Shown: in pieces, positions 1 through 48,972 of the stretch
Numbering within the stretch: the first letter of the stretch is position 1
How the letters are laid out: each line of letters opens with the position of its first letter
DNA from: Bacilli bacterium
Lineage (GTDB): Bacteria > Bacillota_I > Bacilli_A > RF39 > UBA660
DNA: 48,972 bases
Assembly (NCBI GenBank): GCA_017434825.1
Contig: JAFSGC010000018.1
Span: 1 to 48,972 of the forward strand
Reading direction: 5' to 3'
Translations under genes and position numbers: made by a program
Notes under the pieces: generated by a model
The model's input: the letters and a program-made list of their open reading frames with translations, nothing else
Told to the model about the DNA's origin: nothing
Database searches by the model: none

Positions 1-296
<296 letters not shown>

Positions 297-355
297 TTTT
301 ATTTAATGAGTGAGATCAATATTACATTATCAAGTTTTTAAAGGACAAAATCCTT

Positions 356-463
356 TTATTGGTAACGATAGCTCAGGTGGTACACCTCTTCCCATACCGA
401 ACAGAGAAGTTAAGACCTGAAACGCCGAAGATAGTATATGCGAAAATAGGTAGTTGCCAATAA
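356..463 (+). rRNA. rrf: 5S ribosomal RNA
   Basis: The 5S signature CCGAACAGAGAAGTTAAG lies near 397-414. The two ends form a closing helix of 11 pairs (356-366 with 453-463, one G-U), which sets the boundaries. At about 108 nt it is somewhat shorter than the usual 115-120 nt. A run of T follows directly from 464, and a strong terminator lies a few bases further on. Confidence 0.95.
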
Positions 464-474
464 TTTTTTTTTGC

Positions 475-530
475 AATAAAATAGTAAAGTATTAGCAAAT
501 AGCTTGTTATATTTTACTATTTTATTTTAT
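475..530 (+). terminator. Rho-independent terminator of the rRNA operon
   Basis: A perfect 14-pair inverted repeat (475-488 with 513-526) with a 24-base loop ends in a T-rich stretch, just after 5S. It separates the rRNA operon from the tsaE operon. Confidence 0.75.
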
Positions 531-549
531 AATTAATTTGGTGATTATT

Positions 550-1002
550 ATGAATTTTAAATATACGTCTAAAAATGAAAGAGATACAATGACTTTGGCT
601 CAAAATTTTGAGTCTGAAAAGTTTCCGAATATGGTTATATGCCTTGATGGCGAACTTGGAAGTGGTAAAACCGTATTTGTTAAAGGTTTTGCTAAAGCGC
701 TTGGAATAGAAGAAAACATTACTAGTCCAACTTTTAATTTGATAAAAGAATATGATTCTGGAGAACTTCCTTTATATCATATGGATGTTTATCGTCTTGA
801 AGAGAATGATGATAGTGTAGGTTTTTCTGAATATTATAATAAGGGTGGAATAACTATTATTGAGTGGTCAGAGATTATAAAAGATAAGCTTCCTGATGAA
901 AGAGTGGAAATTACTTTTAAATTTATTGATGAAAATACAAGAGTGTTAAATATTGTTCCATATGGAACAGTTTATGAAGAATTAGTAGAATCAGTATTAT
1001 AG
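550..1002 (+). CDS. tsaE: tRNA t6A37 biosynthesis ATPase TsaE
   Basis: TsaE is the cytoplasmic P-loop ATPase that works with TsaB and TsaD to place threonylcarbamoyl on A37 of tRNAs reading ANN codons. The Walker A motif GELGSGKT is at residues 34-41, SPTFNL follows at about 59-64, and HMDVYRL and IEWSE come later, all typical. The protein is 150 aa, the normal length. I chose ATG 550 because GGTGAT at 540-545 is well placed as ribosome binding site; upstream in-frame TTG 538 and GTG 541 lie on or before it. It is the first gene of tsaE-tsaB-rimI-tsaD. Confidence 0.95.
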   Translation: MNFKYTSKNERDTMTLAQNFESEKFPNMVICLDGELGSGKTVFVKGFAKALGIEENITSPTFNLIKEYDSGELPLYHMDVYRLEENDDSVGFSEYYNKGGITIIEWSEIIKDKLPDERVEITFKFIDENTRVLNIVPYGTVYEELVESVL

Positions 1003-1009
1003 GGGGATT

Positions 1010-1573
1010 ATGAAAGTATTATTTATTGATACTCACTTATTTGATATTAATATTATGCTATTTGATAATTATCAAATTGTAAGTGAGCGTCATATAGTAG
1101 GAGAAAAACATAATAGTAGATTTTTATTACCTTCGATAAAAAATGTATGTGATGGTAATGAGTTTGATGAGATAGTTGTTGTTAATGGACCAGGATCTTT
1201 TACTGGAGTAAGATTGGGAGTAACTGTTGCTAAAACTTTAGCATATACGTTAAATAAGCCAATAAAATCTATTTCGTCATTAGATATAATGAATTATAGT
1301 TCTGATGATAATGCACATATATTTAGTATAAGTGACGGCAATGGATACTTTATAGGAGAATATAATCAAAATTCCTTAGTTAAAGAATATTATTATTTAT
1401 CTAATAATGATTATCAACAATTTTCTAACAGCAATAATGTAGAAACAGACGTTACTATAGACTATGAGAAGGTATTAAAAGCTTTACAAAATAGGGAACC
1501 AGAAAACCCGCATAGCGTAAATCCAATATATATTAAATTAATTGGTGTAGAAAATGATAAGAAAAATAAATAA
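1010..1573 (+). CDS. tsaB: tRNA t6A37 biosynthesis protein TsaB
   Basis: TsaB is an ASKHA-fold partner of TsaD that lacks catalysis itself and organises the TsaBDE complex for t6A synthesis. Seen here are the N-terminal LFIDTHLFDINI strand pair and the hallmark GPGSFTGVRLG at about residues 60-70, followed by KPIKSISSLD. At 187 aa it is shorter than many homologues (about 220-230), the loss being in the C-terminal half. A strong AGGGGGA site precedes ATG 1010. Its end overlaps rimI by 20 bases, consistent with translational coupling. Confidence 0.93.
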   Translation: MKVLFIDTHLFDINIMLFDNYQIVSERHIVGEKHNSRFLLPSIKNVCDGNEFDEIVVVNGPGSFTGVRLGVTVAKTLAYTLNKPIKSISSLDIMNYSSDDNAHIFSISDGNGYFIGEYNQNSLVKEYYYLSNNDYQQFSNSNNVETDVTIDYEKVLKALQNREPENPHSVNPIYIKLIGVENDKKNK

Positions 1574-1970
1574 TGATGATTTAGAAACAATTTACAACTT
1601 AGGAAAAAAATATGATAGTAATTTTCCTAATTTATATAATCTAGAATCTTATGTTGATAATATATTATATATAATGAAGTGCTATGAAGAAGACGGGATA
1701 ATTAAGGGTTTTGTTATTGCTAATGCTTTATATGAAAGTGTTGAAATATTGTTAATATATGTAGATACTTTATATAGACAGCATGGGATTGCCTCAAAGT
1801 TGTTGGCTGATTTGGAAAAAAATAGTGTTGAAAACTTGTTGCTTGAGGTTTCTGTTCAAAATGAGCCAGCTTTAAATTTATATAAAAAACATAATTATAA
1901 AATTATAAGCACTAGAAAAAAATACTACAATGGTATAGATGCTTATGTAATGAGAAAGGAGCTAAAATGA
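1554..1970 (+). CDS. rimI: Ribosomal-protein-alanine N-acetyltransferase-like protein (GNAT)
   Basis: This is a GNAT-fold acetyltransferase of 138 aa. The acetyl-CoA loop reads YRQHGIASKLLADL (family pattern R-x-x-G-x-A), and the C-terminal ENLLLEVSVQNEPALNLYKKHNY is typical of RimI. The family acetylates the N-terminal Ala of S18 in E. coli, and homologues near tsaD may have broader substrates. It sits between tsaB and tsaD as in many Bacillota. Its start overlaps tsaB by 20 bases and its stop overlaps tsaD as ATGA. The true substrate is not shown by sequence. Confidence 0.88.
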   Translation: MIRKINNDDLETIYNLGKKYDSNFPNLYNLESYVDNILYIMKCYEEDGIIKGFVIANALYESVEILLIYVDTLYRQHGIASKLLADLEKNSVENLLLEVSVQNEPALNLYKKHNYKIISTRKKYYNGIDAYVMRKELK

Positions 1971-2974
1971 AAGATACATATATTTTATCTGTTGAATCTA
2001 CTTGCGATGAAACTAGTATAGCTATTGTTAAAAATGGTTGTGAATGTGTAGCTTTAACAATCCTTACTCAAATGGATACACATGCTGAGTTTGGTGGCGT
2101 AGTTCCTGAAATTGCTTCGAGAATGCACTCTGAAAACATTACAATGGTTTTAGAAGAAACATTAAAAAAAGCAGGAATGTCTGTTGAGCAAATGGATGCT
2201 ATTGCAGTAGCATATAAGCCGGGATTAATGGGCTCTCTTTTAGTAGGAATAGAATTTGCTAAAACATTAGCATATGTTTACAATAAACCTTTAATTGGGG
2301 TGAACCATCTTATTGGCCATATTTACGCTAATAATCTTGAAGATAAATTAGAGTATCCGTTGTTAGCTCTTGTGGTTAGTGGAGGTCACACCGAACTAGT
2401 AATCATGAAAGACGATTATGACTTTGAATTATTAGGATCTACATTGGATGATGCTATTGGTGAAGCTTATGATAAAGTAGCTCGAGTATTAGGTTTTCCT
2501 TATCCTGGAGGCCCAAATATAGAAAAGGCAGCCGCTCTTGGAACTAATAGTTATAAGTTGCCTAAACCTGTTGACGATGATACCTATAACTTTAGTTACA
2601 GTGGTTTAAAAAGCCATATTATTAATTTAGCTAATACTGAAAGAATGAAAGGAAATGAATTGCGTAAAGAAGATTTGGCATGTAGTTTTCAAACTGTAGC
2701 AGTAGATGAACTGTCAAGAAAATTAGAGTTGGGATTAAAGAACACTGGTATAAAAAATGTGGTAATTGCAGGTGGTGTATCCGCAAATAAATATTTAAGA
2801 ATTGAAATAGGAAAAGTTTGCGAAAAATATAAAGCCAAACTTTATATTCCTAAAATGTTGTATTGTACAGATAATGCTGCAATGATTGGCGCTGCAGCAT
2901 ATCCTTTATATAAACGCGGTGAGTTTAAGGACCTAAGTTTAAATGCTGAGAGTCATGCTGGAGTATGTGATTAA
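1967..2974 (+). CDS. tsaD: tRNA N6-threonylcarbamoyladenosine transferase TsaD
   Basis: TsaD (Kae1/YgjD family) transfers threonylcarbamoyl from TC-AMP to A37 of ANN-decoding tRNAs. Metal-ligand histidines appear in NHLIGHIYAN (H114, H118). Other family blocks are SVESTCDETS at 8-17, GGVVPEIASR near 43-52, VVSGGHTELV, DDAIGEAYDKVAR, and the late metal Asp in YCTDNAAMIG. At 335 aa it is full length. It is coupled to rimI by an ATGA overlap with a strong AAAGGAG site. Its stop overlaps the stop of the convergent TspO-like gene. Confidence 0.97.
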   Translation: MKDTYILSVESTCDETSIAIVKNGCECVALTILTQMDTHAEFGGVVPEIASRMHSENITMVLEETLKKAGMSVEQMDAIAVAYKPGLMGSLLVGIEFAKTLAYVYNKPLIGVNHLIGHIYANNLEDKLEYPLLALVVSGGHTELVIMKDDYDFELLGSTLDDAIGEAYDKVARVLGFPYPGGPNIEKAAALGTNSYKLPKPVDDDTYNFSYSGLKSHIINLANTERMKGNELRKEDLACSFQTVAVDELSRKLELGLKNTGIKNVVIAGGVSANKYLRIEIGKVCEKYKAKLYIPKMLYCTDNAAMIGAAAYPLYKRGEFKDLSLNAESHAGVCD

Positions 2975-3411
2975 TTTAGAATAGCTACTCCTATGTTTAA
3001 ATATAGTGCAAATAATAACCATAAAAAATAAGGAAATTGCAATAAACCTGCAATTTTTTTTATGTTATAAAATTCTATTATCATCTTGATCGTTAACGCA
3101 ATTAATAGTATTAACCAAACAGCAGATATTGTATATAATTTAAAATTAAAAAATAGTATTGGCCATAAATAATTAGTTAATAATTGTAAAAGAAAAGTAA
3201 TTTTAATACTTTGCTTTTCTTTTTTAATAATATATAGGGAAATTCCCATTAATAAATATAAAATACTCCATACGATAGGAAATATAAATCCCGGAGGACT
3301 TAGTATCGGTTTAATAAAGTATTGATAGTTTTTACTTTGAGATATGATTCCCACAAGAATTCCACCTATAAGCGGACCAAATATAATAAATAAACTTTTT
3401 AATTTTTTCAT
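2971..3411 (-). CDS. TspO/MBR family membrane protein
   Basis: This is a 146-aa integral membrane protein with five predicted helices, the TspO/MBR (peripheral benzodiazepine receptor) fold. The family signature SPPGFIFPIVWSILYLLMGIS lies at about residues 38-58, with YLWPILFF and a terminal PYFLWLLFALYLNIGV helix matching the conserved aromatic-rich segments. TspO proteins bind or degrade tetrapyrroles in characterised cases; nothing here shows the ligand. It is convergent with tsaD (the stop codons overlap) and divergent from ssrA. Confidence 0.85.
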   Translation of the reverse strand: MKKLKSLFIIFGPLIGGILVGIISQSKNYQYFIKPILSPPGFIFPIVWSILYLLMGISLYIIKKEKQSIKITFLLQLLTNYLWPILFFNFKLYTISAVWLILLIALTIKMIIEFYNIKKIAGLLQFPYFLWLLFALYLNIGVAILN

Positions 3412-3432
3412 AGTATATAGTATTCTCTAAAA

Positions 3433-3461
3433 TTTACAATATTACACATTTATGATATAAT
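3433..3461 (+). promoter_or_regulatory. Promoter of ssrA
   Basis: The -35 box TTTACA (3433-3438) is 17 bases from the -10 box TATAAT (3456-3461), which has an upstream TG making an extended -10 (TGATATAAT). It lies 11 bases before the predicted tmRNA 5' end. Confidence 0.8.
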
Positions 3462-3472
3462 GATAAGTACTT

Positions 3473-3821
3473 GGGGTAGTTTGGTTTCGACATATATTAC
3501 TAGGTATGATTGCAAGTAGTTGGCAAACTATAAATGCACAAAAAAATAAATAACGAAACTTCATATAGTTTCGCTCCTGTTTACGCTTAGTTAGCTAGGG
3601 AGCACTTCTATCTTTTTCCCTTGTAGAAAAGAATAGGGGTTCATATATGCAAGGTATAGATTTATTATTGTTTAAGTAATACGTCTGAATATTTATTAAA
3701 CTTACTATTTAATGGGTACGTACATAGCCAGTTAGATAGGACATCACAAATAGTACTAAACTTGTAGATATTGTATAATAGGGTATATTGGACAGGAGTT
3801 CGACTCTCCTCTACTCCACCA
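3473..3821 (+). ncRNA. ssrA: Transfer-messenger RNA (tmRNA)
   Basis: tmRNA rescues stalled ribosomes and tags the nascent peptide for proteolysis. The 5' end GGGGTAG pairs with CTACTCC at the 3' end (7 pairs), the T-arm GGAGTTCGACTCTCC is at about 3795-3809, and the encoded CCA is at 3819-3821. The tag reading frame ends at TAG 3588-3590. Read backwards it gives ...SYSFAPVYA, open as far as 3534 (maximum 18 codons). The resume codon is unresolved, because several UA-containing contexts fit. The Val-Tyr-Ala ending differs from the common Ala-Leu-Ala-Ala and recalls Mollicutes tags ending in Phe-Ala. Length is about 349 nt. Confidence 0.96.
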
Positions 3822-3833
3822 AATTAAATAATG

Positions 3834-3857
3834 AAGTGTTATCTAACACTTTTTTTA
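3834..3857 (+). terminator. Terminator of ssrA
   Basis: Stem AAGTGTT/AACACTT (3834-3840 with 3845-3851), a 4-base loop, then a run of T to 3856, immediately after the tmRNA CCA end. Confidence 0.85.
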
Positions 3858-3870
3858 TTGCATTTATTTA

Positions 3871-3893
3871 TAAAAAAACACCTATTAAAGGTG
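3871..3893 (-). terminator. Terminator of the DUF3137 gene
   Basis: Read on the minus strand, CACCT/AGGTG (3889-3893 with 3879-3883) forms a short stem followed by seven T (3872-3878), directly after the stop of the minus-strand gene. The ssrA and DUF3137 transcripts therefore converge with separate terminators. Confidence 0.7.
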
Positions 3894-3894
3894 C

Positions 3895-4821
3895 TTATTT
3901 AAAAAGATTATTGTCTAATGCTAAATCGTTAACAAAGTCTGTTATTAGTAATATATCTTCTTTAATTGCATTTTTAATCTTATGTTCATCAATTGGTTCA
4001 TATAAATTTGGTTCAAAGGAATCATCATAATTATTTATTGCTATATGCAATTTGTTATCATCAAAGAAAAATATTAATCCGCTTCTAAGTTTATTACTAA
4101 TATTTTTAATTTTGTTCATAAAATGTGGTGTTAATATATAAAATGCTTCGTGCTCGTTTTGAGCGAATACCGCAAAAGATTTGTTAAATTCTTGATCTTC
4201 TAAAGTAATTGGCTGACTATTAAACAGTTTTCCGCGAGATAATGCTGAACTGTGAGAATTTGTAATTACCATATTTGACTTAAATTTCTTATTGAAGTCA
4301 AATATCATATATCTTCCATAAAAGATTGTTTCATATTCGGTGGTTTTATTACCTTCCTCGTCTTCAACTTCAACTTCTATTTGAATACTTACATCCGATT
4401 GATCAAACTTTATAGATTTGTATGTTCCTGAAATATAATCGTTAGATGTATAAATATCGCCAATAGTTAAAATCCCTTTTTCGTACATGTAATCTTGAGA
4501 AATACCATCTTGATGGTTATAAGTTAGGTTATCAAAAACTTCGCTAAGAGCACTTTGAACAAAAATTTTTTTGAATTCATTATGAAAATGTTTTATGTTT
4601 GTTGCATTTTTTTTATGTTTTATTGTGGACATAATTATCAAATATATTACAGTTGTAATTATATATATTGGCACTGCAATAAATATATTCTTAATAATTA
4701 ATAAGCAAAGAATTGTAATAATAACAAAAATTATAAATAGGATTGTTCTTCCAATTAAATTGCATTTTTTTATATTATTCAAAATTTCATTTTGTAATTG
4801 TTTTAAATCTTCAATAGTCAT
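3895..4821 (-). CDS. DUF3137 domain-containing membrane protein
   Basis: This 308-aa protein has two adjacent membrane helices at about residues 26-70, then a soluble C-terminal region. The block FYGRYMIFDFNKKFKSNMVITNS, preceded by SDVSIQIEVEVEDEEG, resembles the DUF3137 core (FxGxFxxxDFNKxF). Function is unknown in the family. A GGAGG site precedes ATG. It is transcribed divergently from the radical SAM gene across a 91-base spacer and ends in its own terminator. The DUF3137 assignment is by remembered motif, not a search. Confidence 0.72.
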   Translation of the reverse strand: MTIEDLKQLQNEILNNIKKCNLIGRTILFIIFVIITILCLLIIKNIFIAVPIYIITTVIYLIIMSTIKHKKNATNIKHFHNEFKKIFVQSALSEVFDNLTYNHQDGISQDYMYEKGILTIGDIYTSNDYISGTYKSIKFDQSDVSIQIEVEVEDEEGNKTTEYETIFYGRYMIFDFNKKFKSNMVITNSHSSALSRGKLFNSQPITLEDQEFNKSFAVFAQNEHEAFYILTPHFMNKIKNISNKLRSGLIFFFDDNKLHIAINNYDDSFEPNLYEPIDEHKIKNAIKEDILLITDFVNDLALDNNLFK

Positions 4822-4881
4822 AATACCTCCAATTAATTCTAAAAATATTTTATCATATATTCTTTTAATAATCTTTGTTTT

Positions 4882-4890
4882 TGATATAAT
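4882..4890 (+). promoter_or_regulatory. Extended -10 promoter of the radical SAM gene
   Basis: TGATATAAT, 22 bases before ATG 4913. No good -35 box is seen; the extended -10 may suffice. Confidence 0.55.
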
Positions 4891-4912
4891 AATGCAAATG
4901 AAGTGAGGATAT

Positions 4913-5739
4913 ATGTATAAGAAAGTTTATATTGAAATAACAAATAATTGTAATTTGGATTGTACTTTTTGCATTAAAAATCATAGAAAACAAAAGTTTA
5001 TGACTGAAGAAGAGTTTAGAAGTATTTTAGATAAGTTAAAGGGGCATACTAAATATTTATATTTTCATCTTTTAGGTGAACCTTTATTACATCCTAAATT
5101 AATAAATTTTATTAACTTGGCAAATGCAAATGGATTTCAAGTTAATATAACGACTAATGGTTATTTGATTAAACGCCTTCTAATTGTAAAAATATTAGAC
5201 AGATTAATGTTTCACTTCATAGTTATGACACAAAATATAATATATCAATTGATGATTATATAAATAATATATTTTCTGTTATAGATGATTTATCAAATAA
5301 TACATATTTTTCTTTACGTTTTTGGACTCATAATGATAATTCAAAGCAAATTCTACAATTAATCAACAAGAAATTTAATCTTAATTTGGGTATATATAAC
5401 TTATCAGATAATACAAAGCTTGCTAAAAATGTATATTTAAGTATAAATAAGGAATTTATTTGGCCCAGCTTAGATAATGATTATTATGATGAAAATGGAT
5501 CGTGTTATGCACTTAAACAACATATTGGAATATTAGTAGATGGTACGATAGTTCCTTGCTGTTTAGATAGTAAAGGAGATATAAATCTTGGAAATATTTT
5601 GGAGGATAACTTAGATGATATAATAAATTCCCCAAGATATCAACAAATGATTGAGGGGTTTAAGTGCAGTAAAAAAATAGAAATGTTATGTAAAAAGTGT
5701 CCAATAAAAAGTGGCATAAAAAATACTGATAGTGTATAA
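4913..5739 (+). pseudogene. Radical SAM/SPASM domain protein, interrupted by a frameshift
   Basis: Two consecutive reading frames encode one radical SAM protein. The first (4913-about 5175) carries the iron-sulfur motif CNLDCTFC (C-x3-C-x2-C), LLGEPLLHPKL and TTNGYLIK. The second opens after a stop at 5170-5172 and continues with PSNCKNIRQINVSLHSYD, a normal radical SAM segment. It ends in a SPASM-type cysteine cluster (GSCYALK, VPCCLD, CSKKIEMLCKKC). The frames join at about 5173-5180, where one base appears to be missing. No canonical slippery heptamer is present, so this is a mutation or an assembly error rather than programmed frameshifting. The substrate is unknown; the intact protein would be about 275 aa. 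Confidence 0.85.
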
Positions 5740-5759
5740 TTGAATTAAGGAGAAAAAGT

Positions 5760-6386
5760 ATGAAAAAAGAATTATTGAGTGAACAAAATTATCAAAATAC
5801 TAATAATAAACTAAGAATTGCTGCGTTTATTATATGGGGACTAGGATTATTAATTGGTGGAGGATTAATTTTATCTGGATTATTTATGCATTCTGAAGAT
5901 AATAAAGCAGAGCAAAGAGCAATATTAGAAGCTAAAAAAGCAGAACTAAAAAACAAGGGTGTTGTAGCATCTCGTAACTATGAAGATGGTGAAGCATATG
6001 ACTTATATGTAATTACAAATGCTTTAGATCCTTCATTTAGTTATTGTTCTTTTGACGAATACAAGGATAATTCGTTAACTAGTGCATATTGTGCATCAGA
6101 TTCAGGATCATCATCATTTAGATATCCTGTAGGTGGTATTATTATGGTATTTACTGGTATGGTTGGACTTATGATATTTATGATGTCAAAGCAAAGGAAT
6201 ATGATGGCTTATCAAATGCAAAGTGTAATGCCTTTAGCTCAAGAAGGACTTGAAAAGATGGCGCCAACAGTTACAAAAGTTGGAAAAGGAATGGCCAAAG
6301 AAATGGCACCAGTTTATGGGGAAATAGCTAAAGAAATATCAAAAGGAATCAAAGAGGGTTTAAAAGAGGATAAAGGCGATGAATAA
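5760..6386 (+). CDS. Two-helix membrane protein of unknown function
   Basis: I do not recognise a family for this 208-aa protein. The N-terminal helix AAFIIWGLGLLIGGGLILSGLF is at about residues 21-42. An extracytoplasmic loop of about 80 residues includes two cysteines (YCSFDEY and AYCASD), and a second helix (GGIIMVFTGMVGLMIFMM) is at about 122-139. A cytoplasmic amphipathic tail follows, rich in Met, Lys and Glu with repeated GKGMAKE/GIKEGLKE patterns. AAGGAGAAA precedes ATG. The stop codon lies in the loop of its terminator. It follows the broken radical SAM gene by 20 bases and may share its transcript. Confidence 0.7.
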   Translation: MKKELLSEQNYQNTNNKLRIAAFIIWGLGLLIGGGLILSGLFMHSEDNKAEQRAILEAKKAELKNKGVVASRNYEDGEAYDLYVITNALDPSFSYCSFDEYKDNSLTSAYCASDSGSSSFRYPVGGIIMVFTGMVGLMIFMMSKQRNMMAYQMQSVMPLAQEGLEKMAPTVTKVGKGMAKEMAPVYGEIAKEISKGIKEGLKEDKGDE

Positions 6387-6399
6387 CATCGCTTTTTTT
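6376..6399 (+). terminator. Rho-independent terminator
   Basis: Stem GCGATG/CATCGC (6376-6381 with 6387-6392), loop AATAA containing the upstream gene's stop codon, then seven T. Confidence 0.9.
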
Positions 6400-6480
6400 A
6401 TGATAAATATTCCATAATTATCATATTTATATAGTAAAGATAATAGGGAGTAAAACTCTAATAATTTAGCCAAAAATAAG

Positions 6481-6509
6481 TGGACAAAAGATATATAATT
6501 TGTTATACT
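6481..6509 (+). promoter_or_regulatory. Promoter of the rpsF-ssb-rpsR operon
   Basis: TGGACA (6481-6486), 17-base spacer, TATACT (6504-6509, with TG at 6501-6502). Initiation near 6516 would start the transcript at the ribosomal leader. Confidence 0.8.
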
Positions 6510-6515
6510 ACTTTC

Positions 6516-6572
6516 GAGTAAAGAAATTACTCCTTGCTTCTTATTGAAGCCGAGTAGACCACAAGGAGGTGA
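6516..6572 (+). promoter_or_regulatory. S6:S18 ribosomal-protein leader (rpsF leader)
   Basis: The 5' UTR has a hairpin GAGTAA/TTACTC, then a stem CCTTG/CAAGG (6532-6536 with 6562-6566). This encloses a small hairpin CTTC/GAAG (6537-6540 with 6546-6549) and the trinucleotide CCG (6550-6552). The layout matches the known rpsF leader, where an S6:S18 complex binds around a conserved CCG. The 3' arm overlaps the Shine-Dalgarno AAGGAGGTG (6563-6571), so binding would hide the rpsF ribosome site. The family is recalled from knowledge; the pairing is visible. Confidence 0.75.
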
Positions 6573-6577
6573 AATTG

Positions 6578-6865
6578 ATGAATCGTTACGAAATTATGTT
6601 TATAGTAAGAAACACAATTGAAGACGAAGCTGTTAAAAAAGAAGCTGATGCTTTACAAAGTTTAATTACTAGCGACAAAGGTAAAATCATCGAATTCAAA
6701 GAAATGGGAAAAAGAAAGTTAGCTTATCCAATTAAAAAGGAATTAACAGGAACTTACTTTGTTATGACTGTTGAAGCTAAACATGATACTATTAAAGAAT
6801 TTGATCGTAAAGTTTTAATTAACGAAAATATTTTAAGACATTTAACTATTAAAAAAGGAGAATAA
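6578..6865 (+). CDS. rpsF: 30S ribosomal protein S6
   Basis: S6 binds the central domain of 16S rRNA together with S18 in the platform of the 30S subunit. The N-terminus MNRYEIMFIVRN, LAYPIKKELTGTYF and the terminal INENILRHLTIKK are typical. I chose ATG 6578 (95 aa) because AAGGAGGTG lies 6 bases upstream; an upstream in-frame GTG at 6569 falls inside that site. First gene of rpsF-ssb-rpsR, controlled by the S6:S18 leader. Confidence 0.97.
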   Translation: MNRYEIMFIVRNTIEDEAVKKEADALQSLITSDKGKIIEFKEMGKRKLAYPIKKELTGTYFVMTVEAKHDTIKEFDRKVLINENILRHLTIKKGE

Positions 6866-6867
6866 TA

Positions 6868-7329
6868 ATGAACAAGGTATTTTTAACTGGAAGATTTACT
6901 CGTGATCCAGAATCAAGAATGGGATCAAATTCACTTGAAGTATCAAGATTCTCACTTGCTTGTCAAAATGATTTTATGACTAGAAATGGCGAAAGAGATG
7001 TTGAGTTTGTAAACTGTGTAGCATTTGGAAAAACTGCTCAAACTATTAATAAATTTTGTAAAAAAGGTCAACAAATTTGTGCGACTGGTAGAATCAAAAA
7101 TAATAGTTATGATGCTCAAGATGGTTCAAAAAGATATACAACTGATATTGTTATAGATCAATTTGAATTCTTAGGAGCAAAAGGTGTAGGTTCAAGTGAT
7201 GCAAGTTATCCATCTGATGCAGGACAAAGTTATGTAACTAATAACATTGAAACAACAGATGTTACTGAAGATCCTTACAAAGATTTTGGTGAAGAAGTAA
7301 ATATCAGCAGTGATGATTTACCGTTCTAA
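6868..7329 (+). CDS. ssb: Single-stranded DNA-binding protein
   Basis: SSB coats single-stranded DNA during replication and repair. The OB-fold spans about residues 1-110 (NKVFLTGRFTRDPE, VEFVNCVAFGKTAQ, GRIKNNSYDAQDG). A short acidic linker leads to the C-terminal tip SSDDLPF, the usual protein-interaction tail. At 153 aa it is normal length. Two bases separate it from rpsF, as in the conserved rpsF-ssb-rpsR order. Confidence 0.96.
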   Translation: MNKVFLTGRFTRDPESRMGSNSLEVSRFSLACQNDFMTRNGERDVEFVNCVAFGKTAQTINKFCKKGQQICATGRIKNNSYDAQDGSKRYTTDIVIDQFEFLGAKGVGSSDASYPSDAGQSYVTNNIETTDVTEDPYKDFGEEVNISSDDLPF

Positions 7330-7348
7330 TTAAAGGAGGAAAGCGAAG

Positions 7349-7564
7349 ATGGCAGAATTTTATCATAAGAAAAAAAGAATATGTCAAATGTGCGCTGGAA
7401 AATCTGTTGATTATAAAGATGTAATGATTATTAATAAATATATTAATGAAAAAGGTAAAATATTACCTCGTAGAATGACAGGTGCTTGCGCAAAACATCA
7501 AAGACATATTGCTGAACAAATCAAATATGCAAGATTTATGGCATTAATACCATTTGTTAGATAA
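7349..7564 (+). CDS. rpsR: 30S ribosomal protein S18 (zinc-ribbon C+ type)
   Basis: S18 pairs with S6 on the 30S platform. The 71-aa protein has the conserved core DYKDVMIINKYINEKGKILPRRMTG. It carries a full set of metal ligands, C12, C15, C47 and H50, so it is the zinc-binding C+ form; many Bacilli carry a cysteine-free paralogue. AAAGGAGG precedes ATG. The stop codon lies within the operon terminator. Confidence 0.96.
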   Translation: MAEFYHKKKRICQMCAGKSVDYKDVMIINKYINEKGKILPRRMTGACAKHQRHIAEQIKYARFMALIPFVR

Positions 7565-7578
7565 CAAATGGTTTTTTT
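7549..7578 (+). terminator. Terminator of rpsF-ssb-rpsR
   Basis: Ten-pair stem ACCATTTGTT/AACAAATGGT (7549-7558 with 7563-7572), 4-base loop, then a T run to 7578. It includes the last codons of rpsR. Confidence 0.9.
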
Positions 7579-7601
7579 ATGTGTAAATATACTTTATATT
7601 A

Positions 7602-7610
7602 TGATATAAT
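7602..7610 (+). promoter_or_regulatory. Extended -10 promoter of rplI-dnaB
   Basis: TGATATAAT, 23 bases before the rplI start. The -35 region (TGTAAA, 7582-7587) is weak. Confidence 0.6.
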
Positions 7611-7632
7611 AATAGCGATTTAGGAGGTCGAA

Positions 7633-8073
7633 ATGAAAGTTATTTTATTAAAAGATGTTAAAAATCAAGGTAAAAAAGATGATATAATTGATGTTTCAAC
7701 TGGGTATGCAAATAACTATTTAATAAAAAATAAACTAGCTGTTATGTATACTGAGGGCAGTAAGAAAATTCTCGATCAAGAACTAAAGGAAAGACAAGAT
7801 GCTGAGGATGCTCTTGTTGCAGAATATAATGAAATTAAGAAAAAATTAAATGATAAAAAAATTGAGTTTAAAGTTAAAACTGGTGCTCAAGATCGTGTTT
7901 TTGGTACAGTATCATCAAAACAAATTAGTGATGAACTAGCTAAAATGGGATATAAAATTGATAAGAAAAAAATATTTGTAAACGGAACAATTGACTGTTT
8001 AGGAAGTCATAACGTAACTATTAAGTTACATAAGAAAGTAGAATTTAAAATCGTAGTAAATTTAACAAAATAG
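7633..8073 (+). CDS. rplI: 50S ribosomal protein L9
   Basis: L9 binds domain V of 23S rRNA near the L1 stalk. The N-terminal domain MKVILLKDVKNQGKKDDIIDVSTGYANNYLIKN is typical. A long connecting helix and the C-terminal domain (residues about 70-146, with GTVSSKQISDEL) follow. Full length (146 aa). TAGGAGG precedes ATG. It sits directly before dnaB, the standard Bacillota arrangement; the gdpP gene common upstream is absent. Confidence 0.96.
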   Translation: MKVILLKDVKNQGKKDDIIDVSTGYANNYLIKNKLAVMYTEGSKKILDQELKERQDAEDALVAEYNEIKKKLNDKKIEFKVKTGAQDRVFGTVSSKQISDELAKMGYKIDKKKIFVNGTIDCLGSHNVTIKLHKKVEFKIVVNLTK

Positions 8074-8081
8074 GAGTTTTT

Positions 8082-9425
8082 ATGGCAAGAGTAATGCCGC
8101 ATAATCTTGAAGCAGAAATGTCTGTTTTGGGAGTTGCGTTTATTTCTAAAGAACAAATCGATAAAATTTGTGAATCTGTTACTGAAGATATGTTTTATGA
8201 TGAAAAGAACAGATGTATTTTTAATGCCATAAAAGAATTACATTCAAATAGAATACCAGTAGATATTACAACTGTAAAAAATGAATTAGATAGAAATAAG
8301 AAATTATCATTGGTTGGACTTGATCATATAACTGAAGTAATTGATTCAGTAGTAACAAGTGCTAACATTGATTATTATATAAAGATATTAAGTGATTTTT
8401 ATATTAGACGTAGTTTAATTGATACTGCTACTCAAATTATTGAAGAATCTTATGAAGAAGATAATGTTACTCAATTACAAGATTCTGCTGAAAAGAATAT
8501 TTTATTAGCAGTTAGAAATCGAAGCGTTTCAGAGTTACTTCCTATTTATGAAGCATTAAGAACTGCTCATGATAAATTAGAACAATTAGCTAAAAGTAAA
8601 AAGATTATTACTGGACTTGAAACTGGATTTTATGATTTTGATAAAATTACAACTGGCTTCCAAGCTGGTGAAATGATAATATTAGCTGCTCGTCCAGGTA
8701 TGGGAAAAACCGCACTAGCACTTAATATGGCAACGTTTGCTGCTTCAACAACAAAAAAAGCAATTGCTATCTTTAACTTAGAAATGCCTGCGGATATGCT
8801 TGTTAACAGAATGATAGCATCCGTTGGAAGAATCGATTCATATAAATTACAAACAGGTAAAATGCTTGAAAGAGATTGGCAAAGATATAACGAAGCTATG
8901 AGTGAACTTGCTGAAACAAATATCTTTATTGAGGCAGATGCAAGTGCTACGATTTCAGAAATTAGAGCGAAATGCCGTCGTCTTGCAAGTAGTGAAAATG
9001 GTTTAGGATTAGTTATTATCGACTACTTACAACTTGTTAACAGTGGAAGTAAGAAAGTTGAATCAAGACAAGTTGAAGTATCTGAGATATCAAGAGCGCT
9101 TAAAACAATGGCGCTTGAATTACAAGTTCCTGTTATAGCTTTATCACAACTTTCAAGAACTGCTGAAAAAAGAGAAAGTAATCAACCGATGTTATCAGAT
9201 TTAAGAGAATCAGGGTCTTTGGAACAAGATGCCGATATGGTACTATTTATTAATCGTAAAGATTACTATGAAGCTAAAAAAGATCAAAGAGAAACTATTG
9301 TTCCTGCTGAACTTGTTATTGCTAAGCATCGTAAAGGTAGTCTAGCTACAATTGATTTAATGTTTGAACTTAATATTGGTTCATTTAAAAGTGTTTTAAG
9401 AGAATATAATAAGGAAAATGAATAA
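8082..9425 (+). CDS. dnaB: Replicative DNA helicase DnaB (DnaC of Bacillus)
   Basis: This is the hexameric helicase that unwinds DNA at the replication fork and interacts with primase. The N-terminal domain starts MPHNLEAEMSVLG. The RecA-like domain has Walker A ARPGMGKTALALN (R204-T210 core), the strand VIIDYLQLV (Walker B), and SQLSRTAEKR with SDLRESGSLEQDAD. At 447 aa it is normal length. It follows rplI by 8 bases and its stop overlaps the next start (TAATG). No intein or other insertion is seen. Confidence 0.97.
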   Translation: MARVMPHNLEAEMSVLGVAFISKEQIDKICESVTEDMFYDEKNRCIFNAIKELHSNRIPVDITTVKNELDRNKKLSLVGLDHITEVIDSVVTSANIDYYIKILSDFYIRRSLIDTATQIIEESYEEDNVTQLQDSAEKNILLAVRNRSVSELLPIYEALRTAHDKLEQLAKSKKIITGLETGFYDFDKITTGFQAGEMIILAARPGMGKTALALNMATFAASTTKKAIAIFNLEMPADMLVNRMIASVGRIDSYKLQTGKMLERDWQRYNEAMSELAETNIFIEADASATISEIRAKCRRLASSENGLGLVIIDYLQLVNSGSKKVESRQVEVSEISRALKTMALELQVPVIALSQLSRTAEKRESNQPMLSDLRESGSLEQDADMVLFINRKDYYEAKKDQRETIVPAELVIAKHRKGSLATIDLMFELNIGSFKSVLREYNKENE

Positions 9426-10930
9426 TGAAGGCTAAAGAAATAATTATTACAACATTATTAGTGATACTAGTTTGTGGTTTATTTGCATTAAATTTTCTAG
9501 CAAATAAGCTTATTTTACGTGCAGATAGCATTTATCGTGTATATCTTGATGGTAACATTATTGGATATATCGAAGATGATGAAGAACTTTATAATATAAT
9601 TAATCAAAGACAAAGAGAAATTAAAGAAAAATATGGTGTCGATGAAGTTCATCCTCCAGAAAATTTTGAAATAGTAAAATCAAATTCATATAATGTTACT
9701 ATTTCTTCAGCAGAAGAGATATATGCTAAGGTGGCAAAGTTAGATTCATTTACAATTGAAGGCTATATTGTTACTGCGGAAAATGAAGAAGAAAACACAA
9801 AAGTAGTTATTAATGTTTTAGATAAAACTATATTTGATGAAGCTATAAATAATTTTGTACTAGCGTTTATTGATCAAGAAGACTATACAAACTATATGAA
9901 CGATACTCAACCTGTTATTGAAACAACTGGTAAAATTATTGAACTTGTGTATTTTGATGAAACTATAAAAATTAAAAAAGGTTTAATGAGTGTTGATGAT
10001 GTAATTTATACAGATAAAATTGAATTAAGTCAATATTTATTATTTGGAAAAGATTATAAGATTAATTATTATACTGTAAAAGAGGGCGATACAATTGAAT
10101 CTGTCGCTGAAAATAACAAGTTAAATGCTCAAGAATTTTTGATTGCAAATACTAAGTATGCTTCAAAAGATAGTTTACTTAAAATTGGTGACAAGGTAAA
10201 TATTACGCTTATTGATCCGGTTTTAACTTTAACATATGAAGTAAATGAAGTATCTGATACTAAGATTCCTTTCCAAAAGAAAGTAGAGTATGATAAAACA
10301 AAACCGGTTACTTTTTCGGAAATTACCACTGTTGGTGTTACTGGTATTACAAGGGTAACTCAACAATACATTGTTAAGAATGGACAAACTCAACAAGGTG
10401 CTGTCATCACTGATAAAGTTGTTATTACCGAAAAAGTTGATCAAATTACTACTAAAGGTGGATACTATTCAAGTGGTGGTGGAAGCTACGTTGATACTGG
10501 TAAGGAATGGGGCTGGCCAACTAACTATCCATATGTTATTACAAGTGGATTTGGATATCGTTGGGGATCACTACATCCAGCATTAGACATTTCTGGTACT
10601 GGTTATGGTTCACCTATATATGCTGCAAATGATGGTACTGTTGTTTCTGCAGGATACGAAGTACAATATTGTGGTGCCGGAGGTAATTGCGTTGTATTAT
10701 TACATGATGGAAATTATTATTCTCAATATGCTCATATGGCGTATGTAACTGTAAAACCAGGTGATACTGTTACAAAAGGTCAAATAATTGGAGCAATGGG
10801 TAATAGTGGTGTAGTAAGTCCAATGCCATCTCCGAGTTGTCCTACTTGTGGTACACACTTACACTTTGGTGTATTTAATGGCAATCCATATCGTGGTACT
10901 CCAATTAATCCATTGAGGTTATATAGCTAA
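9425..10930 (+). CDS. M23 family peptidoglycan endopeptidase with LysM and G5 domains
   Basis: This is a secreted or membrane-tethered cell-wall hydrolase of 501 aa. In order: an N-terminal membrane helix (about residues 6-26); an extracytoplasmic domain; a LysM segment (YTVKEGDTIESVAENNKLNAQEF, about 219-260); a G5-like domain (about 265-345, TLTYEVNEVSDTKIPFQKK to GAVITDKVVITEK); and a Gly-rich linker. The zinc metallopeptidase domain has HPALD (H384, D388) and HLHFG (H478, H480). M23 enzymes cut peptide cross-bridges. It lies between dnaB and walJ, where walRKHI often stand, and overlaps both neighbours by one base. Confidence 0.93.
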   Translation: MKAKEIIITTLLVILVCGLFALNFLANKLILRADSIYRVYLDGNIIGYIEDDEELYNIINQRQREIKEKYGVDEVHPPENFEIVKSNSYNVTISSAEEIYAKVAKLDSFTIEGYIVTAENEEENTKVVINVLDKTIFDEAINNFVLAFIDQEDYTNYMNDTQPVIETTGKIIELVYFDETIKIKKGLMSVDDVIYTDKIELSQYLLFGKDYKINYYTVKEGDTIESVAENNKLNAQEFLIANTKYASKDSLLKIGDKVNITLIDPVLTLTYEVNEVSDTKIPFQKKVEYDKTKPVTFSEITTVGVTGITRVTQQYIVKNGQTQQGAVITDKVVITEKVDQITTKGGYYSSGGGSYVDTGKEWGWPTNYPYVITSGFGYRWGSLHPALDISGTGYGSPIYAANDGTVVSAGYEVQYCGAGGNCVVLLHDGNYYSQYAHMAYVTVKPGDTVTKGQIIGAMGNSGVVSPMPSPSCPTCGTHLHFGVFNGNPYRGTPINPLRLYS

Positions 10931-11691
10931 TGAAAGTATGTAACTTAGCTAGTGGTTCCACTGGTAATTGTACCTACATTGGTACCGAAAACTATAATAT
11001 ATTGATAGATTTAGGGAAAACAAAAAAATATCTCGTTGATAAATTATCTTTGATTGGAGTGGACTACAAGGATATTGATTATGTTTTCCTTACTCATACT
11101 CATGATGACCATACATCTGCTATTAGGACTTTTTTGAAAAATCATAAAGCTAAATTAGTCATCACTCAAAAAATGTTTATGGAACTAAAAGATATTTCGG
11201 ATTTGAATATTATTATATATGAGGAACATCCTGAAATAGAAAATTTAGATATAAAGTCTTATGTTATGAGTCATGATACTAATGATATAAGATCTTTTGT
11301 AATTACTGAGAATGAAAAGTCTCTAGTATATATAACTGATACTGGATATGTAAATTCAAAATATTTTAAAAACTTTAAAGGGAAAAATACTTATTTTATA
11401 GAAAGTAATCATGATATTGAAATGCTAACACATGGTCCATATCCTGAATGGTTGCAAAAAAGAGTGTTATCAGATTTTGGACACTTATCAAATAAGTTCG
11501 CCGGTATTTATTTATCTAAGTTAATTGATGAAAATACTAAAAATATTCTGTTACTACACTTAAGTGAGAAGAATAATACTGAAAGCTGTGCACTAGATAC
11601 TGTGAAAGAGGCTCTTTCGGATTCGGAATTTTCATTTGATAAAATAAAGTGTGCAAAGCCTAATGATATAAGTGAGGTTTATATTATATGA
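10930..11691 (+). CDS. walJ: WalJ/YycJ-type metallo-beta-lactamase-fold protein
   Basis: The start MKVCNLASGSTGNCTYIG is the hallmark of YycJ/WalJ. The metal motif THTHDDH is at about residues 54-60, followed by ITDTGY, ESNHD and FGHLSN. The protein (253 aa) is cytoplasmic, and homologues are dinuclear-metal nucleases linked to DNA repair and wall-division coordination. It sits upstream of rlmH as in Bacilli, but walR, walK, walH and walI are not in this window. Start overlaps the M23 stop; its TGA stop overlaps rlmH (ATGA). Confidence 0.92.
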   Translation: MKVCNLASGSTGNCTYIGTENYNILIDLGKTKKYLVDKLSLIGVDYKDIDYVFLTHTHDDHTSAIRTFLKNHKAKLVITQKMFMELKDISDLNIIIYEEHPEIENLDIKSYVMSHDTNDIRSFVITENEKSLVYITDTGYVNSKYFKNFKGKNTYFIESNHDIEMLTHGPYPEWLQKRVLSDFGHLSNKFAGIYLSKLIDENTKNILLLHLSEKNNTESCALDTVKEALSDSEFSFDKIKCAKPNDISEVYII

Positions 11692-12125
11692 TAAGAGTAT
11701 TGTGTTTAGGAAAAATAAAAGAAGAATACTTGAAATCAGCTTTGGATGATTATCAAAAAAGAATGGGTAAATACCATAAACTAGAAATAGTTGAACTAAA
11801 AGATGATGAGAACATTTTAAAGGAAGAAGAACAACTTTTAAAATATATAGATAATAAAAATTATAATATACTGCTTGATATCGAAGGGAAAAAGATAAGT
11901 AGTCCGCAGCTTGCTGAACTTATAGATCAAACTTTTAATAATTATGGAAACATAACTTTTATTATTGGTGGATCTAATGGTGTTACACCAAAAATTAAGA
12001 ATTTAGTAAATGAAAGAATTAGCTTTGGAGCAATAACTATGCCCCATGGCTTATTTCGAGTTGTATTATTAGAGCAAATATATAGAGCATTTAAAATAAA
12101 TAATAACGAACGTTATCATAAATAG
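11688..12125 (+). CDS. rlmH: 23S rRNA (pseudouridine1915-N3)-methyltransferase RlmH
   Basis: This SPOUT methyltransferase acts on pseudouridine 1915 in helix 69 of 23S rRNA within assembled ribosomes. Family signatures are LLDIEGKKISSPQLAELI, TFIIGGSNGV (SAM-binding knot), ITMPHGLFRVVLLEQIYRA and the ending NNERYHK. It is 145 aa, normally about 159, so slightly short in the N-terminal half. The ATGA overlap with walJ suggests coupled translation. Confidence 0.95.
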   Translation: MIRVLCLGKIKEEYLKSALDDYQKRMGKYHKLEIVELKDDENILKEEEQLLKYIDNKNYNILLDIEGKKISSPQLAELIDQTFNNYGNITFIIGGSNGVTPKIKNLVNERISFGAITMPHGLFRVVLLEQIYRAFKINNNERYHK

Positions 12126-12136
12126 GAGATGTAGCT

Positions 12137-13330
12137 ATGCAAAAAGAAATCAAAAAAATATTTTTAGTTTTAGGCTTATTTGCTTTATCCGGAGGCTTTT
12201 ACTATAATTTCTTAGAACTATGGATGGCTGGTAATAGTTTATCTGTAAAAACAATTGGAATTGTATTAAGTTTATGTGCTCTTATAACGGTTTCTACAAT
12301 CTTTCTTTGTTCTAATGTTATTAAGCAAAGAAAAGTAAAGAGTTTTTGTGCAACCCTTTTGCTTATTAAAGCATTAATATTAATTACATTATTTCTGTTA
12401 AATAATTCTGGGTTAAATGTATTGATTAAGTTTTTAATTATGGTTGATTATGCTATTGATACAGAGATTTATGCATGTATATATCCTATGATAGCTACAA
12501 TAGGTAAAAATGATAGAACTTACGCTAAAAAAGATTTAGTATATAGTGCAATGTATAATACTGGTGTACTGCTAACAGGTTTCTTATTGGGTAAGGGTAT
12601 CGGTGCATTTGAATTTAATTATAACTTTTATTGCTTATTTGCAGGAATTTTAATTTTAATATCATTTGCTATTTTACTGACTGTAGATTTGGAAAAGTAT
12701 TATGATAAAGAAACTGATAGTAATAAGAATAATGATTTATTAAATCGACTTTTAAAGAAAATCAAAAAAGACAAAATATCAATTGTATATTTATTATTCA
12801 CATTTAATGGTCAAATTTCATATAATTGTGTACTTAGTTTAGTTGTAACTTTATTAACAGGTGCTCTTGCTTTTTCTCCACAAGAGGCTGCAAATTTAAT
12901 GGTGTTTATGGGAGTTTTTGCTGTTTTATTAGGAATATTTGTTTTAGCTAAATTAACGTTTAAAAATAATTATATTACATTATCTATTAAGTATGCAGTT
13001 AGGGCAACGTTATATATACTTGCAGTAATATTTAATAATAAAATTATGTTTTTAATAGCACTAATGTATCCTAAGATAATTTCAGAATCATATTCACATA
13101 TTACAGATGCTCCTTATATCAATCGATTTGATGATGAGTATCAGTTAGCTTTTTGTAATTTAAGAGAAATGGTTAATTATTTTGGTAAAGCTATCGGAAC
13201 TTTGTTATGTGGTTTAGCATTGGGTGTTGGTGTTCGATTGAATTTTACTTTAGCAGCAATCTTTGCCGTATTACAAGCTACATTTAGTTTCTATGCTTTA
13301 AAACTTAGAAATCAGGAGGCATCTAAATGA
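12137..13330 (+). CDS. MFS-type transporter, substrate unknown
   Basis: This polytopic membrane protein of 397 aa has about 12 predicted helices and a charged cytoplasmic loop at about residues 188-215 (KYYDKETDSNKNNDLLNRLLKK), the usual midpoint of a major facilitator transporter. Helix 1 starts LVLGLFALSGGFYYNFLELWMAGN. A GxLLTGFLLGKGIG segment lies near helix 5. No substrate-defining motif is recognised. TAGGAGATG precedes ATG. It lies between rlmH and ung and overlaps ung (ATGA). Confidence 0.7.
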   Translation: MQKEIKKIFLVLGLFALSGGFYYNFLELWMAGNSLSVKTIGIVLSLCALITVSTIFLCSNVIKQRKVKSFCATLLLIKALILITLFLLNNSGLNVLIKFLIMVDYAIDTEIYACIYPMIATIGKNDRTYAKKDLVYSAMYNTGVLLTGFLLGKGIGAFEFNYNFYCLFAGILILISFAILLTVDLEKYYDKETDSNKNNDLLNRLLKKIKKDKISIVYLLFTFNGQISYNCVLSLVVTLLTGALAFSPQEAANLMVFMGVFAVLLGIFVLAKLTFKNNYITLSIKYAVRATLYILAVIFNNKIMFLIALMYPKIISESYSHITDAPYINRFDDEYQLAFCNLREMVNYFGKAIGTLLCGLALGVGVRLNFTLAAIFAVLQATFSFYALKLRNQEASK

Positions 13331-13986
13331 TTGGCAATAAATGGGATGATGCATTAAGTGTAATTTGGAATAGTTCAGGTTTTAATAAATTTTACCAACA
13401 AATAACTAACATGTATGATGAAAAAGAAATCTTTCCTGCGAAGGAAAATATCTTCAATGCATTAAAGTTAACAGATTACGATAATGTTAAAGTTGTCATA
13501 ATGGGGCAAGATCCATATCATGGTGTAGGAGAGGCTCATGGGCTTTCCTTTAGTGTTCAAAAAGGGATAAAGATTCCACCGTCACTTCAAAATATTTACA
13601 AAGAACTTGAAAGTGATTTGGGCATTCCTCCGAAAAATCATGGTGAACTTACAGGATGGGCTAAGCAAGGTGTATTGCTTCTTAATAGTGTATTAACTGT
13701 TGAAAAGGACAAAGCTTCATCACACAAAGGTTTAGGTTGGGAATTATTTACTGATTATATAATTAAGTTATTAAATCAAAGTGAAGATCCAATAGTATTT
13801 ATCTTATGGGGAAACTTTGCAAGAAGTAAAAAGCAATATATAACAAACCCTAAGCATTGTATTATTGAATCTCCACATCCAAGTCCATTTTCTGCTTATA
13901 ACGGATTTTTTGGAAGTAAACCATTTTCGAAAACAAATGATTTTTTAGTTAAAAATAAAAAAGAACCTATTGATTGGTCATTATAA
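13327..13986 (+). CDS. ung: Uracil-DNA glycosylase, family 1
   Basis: Ung removes uracil from DNA in base excision repair. The catalytic motif GQDPYHG (D62 as water-activating Asp) and the C-terminal HPSPFSAYNGFFGSKPFSKTN motif with the catalytic His are intact. VLLLNSVLTVE and LWGNFARSKK are also typical. At 219 aa it is full length. The preceding gene's stop overlaps the start (ATGA), with AGGAGG in the upstream gene as ribosome site. It converges with the LemA-like gene. Confidence 0.97.
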   Translation: MIGNKWDDALSVIWNSSGFNKFYQQITNMYDEKEIFPAKENIFNALKLTDYDNVKVVIMGQDPYHGVGEAHGLSFSVQKGIKIPPSLQNIYKELESDLGIPPKNHGELTGWAKQGVLLLNSVLTVEKDKASSHKGLGWELFTDYIIKLLNQSEDPIVFILWGNFARSKKQYITNPKHCIIESPHPSPFSAYNGFFGSKPFSKTNDFLVKNKKEPIDWSL

Positions 13987-14009
13987 ACTAATCTTTCTTA
14001 GGTTCTTTT
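13959..14009. terminator. Bidirectional terminator between ung and the LemA-like gene
   Basis: Eleven-pair inverted repeat AAAAGAACCTA/TAGGTTCTTTT (13959-13969 with 13999-14009) around a 29-base loop, spanning both stop codons. A and T flanks serve both directions. The loop is long, so efficiency is uncertain. Confidence 0.55.
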
Positions 14010-14503
14010 ATTTCGTATGAATTCTTAACGTTTATCTTTTTTAGTTTAGCAACTATTTTTGTATAGCCCTTTAGTTGTTTAATTAAATTGTTATTGTTAC
14101 GATTGAAGAATTTTTTACTAGCCATTATATCTTGGTCTAGTTCTTTTATTGATTGTAATATATCATTAAACGTATCGTTGTTAAGTTCTTTATAATCCTC
14201 TTTAAAAGCTTTCATTGTATCTAGATGTAATGATAATTCTTTGTCTAATTCATAATTAGTTAACTTTTGTTTCTTTAATGAATTAAAATCTTTTAAATAG
14301 TCTTTCTTTTTTACTACCTTTTTGATTTCTTCATATAATTTAATCATAAGTTCATGCTTTTGTTTTAGGTCTTCTGCTATTTTTTCATTAGCATTATCCA
14401 TTTTAATTTTAATAACTATTAACTTATTGTATGCAACAAAATAGAGTATTGTAGCTATTAAACAAATGATTATTAATATTAATATAATGCATAAAAATTT
14501 CAT
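13988..14503 (-). CDS. Divergent LemA-like membrane-anchored protein
   Basis: The protein is 171 aa with an N-terminal membrane helix (residues 4-26) followed by a long helical soluble domain. The pattern resembles LemA: YNKLIVIKIKMDNANEKIAEDLKQKHELM after the helix, and near the end ASKKFFNRNNNNLIKQLKGYTKIVAKL, matching the LemA block RxxYNxxVxxYNxxxxxFPxxIVA. LemA proteins are widespread and of unclear role in the envelope. The match is by eye and distant. It converges with ung. Confidence 0.6.
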   Translation of the reverse strand: MKFLCIILILIIICLIATILYFVAYNKLIVIKIKMDNANEKIAEDLKQKHELMIKLYEEIKKVVKKKDYLKDFNSLKKQKLTNYELDKELSLHLDTMKAFKEDYKELNNDTFNDILQSIKELDQDIMASKKFFNRNNNNLIKQLKGYTKIVAKLKKINVKNSYEIKEPKKD

Positions 14504-14551
14504 ATCTTCACCTTGTTTAATTATATCTTATTTATAGTCTATTTGCAAAAT

Positions 14552-16162
14552 TTATTTCTTAAATAATTTGGCTAATTTTTGTTCTAATATTGTATTGATT
14601 ACACGGAAGTTCATCGCATAATATGTTCCCATAATAATGATTCCCATGACTCCAAGATAGACAATATTTAACAGTCTAGAATCAAATGATGGTATTAAGT
14701 TTTTTAGGGCTAATCCCATAACTAATATTACTCCAATCGATACAATTAATCTTGGTAACATTTTCATAGTTGATTTATAATTAAAGTTATCTTTTTTAGC
14801 TAAAGTAATTAGTGGTATGCCAAGCGAGATAAGATATGAAATAACTGTTGCTGTTATGGCTCCATAATATGGATATAATCCTAATTTATGAAATAAGAAT
14901 ATTAATGGTAGGTCTAGAATTATATTTGTTAAAAGCCCTGAGAAAACTCCAATATATATTAATTTTGTTTTGTATAATCCTTGCAATGCTGAATTAATCA
15001 TTAAATATGCACTATCTAGGAAAGCAACAATAATAATATATTGAAAAATGATTGGCCCATAATAATTGTCTCCATAGAATATAGTCCATATTTCGTAACT
15101 AAAGATACTCATAAAGACTGTTATTGGTAATATTATAAATAATAGAACTTGCAAGCTTTTATTGAAGTATGAATTAACCTCGTCTTGTTTTTTTGCAGTG
15201 TAAGAAGCTACTAAAGAAGGAATTAAACTAATAACTAAACCGCTTGCAAATGACGTAACAATTCCGGTTAACTTACTTCCCCATGTGGTAAATGTTGAAG
15301 ATATAACTTCAATGTCTGCGGCATTATAACCTAACATGTTTAATCCACGAATTAATAAAATCATATCCGTAGTATTATATAAACTACTAGCTACGTTTAT
15401 TATTATAAAGGGAACACTGTATCCTATTAATTTATTAATGATTTCTTTCTTATCTGCTTTTGTTATTTTATCTAAAGAATTATTATTTTTATCTTCAACT
15501 TTTCTCATTTTAAATTTTAGATAAATATAACCAGCTATAGCTCCGATTGCAGCAGAGAATACTGAAATTCCAACTGCATACGTTAATGGAATATGTAGAA
15601 TTTTAATTGCAATATAACTACCAAGTAATATAACAGCTATTCTAACAATTTGTTCAATTACTTGTGAAAATGAAGATGCACTTATATATTTATGTCCTTG
15701 TAGATATCCGCGTGAAACACTTAATATTGGTACTACCAAAAGTGCAAATGAAACGCAGCGAATTACAAATGTGACATCAGCAATTGTATTGCCTCCGGAT
15801 AATTCTCCTAAAATTAATGTCGCTAATGGTTTAGCAAAAATAAAGCAAATTAGAAAAGAAAATATTGAAAAGAAGTATATTGCTTTTTTTGCAATAGAAA
15901 ACATTGCATTTTTTTTGTCATATTCTTTTTTTGTTTCGTATTCACTTGTTATTTTACTTATTGCAAGAGGAATTCCAGCGGAAGATATTATAAGAAATAC
16001 ATTATAAATATTGTATGCATATCCATATAAGGCTCCACCTTTTTCTCCAATGATTCTGTAGAATGGTATTACGTATAAAATACCGATTATTTTTGATATG
16101 ATAATGGCTATGGTTGCAATGATTGCCCCCTCCATAAAACTGTTCTTCTTCAAGTCTTTCAA
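14552..16162 (-). CDS. MurJ/YtgP-type lipid flippase (SpoVB family)
   Basis: This is a 536-aa membrane protein of the MOP superfamily with about 14 helices. The N-terminal MEGAIIATIAIIISKIIGILYVIPFYRIIGEKGGALYGYAYNIYNV block is the polysaccharide transporter/SpoVB signature, with PLAISKITSEYE and SRGYLQGHKYISASSFSQVIEQIVRI following. The closest characterised relatives are YtgP (a lipid II flippase, now called MurJ) and the sporulation protein SpoVB; sequence alone does not decide between them. As a single copy next to other wall genes, lipid II export is the likely role. Confidence 0.82.
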   Translation of the reverse strand: MKDLKKNSFMEGAIIATIAIIISKIIGILYVIPFYRIIGEKGGALYGYAYNIYNVFLIISSAGIPLAISKITSEYETKKEYDKKNAMFSIAKKAIYFFSIFSFLICFIFAKPLATLILGELSGGNTIADVTFVIRCVSFALLVVPILSVSRGYLQGHKYISASSFSQVIEQIVRIAVILLGSYIAIKILHIPLTYAVGISVFSAAIGAIAGYIYLKFKMRKVEDKNNNSLDKITKADKKEIINKLIGYSVPFIIINVASSLYNTTDMILLIRGLNMLGYNAADIEVISSTFTTWGSKLTGIVTSFASGLVISLIPSLVASYTAKKQDEVNSYFNKSLQVLLFIILPITVFMSIFSYEIWTIFYGDNYYGPIIFQYIIIVAFLDSAYLMINSALQGLYKTKLIYIGVFSGLLTNIILDLPLIFLFHKLGLYPYYGAITATVISYLISLGIPLITLAKKDNFNYKSTMKMLPRLIVSIGVILVMGLALKNLIPSFDSRLLNIVYLGVMGIIIMGTYYAMNFRVINTILEQKLAKLFKK

Positions 16163-16212
16163 CTCCTTAATATTATTATAGAAAAAATAAACTTATAAAA
16201 CAAGTTTTAATA

Positions 16213-16241
16213 TTTACACATAAAAATCATAATGTTAGAAT
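16213..16241 (+). promoter_or_regulatory. Promoter of the MBL-fold hydrolase gene
   Basis: TTTACA (16213-16218), 17-base spacer, TAGAAT (16236-16241) with an upstream TG. The leader would be only about 10 bases, so TAGGTGATA lies at its very 5' end. Confidence 0.6.
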
Positions 16242-16257
16242 TCAATTAGGTGATAAT

Positions 16258-16758
16258 ATGCAAGTTGAAACTTTGGTATTAGGTCAGCTGAGTACAAATT
16301 GTTATTTAATTAAGAAGGGAAAAGATGTTTTAATTATTGATCCTGCGGATGATGCTTTAGCAATAATTTCTGCATGTAATGGTTATAATGTAGTTGGTAT
16401 TTTAGTTACTCATCATCATTTTGATCATATCGGAGCTTTAAATGAACTAGAAAAAAATTATGATCTAACTCATAACTTTTTTGATATTCCAACTTTTGAT
16501 TTTGAAGTTATAAAGACTCCAGGGCACACTGATGATTCGATATCATTTTATTTTAAACAAGAAAAATTATTGTTTTCTGGAGATTTTATATTTAAAGAAG
16601 CTGTTGGAAGATGTGATTTTCCAGAATCGAGTGAAGCTGATATGATTGAAAGTTTAAACATGATTTCAACATATCCCGATGACATTATTATTTATCCAGG
16701 TCATGGTCCAATAACAACTTTAAAAGACGAAAAACAAAATTTTAAATATTATTTTTAA
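16258..16758 (+). CDS. Compact metallo-beta-lactamase-fold hydrolase (glyoxalase II-like)
   Basis: This cytoplasmic enzyme of 166 aa has all MBL-fold metal motifs: THHHFDHIG at about residues 51-59, TPGHTDDSI, LLFSGDFIFKEAVGR and YPGHGPIT. It resembles the GloB-like hydrolases common in Bacillota (about 205 aa). The segment between the second and third motifs is shortened, giving a minimal version. The substrate (often a thioester) cannot be told. The start ATG 16258 follows TAGGTGATA. It converges with the GerQ-like gene, with a 4-base overlap of the ends. Confidence 0.85.
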   Translation: MQVETLVLGQLSTNCYLIKKGKDVLIIDPADDALAIISACNGYNVVGILVTHHHFDHIGALNELEKNYDLTHNFFDIPTFDFEVIKTPGHTDDSISFYFKQEKLLFSGDFIFKEAVGRCDFPESSEADMIESLNMISTYPDDIIIYPGHGPITTLKDEKQNFKYYF

Positions 16759-17117
16759 AATGTTTTTTCAGAGTAAGCATGCAAATAATTAATAGGTTCC
16801 ATAAATTCTACATAATCAAGATAAAGTATTCTTATTAAATACCAATTGCCGTTTGTAACATCTTTAATTATTAAATGATCTTTTCCAGCTTCTTCAATTA
16901 ATCCTGTAAAGATACTGTTTTTCCATTCTGTACTGTCAGGAAAAGAAACGTATGCTTTAACTTTTCTTCCTTTATTTAATCTTAAAATATTTTCGATATA
17001 ACTTTGTTCATTATAATCAGAATCCATTACACTTAAATTCCCTGGGGGAGTTTGATAATTTTGACTAGGAGTTTGATTATTAGGGAAAGTTGGATTTTGA
17101 TAAAAATTACCGTTCAT
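16755..17117 (-). CDS. gerQ: GerQ-like spore-coat protein
   Basis: The C-terminal two thirds match the GerQ family closely: QSYIENILRLNKGRKVKAYVSF at about residues 38-59, EWKNSIFTGLIEEAGKDHLIIKD, WYLIRILYLDYVEFMEPINY. In Bacillus subtilis GerQ is a coat protein needed for SleL/CwlJ-dependent germination and is cross-linked by transglutaminase through N-terminal lysines. Here the N-terminal tail (residues 1-37) is rich in Asn, Gln and Pro and has no lysine; the first is K49. GAGGTG precedes ATG. Whether the organism sporulates is unknown. Length 120 aa. Confidence 0.8.
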   Translation of the reverse strand: MNGNFYQNPTFPNNQTPSQNYQTPPGNLSVMDSDYNEQSYIENILRLNKGRKVKAYVSFPDSTEWKNSIFTGLIEEAGKDHLIIKDVTNGNWYLIRILYLDYVEFMEPINYLHAYSEKTF

Positions 17118-17157
17118 ATAACACCTCAGTACATTATATGTAAACTTTTTAAATTAA

Positions 17158-17186
17158 TTGATAAAAAATATAAAATAGGATATACT
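17158..17186 (+). promoter_or_regulatory. Promoter of the yitT-family gene
   Basis: TTGATA (17158-17163), 17-base spacer, TATACT (17181-17186), 25 bases before ATG. Confidence 0.75.
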
Positions 17187-17211
17187 GAATATAGTAAGTG
17201 TGGGTTGATAT

Positions 17212-18093
17212 ATGAGTGCTAAGCATGTTGAATATACTGTTTTTAAGGGAGTGGCCTTTGTTTTTGGCGTTTTTTTGCTTGCTATGACATACAATATATT
17301 ACTTGTTCCGAATAACTTTGTAGTTGGTGGAATGAGTGGATTGTCAATTGTATTTAAAGAATTATTTGGCTGGAATGCCACTTTATTTATATATGTATCA
17401 CATTTTATTTTACTAGTGTTAAGCTATTTCTTTTTAGGTAAAGAAGTAACAGGTAACACATTTATTGGTTCAGCTTTGTATCCGCTTATGATTAGTATTA
17501 CAAATCCAATTAGTGAATTTGTTTTGGAAAGAATGGATGTAAGCGAAACTGTCGTTCTAGTTTGTTTAGCGGGCTTCTTTTATGGTCTTGCTAATGGAAT
17601 TATATATAAGATGGGATTTACTACAGGTGGTGGAGACGTTATTATGCAACTAGTTAGTAAATATTGTAATATGACTATTGCTAGAGCTAATTTCATTTAT
17701 AGCTTTGTTATTATTGCTGTTTGTGGTTTGGTATTTGGAATTTCCGCTTTAATATATGCAGTTATTATTTTAGTAGTAAGTAATATTATTATTGATAAGA
17801 TTATAGTAGGGATATCAAATAGTAAAGTATTCTTTATATGTACAGATAAATTAAAAGAAGTGAAACAAATAATTAAAGAAGAATATGAATCTGGACATAC
17901 AACATTAACCACAAAATCTGAATTCTTACGTAGAAGAGGGGAACTAATTATGGTAGTTGTCCCTAACCGAGATTATTACTCATTTAAAAATCGGATATTA
18001 GAAGTAGATCCGAATGCCTTCTTCATTATAAATGATTGTTATGAAGTTGGTGGAGGCAAAAGAAAACACTATCTACCATTTTTGTATAATTAA
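17212..18093 (+). CDS. YitT family membrane protein (DUF161/DUF2179)
   Basis: The 293-aa protein has five or six helices in the first 200 residues, with the typical ILLVPNNFVVGGMSGLSIVF, FYGLANGIIYKMGFTTGGGDV and IIVGISNSKVFFICTDK. A C-terminal soluble DUF2179 domain follows (about residues 205-290, HTTLTTKSEFLRRRGELIMVVVPNRDYYSFKNRI). The family is common in Bacillota and its role is unknown; transport has been suggested. The start ATG has only a weak GGGTTG site. Ends in a strong terminator. Confidence 0.92.
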   Translation: MSAKHVEYTVFKGVAFVFGVFLLAMTYNILLVPNNFVVGGMSGLSIVFKELFGWNATLFIYVSHFILLVLSYFFLGKEVTGNTFIGSALYPLMISITNPISEFVLERMDVSETVVLVCLAGFFYGLANGIIYKMGFTTGGGDVIMQLVSKYCNMTIARANFIYSFVIIAVCGLVFGISALIYAVIILVVSNIIIDKIIVGISNSKVFFICTDKLKEVKQIIKEEYESGHTTLTTKSEFLRRRGELIMVVVPNRDYYSFKNRILEVDPNAFFIINDCYEVGGGKRKHYLPFLYN

Positions 18094-18119
18094 GTATCTA
18101 GCAATAGATACTTTTTTTT
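18092..18119 (+). terminator. Terminator of the yitT-family gene
   Basis: Nine-pair stem AAGTATCTA/TAGATACTT (18092-18100 with 18105-18113), GCAA loop, then a T run. It isolates the downstream cassette. Confidence 0.92.
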
Positions 18120-18127
18120 GTTATACT
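18119..18127 (+). promoter_or_regulatory. Extended -10 promoter of the FkbH-ACP cassette
   Basis: TGTTATACT directly after the terminator T run, 19 bases before ATG 18147. No clear -35 box. The AGGAGG ribosome site lies at 18135-18140. Confidence 0.55.
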
Positions 18128-18146
18128 TTTTCTAGGAGGATAGGAA

Positions 18147-19922
18147 ATGAATGAATTAATGTATCCATTTGATGCATCATTTATATTAAAGAATAAAAAG
18201 AAAATAAAAAGAGAATTAGAATCCCAAAAGATTGTAACAGAAAAAAAGATTGCAATTCTTGGCGGTTCAACAACAAATGATATAAAAAATGTTTTAGAAC
18301 TATTTTTATTAAATTATTGCATTAAACCAACATTTTATGAATCTGAATATAATAAGTTTTATGAAGATGCGATGTTTGGAAATCCCGAATTAGATAGTTT
18401 TAATCCAGATATTATTTATATTCATACAACATTTAGAAATATAACAAGTTTTCCACATCCTGCAGAAGATTCTTCACAAATTGATAATCGTCTGAATCAA
18501 GAGTTTGCAAGATATAATAACATGTGGGAAAAACTATATGAAAGATATCCTAATGTTGTGATAATTCAAAATAACTTTGAGATGCCATATTATCGTTTAC
18601 TTGGAAATTTAGATGCCGTAGATATGCATGGAAAAATTAATTTTATTAATAGATTAAATAGCTTATTTTATGAATATGCTTCGTCACATAAAAACTTTTA
18701 TATTAATGATATTAATTATGTAAGTGCTCAATATGGTTTAGAAAAATGGCATGATTTATCTGTTTACTATTTATATAAGTATGCTTTAGATATTAATGCT
18801 ATACCATTTTTATCATTTAATATTGCTAGAATTATTAAAGCAATTTGTGCTCAAAATAAAAAAGTTTTTGCAATAGATTTAGATAATACGCTATGGGGCG
18901 GAATTATAGGTGATGATGGGGTTGAGAACATCCAAATTGGAAAAGAAAATGCTTCGGGTGAAGGATATTATGAATTTCAAAATTATTTAAAGGAACACAA
19001 AGAACTTGGAATATCATTAACTGTAGCCTCTAAAAATGAACATGAAAATGCTTTGCTTGGTTTAAGTCATCCAAGTGGTGTATTGAAATCTGAAGACTTT
19101 ATTACTATAAAAGCTAACTGGGATCCTAAAAATATTAATATAATTAATTCTGCAACTGAGATGGGACTTACTCCAGATGCATTTGTATTTTTAGATGATA
19201 ATCCAATGGAACGAGATATTGTTCGTAAGAATATAGATAATATAGCGGTTCCTACATTGGATAGTATAGAAAATTACATAAAAGTAGTTGACCATAATGG
19301 TTACTTCGAATGTTTAAAAATTTCTAACGAAGATTTAAAACGTGATGAAATGTATAAAGAAAATGCAATGCGTAATGAACTCTTGACTAAATTTGAAAAC
19401 TATGAAGATTATTTGAAGAGTCTAGAAATGGTAGCAAATATTAAAGCTTTTGATGAAATGGCTTATGCTAGATTATCACAGTTAAGTAATAAGAGTAATC
19501 AATTCAATTTAACAACTAAAAGATATACTGAAAATGAAATAGAAAATGTTGCTAAGGCAGATTGTTATATTACATTATATGGCGATTTAAAAGACTCTTT
19601 TGGAGACAATGGAATTGTATCAGTAGTAATTGGTCATAAAAATGAAAATATTTTAGATATTGAATTATGGATTATGAGTTGCCGTGTATTAAAACGTGGT
19701 ATGGAAAATGCTATGATGGATAAGCTAATGGAGTCATGTAGAGAAAATAATATTGATGTAGTTCATGGTTATTATTATCCGACTGCAAAAAATAAAATGG
19801 TTAAAGATTTTTATAGTCAATTTGGTTTTGATAAAGTTAGTGAAGATGAAGATGGAAATGCTAAGTGGGAATGCAAAGTATCAGATTATAAAAATACAAA
19901 TGAAGTAATAGAGGTGAAATGA
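18147..19922 (+). CDS. FkbH-like HAD-IIIC protein (predicted acyl loading onto ACP)
   Basis: This 591-aa cytoplasmic protein has the three-part FkbH layout. An N-terminal SGNH-like region is at about 1-230 (AILGGSTTNDIKN). A HAD domain has nucleophile motif DLDNTLWGG (D244, D246), ASKN (A294-N297) and FLDDNPMERD near 350. A C-terminal acetyltransferase-like domain has RLSQLSNKSNQFNLTTKRYT and DLKDSFGDNGIVSVV. FkbH relatives take the glyceryl group of 1,3-bisphosphoglycerate, remove phosphate and pass it to a carrier protein. The position often Cys (CSKN) is Ala here. It overlaps the ACP gene and heads a cassette with an MBOAT. The substrate is inferred only. Confidence 0.9.
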   Translation: MNELMYPFDASFILKNKKKIKRELESQKIVTEKKIAILGGSTTNDIKNVLELFLLNYCIKPTFYESEYNKFYEDAMFGNPELDSFNPDIIYIHTTFRNITSFPHPAEDSSQIDNRLNQEFARYNNMWEKLYERYPNVVIIQNNFEMPYYRLLGNLDAVDMHGKINFINRLNSLFYEYASSHKNFYINDINYVSAQYGLEKWHDLSVYYLYKYALDINAIPFLSFNIARIIKAICAQNKKVFAIDLDNTLWGGIIGDDGVENIQIGKENASGEGYYEFQNYLKEHKELGISLTVASKNEHENALLGLSHPSGVLKSEDFITIKANWDPKNINIINSATEMGLTPDAFVFLDDNPMERDIVRKNIDNIAVPTLDSIENYIKVVDHNGYFECLKISNEDLKRDEMYKENAMRNELLTKFENYEDYLKSLEMVANIKAFDEMAYARLSQLSNKSNQFNLTTKRYTENEIENVAKADCYITLYGDLKDSFGDNGIVSVVIGHKNENILDIELWIMSCRVLKRGMENAMMDKLMESCRENNIDVVHGYYYPTAKNKMVKDFYSQFGFDKVSEDEDGNAKWECKVSDYKNTNEVIEVK

Positions 19923-20155
19923 TGGAAGAAATTTTTGAAAGAGTAAACAATGTTTTTCGAGATGTATTTGATGATGAAACAATCACAGTAAATGAAAATA
20001 CTACAAGTAGTGATATTGAAGATTGGGATTCATTAGAACACATTAATTTAATTGTAGCTATTGAAAATGAGTTTGGAATTAAATTTGGAATGAATGAAGT
20101 AACTGGCATGAAAAATGTTGGAGAAATGGTAAAAATTATAAAAGATAAAATGTGA
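19922..20155 (+). CDS. Acyl carrier protein
   Basis: This small acidic four-helix carrier protein of 77 aa has the phosphopantetheine attachment motif DWDSLEHINL (Ser37) and the typical IENEFGIKF helix. I prefer ATG 19922 over ATG 19919, because GAGGTG at 19911-19916 leaves 5 rather than 2 bases. It overlaps the end of the FkbH gene, so the two are probably co-translated and form a loading enzyme and carrier pair. No fatty-acid synthesis gene is near, so a dedicated role in the cassette is likely. acpS at 26430-26762 could supply the prosthetic group. Confidence 0.92.
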   Translation: MEEIFERVNNVFRDVFDDETITVNENTTSSDIEDWDSLEHINLIVAIENEFGIKFGMNEVTGMKNVGEMVKIIKDKM

Positions 20156-20176
20156 TTTACTAATAACCATTTGAAG

Positions 20177-20185
20177 TGATATAAT
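20177..20185 (+). promoter_or_regulatory. Internal extended -10 promoter
   Basis: TGATATAAT, 27 bases before ATG 20213, with a weak TTTACT 18 bases upstream. It may give the membrane half of the cassette its own transcript. Confidence 0.55.
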
Positions 20186-20212
20186 CATAATTGATACTAG
20201 AAAGGCTTTGAA

Positions 20213-21454
20213 ATGTATGGGTTGATCAAGAAATTAGGTATAACAATTTTAATATTAGTTTGTTTGGCTGCATCTTGGTCATTTATTGGTATTGTGGTTT
20301 TTGGCATTAACTTTGTAAAATTAAATCTTGTCGGAGATGACGAAATTTATATTAATGTTAATGAAAAATACTTTGAAAATGGATATAAAGCAGAAATGTT
20401 ATCAATTGATGTTAATGATCAGGTTGTAGTAGAAAATAACATTAATAGTGAGGAAGTTGGGACATATGAAGTTAGATATCAATTGTCTTCAACTTTGGGA
20501 ATGGTTGAAAAGGTTAGAAAAGTACATGTTGTTGATGAAGTAGCTCCAGTTATAAAAATATTGGGAGACTCAACAATATATCTCAGACAAAATGCTGAGT
20601 ATGTTGAATATGGATATACAGTGTACGATAATTTCGATCATAAGCTTGCGACAAAAGTTGAAATTTCTTCGAATGTTGATAGCTCTAAAATTGGTAAGTA
20701 CGAAGTAAATTATAAGGTAAGTGATTCCTCAGGGAATGTTGGCAAAGCAGTTAGATATGTTGAAGTAATTAAAAATGATTTGTTAACATCTCCTCCTGAA
20801 TTATTTAGATTTGATAATATGTATTCGGATATTATCATTAAACCTGATAATGAAGAGTATCACTATATAAATGATATGGTTATTGTGGGAGATAGCAACA
20901 TACGTTATCTATATGTGCATGGAAAATACTTACCTGCTAACCAAGTTTGGGGAAAAGATAATTTAAATGCAGTGGAGCTTACAACATCACCAATGTTAAT
21001 TCATAGTACTAATGAACAAATACTTATGAATGAAGCTTTAACAAAATATAAACCAAAGTATCTAGTAGTTTCATTTGGATTTGGTAGTGTTATGAATTTA
21101 TCCAAAAACAACTTTATTAAATATGCTGAGATTTTTATTAATAATGTTAAAGATAATTATCCAGATACCAAGTTATTAATAGTATCATTGCTACCTATAT
21201 CTACAGGAACAATGTATTCGGGATTACAAAATAAAACTAATCAATTTAATTATTATTTGGTTGAACTGTGTGCTAAACATAAAATTAGTTTTATTAATAT
21301 TGCTGATGAATTGAAGGGTAAAGATGGTTATGGTGATCCTCAGTATTTCGTATGCGCAGCTGAATATGATTGCGGATTTCATTTAAATGATAAAGGTAAA
21401 TCATTATATGTAGATTATTTAAAAAAAATAGATATGAGTAAGGAGATAAAATAA
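20213..21454 (+). CDS. Membrane-anchored Ig-like (DUF5011) and SGNH-like protein, copy 1
   Basis: The 413-aa protein has an N-terminal membrane helix (about 7-30) and two Ig-like segments: about 35-103, and DUF5011-type about 105-187 with APVIKILGDSTIYLRQ, YTVYDNFD and VSDSSGNVGKAVRYVEV. A SGNH-like domain follows (about 220-413). The Ser block is VIVGDSNIRYLY. Near the end is DCGFHLNDKG, in which the usual Asp two residues before the Gly-x-His is shifted by one, and no clear GxND block is seen, so catalysis is uncertain. A second copy lies at 24849-26093 with the same order and key blocks. It probably acts outside the membrane on the acceptor polymer or acyl product. Confidence 0.8.
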   Translation: MYGLIKKLGITILILVCLAASWSFIGIVVFGINFVKLNLVGDDEIYINVNEKYFENGYKAEMLSIDVNDQVVVENNINSEEVGTYEVRYQLSSTLGMVEKVRKVHVVDEVAPVIKILGDSTIYLRQNAEYVEYGYTVYDNFDHKLATKVEISSNVDSSKIGKYEVNYKVSDSSGNVGKAVRYVEVIKNDLLTSPPELFRFDNMYSDIIIKPDNEEYHYINDMVIVGDSNIRYLYVHGKYLPANQVWGKDNLNAVELTTSPMLIHSTNEQILMNEALTKYKPKYLVVSFGFGSVMNLSKNNFIKYAEIFINNVKDNYPDTKLLIVSLLPISTGTMYSGLQNKTNQFNYYLVELCAKHKISFINIADELKGKDGYGDPQYFVCAAEYDCGFHLNDKGKSLYVDYLKKIDMSKEIK

Positions 21455-21900
21455 TGAAAAAATTTTTAGTAATGATTGCAGTAGTTTTAGGATTAACTGC
21501 ATGTGGGGGAAATAGTAATTTAACTTCGGTTAATATTGATGATGCTGCTAAGGCATTAGATTCTAAACTAGGAAGTATGTCAGCAGTAAATGAAGAAGAA
21601 TTGGAAAGTATTTATCAAATAGATACTTCTTTAATGGAAGAATATGTTATTAAAGCTAGTGATACTGCTAATGGCAACCTTTATGCAATAATAAAAGTTA
21701 CAGATGAAAATAAAACAGAAGTAAAAAAACAAATGGCAAACTATTTTGAAATTTTAATTGAACAAAATGCTTTATACTCACCTGAGGCAGTAAATTTATT
21801 AAAGAATTGTTTAGAAACATCAATTGGTAATTATTTAATTTATATTTCTTCAGAGGATAATCAAGCATCTTATAATATAGTAAAGGAATACACTGAATAA
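21454..21900 (+). CDS. DUF4358 lipoprotein
   Basis: This 148-aa lipoprotein has signal MKKFLVMIAVVLGLTAC with lipobox LTAC (Cys17), followed by GGNSN. The mature part resembles DUF4358, a family of unknown function often found next to MBOAT acyltransferase genes in Bacillota: ELESIYQIDTSLMEEYVIKAS, YAIIKVTDENKTEVKKQMANYFE, and a late NYLIYISSED. The start overlaps the previous stop (TAATG) and the MBOAT gene begins 2 bases after its end, so all three are likely translated together on the cell surface side of the cassette. Confidence 0.8.
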   Translation: MKKFLVMIAVVLGLTACGGNSNLTSVNIDDAAKALDSKLGSMSAVNEEELESIYQIDTSLMEEYVIKASDTANGNLYAIIKVTDENKTEVKKQMANYFEILIEQNALYSPEAVNLLKNCLETSIGNYLIYISSEDNQASYNIVKEYTE

Positions 21901-21902
21901 TC

Positions 21903-23348
21903 ATGGTTTTTAGCAGCACAGTTTTCCTTTTCTTTTTTTTGCCAATAGTTTTAATATTTTATTATTTGTTACCGGGTAAATTTAAAAATTCAATTTTATT
22001 AATCGCTAGTTTAATATTTTATGCATGGGGAGAACCGGTATATATTATTTTAATGTGCTTTTCCACTTTTATAGATTATCTAAATGGTAGATTACTTGCA
22101 CAAAATAATAATGAAAAAAGAAGAAAATTATATTTAACAATTGCAATATTAATTAATCTTTCTTTATTAGGATTCTTTAAATACAGTGATTTTGTTATTA
22201 GAATATTAAATAATATATTTAATTTAGACATAGCACTTTTAAATATAGGTTTACCTATAGGTATAAGTTTTTATACATTCCAAACAATGAGCTATAGTAT
22301 AGATGTATATCGTAAATCGGTTGAACCTGAAACAAACTATTTTAGATATCTAACTTATGTATCATTATTTCCGCAGCTTGTAGCAGGGCCAATTGTAAGG
22401 TATAGCACAATTGCTTCAGAATTAAAATCTCGAAAGATTATTTTTAGCAACATTTCAGAAGGGTTTATGAGATTCCTTCGAGGCCTATTTAAAAAAGTTT
22501 TAATTGCAAATAATATTGGTATTATGTATGAACTAATATTAGCATCAGATTTTGGTACGTTATCAGTTATGACGTTATGGCTAGGTATTATTGCTTATGC
22601 AGTACAAATATACTTTGACTTTTCTGGCTATAGTGACATGGCAATTGGTATAGGTAAAATGCTAGGATTTAGTTTTGATGAAAACTTTGATTACCCTTAT
22701 ATTTCTAAATCCATTGGAGAATTTTGGCGCCGTTGGCATATTAGCTTAGGTACCTGGTTTAAAGATTATGTATTATATCCATTTTTAAAAAGTGATAAAG
22801 TTCAAAAAATGCAATCTTGGATAAAGTCTAAATGGGGTAAAACGATTGCTAAAAATATAACAGTTTCGTTAGGAACTTTATTAGTGTTTTTCTTAACTGG
22901 ATTATGGCATGGTGCAAATTATAACTTTATTTATTGGGGATTATATTACGCATTTTTCTTAATAATTGAAGATATATTTTTGAAAAAGTTTCTTCGCAAG
23001 CACAATGTAATAAGTCATTTTTATGTTATGTTTGTTGTAATTATTGGGTATGTAATCTTTAGTATTGAAGATATGACAGTATTATCCAATTATTTTCAAG
23101 GATTATTTGGTTTTGGCGGTATTCCGTTTATTAATGATACCTTTAAGTTTTATTTATCAAATTATGGTCTAATGATCTTTATAGGAATGATATTTTGTTT
23201 ACCTATATTTACAAAAGTACCAGATAAGATTAAAGATAATGCTTTAATTAATGTATTGAAGGGTATTGCATATATTGTTTTATTTTTAATCAGTATATGC
23301 TTTATAGTAAGTGATTCTTATAATCCCTTCTTATACTTTAGATTTTAG
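21903..23348 (+). CDS. MBOAT family membrane O-acyltransferase
   Basis: This polytopic protein of 481 aa (about 11 helices) belongs to the AlgI/DltB-type MBOAT family. The N-terminal FSSTVFLFFFLPIVLIFYYLLP, YAWGEPVYIILM, GLPIGISFYTFQTMSYSIDVYR, VAGPIVRYSTI and DFSGYSDMAIGIGKMLGF are classical. The catalytic His is H336 in LTGLWHGANYNFIYWG. MBOATs of this type move an acyl group from a carrier across the membrane and onto an extracellular polymer. Here the neighbours FkbH and ACP point to a carrier-bound hydroxyacyl donor rather than acetyl-CoA. The DHHW gene follows by 8 bases. Confidence 0.95.
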   Translation: MVFSSTVFLFFFLPIVLIFYYLLPGKFKNSILLIASLIFYAWGEPVYIILMCFSTFIDYLNGRLLAQNNNEKRRKLYLTIAILINLSLLGFFKYSDFVIRILNNIFNLDIALLNIGLPIGISFYTFQTMSYSIDVYRKSVEPETNYFRYLTYVSLFPQLVAGPIVRYSTIASELKSRKIIFSNISEGFMRFLRGLFKKVLIANNIGIMYELILASDFGTLSVMTLWLGIIAYAVQIYFDFSGYSDMAIGIGKMLGFSFDENFDYPYISKSIGEFWRRWHISLGTWFKDYVLYPFLKSDKVQKMQSWIKSKWGKTIAKNITVSLGTLLVFFLTGLWHGANYNFIYWGLYYAFFLIIEDIFLKKFLRKHNVISHFYVMFVVIIGYVIFSIEDMTVLSNYFQGLFGFGGIPFINDTFKFYLSNYGLMIFIGMIFCLPIFTKVPDKIKDNALINVLKGIAYIVLFLISICFIVSDSYNPFLYFRF

Positions 23349-23356
23349 GTGATGTT

Positions 23357-24466
23357 ATGAAAGAAAAAATTAATAATATAGTGTTTATTGTTTCAGTAGG
23401 TATGATTCTTATTTTATCATTGTTGTTTATCGTAAAGAAACCTACGATTTTTTCGGAAAATGAGAATCGCTATTTGACGATGTTTCCTAAACTATCTTTT
23501 GACAGTTTAGCTGGTGGTAAGTTAACTGGAGATATTGAAGATTATATAAATGATCAATTTCCATTTAGAGATACCTTGGTAGGTATTAAAACTGGGGTTG
23601 AAGTGTTACTAGGTAAAACTAAAATAAATGATGTTTATATAACTAGTGATGGGTATTTAATACCAACATTTAGTATGAATAATGATTATACAAAAATAAT
23701 AAATACTTTAAATAATTTTGTGGGTAGTGTGGATGCAGATGTATCTTTAATGCTTGCTCCAAATGCAATAGATATATATCCAGAAAAATTACCTGTTAAT
23801 GATGAACTTAATAATGGGTTAAAAGAGATAGAAAGGATATATTCTAATTTTAATTCAAAAACTATCAACATTAATTCTTCGTTATTAAATATTAAGAATG
23901 AAGTTGATTTATATTATCGAACAGACCATCATTGGACAACATATGGAGCTTACTTTGCGTATCAAGAATACTTAAAACAAACTTCAGGAGCTAATGTAAA
24001 TTTATCTGATTATAATATTAAAAGGACTGAAGGATTTTATGGAACTTCATACTCTAAATCTAATTATTATGCAATTGAACCTGATGACTTATATTTATTC
24101 GAAGATAATGTAGATTATAAAGTTAATTATGTGGTTGAAAATGTAGAGTCTGATAGTTTATATAACTATGATTATTTAGAAAAGAAAGATAAGTACTCTG
24201 TATTTTTAGATAATAATCATGCTTTAATTGAAATTGATAATCTTGATAATGAAAATGGAGTTAATATGCTCTTAATAAAGAATAGTTATGGCAATAGTTT
24301 TGCTCCGTTTATTGCTAAAGATTATGATAAGTTAAGTGTAATTGATTTGCGTTATTATAAAAATTCAGTAAGTGATTATATCAAAGAAAATAATATTGAA
24401 AAAGTATTGATTTTATATGACATTAATGGAATTTATACAGATGCTTCAATATATAAATTGAGGTAG
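23357..24466 (+). CDS. DHHW family protein (AlgJ/AlgX/DltD-like)
   Basis: The 369-aa protein has an N-terminal membrane helix (about 7-27) and an extracytoplasmic SGNH-type domain. The motif TDHHW (D190, H191, H192, W193) and the later KNSYGNSF block (Ser310 as likely nucleophile) keep the catalytic set intact, unlike the SGNH copies nearby. NENRYLTMFPKLS and YINDQFPFRDTLVGIKT are typical. In alginate and Dlt-type systems such proteins cooperate with the MBOAT to transfer acyl groups to the polymer. It is in one operon with the MBOAT gene; GGTGATG precedes ATG. Confidence 0.92.
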   Translation: MKEKINNIVFIVSVGMILILSLLFIVKKPTIFSENENRYLTMFPKLSFDSLAGGKLTGDIEDYINDQFPFRDTLVGIKTGVEVLLGKTKINDVYITSDGYLIPTFSMNNDYTKIINTLNNFVGSVDADVSLMLAPNAIDIYPEKLPVNDELNNGLKEIERIYSNFNSKTININSSLLNIKNEVDLYYRTDHHWTTYGAYFAYQEYLKQTSGANVNLSDYNIKRTEGFYGTSYSKSNYYAIEPDDLYLFEDNVDYKVNYVVENVESDSLYNYDYLEKKDKYSVFLDNNHALIEIDNLDNENGVNMLLIKNSYGNSFAPFIAKDYDKLSVIDLRYYKNSVSDYIKENNIEKVLILYDINGIYTDASIYKLR

Positions 24467-24468
24467 TA

Positions 24469-24780
24469 ATGATTGAATCTTTAGAAGATAAAACAAGTAT
24501 TGTTTTAAAAGATAGAGTATTATCATTGTTAGCGTATATATGGCCTTTACCAATTGTTTTGTTATTTGTTCCTAAAAAGAGTATATTTTTTAGAAAGCAT
24601 TTAATTAAAGGGATTATAGTTAGTATATTAGTTACTATATGGATTTTATCTGTTTTATACATAGTAAAAACACGAGTAGATATAAATTTACTTAATATAG
24701 TAAATGGTTGCTTATTTATAATTTTGATAATATTTCAACTCGTTCAATTATTTTTAATAATTAAAAAGAAAAACTATTAA
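24469..24780 (+). CDS. Small membrane protein 1 of the cassette
   Basis: I do not recognise a family for this 103-aa protein. It has an N-terminal cytoplasmic stretch and about three hydrophobic helices (RVLSLLAYIWPLPIVLLFV, GIIVSILVTIWILSVLYIV, VNGCLFIILIIFQLVQLFLII), with a conserved-looking FRKHLIKG turn. It is related in layout to the protein at 26102-26419, which has KYLKKHSKKGK in the same place. GAGGTAG precedes ATG, 3 bases after the DHHW gene. It could be a helper of the MBOAT, as DltX is for DltB, but that is only analogy. Confidence 0.65.
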   Translation: MIESLEDKTSIVLKDRVLSLLAYIWPLPIVLLFVPKKSIFFRKHLIKGIIVSILVTIWILSVLYIVKTRVDINLLNIVNGCLFIILIIFQLVQLFLIIKKKNY

Positions 24781-24795
24781 AGTTTTTCTTTTTTT
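24764..24795 (+). terminator. Terminator inside the cassette
   Basis: Twelve-pair stem AAAAGAAAAACT/AGTTTTTCTTTT (24764-24775 with 24781-24792), 5-base loop, T run. It separates the first transcript from the second SGNH-small membrane pair. Confidence 0.85.
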
Positions 24796-24805
24796 ATATA
24801 TTTCG

Positions 24806-24814
24806 TGATATAAT
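24806..24814 (+). promoter_or_regulatory. Extended -10 promoter of the second SGNH gene
   Basis: TGATATAAT just after the internal terminator, 34 bases before ATG 24849. Confidence 0.6.
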
Positions 24815-24848
24815 TTTCTAGTAGTGAAAGGTTGACTAAAGGTGTATG

Positions 24849-26093
24849 ATGGAAAGAAGAAGTAATCCTTTTTTTAATATACTAAAAACTATTTTATTGT
24901 TTTTTTCTTTTATATTTTCTTGGATATTAATTATATTTATGGTTTTTGGATCGGAGCTTATTAATATTACTCTTATTGGAGATGAAGAGTTAAATCTAAA
25001 TATTAAATATGATTATTTTGAAAATGGATATATAGCAAATTTAGGTCCAATAAATTTAAATGGTTTGGTTAAAACCAAATCCAATATTAATAATAAAGAA
25101 TTAGGTACATATGAAGTGGTTTACTATATTGATTATCTTTTAGGAAAAAAAGAAGTTATTAGAAAGGTAAATGTAATTGATGGTATTGCTCCCGTTATTG
25201 AATTAAATGGAGAAGTAAATATAGTCTTAAATAAATATTATAATTATGAAGAACCCGGATATACAGCGATAGATAATTTAGATGGTGATTTAACAAATAA
25301 AGTAACCGTAGTTTCAAATATAGATACCTCTACATTAGGAACATATAAAGTAAAGTATAGTATTTCAGATAATGCTGGTAATGAAACTGTAGTTGAGCGT
25401 TCTGTAGAGGTAGTAGAAAATAACATTTTAAGTAGTCCAGTTTCAACGTTTAGGCTTAATGGTCTATTTGGAAATGTTATGTTAGAAAAATCTGAGACTG
25501 AGTATAACTATATGGATGATGCAGTTATTATTGGGGATAGCAACATTCGTTATTTATATTTAAAAGGAAAATATCTTGAAGGAAATCAAGTTTGGGGAAA
25601 GAATAACTTAAATGCTGGAGATATTAGTACTGCTAAGATTATTATTCATGATACAAATGAGCAATTAAAGGTAGTGGATGCTATTAAAAAGTATCAACCT
25701 AAATATGCTATTGCTTCATTTGGAATAACTAGTGCATCTTTCTTAACAAAGGATGTGTTTATTCAAAAAGTAGAGGAATTCTTTGAGCTAATAAAAGAAG
25801 AATGTCCAGAAACTAAACTTGTTGTGGCTTCAATGTTGCCTGTTACTACATATCACGTAGGACTTCAAAATCCAATTAATAAATATAACTATTATTTACT
25901 TGAACTATGTGATAAACATAATATCGCTTTTATTAATATATCAGATGCATTAAAGGCCGATTCGGGATATGGTGCAGAAGAATATTTCTATTGTGCTTCG
26001 GAAGAGGATTGTGGTTTTCATTTAAGTAATAAGGGAAAAGAATTCTATGTAAATTACTTAAAAAGTGTAGATCTTTCAAAGGAAATTAAATAG
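24849..26093 (+). CDS. Membrane-anchored Ig-like (DUF5011) and SGNH-like protein, copy 2
   Basis: This 414-aa paralogue of the protein at 20213-21454 has the same domain order throughout: membrane helix, two Ig-like domains (APVIELNGEVNIVLNK, YTAIDNLDGDLTNKVTVVSN, ISDNAGNETVVERSVEVVE), then SGNH-like with VIIGDSNIRYLYLKGKYL and YCASEEDCGFHLSNKG. Both copies share the shifted Asp-Cys-Gly-Phe-His and a Cys six residues upstream that could form a disulfide. I chose ATG 24849 over 24846 for spacing to AAAGGTG. It begins a second transcript with its own promoter, ending in small membrane protein 2. Confidence 0.8.
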   Translation: MERRSNPFFNILKTILLFFSFIFSWILIIFMVFGSELINITLIGDEELNLNIKYDYFENGYIANLGPINLNGLVKTKSNINNKELGTYEVVYYIDYLLGKKEVIRKVNVIDGIAPVIELNGEVNIVLNKYYNYEEPGYTAIDNLDGDLTNKVTVVSNIDTSTLGTYKVKYSISDNAGNETVVERSVEVVENNILSSPVSTFRLNGLFGNVMLEKSETEYNYMDDAVIIGDSNIRYLYLKGKYLEGNQVWGKNNLNAGDISTAKIIIHDTNEQLKVVDAIKKYQPKYAIASFGITSASFLTKDVFIQKVEEFFELIKEECPETKLVVASMLPVTTYHVGLQNPINKYNYYLLELCDKHNIAFINISDALKADSGYGAEEYFYCASEEDCGFHLSNKGKEFYVNYLKSVDLSKEIK

Positions 26094-26101
26094 GTGAAAA
26101 T

Positions 26102-26419
26102 ATGGAAAAAAGAACATATAGCGAAAAACTAACTGCAGTTTTGTCTTATTGTTTTATTATAGGTTTTATTAATTGTTTTTCTAAAAAACAAAATAAGTAT
26201 CTAAAAAAGCATAGTAAGAAAGGCAAAGTGTTAAATTTAATTACTTTGGGATGGTTATTATTTGTAATACTGAGTTATCGAATAGTATATATACTACCGT
26301 TTGAAAATAATATAATAACGTTAATTAAATTAATTTTGTATATTATATACTGCTTGGTTTTATTACTCTTACTTGTTTATCAAATTTATTCGATTATTAA
26401 GATATTAAAAAAAGATTAA
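26102..26419 (+). CDS. Small membrane protein 2 of the cassette
   Basis: The 105-aa protein has about three hydrophobic helices (AVLSYCFIIGFINCF, LITLGWLLFVILSYRIVYIL, LIKLILYIIYCLVLLLLLVYQIYSII) and the turn KYLKKHSKKGK. It is a probable relative of the protein at 24469-24780. Each small membrane gene follows or precedes an SGNH-like copy, suggesting a duplicated two-gene module. TAGGTGAAA precedes ATG. Function unknown. Confidence 0.65.
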   Translation: MEKRTYSEKLTAVLSYCFIIGFINCFSKKQNKYLKKHSKKGKVLNLITLGWLLFVILSYRIVYILPFENNIITLIKLILYIIYCLVLLLLLVYQIYSIIKILKKD

Positions 26420-26440
26420 CATTCAACTGTTAATCTTTTT
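26409..26440. terminator. Bidirectional terminator between the cassette and acpS
   Basis: Thirteen-pair perfect stem (26409-26421 with 26428-26440), 6-base loop, with T runs on both strands. It contains both stop codons. Confidence 0.92.
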
Positions 26441-26762
26441 GTATGATTACATAACTTATTGCGTATTTGTCTTCGTGAGAAATTGATATAAAGATTTTAT
26501 ATTTATCTATCATACATTGAGGTTTATCGTTTTTATAAAAAATGTTTATTTCTGGCATAGCCATGGTTTCATTTTTAGGAATAGCTTTAATGATGGCTTC
26601 TTTAGCACAAAATCTTCCTGCGAGGAATTCAGCTTTTTGTTTGCCAACTTTTTTTTGATATAAAAGAAGTTCTTCATCCGAAAGTACCCATTTAATAAAA
26701 CTTTCATCTTTATTTTCAAATTTTTTGATTTCAGTAATATCGCACCCAATTCCTATAATCAT
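26430..26762 (-). CDS. acpS: Holo-[acyl-carrier-protein] synthase
   Basis: AcpS transfers phosphopantetheine from coenzyme A to the serine of carrier proteins. The 110-aa protein has GIGCDITEI (metal ligand D8), AGRFCAKEAIIKAI (E55) and FISISHEDKYAISYVII, all typical. It is convergent with the FkbH-ACP cassette, whose ACP (Ser37) is an obvious local substrate. AcpS also serves fatty-acid synthesis in most bacteria, and that pathway is not visible here. The gene in the other orientation shares a bidirectional terminator with the cassette. Confidence 0.93.
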   Translation of the reverse strand: MIIGIGCDITEIKKFENKDESFIKWVLSDEELLLYQKKVGKQKAEFLAGRFCAKEAIIKAIPKNETMAMPEINIFYKNDKPQCMIDKYKIFISISHEDKYAISYVIIQKD

Positions 26763-26844
26763 AAAAACTCCTTAACAGTAATTATTTTATCATATGTAAA
26801 GCTGAATATTTCAAATAATTACCATTTATTTAATGACATAAAAG

Positions 26845-26853
26845 TGATATAAT
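26845..26853 (+). promoter_or_regulatory. Extended -10 promoter of ftsEX
   Basis: TGATATAAT, 21 bases before ATG 26875, with TGGAGG as ribosome site at 26864-26869. Confidence 0.65.
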
Positions 26854-26874
26854 CTAAGTTAGAATGGAGGACCT

Positions 26875-27576
26875 ATGAAGTTTATAGAGTTTAAAGATGT
26901 AACAAAAACTTATAGTAATGGTATTACTGCATGTGCAGATATCTCCGTTTCAATTGATAAAGGCGAATTTGTCTTTGTTATTGGTCTTACTGCAAGTGGA
27001 AAATCAACATTTACTAAAATGTTATATCGTGAAGAAAAACCGACAAAAGGAATTGTATCTGTCGGTGGGGTTAATGTAGGAAAATTAAGAAATCGTAAAG
27101 TATATAAATTTCGTCGTAAAGTCGGAATTGTATTTCAAGATTATAAATTATTACCACAGCTTACAGCTTATGAAAATGTAGCTTTTGCATTAGAGTGTGT
27201 TGGAATGAAATCTAGTGAAATTAGACCTAAAGTGTTAAAAGCTTTAGAAAGAGTAGGTTTAAAAGATAAAGTAAGAAGTTTTCCAAGTGAACTTTCTGGA
27301 GGAGAACAACAAAGAGTTTGTATTGCTAGAGCAATAGTAAATGAACCAAAACTACTAGTTTGTGACGAACCTACTGGAAACCTTGATCCTCAAACAAGCA
27401 AAGAAATTATGAATGTTATTTCTTCTGTTAATAAAGAATTAGGAACTACTGTAATTATGGCAACTCATGATAAAGACATTGTTAATCGTATGAAGAAGAG
27501 AGTTCTTGTAATTAATAATGGAATGTTAGTTGGAGATTACGAGAAAGGAAGTTATAAAGCAAATGAAAGCAATTAG
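26875..27576 (+). CDS. ftsE: Cell division ATP-binding protein FtsE
   Basis: FtsE is the cytoplasmic ABC ATPase of FtsEX, which activates peptidoglycan hydrolases at the septum or side wall. Walker A is GLTASGKST (37-45), a slight variant of the common GPSGAGKST. The Q-loop VFQDYKLL, signature LSGGEQQRV and Walker B LLVCDEPTGNLDP with H-loop ATHDKDI are complete. Length 233 aa. Its end overlaps ftsX by 14 bases. Confidence 0.96.
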   Translation: MKFIEFKDVTKTYSNGITACADISVSIDKGEFVFVIGLTASGKSTFTKMLYREEKPTKGIVSVGGVNVGKLRNRKVYKFRRKVGIVFQDYKLLPQLTAYENVAFALECVGMKSSEIRPKVLKALERVGLKDKVRSFPSELSGGEQQRVCIARAIVNEPKLLVCDEPTGNLDPQTSKEIMNVISSVNKELGTTVIMATHDKDIVNRMKKRVLVINNGMLVGDYEKGSYKANESN

Positions 27577-28456
27577 AATATTTTTTCGTAGTATAAGAGA
27601 TGCTGTAAAAAGTATTGGACGTAACTTTTCGTTGTCGATGGCTAGTATTTTATGTGTAACAATTACATTAATTATTGTATCTTTTGCGATGATAATTACT
27701 GCCAATGTTAATAATGCTACTAAGAACATTGAAGAGGAAATGAACATAGTAGTATATTTACAAAAAGATGTTACTGATGAAGATATAGATAATATGGAAT
27801 CTGAAATTACGAATATTATTGGTGTTAAAGAGATAAAGTTTGTTAGCAAAGAAGAACAAAAAAATAATATGTCTGAGTATAATAGTGCTTTTGAAACAAT
27901 TCTTAATTATTTAGACGATAATCCACTTTTAGATAGTTACGTTGTTTTTGTAAATGACGTTAAAGAGATTTCTGAAGTAGCTAAGCAAATTGATGATTTA
28001 CCAAAAGTTGAAACAACTAAATATGGTGAAGGAATGGTAGAAGAAGTAGTATCAGCATTTGATATTATTCAAAAAGGAACAATTGCTATTGTAATTGCTT
28101 TAGTATTAGTTACTGTTTTCCTAATTGGTAACACTATTAAATTAACTATTTATTCACGTCGTAATGAAATTGAAATTATGCGTTTAGTAGGAGCTAGTAA
28201 TAGTGCTATCAAATTACCATTTATTTTCGAAGGTTTAATGTTAGGAATTATCGGATCAATTATTCCTGTTTGTATTACAATTTATGGTTATGTTATTTTA
28301 TATAACACAATGCATGGATATTTATTTAGTGAAATGCTAAGGCTTGTAGAACCATATAATTTTGTATTCTGGGTATCAGGAACTTTAGTGGTAATTGGTG
28401 CTGTTGTTGGTATGTTCGGTAGCTCGCGTTCAGTAAGGAAGTATTTAAAAATATGA
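27563..28456 (+). CDS. ftsX: Cell division permease-like protein FtsX
   Basis: The 297-aa protein has four helices: one after RDAVKSIGRNFSLSMASI (about 15-45), then a large extracytoplasmic loop (about 47-165, the partner-binding region), and three C-terminal helices with YSRRNEIEIMRLVGASN. FtsX passes FtsE ATPase motion to an extracellular hydrolase. I chose ATG 27563 (MKAIRIFFRS) over an upstream TTG 27530; AAGGAAG lies 11 bases upstream. The stop overlaps the next gene (ATGA), the hydrolase likely activated. Confidence 0.94.
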   Translation: MKAIRIFFRSIRDAVKSIGRNFSLSMASILCVTITLIIVSFAMIITANVNNATKNIEEEMNIVVYLQKDVTDEDIDNMESEITNIIGVKEIKFVSKEEQKNNMSEYNSAFETILNYLDDNPLLDSYVVFVNDVKEISEVAKQIDDLPKVETTKYGEGMVEEVVSAFDIIQKGTIAIVIALVLVTVFLIGNTIKLTIYSRRNEIEIMRLVGASNSAIKLPFIFEGLMLGIIGSIIPVCITIYGYVILYNTMHGYLFSEMLRLVEPYNFVFWVSGTLVVIGAVVGMFGSSRSVRKYLKI

Positions 28457-29652
28457 TGAAAAAAGTAGTAAAATTATTTTTAATTACATTATTAACGTTT
28501 GGATTTAGTTTTAGTAAAGTTAACGCTGCAGAAACACTAGCGGATTTAAAGGCAGAACTGCGTAAAGCGCAAGCTGAGTACAATGCTGCCAATGCTGGTA
28601 AACAAAAAACTGAATCGGAAATTAATAATCAAAAGAATAATATAGCAAATGCATATAATGCCATTGAACAAGCTGAAAGTGATATAGCACTTGCTAAACA
28701 AAATATTGAAAAATCATCAGAAGAAATTGCAAAAACTAAAGAGGAAATTGAACAATTATTAGTTTTCTATGAAATTTCTCAAGGTGAAAATGATTTCCTT
28801 CAATATATAAGTGGTTCTTCTTCGATGACTGATCTAATGATGAGAATTGAAGCTGTATCTCAAGTTTTAAGTTATAGTCAAAATAAACTAAATGAGATGG
28901 AAGAGCTTATTACTGAAAATGAGAAATTGCAAATTGATTTAGCAAAGAAGCAAGTAGAATTAGAGGGGAAAATTGTTACATATCAAGATAGTATTGAGGT
29001 TTTAAAATCAGATTTATCTTCTTTGGTTCAATTATCAGCTTCTGCTTTAGATGAAATAAATTCTAAAAAAGAATTAATTGCTTCTTATGAACGAGCAGGC
29101 TGTAAGGATAACGATTTGCTTGCTACTTGTATAAATGTAAATGATACTCTTCAATGGATGAAACCAACATCTAAAGGTTATATATCTTCAGGGTTTGGTT
29201 GGAGAAGTTTCTATCTTAATGGAGTTTTAAGAAATGAATTCCATAATGCTGTAGACGTTGCAGGGGCAGGTGCTAGAGCTCCATTATATGCGGTAGCTAA
29301 TGGTTATGTTGCTGCAATCTGGTGGAAGCAAGAGTATGGCGGAAATCAAGTGTTCCTACATGTAAAAGTACAAGGAAAAAAATATACTGTTAGATATGCT
29401 CATATGTATGATGTTAATGTTAAAGTCGGAGACAAAGTTACTCAATCTACTGTAATTGGTACAATGGGTGGCGGTGGAGCTACTTTATATAAAAATGGAG
29501 GCTGGGATAAAGGCTCAACTGGTTGGCATTTACACTTAGAGGTAGCCAATGGTTGGTATTTAGAAGATTATACAAGTTACTCTAAATATGTAGCTAATTG
29601 TATTACTCCTCCGATGATGCCGTCATATGGAAAGTGGTATTATTCAAGGTAA
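28453..29652 (+). CDS. Secreted coiled-coil M23 peptidoglycan hydrolase (PcsB/EnvC-like)
   Basis: The 399-aa protein has a signal peptide (residues 1-25, cleavage after KVNA). A long coiled-coil rich in Ala, Glu, Lys and Gln follows (about 27-225). The C-terminal M23 zinc endopeptidase domain has HNAVD (H264, D268) and HLHLE (H359, H361), plus SSGFGWRSF. The layout matches FtsEX-activated hydrolases such as EnvC and its Gram-positive counterparts. It overlaps ftsX by ATGA, so the three genes form one operon ending in a terminator. Confidence 0.93.
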   Translation: MMKKVVKLFLITLLTFGFSFSKVNAAETLADLKAELRKAQAEYNAANAGKQKTESEINNQKNNIANAYNAIEQAESDIALAKQNIEKSSEEIAKTKEEIEQLLVFYEISQGENDFLQYISGSSSMTDLMMRIEAVSQVLSYSQNKLNEMEELITENEKLQIDLAKKQVELEGKIVTYQDSIEVLKSDLSSLVQLSASALDEINSKKELIASYERAGCKDNDLLATCINVNDTLQWMKPTSKGYISSGFGWRSFYLNGVLRNEFHNAVDVAGAGARAPLYAVANGYVAAIWWKQEYGGNQVFLHVKVQGKKYTVRYAHMYDVNVKVGDKVTQSTVIGTMGGGGATLYKNGGWDKGSTGWHLHLEVANGWYLEDYTSYSKYVANCITPPMMPSYGKWYYSR

Positions 29653-29653
29653 G

Positions 29654-29680
29654 AAGAAAGATTAATTTCTTTCTTTTTTT
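29654..29680 (+). terminator. Terminator of ftsE-ftsX-M23
   Basis: Stem AAGAAAGA/TCTTTCTT (29654-29661 with 29668-29675), 6-base loop, T run to 29680. Confidence 0.8.
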
Positions 29681-29681
29681 A

Positions 29682-29690
29682 TGTTATAAT
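29682..29690 (+). promoter_or_regulatory. Extended -10 promoter of the lipoprotein gene
   Basis: TGTTATAAT directly downstream of the terminator, 17 bases before ATG 29708. Confidence 0.55.
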
Positions 29691-29707
29691 TTTTTTAGAG
29701 GTAAAAT

Positions 29708-30397
29708 ATGAAACGATTTGTAATTATATTATGTGTTTTATTATTATGTGGTTGTGATTTTAAATATAAAACAATAGATAGTAATGAATTAATTTTTGAT
29801 GCTAATAAAGAAACTGAAAGTGCTGTGCAAGAACCTAAGTATGAAGATGAAAATCCAGTCGAAATTTCACTTTATGTGGATAATGCTTTCGGCGGTCTAG
29901 ACATTGTTAAAGATGAATTTAGAGATACATGGAGATTAAAAAGAGATATTGTAGTATTTGGAAGTTTATTTACATCTGAAGAAATAATTGAAGAAGATTA
30001 TTTTCAAAATATGTGGAAAAATGCCGCAGAAAAATATGATGACTATTTTAAATATAAAACTGGTTGGCATGTATACTTTAAGTTAACTGATGGAACCATA
30101 TATGATCAAATGGTATTTAAACCTAGTGATGTAGACCGCTTTTATGATTATTTAGAAATATATTTGTATGATAGTGCCAATCAACCGATAGGGGTTTGGT
30201 ATTCACATTTAACTGATAATCAAATGACAGAAGATACTGTTTTAACTTCGATGAAACTTACTGCGGGATCGCTATATGAACAGATTGACGGTGAAATAAC
30301 AGTTACGGTATTTACATATGATAGTGAAGATGATTTTGATGAAAGTGGTAAATATCGTGGTAATAGTTTGTCTACTGTTAAAGTTTACAATAATTGA
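29708..30397 (+). CDS. Hypothetical lipoprotein
   Basis: The 229-aa protein has a lipoprotein signal MKRFVIILCVLLLCGC (lipobox LCGC, Cys16). The mature part is acidic, with ISLYVDNAFGGLDIVKDEFRDTWRL, TGWHVYFKLTDGTIYDQMVFKPSDV and ITVTVFTYDSEDDFDESG segments suggesting beta-rich folding. I do not recognise a family. AGAGGT precedes ATG. It is monocistronic or read through into the following operon, which has its own promoter. Confidence 0.75.
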   Translation: MKRFVIILCVLLLCGCDFKYKTIDSNELIFDANKETESAVQEPKYEDENPVEISLYVDNAFGGLDIVKDEFRDTWRLKRDIVVFGSLFTSEEIIEEDYFQNMWKNAAEKYDDYFKYKTGWHVYFKLTDGTIYDQMVFKPSDVDRFYDYLEIYLYDSANQPIGVWYSHLTDNQMTEDTVLTSMKLTAGSLYEQIDGEITVTVFTYDSEDDFDESGKYRGNSLSTVKVYNN

Positions 30398-30400
30398 TTA

Positions 30401-30429
30401 TTGTTATCCATTTTTTGTTGTGCTATAAT
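30401..30429 (+). promoter_or_regulatory. Promoter of the surface-repeat protein operon
   Basis: TTGTTA (30401-30406), 17-base spacer, TATAAT (30424-30429) with TG upstream (extended -10). AAGGAG lies at 30440-30445. Confidence 0.8.
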
Positions 30430-30452
30430 TTAAGAGAATAAGGAGAATTGAA

Positions 30453-32501
30453 TTGAGCGTATTAGAGGACGAAAAAGCAATCCTAGAACAAGCTCCTGAT
30501 TTTGACAACCAAATAAAAATACTAGAGGAAGAGCATGCTCAAATCGTCAAAAAAAGGAAATGGTATATACTTATAGTAAGTATTCTTCTTTTAATTGTAA
30601 TAATTTTTGTTGTTTCTTATTCAACGGTTTATCATTATCGTGAATATGGACCTATTAGTAATAATCGTTGTGAAAATGTAAACTTGAAAATAAATGGTAG
30701 TCCTGTTCCTAATTTAAATATTACAGAAGGTAATGATTGTAAACCTATATATAGTGTTGATTACTACAATAATCGTAAACCAACGTTTAACATTGACGTA
30801 TATGGAGATAGAACATATATCTTTAATAAAATGAATCAATTAGATGCTACAGGAAGCTATTGTATAATTAATTGTGATGCTGATAGTGACGGATGGCCAG
30901 ATTATAATATTGATTTAAATGGTGATGGTAATGCTGATTTAAATATTGTTTCTAATCCTAAATTAAATCATAAGTGTGATCTTAATTGTGACATTAATTA
31001 TGATACTATTGCTGATGTAAACATCGATATTGATGGCGATGGAAAAGCAGATATAAATATAGCAGATGAAAATAGCTTGGTTCCTAAATATAATATTGAT
31101 TATAAAGGTAATAGAGAAGCTACATTTAATGTTTTAAACGGTGATGAAGTTCAAAATCAAGTGATAAGTGTTAAGGAACAACATAATTGTACTCAAAACT
31201 GCGACATTGATGGTGATGGATGGCCAGATTATAATATTAAACATCCAAATAACAATTATTTATTAAATGAACTTGTAAATCAAGGTAATAATACAGTTTA
31301 TTATAATGATAGCAAAGATATGGATTGGAAATGTTCTATTTCTCCGAATCTAAAACAATGTAAATCAAATATTAAAGTTAATGCTAATAAGTATATTAAT
31401 ATTGACGTAGACGGTGATGGGAAAGCGGATGTAAATATTTCATCAGATGGCGGCAATAACATTGTTAATCCCGTTAATAAAAAAGAGGGTAAAGTAACCT
31501 TAAATATTGATAGTAATAATGATGGTTTTCCTGACTATAATATTGATGTGGACAATGATGGAAAAGCAGATTTAAATGTAATCGAAGGAAAAGAATATAT
31601 TTGTGTAAAGAATTGTGATACTAATAATGATGGAATAGCGGACTATTTAATAGATATGGGTAAAGAGCTTATATCTATTGGCGACATAAACGCAGATATT
31701 GATTATGATACTAAGTGTGATGCAAACTGTGATACAAATTATGATTTATATCCAAATGTAGACATTGATGTAAATAAAGATGGGATTCCTGATGTAAATA
31801 TTGACTATGATTTGGATGGAAATCCGGATTTTAACATAGATACAGATGGAGATTTAATTCCAGATCAAAATTTAGATGCATATGGAACTGGAAAGTGTAC
31901 ATTTAATTGTAATGGAAATAATATAGTTAGTTCGTCTATAGCATGTACTAAGAATTGTGACACTGATAATGATGGATGGCCAGATACTAATGTTGATGTA
32001 GACAATGATGGCATATGTGATTTTAATTGTAATAATGGAACATCGAATATAGATAAAGACAATAATTATTATTTAGATTCAGAATATGATAGCGCAGCGC
32101 TTTTAGAAATTACTAACTCTAACGATGCAGACTTTTATATTATGAATCCTTTAGACATTAAGTCTGATTCTGTGGAACCAGGATGGGCTGACCATTATGT
32201 TTTAGAAGTTAAAAATACGGCACATTATGCGGTTGCTTATCGTATTGTTTGGGAAAATGTAACAAACGAATTTACTGATACTAATAATTTAGATTATTCT
32301 TTATCAAGAAGTAATACAAGCTTTTTAAATAATATGAAAGCACCAAGAGCAAGTGTTGTTCTTAAGGATAATCTTATTATTAAAGCTAATAGTAGCGCTA
32401 AATTTGTTATGAATATTGAGTTTAGAGAAACTGGAATTAATCAAAATATTGATAGTGGTAAATCTTTTAGAGGACAATTAAAGCTAGAAGTGATAAAATA
32501 G
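30453..32501 (+). CDS. Membrane-anchored Asp-rich repeat protein (thrombospondin type 3-like), likely SipW partner
   Basis: The 682-aa protein starts at TTG 30453 (AAGGAG 7 bases upstream; the next in-frame ATG is beyond the membrane helix). About 36 cytoplasmic residues precede a helix (WYILIVSILLLIVIIFVVSY, about 38-57). Then come at least fifteen repeats of the form D-x-D-x-D-G-x-x-D-x-N-I-D (DGDGKADINI, NCDADSDGWPDYNID), resembling calcium-binding thrombospondin type 3/dockerin loops, some with paired NCD cysteines. The last 140 residues (LEVKNTAHYAVAYRIVWENVTNEF) look like an Ig-like domain found in SipW-dependent proteins. A SipW-like peptidase gene follows. Confidence 0.8.
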   Translation: MSVLEDEKAILEQAPDFDNQIKILEEEHAQIVKKRKWYILIVSILLLIVIIFVVSYSTVYHYREYGPISNNRCENVNLKINGSPVPNLNITEGNDCKPIYSVDYYNNRKPTFNIDVYGDRTYIFNKMNQLDATGSYCIINCDADSDGWPDYNIDLNGDGNADLNIVSNPKLNHKCDLNCDINYDTIADVNIDIDGDGKADINIADENSLVPKYNIDYKGNREATFNVLNGDEVQNQVISVKEQHNCTQNCDIDGDGWPDYNIKHPNNNYLLNELVNQGNNTVYYNDSKDMDWKCSISPNLKQCKSNIKVNANKYINIDVDGDGKADVNISSDGGNNIVNPVNKKEGKVTLNIDSNNDGFPDYNIDVDNDGKADLNVIEGKEYICVKNCDTNNDGIADYLIDMGKELISIGDINADIDYDTKCDANCDTNYDLYPNVDIDVNKDGIPDVNIDYDLDGNPDFNIDTDGDLIPDQNLDAYGTGKCTFNCNGNNIVSSSIACTKNCDTDNDGWPDTNVDVDNDGICDFNCNNGTSNIDKDNNYYLDSEYDSAALLEITNSNDADFYIMNPLDIKSDSVEPGWADHYVLEVKNTAHYAVAYRIVWENVTNEFTDTNNLDYSLSRSNTSFLNNMKAPRASVVLKDNLIIKANSSAKFVMNIEFRETGINQNIDSGKSFRGQLKLEVIK

Positions 32502-32519
32502 AATATAGAAGAAGGGTAT

Positions 32520-33182
32520 ATGAAAAATAATAGTGTGAAACTTAAAGTAAAATCAGTAATAAACTATTTATCGTCTATTGTAACATGGGCTATTTTTGTT
32601 ATACTTGCTTTATGTATTGCTGCATTACTATATTATTATGTATCCTCGAGAATTGCGATATCTAAAGGTGGAAAAGGACCTGCATTTTCTTTATATACTA
32701 TTGTAAGTCCAAGTATGAGACCAACTATTGATGTGTACGATATTATTATTAATACAAGGGTAGACAGTCCATCGGATGTTAAAGTTGGCGATATTATAAC
32801 ATTTAAGTCGACAAGTTCACTTACACTTAACATGACGATTACACATAGAGTAAAAGATATTCAAATAGTAAATGGAGAATATCAATATATTACACAAGGG
32901 GATAACAATGTAGCTCAAGATGGAGCACCAGCGTTATATCATAATATAATTGGAAAAGCTGTTTTAAAACTTCCACAATTAGGAAAAATACAATTCTTTG
33001 TCGCTAGTAAATTTGGCTGGCTTGTAGTTGTAATATTACCAGCGCTATACATAATTATTAAGGATATTGCTAAACTTGCTAGACTTAACAAAGCTAAGAA
33101 GCTTGCTGATGAAGCGAATAAGAAGTTAATTGAAAGTGATAATTTAAAAGCTGAAGAAAGGAAAGATATAAATGAAAGTTGA
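32520..33182 (+). CDS. sipW: SipW-like (ER-type) signal peptidase I
   Basis: The 220-aa protein has an N-terminal membrane helix (about 20-42), then a protease domain with SPSMRPTI (catalytic Ser65) and THRV (His109) in place of the Lys of bacterial type I peptidases. That marks it as the ER-type S26B/SipW class. GDIITFKS and YITQGDNNVAQDGAPALYHNIIGKAV are typical. A second helix lies at about 165-185, followed by a charged tail. In Bacillus, SipW processes TasA-like fibre proteins; here the neighbour is the repeat protein. GAAGGG precedes ATG. Its end overlaps the next gene by 11 bases. Confidence 0.88.
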   Translation: MKNNSVKLKVKSVINYLSSIVTWAIFVILALCIAALLYYYVSSRIAISKGGKGPAFSLYTIVSPSMRPTIDVYDIIINTRVDSPSDVKVGDIITFKSTSSLTLNMTITHRVKDIQIVNGEYQYITQGDNNVAQDGAPALYHNIIGKAVLKLPQLGKIQFFVASKFGWLVVVILPALYIIIKDIAKLARLNKAKKLADEANKKLIESDNLKAEERKDINES

Positions 33183-33414
33183 TGACATTATTGTTTTAGA
33201 AAACGGGGAAAGATATATTCTTTTAGCAGAAACAAACTTAGAAGAAAGTCGTTACTTTTTAGCGGCAGGGATTGATGAACAAGAAAACATTGATTCCAAA
33301 AAATTAGTATTACTAAAGCATGTTGAACAAGAAGATGGTTCGTATGTAGAAGTAGTAAAAAATGATGAATTAATGATTAAATTAACGAAACAAATAAAAG
33401 ATGCTGTTAAATAG
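33172..33414 (+). CDS. Small acidic protein, DUF1292-like
   Basis: The 80-aa protein has MKVDDIIVLENGERYILLAETNLEESRYFLAAGIDEQ, a plain DUF1292-like beta pattern (YrzB family), then KLVLLKHVEQEDGSYVEVVKNDELM. The family has no known function. The match is by layout and is weak. It overlaps the end of the SipW-like gene and ends in a shared terminator, so it is the third gene of that operon. Confidence 0.6.
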   Translation: MKVDDIIVLENGERYILLAETNLEESRYFLAAGIDEQENIDSKKLVLLKHVEQEDGSYVEVVKNDELMIKLTKQIKDAVK

Positions 33415-33424
33415 CATCTTTTTT
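33396..33424. terminator. Terminator, probably bidirectional
   Basis: Ten-pair stem AAAAGATGCT/AGCATCTTTT (33396-33405 with 33413-33422), 7-base loop, T run on the plus strand, a shorter one on the minus strand. It covers both gene ends. Confidence 0.85.
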
Positions 33425-34606
33425 CATGAGTTTATTGACGAGTAGTGAAGCTGAAGTGTCTCCTAAAGAATTGAGCATTGTTGCAGGAGCATCTGTGATG
33501 GTTGCGATGATAGTTAAGATTGGAAGTGCAGAAACTGGGAATCCTAACAATGTCAATATGCACATTTCGGATATAGTTCCACCACCAACAGGTACTGCGG
33601 TAATAAGCAAAGTAGCAATTAAAGCGACACCGATGATTTGTAGTATGCTGATATTACTATTAAATAAGTATACTAAAAACATAATTTTAAATACGCTATC
33701 AATTACAGAACCGTCTTTATGAAAACTTGTTCCAAGAGATGTAGTAGTTTTACTTACTTCATCGGAAATTCCCATTTTTTTAGTACAATCAATGTTAATT
33801 GGTAAACATGCTGCAGATGAACAGGTACTTAATGAACACATTATAACTGGTAGTGATTCTTTCCAAAAAGATTTAACACTTTTTCCACTGATTTTTGCAA
33901 TTAATGAATATACAATTAAAGCAAATAGTATACAGATGATTGTATAGTAAATGAAAACTTTTAAATAATCTGCTGCTATTTGAATTCCTAGGTTGCCTAC
34001 CATTGTAGCAAAGAATGCTGCGATTCCAATTGGAGCATAATACATAATAATATTAATTACATTCATTAATACGGATTCAATGCTTTCAAGAAACTTAATA
34101 AATAGAATTCCTTTTTCTTTAGCTTTAAATGTAGCTATTCCAATAATTAATGAAATAACAATAAGAGCGATCATATTTTCTTTTGTTAATATTTTATTAA
34201 AATCATTAACACTAAGCATATTTATTGTTCTTTCTAATATTGTCATATTTTCGCTGTCTGTTTTAATATTGTCTGTAAGTGTGATGGTGTTTTCTTCAGA
34301 AACAAATCGATAAGTATATGTCGAAATTACTCCTACCATCACAGATAACAGTGACATTATTAAAAAAACAATAACTATATTTTTTAACAATTTAGCAACA
34401 ACTTTAGGTCTTATTTTTGCGATAGATAACGTAATAGTAGTAAATACAAGAGGTACAATAATAGTACTGAGCAGGTTAATAAATAAATCTCCGAGGGGAG
34501 CCAAGGCTGTTGCTTTTTCTTTAAAAATTAACCCAATAACTAGCCCGATTATCATACTTATGATTAAAGTAAATGAAGATCGGTAATTTTTCAAAAATCC
34601 TTTCAA
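33407..34606 (-). CDS. Dicarboxylate/amino acid:cation symporter (DAACS family)
   Basis: The 399-aa membrane protein has eight helices and two re-entrant loops of the GltP/DctA family. It contains the serine-rich re-entrant motif CSLSTCSSAACLPINID, GTSFHKDGSVI, the glycine-rich AVPVGGGTISEMCIL, and TITDAPATMLNSLGDTSASLLVNKL, all at the expected positions. Such carriers take up glutamate, aspartate or dicarboxylates with Na+ or H+; the substrate is not resolved. It is a single gene convergent with the SipW operon. Confidence 0.93.
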   Translation of the reverse strand: MKGFLKNYRSSFTLIISMIIGLVIGLIFKEKATALAPLGDLFINLLSTIIVPLVFTTITLSIAKIRPKVVAKLLKNIVIVFLIMSLLSVMVGVISTYTYRFVSEENTITLTDNIKTDSENMTILERTINMLSVNDFNKILTKENMIALIVISLIIGIATFKAKEKGILFIKFLESIESVLMNVINIIMYYAPIGIAAFFATMVGNLGIQIAADYLKVFIYYTIICILFALIVYSLIAKISGKSVKSFWKESLPVIMCSLSTCSSAACLPINIDCTKKMGISDEVSKTTTSLGTSFHKDGSVIDSVFKIMFLVYLFNSNISILQIIGVALIATLLITAVPVGGGTISEMCILTLLGFPVSALPILTIIATITDAPATMLNSLGDTSASLLVNKLMKKDAI

Positions 34607-34661
34607 TATATCACCTAATAAAATATATTTTAAATTAGTAAAATATTTCCAAATATCTAAA

Positions 34662-34690
34662 TTGACTCAAAATTTTTTCTATGTTAATAT
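34662..34690 (+). promoter_or_regulatory. Promoter of the rubrerythrin gene
   Basis: TTGACT (34662-34667), 17-base spacer, TAATAT (34685-34690) preceded by TG, 30 bases before ATG. No convincing PerR box is seen. Confidence 0.8.
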
Positions 34691-34720
34691 ATAGTTGTTA
34701 ACGAAATTAAGAGGTGAATT

Positions 34721-35260
34721 ATGGAATTAAAAGGTAGTAGAACAGAACAAAATTTAATGACTGCATTTGCAGGTGAAAGTCAAGCTAGAAACAAATATTC
34801 TTATTATGCTTCTCAAGCAAAAAAAGATGGTTTTGAACAAATTGCTGCGATTTTCGAAGAAACTGCAAATAATGAAAAAGAACATGCTAAGTTATGGTTT
34901 AAACAATTAAATGGTGGAAGTATTCCATCTACATTAGATAATTTAAAAGACGCTGCTAATGGTGAAAACTATGAATGGACAGAAATGTATAAAGGATTTG
35001 CAGAAGTAGCTAAAGAAGAAGGTTTTGATGAAATTGCATTCTTATTTGAAAAAGTTGGTGAAATTGAAAAACATCACGAAGAAAGATATTTAGAATTAGT
35101 TAAGGCTGTTGAAAATGATACAGTATTCCACAAAGATCAAGAAGTAATTTGGATTTGTAGAAACTGTGGACATGTATACTATGGAAAAGATGCTTTAAAA
35201 CTTTGCCCAGTATGTAAACATCCAGAATCATTTATGGAATTAAAAAGTACAAATTATTAA
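34721..35260 (+). CDS. rbr: Rubrerythrin
   Basis: This 179-aa cytoplasmic protein reduces hydrogen peroxide in anaerobes. The N-terminal four-helix di-iron domain has [29 protein letters not shown] and [11 protein letters not shown] (Glu and His ligands). The C-terminal rubredoxin-like domain has [11 protein letters not shown] and [10 protein letters not shown], two CxxC knuckles. It is complete. Its presence fits an anaerobic gut lifestyle, which is inference. GAGGTG precedes ATG. Confidence 0.96.
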
Positions 35261-35267
35261 AAATTAA

Positions 35268-35476
35268 TATACGATGAGTTATTCTAAGTAGTTTTAAGAA
35301 GTAAATAAAAGAGAATAATACAAATGGTGAAAGTATTATAAAAATTTAAAATGAATTTCAAATAATGAGTATAATCGGTTAATAGCGTTAAATATTAAAA
35401 GTGTATGAAGACTTCATAAAATAAGGTGGTACCGCGGGTAATCTCGTCCTTATATTTATGAGGTCTTTTATTTTTA
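35268..35476 (+). promoter_or_regulatory. T-box riboswitch (tRNA-Phe) controlling pheST
   Basis: This T-box leader contains the conserved AGGTGGTACCGCG (35424-35436). The UGGU tract would pair with the 3' ACCA of uncharged tRNA. A probable specifier TTC (35357-35359, Phe) lies upstream, with the AGTA/GAGA-type Stem I segments around it. The terminator form pairs 35409-35420 with 35455-35466 (12 pairs), followed by a T run to 35475. Uncharged tRNA-Phe would favour the antiterminator and read-through into pheS. Specifier position is inferred without folding. Confidence 0.92.
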
Positions 35477-35492
35477 GAAAGGATTATAAAGT

Positions 35493-36536
35493 ATGGAAGA
35501 ACAAGCAAAAAATATATTACAAGAAGCAACTTTAAAATTAGAAGCTGCTACTTCTTTAGAAGAAGTTAACGAAATTAAAGTTACTTATTTAGGTAAAAAG
35601 GGGCCAATTAGTGAACTTACTAGTCAAATGAGAGAACTTAGTGTTGAGGAAAAGAAAGAATTTGGTAAAGCATTAAATGAATTAAAACAAACTTTATCAA
35701 CAAGTATAGATGCTAAAATTAAATTTTTTGAAGAAGAAAAGTTAAACACTAAACTTGCTAGTGAACAAATAGATATCACTTTACCTGCGACTAAAGTTCC
35801 TGTAGGAGCACCAAATATTTTAGAGAAAGTGATTGAAGAAGTAGAAGAAGTGTTTATGTCTTTAGGATATGATGTAGTAGACGGTCCAGAAATCGAAGAG
35901 GATAAGTATAACTTTGAACTATTAAATATTCCTTTAGGACATCCAGCGAGAGATGCTCAAGATACATTCTATATTGAAGATGAAAGAATATTATTACGTA
36001 GTCAAACTTCTCCAGTTCAAGCAAGAACCATGATTGCTGCCGGTGGAGATAAACCAGTAAGAATGATTTGTCCTGGTAAAACTTATCGTCGTGATAGTGA
36101 TGATGCAACTCATTCTCATCAATTTATGCAAATAGAAGGATTACTTGTAGATAAAGATATCAAATTATCTGACTTAAAAGGAACATTTGATGTTATTGTA
36201 AAAAAACTGTTTGGCGAAGATATTGAAACAAGATTTAGACCAAGTTATTATCAATTTACAGAACCTTCAGTAGAAACTGACATTACTTGCTTTGCTTGTA
36301 AAGGAAAAGGCTGTTCTTTATGTAAGAATACTGGATGGATTACAGTAAGTGGAGCAGGTATGGTTCATCCAAATGTGTTAAGAAATTGCGGATATGATCC
36401 TGCTGTATGGTCTGGTTTTGCATTTGGATTTGGAGCAGAAAGATTAGCGATGTTAAAATACGGTATTAATGATATAAGAACATTCTATAATACAGATTTA
36501 AGAGAATCAAAAACATTTGATAGAAGGGATGTGTAA
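35493..36536 (+). CDS. pheS: Phenylalanyl-tRNA synthetase alpha subunit
   Basis: PheS is the class II catalytic subunit of PheRS. The N-terminal coiled-coil (about 1-85), HPARDAQDTFYIED, LLRSQTSPVQARTM, ICPGKTYRRDSDDATHSHQFMQIEGL and FRPSYYQFTEPSVETDI are typical. CFACKGKGCSLCKNTGW is the Bacillota cysteine-rich insert. GFAFGFGAERLAMLKYGI is motif 3. It is 347 aa, complete, and regulated by the T-box upstream. pheT follows by 2 bases. Confidence 0.98.
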   Translation: MEEQAKNILQEATLKLEAATSLEEVNEIKVTYLGKKGPISELTSQMRELSVEEKKEFGKALNELKQTLSTSIDAKIKFFEEEKLNTKLASEQIDITLPATKVPVGAPNILEKVIEEVEEVFMSLGYDVVDGPEIEEDKYNFELLNIPLGHPARDAQDTFYIEDERILLRSQTSPVQARTMIAAGGDKPVRMICPGKTYRRDSDDATHSHQFMQIEGLLVDKDIKLSDLKGTFDVIVKKLFGEDIETRFRPSYYQFTEPSVETDITCFACKGKGCSLCKNTGWITVSGAGMVHPNVLRNCGYDPAVWSGFAFGFGAERLAMLKYGINDIRTFYNTDLRESKTFDRRDV

Positions 36537-36538
36537 TA

Positions 36539-38905
36539 ATGATAAATTTAGATTGGGTAAAAGATTATATTGATATTTCTGATGAAGATCTAAAAGAACT
36601 TGCAGTTAAAATTACTAAAGCAGGTATTAATGTTGAAAAAGTTATATCTTCACGCATTGATCATTTAGTAATTGGTAAAGTTTTAACTTGTGTTGACCAT
36701 CCTAATAGTGATCATTTACATATTTGTGAAGTTGATTTAGGAGACAAAGTAGAACAAATTGTTTGTGGAGCTCCAAATGTAAGAGAAGGTATTAAAGTAT
36801 TAGTTGCTTTACCTGGTTGTGTATTACCTGGAGATTTCAAAATAGAAAAAGGTGTTATTCGTGGAGTAGAATCTAATGGAATGATTTGTGCTTTATATGA
36901 ATTGGGGTTAGAAGAAAAGAATGAAGAAACTCATGCTAAAGGGATTGAAATTTTAGAAACTGATTTAAATCCTGGAGCAGATGCAAATGAATATTTAGGA
37001 ACAAATAATACAACATATGAATTAGACATTCACAAACATCGTAATAATGATTGTTATTATCATATTGGATTTGCTTATGAAATCGCTTCTATATTAAATA
37101 GAAAAGTAACTTTACCAGAAAGTAATTATCAAGAAATAAATGAGTCAGTTGAAGATTATATGAATATTGAAGTTGAAACTGATAAGTGTCCATACTATAC
37201 TGCTAAAATGGTAAAAGATGTTAAAATTGGAGAATCTCCAGATTTTATTAAACAAAGACTACTTTCAGTAGGATTAAGACCAATTAATAATGTAGTAGAT
37301 ATTTCTAACTATGTAATGCTTGAGTATGGTCAACCTCTTCATTTCTTTGATAAAAATAAATTAGGAAATAAAATCTTAGTTAGAAACGCAGAAGAAAATG
37401 AAGAAATTATTACTTTAGACGGTAATCAAAGAATTTTATGTAAAAATGATATAGTTATAACTGATGGAAATAAGCCGGTATGTATCGCAGGCGTAATGGG
37501 TGGAGAAAATACTGACGTTGATGATAGTACAGTTGATGTACTAATTGAAAGCGCAATATTTGATGCTACTTCAATTAGATATACTGCAGCTCGTTTAGAT
37601 TTAAGAAGTGAAGCTTCAATTAGATATGGTAAAGGACTTTCTTTTGAATACACTGATGCTGCTATTGAAAGGGCTTGTTATTTACTTGAAAAATATGCTG
37701 GTGCTAAAGTTTTAAAAGGTACTTTAAAACACGATAAAGTAGATAAAAACAAAAAGGTAGTAAATTTTGTTACTAAAGAAGTAAATACGCTTTTAGGTAT
37801 GAATTTAACTGATAAAGATGTTGAACAAGAACTTGAAAGATTAGATTTTGAATATACTAATGATAATGGTAATTTTAGAGTGGAAATTCCACATCGTCGT
37901 TTAGATATTGATCCGAACGTAAATGATATTGCTGAGGAAATTGGCCGTTTATATGGGTATCAAAATTTAGCATCTACATTACCTTTGGTACCATCTCGTC
38001 GAGGTGTATATGTTGGTGATGTTAAGATTAGAAAAGAAATCTCAAAAAGATTACGTACTATGGGCTTAAATGAAACAAAAACATATACATTAGTTAGCCC
38101 TGAAATTGCATCAATGTTTAAATATGAAGATGTTAATGCTATTACACTTCCTAATCCAATGAGTTTAGATAAATCGGTTATTAGAACTTCTTTATTAGGT
38201 TCATTAATGGAAGTCTTTGAATATAATAAAGCGCGTAATGTTAAAGATATAATGTTATATGAAATAGCTAAGACATACGATGTTAATTATAAAGAAGATG
38301 TTAAAGTTGCAATGTTAATTAAGGGTAGCTATTTAGTAAACAATTGGCAAAATACAACTACAAAATGTGATTTCTATTTATTAAAAGGAATGGTAGAAAA
38401 TCTATTAGATTATTTAGGATTTAAAAATAGATATACTTTTGTAAAAGATACTATTGATACTATTCATCCTGGTATTGGAGCAAGAATTTTATTAGACCGT
38501 GAGGAAATCGGGGTAATTGGTAGAGTGCATCCAAGCGTTCAAAAAGAAGAAGTGTATGTAGCGGAACTTTCAATGACTAAGTTATATGAAAAAACTATTA
38601 AGCCAATTAAATTTAAAGAAGCTTCTAAATATCCAGAAATTGTAAAAGATGTTGCATTTGTTATTGATAATAATGTAGAAAGTGAAGTTATTAAAAAACA
38701 AATTAAATCTTCTGGTGGAAAAATACTAGATTCTATTGATGTATTCGATATTTATAACAATATCGAGGAAGGTAAGAAATCTATAGCTTATAAACTTACA
38801 TTTAAGGATTCATCAAGAACATTACAAGATGATGAAGTAATGGAAGTGTTTAACAAAATTATTTCAGATGTTGAAGAAAAAATTGGAGCTAAACTAAGAG
38901 GCTAA
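36539..38905 (+). CDS. pheT: Phenylalanyl-tRNA synthetase beta subunit
   Basis: The 788-aa protein has all PheT domains in order. A tRNA-binding (EMAP-like) domain is at about 40-155 (VIGKVLTCVDHPNSDHLHICEVDLG). B3/B4 editing is at about 210-380 (SNYVMLEYGQPLHFFDKNKL, ARLDLRSEASIRYGKGL). B5 is at about 405-475 (RRLDIDPNVNDIAEEIGRLYGY), then a catalytic-like core. The C-terminal ferredoxin-like anticodon-binding domain is at about 695-788 (FKEASKYPEIVKDVAFVIDNN). It forms the heterotetramer with PheS. Ends in a strong terminator. Confidence 0.98.
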   Translation: MINLDWVKDYIDISDEDLKELAVKITKAGINVEKVISSRIDHLVIGKVLTCVDHPNSDHLHICEVDLGDKVEQIVCGAPNVREGIKVLVALPGCVLPGDFKIEKGVIRGVESNGMICALYELGLEEKNEETHAKGIEILETDLNPGADANEYLGTNNTTYELDIHKHRNNDCYYHIGFAYEIASILNRKVTLPESNYQEINESVEDYMNIEVETDKCPYYTAKMVKDVKIGESPDFIKQRLLSVGLRPINNVVDISNYVMLEYGQPLHFFDKNKLGNKILVRNAEENEEIITLDGNQRILCKNDIVITDGNKPVCIAGVMGGENTDVDDSTVDVLIESAIFDATSIRYTAARLDLRSEASIRYGKGLSFEYTDAAIERACYLLEKYAGAKVLKGTLKHDKVDKNKKVVNFVTKEVNTLLGMNLTDKDVEQELERLDFEYTNDNGNFRVEIPHRRLDIDPNVNDIAEEIGRLYGYQNLASTLPLVPSRRGVYVGDVKIRKEISKRLRTMGLNETKTYTLVSPEIASMFKYEDVNAITLPNPMSLDKSVIRTSLLGSLMEVFEYNKARNVKDIMLYEIAKTYDVNYKEDVKVAMLIKGSYLVNNWQNTTTKCDFYLLKGMVENLLDYLGFKNRYTFVKDTIDTIHPGIGARILLDREEIGVIGRVHPSVQKEEVYVAELSMTKLYEKTIKPIKFKEASKYPEIVKDVAFVIDNNVESEVIKKQIKSSGGKILDSIDVFDIYNNIEEGKKSIAYKLTFKDSSRTLQDDEVMEVFNKIISDVEEKIGAKLRG

Positions 38906-38931
38906 AAAAATCCAGTTAATCTGGATTTTTT
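38906..38931 (+). terminator. Terminator of pheST
   Basis: Ten-pair stem AAAAATCCAG/CTGGATTTTT (38906-38915 with 38921-38930), 5-base loop, T run. It begins right after the pheT stop. Confidence 0.9.
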
Positions 38932-38933
38932 GT

Positions 38934-38962
38934 TTGACATAATACAGGATTATGATGATAAT
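38934..38962 (+). promoter_or_regulatory. Promoter of the ttcA-like gene
   Basis: Consensus TTGACA (38934-38939), 17-base spacer, GATAAT (38957-38962). Expected initiation at about 38969 coincides with the gene's ATG. Confidence 0.75.
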
Positions 38963-38968
38963 AAAGGT

Positions 38969-39778
38969 ATGAAAGCAAAAGAAATAGAAAGAAGTATATT
39001 AACTAATTATCGTAAACAAATCTTTAGACCTTTTACAAAAGCTATTACTGATTATAATTTACTCGAAGATGGAGATAAAATAGCAGTTTGTGTAAGTGGT
39101 GGTAAAGATTCTTTAGTACTTGCTAAATGCATGCAAGAGATTGAAAGACACGGCAAAAAGAAAATAGAGTGTGTCTTTATGGCAATGAATCCAGGCTATA
39201 GTGATGATAATTTAAAACAAATTGTAGCTAGTACCAAAGAAATTGGTATTGATATAACAGTAGTTAATACTGATATTTTTGCTGCTGTAAAAAACTCTGG
39301 ACATAAATCACCTTGCTATATTTGTGCAAAAATGAGAAGGGGGCATCTATATAGCGCAGCTCAAGAACTAGGGTGTAATAAAATAGCTTTAGGTCATCAT
39401 TTTGATGATGTTATAGAAACGACAATGTTATCAATGTTTTATAATGGGATATTTAATACCATGCTTCCTATGGTAGATAGCGAAAATTTTCCTGGAATGC
39501 AACTTATTAGACCGCTTTACTTAGTTAGAGAAGAAGCAATAATTAATTTTGTACGAAGACATGATATCAAGTGTACTCCTTGTAATTGTCCGTTGAAACA
39601 AGAAAACTCTAAAAGAGCTAAAGTGAAAGAAATAATAAAACAATTAAAAGAAGAAAATGAACTTGTGGATTATAATATCTTTAAAGCAACAGAAAATGTT
39701 CAAATAGATTATGTAAGAGGAATTATAAAAGATAAAACTAAATATAATGTGAATGATTTTTTTGACAATAATAAATAA
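38969..39778 (+). CDS. TtcA-family tRNA thiolation enzyme (PP-loop ATPase)
   Basis: The 269-aa protein has the PP-loop SGGKDSL at about 44-50 that binds ATP and adenylates the target base. Central CYICAKMRR (C-x2-C) and late CTPCNCPLK cysteines suit an iron-sulfur cluster. IALGHHFDDVIETTM is the family motif. TtcA makes 2-thiocytidine at tRNA position 32, and related enzymes thiolate other positions, so the exact site is uncertain. Start ATG 38969 fits the family N-terminus; an upstream TTG 38930 precedes the promoter. No Shine-Dalgarno in place, so the mRNA may be leaderless. Confidence 0.88.
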   Translation: MKAKEIERSILTNYRKQIFRPFTKAITDYNLLEDGDKIAVCVSGGKDSLVLAKCMQEIERHGKKKIECVFMAMNPGYSDDNLKQIVASTKEIGIDITVVNTDIFAAVKNSGHKSPCYICAKMRRGHLYSAAQELGCNKIALGHHFDDVIETTMLSMFYNGIFNTMLPMVDSENFPGMQLIRPLYLVREEAIINFVRRHDIKCTPCNCPLKQENSKRAKVKEIIKQLKEENELVDYNIFKATENVQIDYVRGIIKDKTKYNVNDFFDNNK

Positions 39779-39791
39779 AATAGGATATAAT
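39762..39791 (+). promoter_or_regulatory. Promoter of the tetR-family gene
   Basis: TTGACA (39762-39767, inside the end of the ttcA-like gene), 18-base spacer, TATAAT (39786-39791). Confidence 0.75.
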
Positions 39792-39828
39792 GGAAACGTA
39801 AGTTATCATAGTAAGGGGATGGGGATGA

Positions 39829-40377
39829 ATGGCAAAAGCAATAGATCTTACAAAAGAGAATGTAGTTAAATCGGCAGTTAAACTCATTAATAAGGAAGGT
39901 TGGGAAGCTCTTAATGCAAGAAGTCTTGCTAAACATATTGGCATAAGTACAAAACCACTATATCGTATTTATGAAAATATGGATGAAATAAAGAAAGATG
40001 TTTTAGTAGAAATTTATCGTCAATATGATGAATTTATTACAAGCAAGATTGATAATAAGAAAGCATTATTAACACTATGTATTGCATATGTAGAGTTTGC
40101 CAATGATTATAAGAACTTATTCATTAGTTTATTTTTATCAGATAATTTAAAATGGAAAAAAATCGAAGATGTATTTGATGAAAAGTGGAATCAAGGTGCT
40201 ATCATTAATTTGGTAAACAAGCATGGATTTTCATTTGATGAGGCAAAAGAATTATTCTTACATATGTGGTTATACTCTAATGGACTTGCTACGTTAATTG
40301 CAACAAACCAAATTAAATTAGATGAAGAAAAAATAATGGTAAGACTTGTAAAAATTTATAAGAATTTAGTTAAGTAG
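39829..40377 (+). CDS. TetR family transcriptional regulator
   Basis: The 182-aa protein has an N-terminal TetR DNA-binding domain (about 8-55): ENVVKSAVKLINKEGWEALNARSLAKHIGISTKPLYRIYENMDEIKKDV. The C-terminal ligand domain is all-helical with aromatic residues (FANDYKNLFISLFLS). GTAAGGGGA precedes ATG. Its stop overlaps the region of the next gene's start, so it may be coupled to the membrane protein gene and could regulate that pair. The ligand and target are unknown; no clear palindrome is seen in its own promoter. Confidence 0.9.
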   Translation: MAKAIDLTKENVVKSAVKLINKEGWEALNARSLAKHIGISTKPLYRIYENMDEIKKDVLVEIYRQYDEFITSKIDNKKALLTLCIAYVEFANDYKNLFISLFLSDNLKWKKIEDVFDEKWNQGAIINLVNKHGFSFDEAKELFLHMWLYSNGLATLIATNQIKLDEEKIMVRLVKIYKNLVK

Positions 40378-40385
40378 TGGTGGAC

Positions 40386-40928
40386 ATGAAAAAAGTTATA
40401 TTAAGTATATGTGTATTACTTTATACATTTTCATTTTTACCAACTGCAGGTGCTGAAGAAAAAATAAAAGTATACGTTTTTAATAAAGCTGGCGAAGAAA
40501 TATCAGAAAAGACAATGGCTTATTTAAAAACACTTCAAGATAAGCATTCAGAACATTTTGATATCGAAGAGATTATTGTGTGGGATACCAATTGGCGTGA
40601 AGATAAATTCAATCGTAAACTTGCTGATAATGTAGCAAAGCGGTTTGATGAAACGATTATTGGAGCGCCATATGTAGTTGTAGGTTCTAACTATACATTT
40701 GATGAATATTCTGAAGAATTAAATGATGAGATTGAAAAGTCCATTTTAGCAGAATATGCAAATGAAGATTATAAAGATGTTGTTGCTGAAGAGTTAAAGA
40801 AATTAGAAAAGAAACAATCAAAAGACGAAAAGATAGCAATTACTATTTTAGTTTCGATACCAGTTATTGTTGGCGGAACAATAGTTCTAGCTAGAAAACA
40901 AAGCAAAAAAAAGAAAGATTTAAATTAA
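40386..40928 (+). CDS. Secreted membrane-anchored thioredoxin-fold-like protein
   Basis: The 180-aa protein has a signal peptide (MKKVILSICVLLYTFSFLPTAGA, about 1-23), an extracytoplasmic domain and a C-terminal helix (IAITILVSIPVIVGGTIVLA) with a basic tail, so it is a type I membrane protein. The luminal part (KIKVYVFNKAGEEISEKTMAYL, IGAPYVVVGSNYTFDEY) has a thioredoxin-like pattern but no CxxC. I chose ATG 40386 over GTG 40377/40380 because it begins a normal signal peptide. It follows the TetR gene directly. Function unknown. Confidence 0.7.
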   Translation: MKKVILSICVLLYTFSFLPTAGAEEKIKVYVFNKAGEEISEKTMAYLKTLQDKHSEHFDIEEIIVWDTNWREDKFNRKLADNVAKRFDETIIGAPYVVVGSNYTFDEYSEELNDEIEKSILAEYANEDYKDVVAEELKKLEKKQSKDEKIAITILVSIPVIVGGTIVLARKQSKKKKDLN

Positions 40929-40940
40929 TCTTTCTTTTTT
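40910..40940. terminator. Terminator, probably bidirectional
   Basis: Eleven-pair stem AAAGAAAGATT/AATCTTTCTTT (40910-40920 with 40927-40937), 6-base loop, T run; A-rich on the other side. It lies between two convergent genes. Confidence 0.82.
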
Positions 40941-40944
40941 GTTG

Positions 40945-41997
40945 TTATTCATCAAGTTTAAATTTGTTTACATCATATTCACGAGTTTTATCACTACGTA
41001 AATAGTATGAAAGAATTAGGTTTGCATCAGAATCTACTTGAGCGTCGCTTGTAGAATCAGCTGCATAAACTTTAACATAAATTGCATATCCTACTAAACC
41101 TTTTAAATCTTTATTTAGTACGGCTACATAATGTGGATAAGCAACTATTTTTGCTCCATTTGGGTATTCTTCTTTAAGAACAGGTTTTAATTGAGTTTCT
41201 AATCTTTCGTAATCTTTTTTGTAGAAATCATTAACAGGAGTTTGAACTGATGCGCTATCCCATAAATCTCTATTTAATGCACATCCGTTAATTTCGTCTC
41301 CGACAATAACAGCAATTGGATAATTGTGTGTATCTGTATTTACTGTTAAATCTCCATAGCTACAATTTGATGGAAGCGGTGTAACACTTGATTCATTACC
41401 AATTGTTAGATTAACACTTTGTGGTTCAGTTGCGTTTCCAGTTTCATCTTTAGCTATAATCTTAATTACATATTTTCCGTCTGCAGTGTATGCAGAGAAG
41501 TCAATTGGATTACCATTTTGATCTATTGCTGTTGTATCATATTCTAAGAAACATTCTTTATCAGAGTTATCTTCACAGTTTAAGAAGAAATCTTGAATTG
41601 AATATGATCCACCAGTTGGAATAACTAAATCTTGTAATTCAAGTACTGGGGCAGTAGTATCTACTACATTAACAGTAACGTCTTCGGATCCTTGACCTTC
41701 AGCAGTAACTGTTACAGTGTATTCACCAACGGTACTAATATCAAAATCAGTAAACGATATTAAATTGGTATCGAAGTTTTCAATTTTTGTAAAGAATACA
41801 TCAGCCTCTGGCCAATCACTATTTACTTCAAATGTAATTGTTTCTTTTAATTCTAAAACAATATCAGATTTTTTATTTTTTCCTGCTGCAATTAATACAA
41901 ATAATAAAATAATTAATATGACGCCAGCAGCTATGACACCATATTTAATCAAAGTCCCACGATCTTTTTTGACTTTGCCGTTAAAAAATTTTCCCAT
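40945..41997 (-). CDS. Membrane-anchored protein with Ig-like (DUF5011-type) domains
   Basis: The 350-aa protein has a positively charged N-terminus (KVKKDRGTLIK), one helix (about 19-39, YGVIAAGVILIILLFVLIAAG), then extracytoplasmic Ig-like segments (about 46-200: FDISTVGEYTVTVTAEGQG, TTAPVLELQDLVIP, KIIAKDETGNATEPQSVNL). The C-terminal domain (about 210-350) has two cysteines (SNCSYGDL, NGCALNRD). The Ig-like parts resemble those of the SGNH proteins at 20213 and 24849, but no SGNH domain is present. The C-terminal part is not recognised. It is a single gene convergent with the one before. Confidence 0.75.
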   Translation of the reverse strand: MGKFFNGKVKKDRGTLIKYGVIAAGVILIILLFVLIAAGKNKKSDIVLELKETITFEVNSDWPEADVFFTKIENFDTNLISFTDFDISTVGEYTVTVTAEGQGSEDVTVNVVDTTAPVLELQDLVIPTGGSYSIQDFFLNCEDNSDKECFLEYDTTAIDQNGNPIDFSAYTADGKYVIKIIAKDETGNATEPQSVNLTIGNESSVTPLPSNCSYGDLTVNTDTHNYPIAVIVGDEINGCALNRDLWDSASVQTPVNDFYKKDYERLETQLKPVLKEEYPNGAKIVAYPHYVAVLNKDLKGLVGYAIYVKVYAADSTSDAQVDSDANLILSYYLRSDKTREYDVNKFKLDE

Positions 41998-42144
41998 AAC
42001 TCTCTATCCTCATAACTATAATATCACTAATTTAAGGCTCAATCAATTAAAAAATCAATCAGTTTACCATTTTGTTTATATATTAATGAAAGAAAAATGC
42101 TGAAAATAATATAATAAATAATGAAATAGTGAAGTATTTACTTG

Positions 42145-42150
42145 TATAAT
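42145..42150 (+). promoter_or_regulatory. Probable -10 box of rplK-rplA
   Basis: TATAAT preceded by TTG, 44 bases before the L1 leader stem. No clear -35. The stretch 41998-42140 shows nothing else. Confidence 0.5.
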
Positions 42151-42193
42151 TGCAATTTTTGTGTTAGTATTTTAGTTGCAATTTATTTGCGTC

Positions 42194-42229
42194 CAAGTGG
42201 GAGGGAAAAGCGGATGCCCATACCACTTA
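42194..42229 (+). promoter_or_regulatory. Ribosomal protein L1 leader upstream of rplK
   Basis: AAGTGGGAGGG (42195-42205) with GGATGCCC (42212-42219) and ATACCACTT forms a stem AAGTGG/CCACTT (42195-42200 with 42223-42228) around an asymmetric loop. It imitates the L1 binding site in 23S rRNA. L1 (rplA, second gene) probably binds here to repress rplK-rplA. Inferred from family knowledge. Confidence 0.65.
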
Positions 42230-42262
42230 CATGAAAAAGATATTTATTAGGAGGTGTTTTTC

Positions 42263-42859
42263 GTGGCAAAAGAAGTCGTAAAGAAAATTAAATTACAAAT
42301 TGAAGCCGGTAAAGCTACACCAGCTCCACCAGTTGGAACTGTTTTAGGACCTGCAGGTATCAATTTACAAGAATTCTGTACTAAATTTAATGATGCTTCT
42401 AGAGATAAGATGGGAGATGTAGTTCCTTGTGAAATTACTATTTACGATGATCGTTCATTCGATTTCGTATTAAAAACTCCACCTGCTGCATTCTTATTAA
42501 AGAAAGCTGCTGGTATTGCAAAAGCTGGATCTAAAGGAGCAAATGAAATCGTTGCTACTATTTCAAAAGATGATTTAAGAAAGATTGCTGAAACTAAGTT
42601 ACCTGACTTAAATGCATATGATGTAGAAAGCGCTATGGAAATTATTGCTGGTACAGCTAGAAATATGGGAATCGCAGTTAAAGGTTATAACGATGCTGAG
42701 CTTCAAGAACAAGCTGCAGAAGCTAAAAAAGAAGAAGCTGAAAGAGCAAAACGTGAAACTGAACTTGCTGAACTAGAGGCTGAAGCTCAAGAAATGGCTG
42801 AAGCAACATCTGTTGAAGTTCCTGTTGCAGACGAAACTGAAGAAGAATCTGCTGAATAA
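42263..42859 (+). CDS. rplK: 50S ribosomal protein L11 with acidic C-terminal extension
   Basis: L11 forms the base of the stalk where GTPase factors bind. The N-terminal [47 protein letters not shown] and [10 protein letters not shown] are typical. I chose GTG 42263 (MAKEVVKK), 6 bases after AGGAGGTG, over GTG 42254. The protein is 198 aa; the usual length is about 141, so residues from about 142 to 198 are an extra tail rich in Glu and Ala ([20 protein letters not shown]). The tail is likely helical. rplA follows. Confidence 0.95.
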
Positions 42860-42919
42860 TATAAATTATTTTAATTTAATAAATTTATCCGCTAATAAAC
42901 CACAGTTAGGAGGGAAATA

Positions 42920-43618
42920 ATGAGAAAATTTGGAAAGAAATATGTGGAAGCATCTAACAAAGTTGATAGAAACGAAAGCTATTCAATTACTGATGCAATT
43001 AAACTAGTTAAAGAAACTTCTATTACTAAATTTGATAGTACTATCGAAGTAGCTTTAAAACTTAATGTTGACCCTAAGAAACAAGATCAATTATTACGTG
43101 GTTCACTTGTTTTACCAAATGGTAGTGGTAAATCAAAAAGAATTTTAGTACTAGCTAAAGGTGAACAAGCAGAAATAGCTAAAAATGCTGGAGCTGATTA
43201 TGTAGGAGATAAAGACCTAATTGAAAAAATCAAAACAGAAAACTGGATGGATTTTGATATTATCGTTGCTACTCCAGATATGATGCCAGAAGTTGGAAAA
43301 ATTGGTAACATTTTAGGACCTAGAGGTTTAATGCCTAACCCTAAAACTGGTACAGTTACTCCAAAAGTAGAAAATGCTATTGCTGACATTAAGAAAGGTA
43401 TGATTGAATACCGTACTGATAGTTATGGAAACATCCATACAATTATTGGTAAAGCTTCATTTACTGCAGAAGCATTAGAAGAAAATTTAAGATATGTTGT
43501 TTCTACAATATCTAAAAATAAACCTAATACTGTAAAAGGTGCATTAATCCAAAATATTGCAATCTCATCAACAATGGGACCTGGTATTAGAGTAAATAAA
43601 AATAGTTTTGACAATTAA
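42920..43618 (+). CDS. rplA: 50S ribosomal protein L1
   Basis: L1 forms the mobile stalk that releases deacylated tRNA and represses its own operon. The segments KRILVLAKGEQAEIAKNAGADYVG, MPEVGKIGNILGPRGLMPNPKTGTVT and IGKASFTAEALEENLR are typical. 232 aa, complete. AGGAGGG precedes ATG. The -35 box of the next promoter lies inside its last codons. Confidence 0.98.
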   Translation: MRKFGKKYVEASNKVDRNESYSITDAIKLVKETSITKFDSTIEVALKLNVDPKKQDQLLRGSLVLPNGSGKSKRILVLAKGEQAEIAKNAGADYVGDKDLIEKIKTENWMDFDIIVATPDMMPEVGKIGNILGPRGLMPNPKTGTVTPKVENAIADIKKGMIEYRTDSYGNIHTIIGKASFTAEALEENLRYVVSTISKNKPNTVKGALIQNIAISSTMGPGIRVNKNSFDN

Positions 43619-43636
43619 TAGAAACTATAATATAAT
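43608..43636 (+). promoter_or_regulatory. Consensus promoter of rplJ-rplL
   Basis: TTGACA (43608-43613), 17-base spacer, TATAAT (43631-43636): both boxes are perfect consensus. It gives rplJL a separate transcript from rplKA. Confidence 0.9.
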
Positions 43637-43650
43637 ATCGAATAGAAAAA

Positions 43651-43746
43651 ACGAGGAACCAAAGACAGTAGGGGCGATGAGCTTAATAATCCTACCGAGG
43701 GGAAAGTTATAAAGTCTTTTAAAACTTCCCCATGGGAAGTTTTTTC
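43651..43746 (+). promoter_or_regulatory. L10 leader with attenuator upstream of rplJ
   Basis: The L10 leader core ACCAAAGACAGTAGG (43658-43672) pairs with CCTACCGAGG (43691-43700), giving the known kink-turn binding site for L10(L12)4. A terminator stem AAAACTTCCC/GGGAAGTTTT (43721-43730 with 43734-43743) with T run follows. Excess L10 would favour termination. It fits the Bacillus-type L10 leader. Confidence 0.9.
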
Positions 43747-43767
43747 TAAATATAATAAGGAGGAAAT

Positions 43768-44265
43768 ATGGCAAGCGAGAGAATTCTAGAAGAAAAGAAG
43801 CAAATAGTAAGCGAAATCGTTGGAAAAATTAAAAATAGCGAATCAGTTATTTTATTCCAATATCAAGGTTTATCAGTTGCTGAACTTACTGAACTTAGAA
43901 CTAAGTTAAAAGAAGTTAATGCTGAAGTTAAAGTTTATAAAAATACTTTATTAAAATTAGCTTGTGACGAATTAAACATTGATATCAATGAATTCCTTGA
44001 AGGACCTAATGCAATTTTATTTGGAACTGATTTATTAGAACCAATTAAGATTATTTCTAACTACGCTAAAGATCATGATAAACTTGATATCCGTGTAGGT
44101 GTATTAAGTGGATCTGTTTCTGATAAAGATGTAATTAGAGAATATGCATCAATACCATCAAGAGAAGGACTACTTACTATGTTAGCAAGTGGAATGATTC
44201 AATACGTAAGAGATTTAAGCATTGCATTAAATCTTTATGCCGAAAAAATGGAGGGAGAAGAATAA
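43768..44265 (+). CDS. rplJ: 50S ribosomal protein L10
   Basis: L10 anchors the L12 dimers at the stalk. ESVILFQYQGLSVAELTELRTKLKE, KVYKNTLLKLAC and EGPNAILFG are typical. 165 aa, complete. AAGGAGG precedes ATG. Under L10 leader control, and followed by rplL after 1 base. Confidence 0.97.
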   Translation: MASERILEEKKQIVSEIVGKIKNSESVILFQYQGLSVAELTELRTKLKEVNAEVKVYKNTLLKLACDELNIDINEFLEGPNAILFGTDLLEPIKIISNYAKDHDKLDIRVGVLSGSVSDKDVIREYASIPSREGLLTMLASGMIQYVRDLSIALNLYAEKMEGEE

Positions 44266-44266
44266 T

Positions 44267-44635
44267 ATGGCAAAATTAACAAAAGAAGATTTTATTAGCG
44301 CATTAAAAGAAATGACTATTCTTGAAGTTAAAGAATTAGTTGACGCTATGAAAGAAGAATTTGGTGTAGATCCTAGTGCTGTAGCTGTAGCTGCTGCTCC
44401 TGCTGCTCAAGCAGAAGATGCTGGATCATCAACAAAAACAGTTGTATTAAAATCAGCTGGTGGCAATAAAATTGCTGTTATTAAAATCATTAAAGAAATT
44501 ACTGGCCTAGGATTAGTTGAAGCTAAGGCTCTTGCAGACAATGGTGGAAATATTAAAGAAAACGTTGCTGCTGACGAAGCTGAAGCAATTAAAACTCAAT
44601 TAACTGAAGCTGGCGCTGAAGTTGAATTAGCTTAA
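44267..44635 (+). CDS. rplL: 50S ribosomal protein L7/L12
   Basis: This is the stalk protein that recruits elongation factors. The N-terminal dimerisation domain (EDFISALKEMTILEVKELVDAMKEEFG), the Ala-rich hinge and the C-terminal domain (KIAVIKIIKEITGLGLVEAKALAD) are present; 122 aa. I chose ATG 44267 (MAKLTKEDF) over an upstream in-frame ATG 44237, since GGAGGGAGAAG lies just ahead. It ends in a terminator; rpoB and rpoC do not follow as usual. Confidence 0.97.
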   Translation: MAKLTKEDFISALKEMTILEVKELVDAMKEEFGVDPSAVAVAAAPAAQAEDAGSSTKTVVLKSAGGNKIAVIKIIKEITGLGLVEAKALADNGGNIKENVAADEAEAIKTQLTEAGAEVELA

Positions 44636-44651
44636 TTTACTTTAGTAAACT

Positions 44652-44675
44652 AAACCCACTTATGTGGGTTTTTTG
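44652..44675 (+). terminator. Terminator of rplJ-rplL
   Basis: Eight-pair stem AAACCCAC/GTGGGTTT (44652-44659 with 44664-44671), TTAT loop, then T run to 44674. Confidence 0.88.
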
Positions 44676-44719
44676 TTGAAAAAAAATAGGAACTATTTTA
44701 TACTTAAAATGGTGATAGT

Positions 44720-45034
44720 ATGTCGCAAAATACAGAAGAAAAACAAGAAAAAATAAGAAAAAATATTAAAGTGATTTGCTTTATTATACTTGGAATAGTT
44801 ATATTATGGTTTTCACTAGTTTTAGTTGAACTTTATCGAGTAAAAATTGATAAAAGGCCGCTTATATGTGTTAATGAAGTAAAAGATATTGAAGACGATG
44901 ATGAGTATTCTTTAACATGTTATGGAATCTTATATAAATATCGAGAATATCATTATAATAGTGATGATTCAATTTCCGCTAGAGAATTTACCCTAGTATT
45001 TAAAGAATTTGAAAGAAAGCTGGATGATAAATAG
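44720..45034 (+). CDS. Single-helix membrane protein of unknown function
   Basis: I do not recognise a family for this 104-aa protein. It has an N-terminal charged segment (SQNTEEKQEKIRKNIK), one helix (VICFIILGIVILWFSLVLVELY, about 18-39) and an extracytoplasmic region of about 60 residues with two cysteines (LICVNEV, LTCYGIL) that could form a disulfide. GGTGATA precedes ATG. Its stop overlaps the start of the prepilin-like gene. It stands between rplL and rpsL where rpoB and rpoC usually lie. Confidence 0.65.
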   Translation: MSQNTEEKQEKIRKNIKVICFIILGIVILWFSLVLVELYRVKIDKRPLICVNEVKDIEDDDEYSLTCYGILYKYREYHYNSDDSISAREFTLVFKEFERKLDDK

Positions 45035-45423
45035 TGAAGGATTTCTTTAAATTAAATAAAGGTGGATGGGGTCTTAAAGAAATGGTCATCATTGTAGCTA
45101 TCCTTTTATCGTTTTTGCTAATAGCAGGATACTATATTTTTGTGTTATATAGTGATATGGGGTATGATGTTCCTTATCAATATGCCGAATTAGAGTCAAG
45201 GATCAAAGCTTCAGCAGTAAATTATGTTGCTAAAAATAACTTGAAAGACTCTAAAGCAATTATTTCACTTAGCGATATGCAAAAAAATGGGTATTTAGAT
45301 TTATTTACTGATTCAAATGATAATGAATGTAATGGTTATGTGATTTATGAAGATTATGACTATAAATCATATATATCTTGTGAATTTTATAAGACTTCTG
45401 GATACAATAAAAGTTATGAATAA
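45034..45423 (+). CDS. Prepilin-like protein (type IV pilin-type N-terminus)
   Basis: The 129-aa protein starts at GTG 45034, overlapping the previous stop (TAGTG). The N-terminus MKDFFKLNKGGWGLKEMVIIVAIL fits a class III signal: cleavage after Gly would leave W-G-L-K-E with Glu at position 5, followed by a hydrophobic helix (about 17-37). The globular part is short and has two cysteines (NECNGYVIYED, SYISCEFYKTSGY), like other small pseudopilins I recall from related genomes. No prepilin peptidase or pilus ATPase is in this window. Confidence 0.65.
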   Translation: MKDFFKLNKGGWGLKEMVIIVAILLSFLLIAGYYIFVLYSDMGYDVPYQYAELESRIKASAVNYVAKNNLKDSKAIISLSDMQKNGYLDLFTDSNDNECNGYVIYEDYDYKSYISCEFYKTSGYNKSYE

Positions 45424-45429
45424 AATTTG

Positions 45430-45458
45430 TTGACAACATTGTAATAAATTGGTATATT
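45430..45458 (+). promoter_or_regulatory. Promoter of rpsL-rpsG-fusA
   Basis: TTGACA (45430-45435), 17-base spacer, TATATT (45453-45458). Confidence 0.85.
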
Positions 45459-45472
45459 AATTATGCGTTTAT

Positions 45473-45499
45473 TTAGGTTCAGTCTAAGATTGAACCTAA
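45473..45499 (+). promoter_or_regulatory. rpsL leader hairpin
   Basis: Nine-pair stem TTAGGTTCA/TGAACCTAA (45473-45481 with 45491-45499) around a 9-base loop, in the 5' UTR of rpsL. No T run follows, so it is not a plain terminator; autoregulation is possible but not shown. Confidence 0.5.
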
Positions 45500-45553
45500 T
45501 TTAATGGGGAAAATGATACACCAGGTTGTGTGTTAATGAAGGGAGGAAGACAA

Positions 45554-45964
45554 ATGCCAACAATTAATCAACTTGTAAAGAAAAGCCGCGGAAAGAAAAC
45601 TAGAAAAAGTAAAAGTCCAGTTTTAAACGTAGGTTTCAATACAATTGAAAGAAAACAAACTGACAATAAGAGTCCACAAAAAAGAGGAGTATGTACACGT
45701 GTAGGTACTAAAACACCTAAAAAACCAAACTCAGCTTTAAGAAAATATGCTCGTGTTAGACTTTCAAACGGAAAAGAAATCGATGCTTACATTCCAGGTG
45801 AAGGACATAACTTACAAGAACACAGCGTAGTATTAGTACGTGGTGGTCGTGTAAAAGACTTAATCGGTGTTCGTTATCATATTGTACGTGGTACACTTGA
45901 TACTCACGGAGTTGAAGATCGTAAACAAGGTAGAAGTAAATACGGTACAAAAAGACCTAAGTAA
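45554..45964 (+). CDS. rpsL: 30S ribosomal protein S12
   Basis: S12 lies at the decoding centre. [63 protein letters not shown] and [24 protein letters not shown] are typical, with the streptomycin-site lysines (KKPNS, VRGGR) present. I chose ATG 45554 (136 aa) after GGGAGGA at 45541-45547, over in-frame ATG 45530. First gene of the str operon here. Confidence 0.98.
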
Positions 45965-45998
45965 TTAGGCAAAAAATAAAATAAAGGAGGAAGAGAAT

Positions 45999-46466
45999 AT
46001 GCGTAAAAGAAGAGCAGTTAAAAGAGATGTACTTCCAGATCCTATATATAATTCAAAAGTAGTTACAAGACTAATTAATACAATTATGGTTGATGGTAAG
46101 AAAGGTACAGCTCAAACTATTTTATACGATGCTTTCAAAATAATCGAAAAAGAAACTGGTAAACCAGCTATGGACGTTTATAATGAAGCAATGGAAAATA
46201 TTAAACCAGCATTAGAAGTTAAATCTCGTCGTGTTGGTGGTAGCAATTACCAAGTTCCAATTGAAGTATCAAGCGAAAGATCTCAAGCTTTAGCACTTCG
46301 TTGGTTAGTAAACTATGCAAAACTTAGAAATGGAAAGGGCATGGCTATTAATTTAGCAAATGAGATTATGGATGCTGCTAAAGGCGTAGGCGGTGCTGTT
46401 AAGAAAAGAGAAGACATGCACAAAATGGCTGAAGCTAATAAAGCGTTCGCTCATTATAGATGGTAA
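45999..46466 (+). CDS. rpsG: 30S ribosomal protein S7
   Basis: S7 nucleates the 3' domain of 16S r[69 protein letters not shown] and [21 protein letters not shown] are typical; 155 aa, complete. AAAGGAGG precedes ATG. fusA follows by 6 bases. Confidence 0.98.
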
Positions 46467-46472
46467 TTATTT

Positions 46473-48545
46473 ATGGCAAGAGACGTTTCATTAGATAAAA
46501 CAAGAAATATTGGTATTATGGCTCACATTGATGCTGGTAAAACAACATTCACTGAAAGAGTTTTATATCATACAGGAAAAATCCACAAAATTGGAGAAAC
46601 TCACGATGGTGAATCTCAAATGGACTGGATGGACCAAGAAAAAGAAAGAGGTATTACTATCACTTCAGCTGCAACAACAGCTCATTGGAATGGTTACCGC
46701 TTAAATATTATAGATACTCCAGGTCACGTAGACTTTACAATTGAAGTTGAACGAAGCCTAAGAGTATTAGATGGTGCTGTTACTGTAATCGACGCTCAAA
46801 ATGGTGTTGAACCTCAAACTGAAACAGTTTGGAGACAAGCTACAGAATTTAAAGTACCTAGAATGATTTTTGCTAACAAAATGGACAAAATGGGAGCTGA
46901 TTATCAATATAGTTTAGATACTATTGATAAGAGATTAGGCGTTAATGCTAAACCTATTGCTTGGCCAATTGGAGCAGAAAGTGAATTCAAAGGAATTATC
47001 GATATTCTTAATCGTAAAGCAATGCTATTTAAAGGTGATGCTGACGAAACTTATGAAGAAATCGAAATCCCTGCTGATTTAAAAGATTTAATCGAAGAAA
47101 AGAGAACAGAGCTTATTGAAGCTGCTGCTGAATTCGACGATGAATTAATGGAAAAATATCTAGAAGGCGAAGAAGTTTCTATTGATATGGTTAAAAAAGC
47201 TATAAGAAAAGGAACTCTAGCTGTAGAATTCTTCCCAGTTATGCCTGGTAGTGCAAAAGCTAATATCGGTGTTAAGTTTGCTCTTGATGCTGTTATTGAC
47301 TACTTACCAAGCCCAACTGATATCGGAGCTGCTGAATGTGTAGACCTTAAAGGTAATGACGTATTAAGAAAAGCTGACGATAATGAACCTTTCTGTGCAT
47401 TAGCATTTAAGGTTATGACAGACCCATTCGTTGGAACATTAACATTCTTCAGAGTTTACTCTGGAAAACTACAAAGTGGTAGTTATGTAATGAATTCAAC
47501 TAAGGGAGAAAAAGAAAGAGTTGGACGTATTTTACAAATGCATGCAAATCAAAGAAAAGAAATTGATTGCGTATATGCTGGTGAAATCGCTGCTGCAGTT
47601 GGTTTAAAAGATACTGGTACAGCTGACACATTATGTGATGATAAGAATGCTGTTATCCTTAAGGGTATGGAAATTCCTGAACCAGTTATTGATTTAGCAA
47701 TTGAGCCTAAGAGTAAATCTGACCAAGATAAAATGGCTGTTGCTTTATCTAAACTAGCAGGAGAAGACCCATCTTTCAAATATCATACTGATCATGAAAC
47801 TGGTCAAACAGTTATCAGTGGTATGGGTGAACTTCACTTAGACGTATTAGTTGAAAGAATGCGTAGAGAATTCAGCGTTGATTGTAATGTTGGTAAACCA
47901 CAAGTTGCTTACCGTGAAACATTAACAATGGCTGCTGATTGTGAAGGTAAATATATTAAACAATCAGGTGGACGTGGACAATACGGACATGTTTGGGTTA
48001 AATTTGAACCAAATCCTGAAAAAGGTTATGAATTCGTTGATGCAGTTGTTGGTGGTGTAGTTCCTCGTGAATATATCCCAGTTACTGACAAAGGATTACA
48101 AGAAGCTATGGCTGGTGGTGTTCTTGCTGGATATCCACTAGTAGATGTTAAAGCTACATTATTTGATGGTTCATACCATGATGTAGACTCATCTGAAATG
48201 GCGTTTAAAGTTGCTGCTTCATTAGCATTAAAAGAAGCTGCTAAAAAATGTAAACCAGTTTTACTTGAACCTATTATGAGAGTTGAAGTTGTAGTTCCTG
48301 AAGAATATTTAGGAAATGTAATGGGTGACTTAACTAGTAGAAGAGGAAAACCTATGGGTAACGAATCAAGAGGTAACGCTTTATCAATTAAAGCTATGGT
48401 ACCACTTGCTGAAATGTTCGGTTATGCTACTTCATTAAGAAGTAATACTCAAGGTAGAGGAACATTTACTATGTTTATGGACCACTACGAAGAAGTGCCA
48501 AAATCAATCTCTGAAGAAATCATCAAGAAAAATGGCGTAAACTAA
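46473..48545 (+). CDS. fusA: Elongation factor G
   Basis: EF-G is the translocation GTPase of 690 aa. The GTP-binding domain has [15 protein letters not shown] (P-loop), [13 protein letters not shown] (switch I), [21 protein letters not shown] (switch II) and [12 protein letters not shown] (NKMD). Domains II to V follow, with [16 protein letters not shown] and the C-terminal [21 protein letters not shown]. Complete. Its ribosome site is weak (TTATTT), consistent with coupling to rpsG. Confidence 0.98.
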
Positions 48546-48613
48546 AATAATACTTGAATTTTATTCAGGCATTAGATAAAATATAATAGTATAAGAAAAG
48601 GAGGAAATATTAT

Positions 48614-48972
48614 ATGGCAAGAGAAAAATTTGATCGTTCTAAAGAACACGTTAATATAGGTACTATTGGACACGTTGACCATGGTAAAACTACTTTAACT
48701 GCTGCGATCACTAAATACTTTGGTAACTTTGTAGATTATGCAGATATCGATAAAGCTCCAGAAGAAAGAGAAAGAGGTATTACTATCAATACTTCTCACG
48801 TTGAGTATGAAACTGACAAACGTCACTATGCTCACGTTGACTGTCCAGGACACGCCGATTATGTTAAAAACATGATCACTGGTTCTGCTCAAATGGATGG
48901 TGCTATTCTTGTAGTATCATCAGCTGACGGTCCTATTCCACAAACTAGAGAACATATCTTATTATCTAGACA
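48614..48972 (+). CDS. tuf: Elongation factor Tu, N-terminal part (partial)
   Basis: EF-Tu carries aminoacyl-tRNA to the ribosome. The first 119 codons are present: [15 protein letters not shown] (P-loop), [48 protein letters not shown]. The gene runs off the window end. AAAGGAGG precedes ATG. The G domain segment between T and [11 protein letters not shown] is slightly shorter than in many homologues. Its own -10 (TATAAT, 48582-48587) suggests a partly separate transcript from fusA. Confidence 0.98.

Follow-up and report, generated by a model that had tools for sequence, protein, structure and literature searches.

A candidate FkbH-charged, carrier-protein-dependent envelope O-acylation cassette in a Bacilli bacterium of the RF39 lineage

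The donor in known envelope esterification is either acetyl-CoA or D-alanyl-DltC. The Dlt system (DltA-DltC-DltB-DltD) comprises a loading enzyme, a small carrier, an MBOAT, and an extracytoplasmic SGNH protein. The PatA1/PatB1 pair, which O-acetylates secondary cell wall polysaccharide, and the CcsH/CcsI pair of clostridial cellulose consist of an MBOAT and a DHHW protein (TDHHW/DXRY) with no carrier or loading enzyme, and such MBOAT-DHHW pairs have been tied to O-acetylation (PMC7710045, PMC9487903). In polyketide pathways (methoxymalonyl-ACP, tetronates), glyceryl loading is carried out by FkbH with its own free-standing ACP, and these enzymes are described with 1,3-bisphosphoglycerate as the substrate (PMC7489565, PMC3679948). 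Open-access papers searched for FkbH together with MBOAT, capsule, teichoic acid, or HAD-IIIC gave no account of the system reported here.

We analyzed a stretch of 48,972 nucleotides (the window; contig JAFSGC010000018.1, assembly GCA_017434825.1) from a Bacilli bacterium (RF39; UBA660) whose genome is 93% complete; the rest of the genome was covered by searches for protein families and by chosen stretches of sequence, among them the initial 20 kb of the other contigs. The open reading frames of the window include nine plus-strand genes (18147 to 26419) followed by a convergent acpS (Table 1), confirming both the nine-gene cassette and the adjacent acpS of the initial annotation. Because the gaps between successive genes are short or overlapping (−4, 57, −1, 2, 8, 2, 65, and 8 bp), the nine genes likely form a single transcription unit; no convincing promoter or terminator was found, the scan giving no more than shuffled sequences. 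The two small membrane proteins each have about three hydrophobic segments, and a family search returned no credible match for either. The description of two further proteins as SGNH-like held in part: the Bact_surface_Ig-like domain passes, but the GDSL domain (PF13472) of SGNH1 and SGNH2 scores 26 and 29 bits, under the Pfam cutoff of 32.9. A low-confidence model of SGNH1 (pLDDT 61.7) resembles sialate O-acetylesterase and PAF-AH, a likeness too weak for a firm fold assignment. Two candidate SGNH-family relatives (L041 and L158) were rejected, since the common part is the Ig-like domain only.

Table 1. Positions of the cassette genes and of the MBOAT donor-side loop within the window
Feature	Coordinates	Strand	Matches and motifs
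FkbH-family loading enzyme (FkbH_N, HAD-IIIC, C-terminal acyltransferase-like domain)	18147..19922	+	TIGR01686, PF21211
ACP	19919..20155	+	PF00550; DWDSLEH, Ser38
SGNH1 (predicted signal anchor, Ig-like and SGNH/GDSL esterase-like domains, extra-membrane)	20213..21454	+	PF16403, 100 bits
DUF4358 lipoprotein	21454..21900	+	PF14270, 52 bits
MBOAT acyltransferase, PatA1/AlgI-like body	21903..23348	+	PF03062, 63 bits; His279, His336
Donor-side loop of MBOAT (residues 283-332), putative equivalent of the DltB DltC-docking segment	22749..22898	+	Loop alignment
DHHW-family (PatB1-like) SGNH O-acyltransferase	23357..24466	+	PF14286, 115 bits; TDHHW, KNS, DLRY
Small membrane protein 1 (49% to L063 counterpart)	24469..24780	+	
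SGNH2 (SGNH1 paralogue, 47% identical)	24846..26093	+	
Small membrane protein 2 (40% to L063 counterpart)	26102..26419	+	
AcpS, holo-carrier-protein synthase	26430..26762	-	PF01648, 48 bits; TIGR00556 over cutoff

The cassette resembles Dlt in its gene content and, by prediction, in its acyltransferase: the MBOAT model (pLDDT 89.7) has DltB as its nearest structure (Z 29.5), and its donor segment appears to be of the carrier type. It differs in having FkbH in place of the adenylating ligase, a DHHW/PatB1 protein in place of DltD, and no D-alanine chemistry. The one-to-one parallel with Dlt drawn in the initial annotation was not supported: the MBOAT fell far short of the DltB cutoff (TIGR04091; 153 versus 375 bits), no DltD match was found within the cassette, and the transfer half is PatA1/PatB1-like. 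The dltABCD genes are absent; the two AMP-binding proteins in the genome are both FadD-like, and none of 17 relatives had a DltA over the cutoff. The protein proposed as the DltD counterpart is PatB1-like instead (best PDB match, Bacillus cereus PatB1, 5v8d; E 1e-25). Its description as intact stands for the catalytic motifs (TDHHW and DLRY present, catalytic Ser kept), although it carries KNS where PatB1 and most relatives have KDS. With no DltA or DltD, an MBOAT under the DltB cutoff, and a DHHW protein of the PatB1 O-acyltransferase family, assignment to Dlt was rejected.

The loading enzyme scores as an FkbH (TIGR01686; 265 bits versus a curated cutoff of 146.65). Its HAD DxDxT motif reads DLDNTLWGG, and its C-terminal domain carries the Cys motif WIMSCRVL, in which C512 is kept in 85/85 relatives and would be the acyl-carrying residue. 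The Cys of the SKN motif was rejected as the catalytic residue because Ala stands in its place here and relatives vary at the position, whereas the MSC Cys is invariant. The ACP passes PF00550 (23.3 versus 20.8 bits) with Ser38 conserved at ≥95% across 84 relatives, and it is the only PP-binding protein that a profile search found in the genome. ACP and AcpS families usually serve fatty acid synthesis. Here, however, the ACP scores far under the fatty acid ACP cutoffs, and no ketoacyl synthase (PF00109) was matched in this genome or detected in 115 of the 117 family members. AcpS, likewise represented by a single hit in the genome, was present in 14/15 genomes with carrier-MBOAT cassettes and in 4/102 without (117 family genomes; Fisher P = 1e-13, without phylogenetic correction). 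Fatty acid synthesis thus appears to have been lost in this gut bacterium, and the ACP and AcpS are dedicated to the cassette; the concern that this ACP might belong to fatty acid synthesis alone was not borne out.

The cassette is also inherited as a unit. A search for the same gene order in relatives recovered the complete set in identical order in another species (L063), flanks included, and every cassette gene compared between the two has a dN/dS of about 0.1 to 0.4, placing the cassette under purifying selection. Only 6 of the 117 family genomes have FkbH, and in all six an ACP and an MBOAT lie close by, in agreement with the co-inheritance expected at the outset. Among 87 FkbH loci, an ACP was found within 7 kb in 84, an MBOAT in 67, and a DHHW protein in 43. 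Together, these counts indicate an association beyond chance. Ruminococcus flavefaciens relatives have a four-gene block (MBOAT-DHHW-FkbH-ACP). The module also occurs on Sinorhizobium meliloti pSymB, in a related form of five genes, and on a rhodobacterial plasmid, so the acceptor would be some surface glycan or polymer. An open reading frame search of a Subdoligranulum plasmid (L160) found no MBOAT adjoining FkbH. A viral origin was rejected, since no relative turned up among viral contigs.

The closest kin of the MBOAT body, and of the DHHW and DUF4358 proteins, are carrier-free DUF4358-MBOAT-DHHW modules, the nearest of which sit in genomes without FkbH, ACP, or AcpS; outside the loop, the MBOAT shares 56% identity with its nearest carrier-free counterpart and 29% with type B MBOATs. 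DUF4358 also partners MBOAT-DHHW in the carrier-free modules L152 and L153. The MBOAT body, DHHW protein, and DUF4358 lipoprotein apparently derive from a PatA1/PatB1-like O-acyltransferase module found carrier-free elsewhere in the family, where it presumably uses acetyl-CoA. The donor-side loop differs. A PLGG loop of 38 residues was present in 21/21 distinct carrier-free MBOATs surveyed, whereas PLGG was absent from all carrier-linked partners readable by motif pattern (a set without the L035 MBOAT), whose loops have 55 or 35 residues. The window and L063 MBOATs lack PLGG and carry a loop of the 55-residue type (with the donor loop proper given as 50 residues, 283-332, in the window). The window loop lines up with carrier-type loops without gaps (mean score, 101 versus 33). 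Out of sample, PLGG was absent in Rhodobacteraceae, S. meliloti, and Lactobacillus DltB and present in 5/6 carrier-free MBOATs. With three independent switches behind it, the association of loop and carrier does not reach significance in a sign test. The corresponding segment of DltB docks DltC (V305, I306, M309, K312, and R317; PMC11035591). In the window MBOAT, the equivalent of the DltB docking helix has apparently been replaced by the loop of a carrier-linked MBOAT, which argues that the acyl group would reach the enzyme from the ACP rather than from acetyl-CoA.

From the genes present, their co-inheritance under purifying selection, an ACP and AcpS dedicated to the cassette, catalytic motifs that are intact, and the apparently swapped loop, we propose, with a probability of roughly 0.6, that the cassette is an FkbH-charged, carrier-protein-dependent envelope O-acylation system. 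This much of the initially proposed glyceroyl-type system is supported, as are co-inheritance, ACP dedication, and the absence of dltABCD; its equivalence with Dlt is not. We infer the substrate, the direction of transfer, the acceptor, and what the SGNH and small membrane proteins do. AcpS would place phosphopantetheine on the ACP, and FkbH would charge it with a hydroxyacyl group of three carbons. Our best guess for this group, drawn from the FkbH family with specificity taken from polyketide pathways, is D-glyceryl derived from 1,3-bisphosphoglycerate. The MBOAT would accept the group on the cytosolic side via its carrier-type docking loop and pass it across the membrane, where the PatB1-like DHHW protein, partnered by the DUF4358 lipoprotein, may attach it to hydroxyl groups on a polymer outside the cytoplasm. 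Candidate acceptors are lipoteichoic acid (LtaS-like enzymes are present, none within the cassette) or another glycan, and SGNH1 and SGNH2 would probably edit or remove the ester.

Two functions could instead lie side by side, with DUF4358-MBOAT-DHHW acting as an acetyl-CoA-dependent O-acetyltransferase (PatA1/PatB1- or CcsH/CcsI-like) and FkbH-ACP serving separately. The kinship of the MBOAT body and the O-acetylation attributed to MBOAT-DHHW pairs speak for this, as do three loci (L064-L066) that hold an FkbH-linked MBOAT plus a separate PLGG-bearing MBOAT-DHHW pair. We nevertheless consider it unlikely: the window MBOAT has lost PLGG and has the carrier-type loop, the genome yielded no second MBOAT, an acyl-ACP has no other evident outlet (neither a ketoacyl synthase nor another carrier was found), and the gene neighborhood persists in L063 and recurs in Ruminococcus. 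Alternatively, the carrier route may be right and the group not glyceryl, through loading of another hydroxyacyl group or modification before transfer. Some relatives have MaoC and SDR genes, or a methylmalonyl-CoA-epimerase-like VOC protein, between the ACP and MBOAT, making tailoring on the carrier likely there; the window and L063 cassettes have no such genes, and this, with the substrate described for polyketide FkbH enzymes, leaves the alternative improbable.

It is very improbable that FkbH-ACP supplies a secondary metabolite or a small molecule for secretion, with the membrane genes acting in its modification or export. Polyketide clusters are where FkbH is best known, and in a congener (G007) a second FkbH lies in a cluster with a ketoacyl synthase (L034), but that FkbH is distant (34%), and the window genome, which has neither a ketoacyl synthase nor a further PP-binding protein, has no multi-carrier assembly line. 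Compared with polyketide FkbH-ACP pairs, the cassette lacks a polyketide synthase and oxidizing enzymes, and the acyl group apparently goes to a membrane acyltransferase. That the ACP and AcpS are housekeeping fatty acid genes present by accident, as their families might suggest, is scarcely credible given the missing ketoacyl synthase, the low ACP scores, and the way both genes follow the cassettes.

Envelope O-acylation from an FkbH-charged carrier may be one case of a wider design. Other loci of the same family (L036-L043) likewise have a carrier-linked MBOAT with a 55-residue loop, with a membrane protein and, in most, an adjacent AcpS, but a DltA-like ligase and a PLP decarboxylase take the place of FkbH, so that the group would be different, probably amino-acyl. 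Tentatively, and at somewhat less than even odds, several phyla share a modular carrier-dependent acylation platform in which swappable loading modules feed MBOATs, an acetyl-type MBOAT being rewired by docking-loop exchange as in the window. The modules would be FkbH for glyceryl, perhaps with MaoC-SDR or VOC tailoring to a lactyl group or epimer, and the DltA-like ligase with decarboxylase for amino-acyl groups. The donor-loop rule allows carrier-fed and carrier-free MBOATs to be distinguished by sequence, and the exchange that apparently took place in the window MBOAT provides a case in which to test what sets the donor of these enzymes. The carrier-type loop makes the carrier-fed idea directly testable, and the S. 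meliloti module brings the chemistry into a tractable organism. If our reading is correct, a system fed directly by an intermediate of glycolysis would add to bacterial surfaces a hydroxy-acid ester that is both new and uncharged, tying surface chemistry to glycolytic flux.

The cassette is made up as the initial annotation described, with nine genes on the + strand and a convergent acpS. Pfam and NCBIfam searches recovered the FkbH, PP-binding, DUF4358, MBOAT, DHHW, and AcpS families and, for two cassette proteins, an Ig-like domain with a weak GDSL match; the two small membrane proteins had no credible match in either database. Because the cassette genes overlap or nearly abut, they are likely carried on one transcript; promoter and terminator scans returned nothing above chance expectation. 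All nine genes and acpS were present, flanked by the same neighbors, in a second species (L063; MAG named Bacillota bacterium SIG203), with identities of 71% for FkbH, 82% for ACP, 77% for MBOAT, and 60% for DHHW, and dN was well under dS in each cassette gene. The cassette is a real unit under selection. Directly after the cassette come genes for FtsE, FtsX, and a PcsB/M23 peptidoglycan hydrolase, in identical order in L063. The window also encodes a 682-residue membrane-anchored protein lacking a Pfam match, with repeats like NIDVDGDGKADVNI that have the appearance of calcium-binding repeats.

Among 117 genomes of family UBA660 (MAGs, with families assigned by E-values only and counts ignoring phylogeny), FkbH was found in 6 and MBOAT in 57; in all six, ACP and MBOAT lay downstream of FkbH on the same strand within about 3 kb. 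A wider scan of the collection yielded 80 further FkbH loci. Within 7 kb of FkbH, an ACP was encoded at 84, an MBOAT at 67, and a DHHW protein at 43 of the 87 loci with neighbors, several MBOAT-less loci being truncated by contig ends. FkbH is rare, exceeding the cut-off in 3/392 genomes sampled across the phylum. Layout (type) A, in Ruminococcus flavefaciens and kin, is MBOAT-DHHW-FkbH-ACP. Layout B, mostly in rabbit-gut Bacilli and Clostridia MAGs, is FkbH-ACP, often accompanied by either a VOC protein or MaoC plus SDR, followed by MBOAT and a membrane protein that bears a GSSN-type motif; layout C comprises the window and L063. Outside Bacillota, a Rhodobacteraceae plasmid carries ACP-FkbH-MBOAT-hypothetical-VOC, and Sinorhizobium meliloti pSymB, in a tractable model organism, carries a similar set whose hypothetical protein is annotated "TonB-dependent receptor," probably wrongly. 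Split MBOAT or FkbH reading frames at four MAG loci reflect either assembly errors or decay. A contig labeled Epsilonproteobacteria (L137), perhaps a binning error, encodes an FkbH 50% identical to that of the window. A second, distant FkbH-ACP (L034, G007:C1) lies beside a ketoacyl synthase, acyltransferase, and AMP ligase, by appearance a small polyketide cluster in a 1.3-Mb genome.

Locations of the cassette, its neighbors, and related loci
Feature	Sequence	Positions
Nine cassette genes (+ strand)	Window	18147-26419
acpS, convergent	Window	26430-26762
FtsE, FtsX, PcsB/M23 hydrolase	Window	26875-29652
682-residue repeat protein	Window	30453-32501
DUF4358-MBOAT-DHHW, no carrier gene	L152	6487-9830
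DUF4358-MBOAT-DHHW, no carrier gene	L153	1952-4942
DltA-like/PLP cassette	L037	4555-10320
VOC-MBOAT-hypothetical-ACP-FkbH	L165, CP140948.1	1057766-1063654
Split reading frame	L064	12142-13684
Split reading frame	L065	2956-4498
Split reading frame	L066	12036-13578
Split reading frame	L142	10001-11783

In the proposed pathway, AcpS would activate the ACP, FkbH would load it with a C3 hydroxyacyl group, with glyceryl the likeliest on the basis of FkbH chemistry (PMC7489565, PMC3679948), the MBOAT would take the acyl group from the ACP, and the DHHW protein would hand it to a hydroxyl on a polymer. Removal or relocation of the group may fall to the SGNH proteins. The 85 FkbH relatives conserve the HAD motif and the MSCRVL Cys but not the Cys of the SKN motif, which is Ala in the window; C512 (MSCRVL) is the candidate acyl-bearing Cys. 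The ACP carries DWDSLEH, the MBOAT retains His279 and His336, and the DHHW protein aligns with Bacillus cereus PatB1 (E 1e-25) such that TDHHW, DLRY, and the Ser, in KNS where PatB1 has KDS, line up (motifs, PMC9487903). Judged by family chemistry, MaoC and SDR beside the ACP in relatives would be consistent with glyceryl-ACP being dehydrated to enolpyruvoyl and then reduced to lactyl, and their VOC protein, weakly akin to methylmalonyl-CoA epimerase, would fit epimerization at C2. The window cassette has neither MaoC and SDR nor VOC, so plain glyceryl is its simplest prediction.

An ordinary O-acetyltransferase is one alternative. In a quick tree, the window MBOAT fell among carrier-free MBOATs (no carrier gene found alongside), not with type B FkbH-linked ones, and its closest carrier-free relatives belong to the L152 and L153 modules, without FkbH, ACP, or AcpS. 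These modules probably resemble the acetyl-type system ancestral to the transfer half of the window cassette, and tree position and kinship by themselves would favor acetylation. However, the opposite is suggested by the segment that separates WHI(S/T)L from the catalytic WHG. PLGG occurs there in 21/21 distinct carrier-free family MBOATs examined, the segment being 38 residues wherever readable. The type B (29 rows), DltA-like/PLP (8), and G103 MBOATs have a 55-residue segment without PLGG, the window and L063 MBOATs have the 55-residue kind, and Ruminococcus type A has 35 residues without PLGG (10 rows). At three other FkbH loci (L064-L066), an MBOAT-DHHW pair does bear PLGG, but another MBOAT, linked to FkbH, is present at each as well. 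The window loop (residues 283-332) aligned ungapped with type B loops (23/50 identical in the best example), with a mean score of 101, versus 33 with carrier-free loops. Without the loop, identity of the window MBOAT was 56% with L152/L153 and 29% with type B MBOATs, and a quick tree grouped the window, L063, and the two carrier-free relatives (support 96). The loop must have switched independently at least three times, and 3/3 of these switches match carrier linkage, a number too small for significance. The DltC-docking residues of DltB (V305, I306, M309, K312, and R317; PMC11035591) fall exactly in this segment, as reproduced by the H289-to-H336 count on the DltB sequence. The predicted window MBOAT structure (pLDDT 89.7), with helices over the loop, was closest to DltB (Z 29.5; next 23.2). 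Outside the family, PLGG was missing from the Rhodobacteraceae and S. meliloti MBOATs and Lactobacillus DltB; carrier-free plasmid MBOATs had PLGG in 5/6 and SLGG in the sixth.

Eight loci of the same family (L036-L043) hold a parallel cassette of DltA-like ligase (below cut-off), LysA-type PLP decarboxylase, carrier, MBOAT with 55-residue loop, membrane protein, and usually AcpS. Its combination of ligase, decarboxylase, and carrier is reminiscent of butirosin side-chain synthesis, and the group that it attaches might be a decarboxylated amino acid.

The initial annotation had drawn a function-for-function parallel to Dlt D-alanylation and proposed a check of whether dltABCD is absent from related genomes with the same gene order. 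Dlt proved to be absent. The window genome (1.07 Mb, 20 contigs, 93% complete; the window is contig C17) has two AMP-binding proteins, both FadD-like, and the cassette MBOAT is the only one found in it; DltA exceeded the cut-off in 0/17 genomes with an FkbH cassette, many of which have other adenylating domains. The window genome encodes LtaS-like enzymes, which makes lipoteichoic acid a possible acceptor in this organism. Lipoteichoic acid is not known from Rhodobacteraceae or S. meliloti; teichoic acid therefore cannot be the general acceptor of FkbH-MBOAT modules.

The window ACP is dedicated to the cassette. Exclusive service of its relatives in fatty-acid synthesis, which the initial annotation held would count against its proposal, is not what the genomes indicate: in the window genome, the ACP is the sole PP-binding match even at E 0.1, ketoacyl synthase was not found in the 93% complete assembly, and the one AcpS adjoins the cassette. 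Within the family, AcpS occurred in 14/15 genomes with a carrier-MBOAT cassette versus 4/102 others (Fisher p about 1e-13, phylogeny ignored). Ketoacyl synthase was present in 2/117 family genomes and lacking in 115/117, and any carrier protein or AcpS in the latter therefore flags a specialized pathway.
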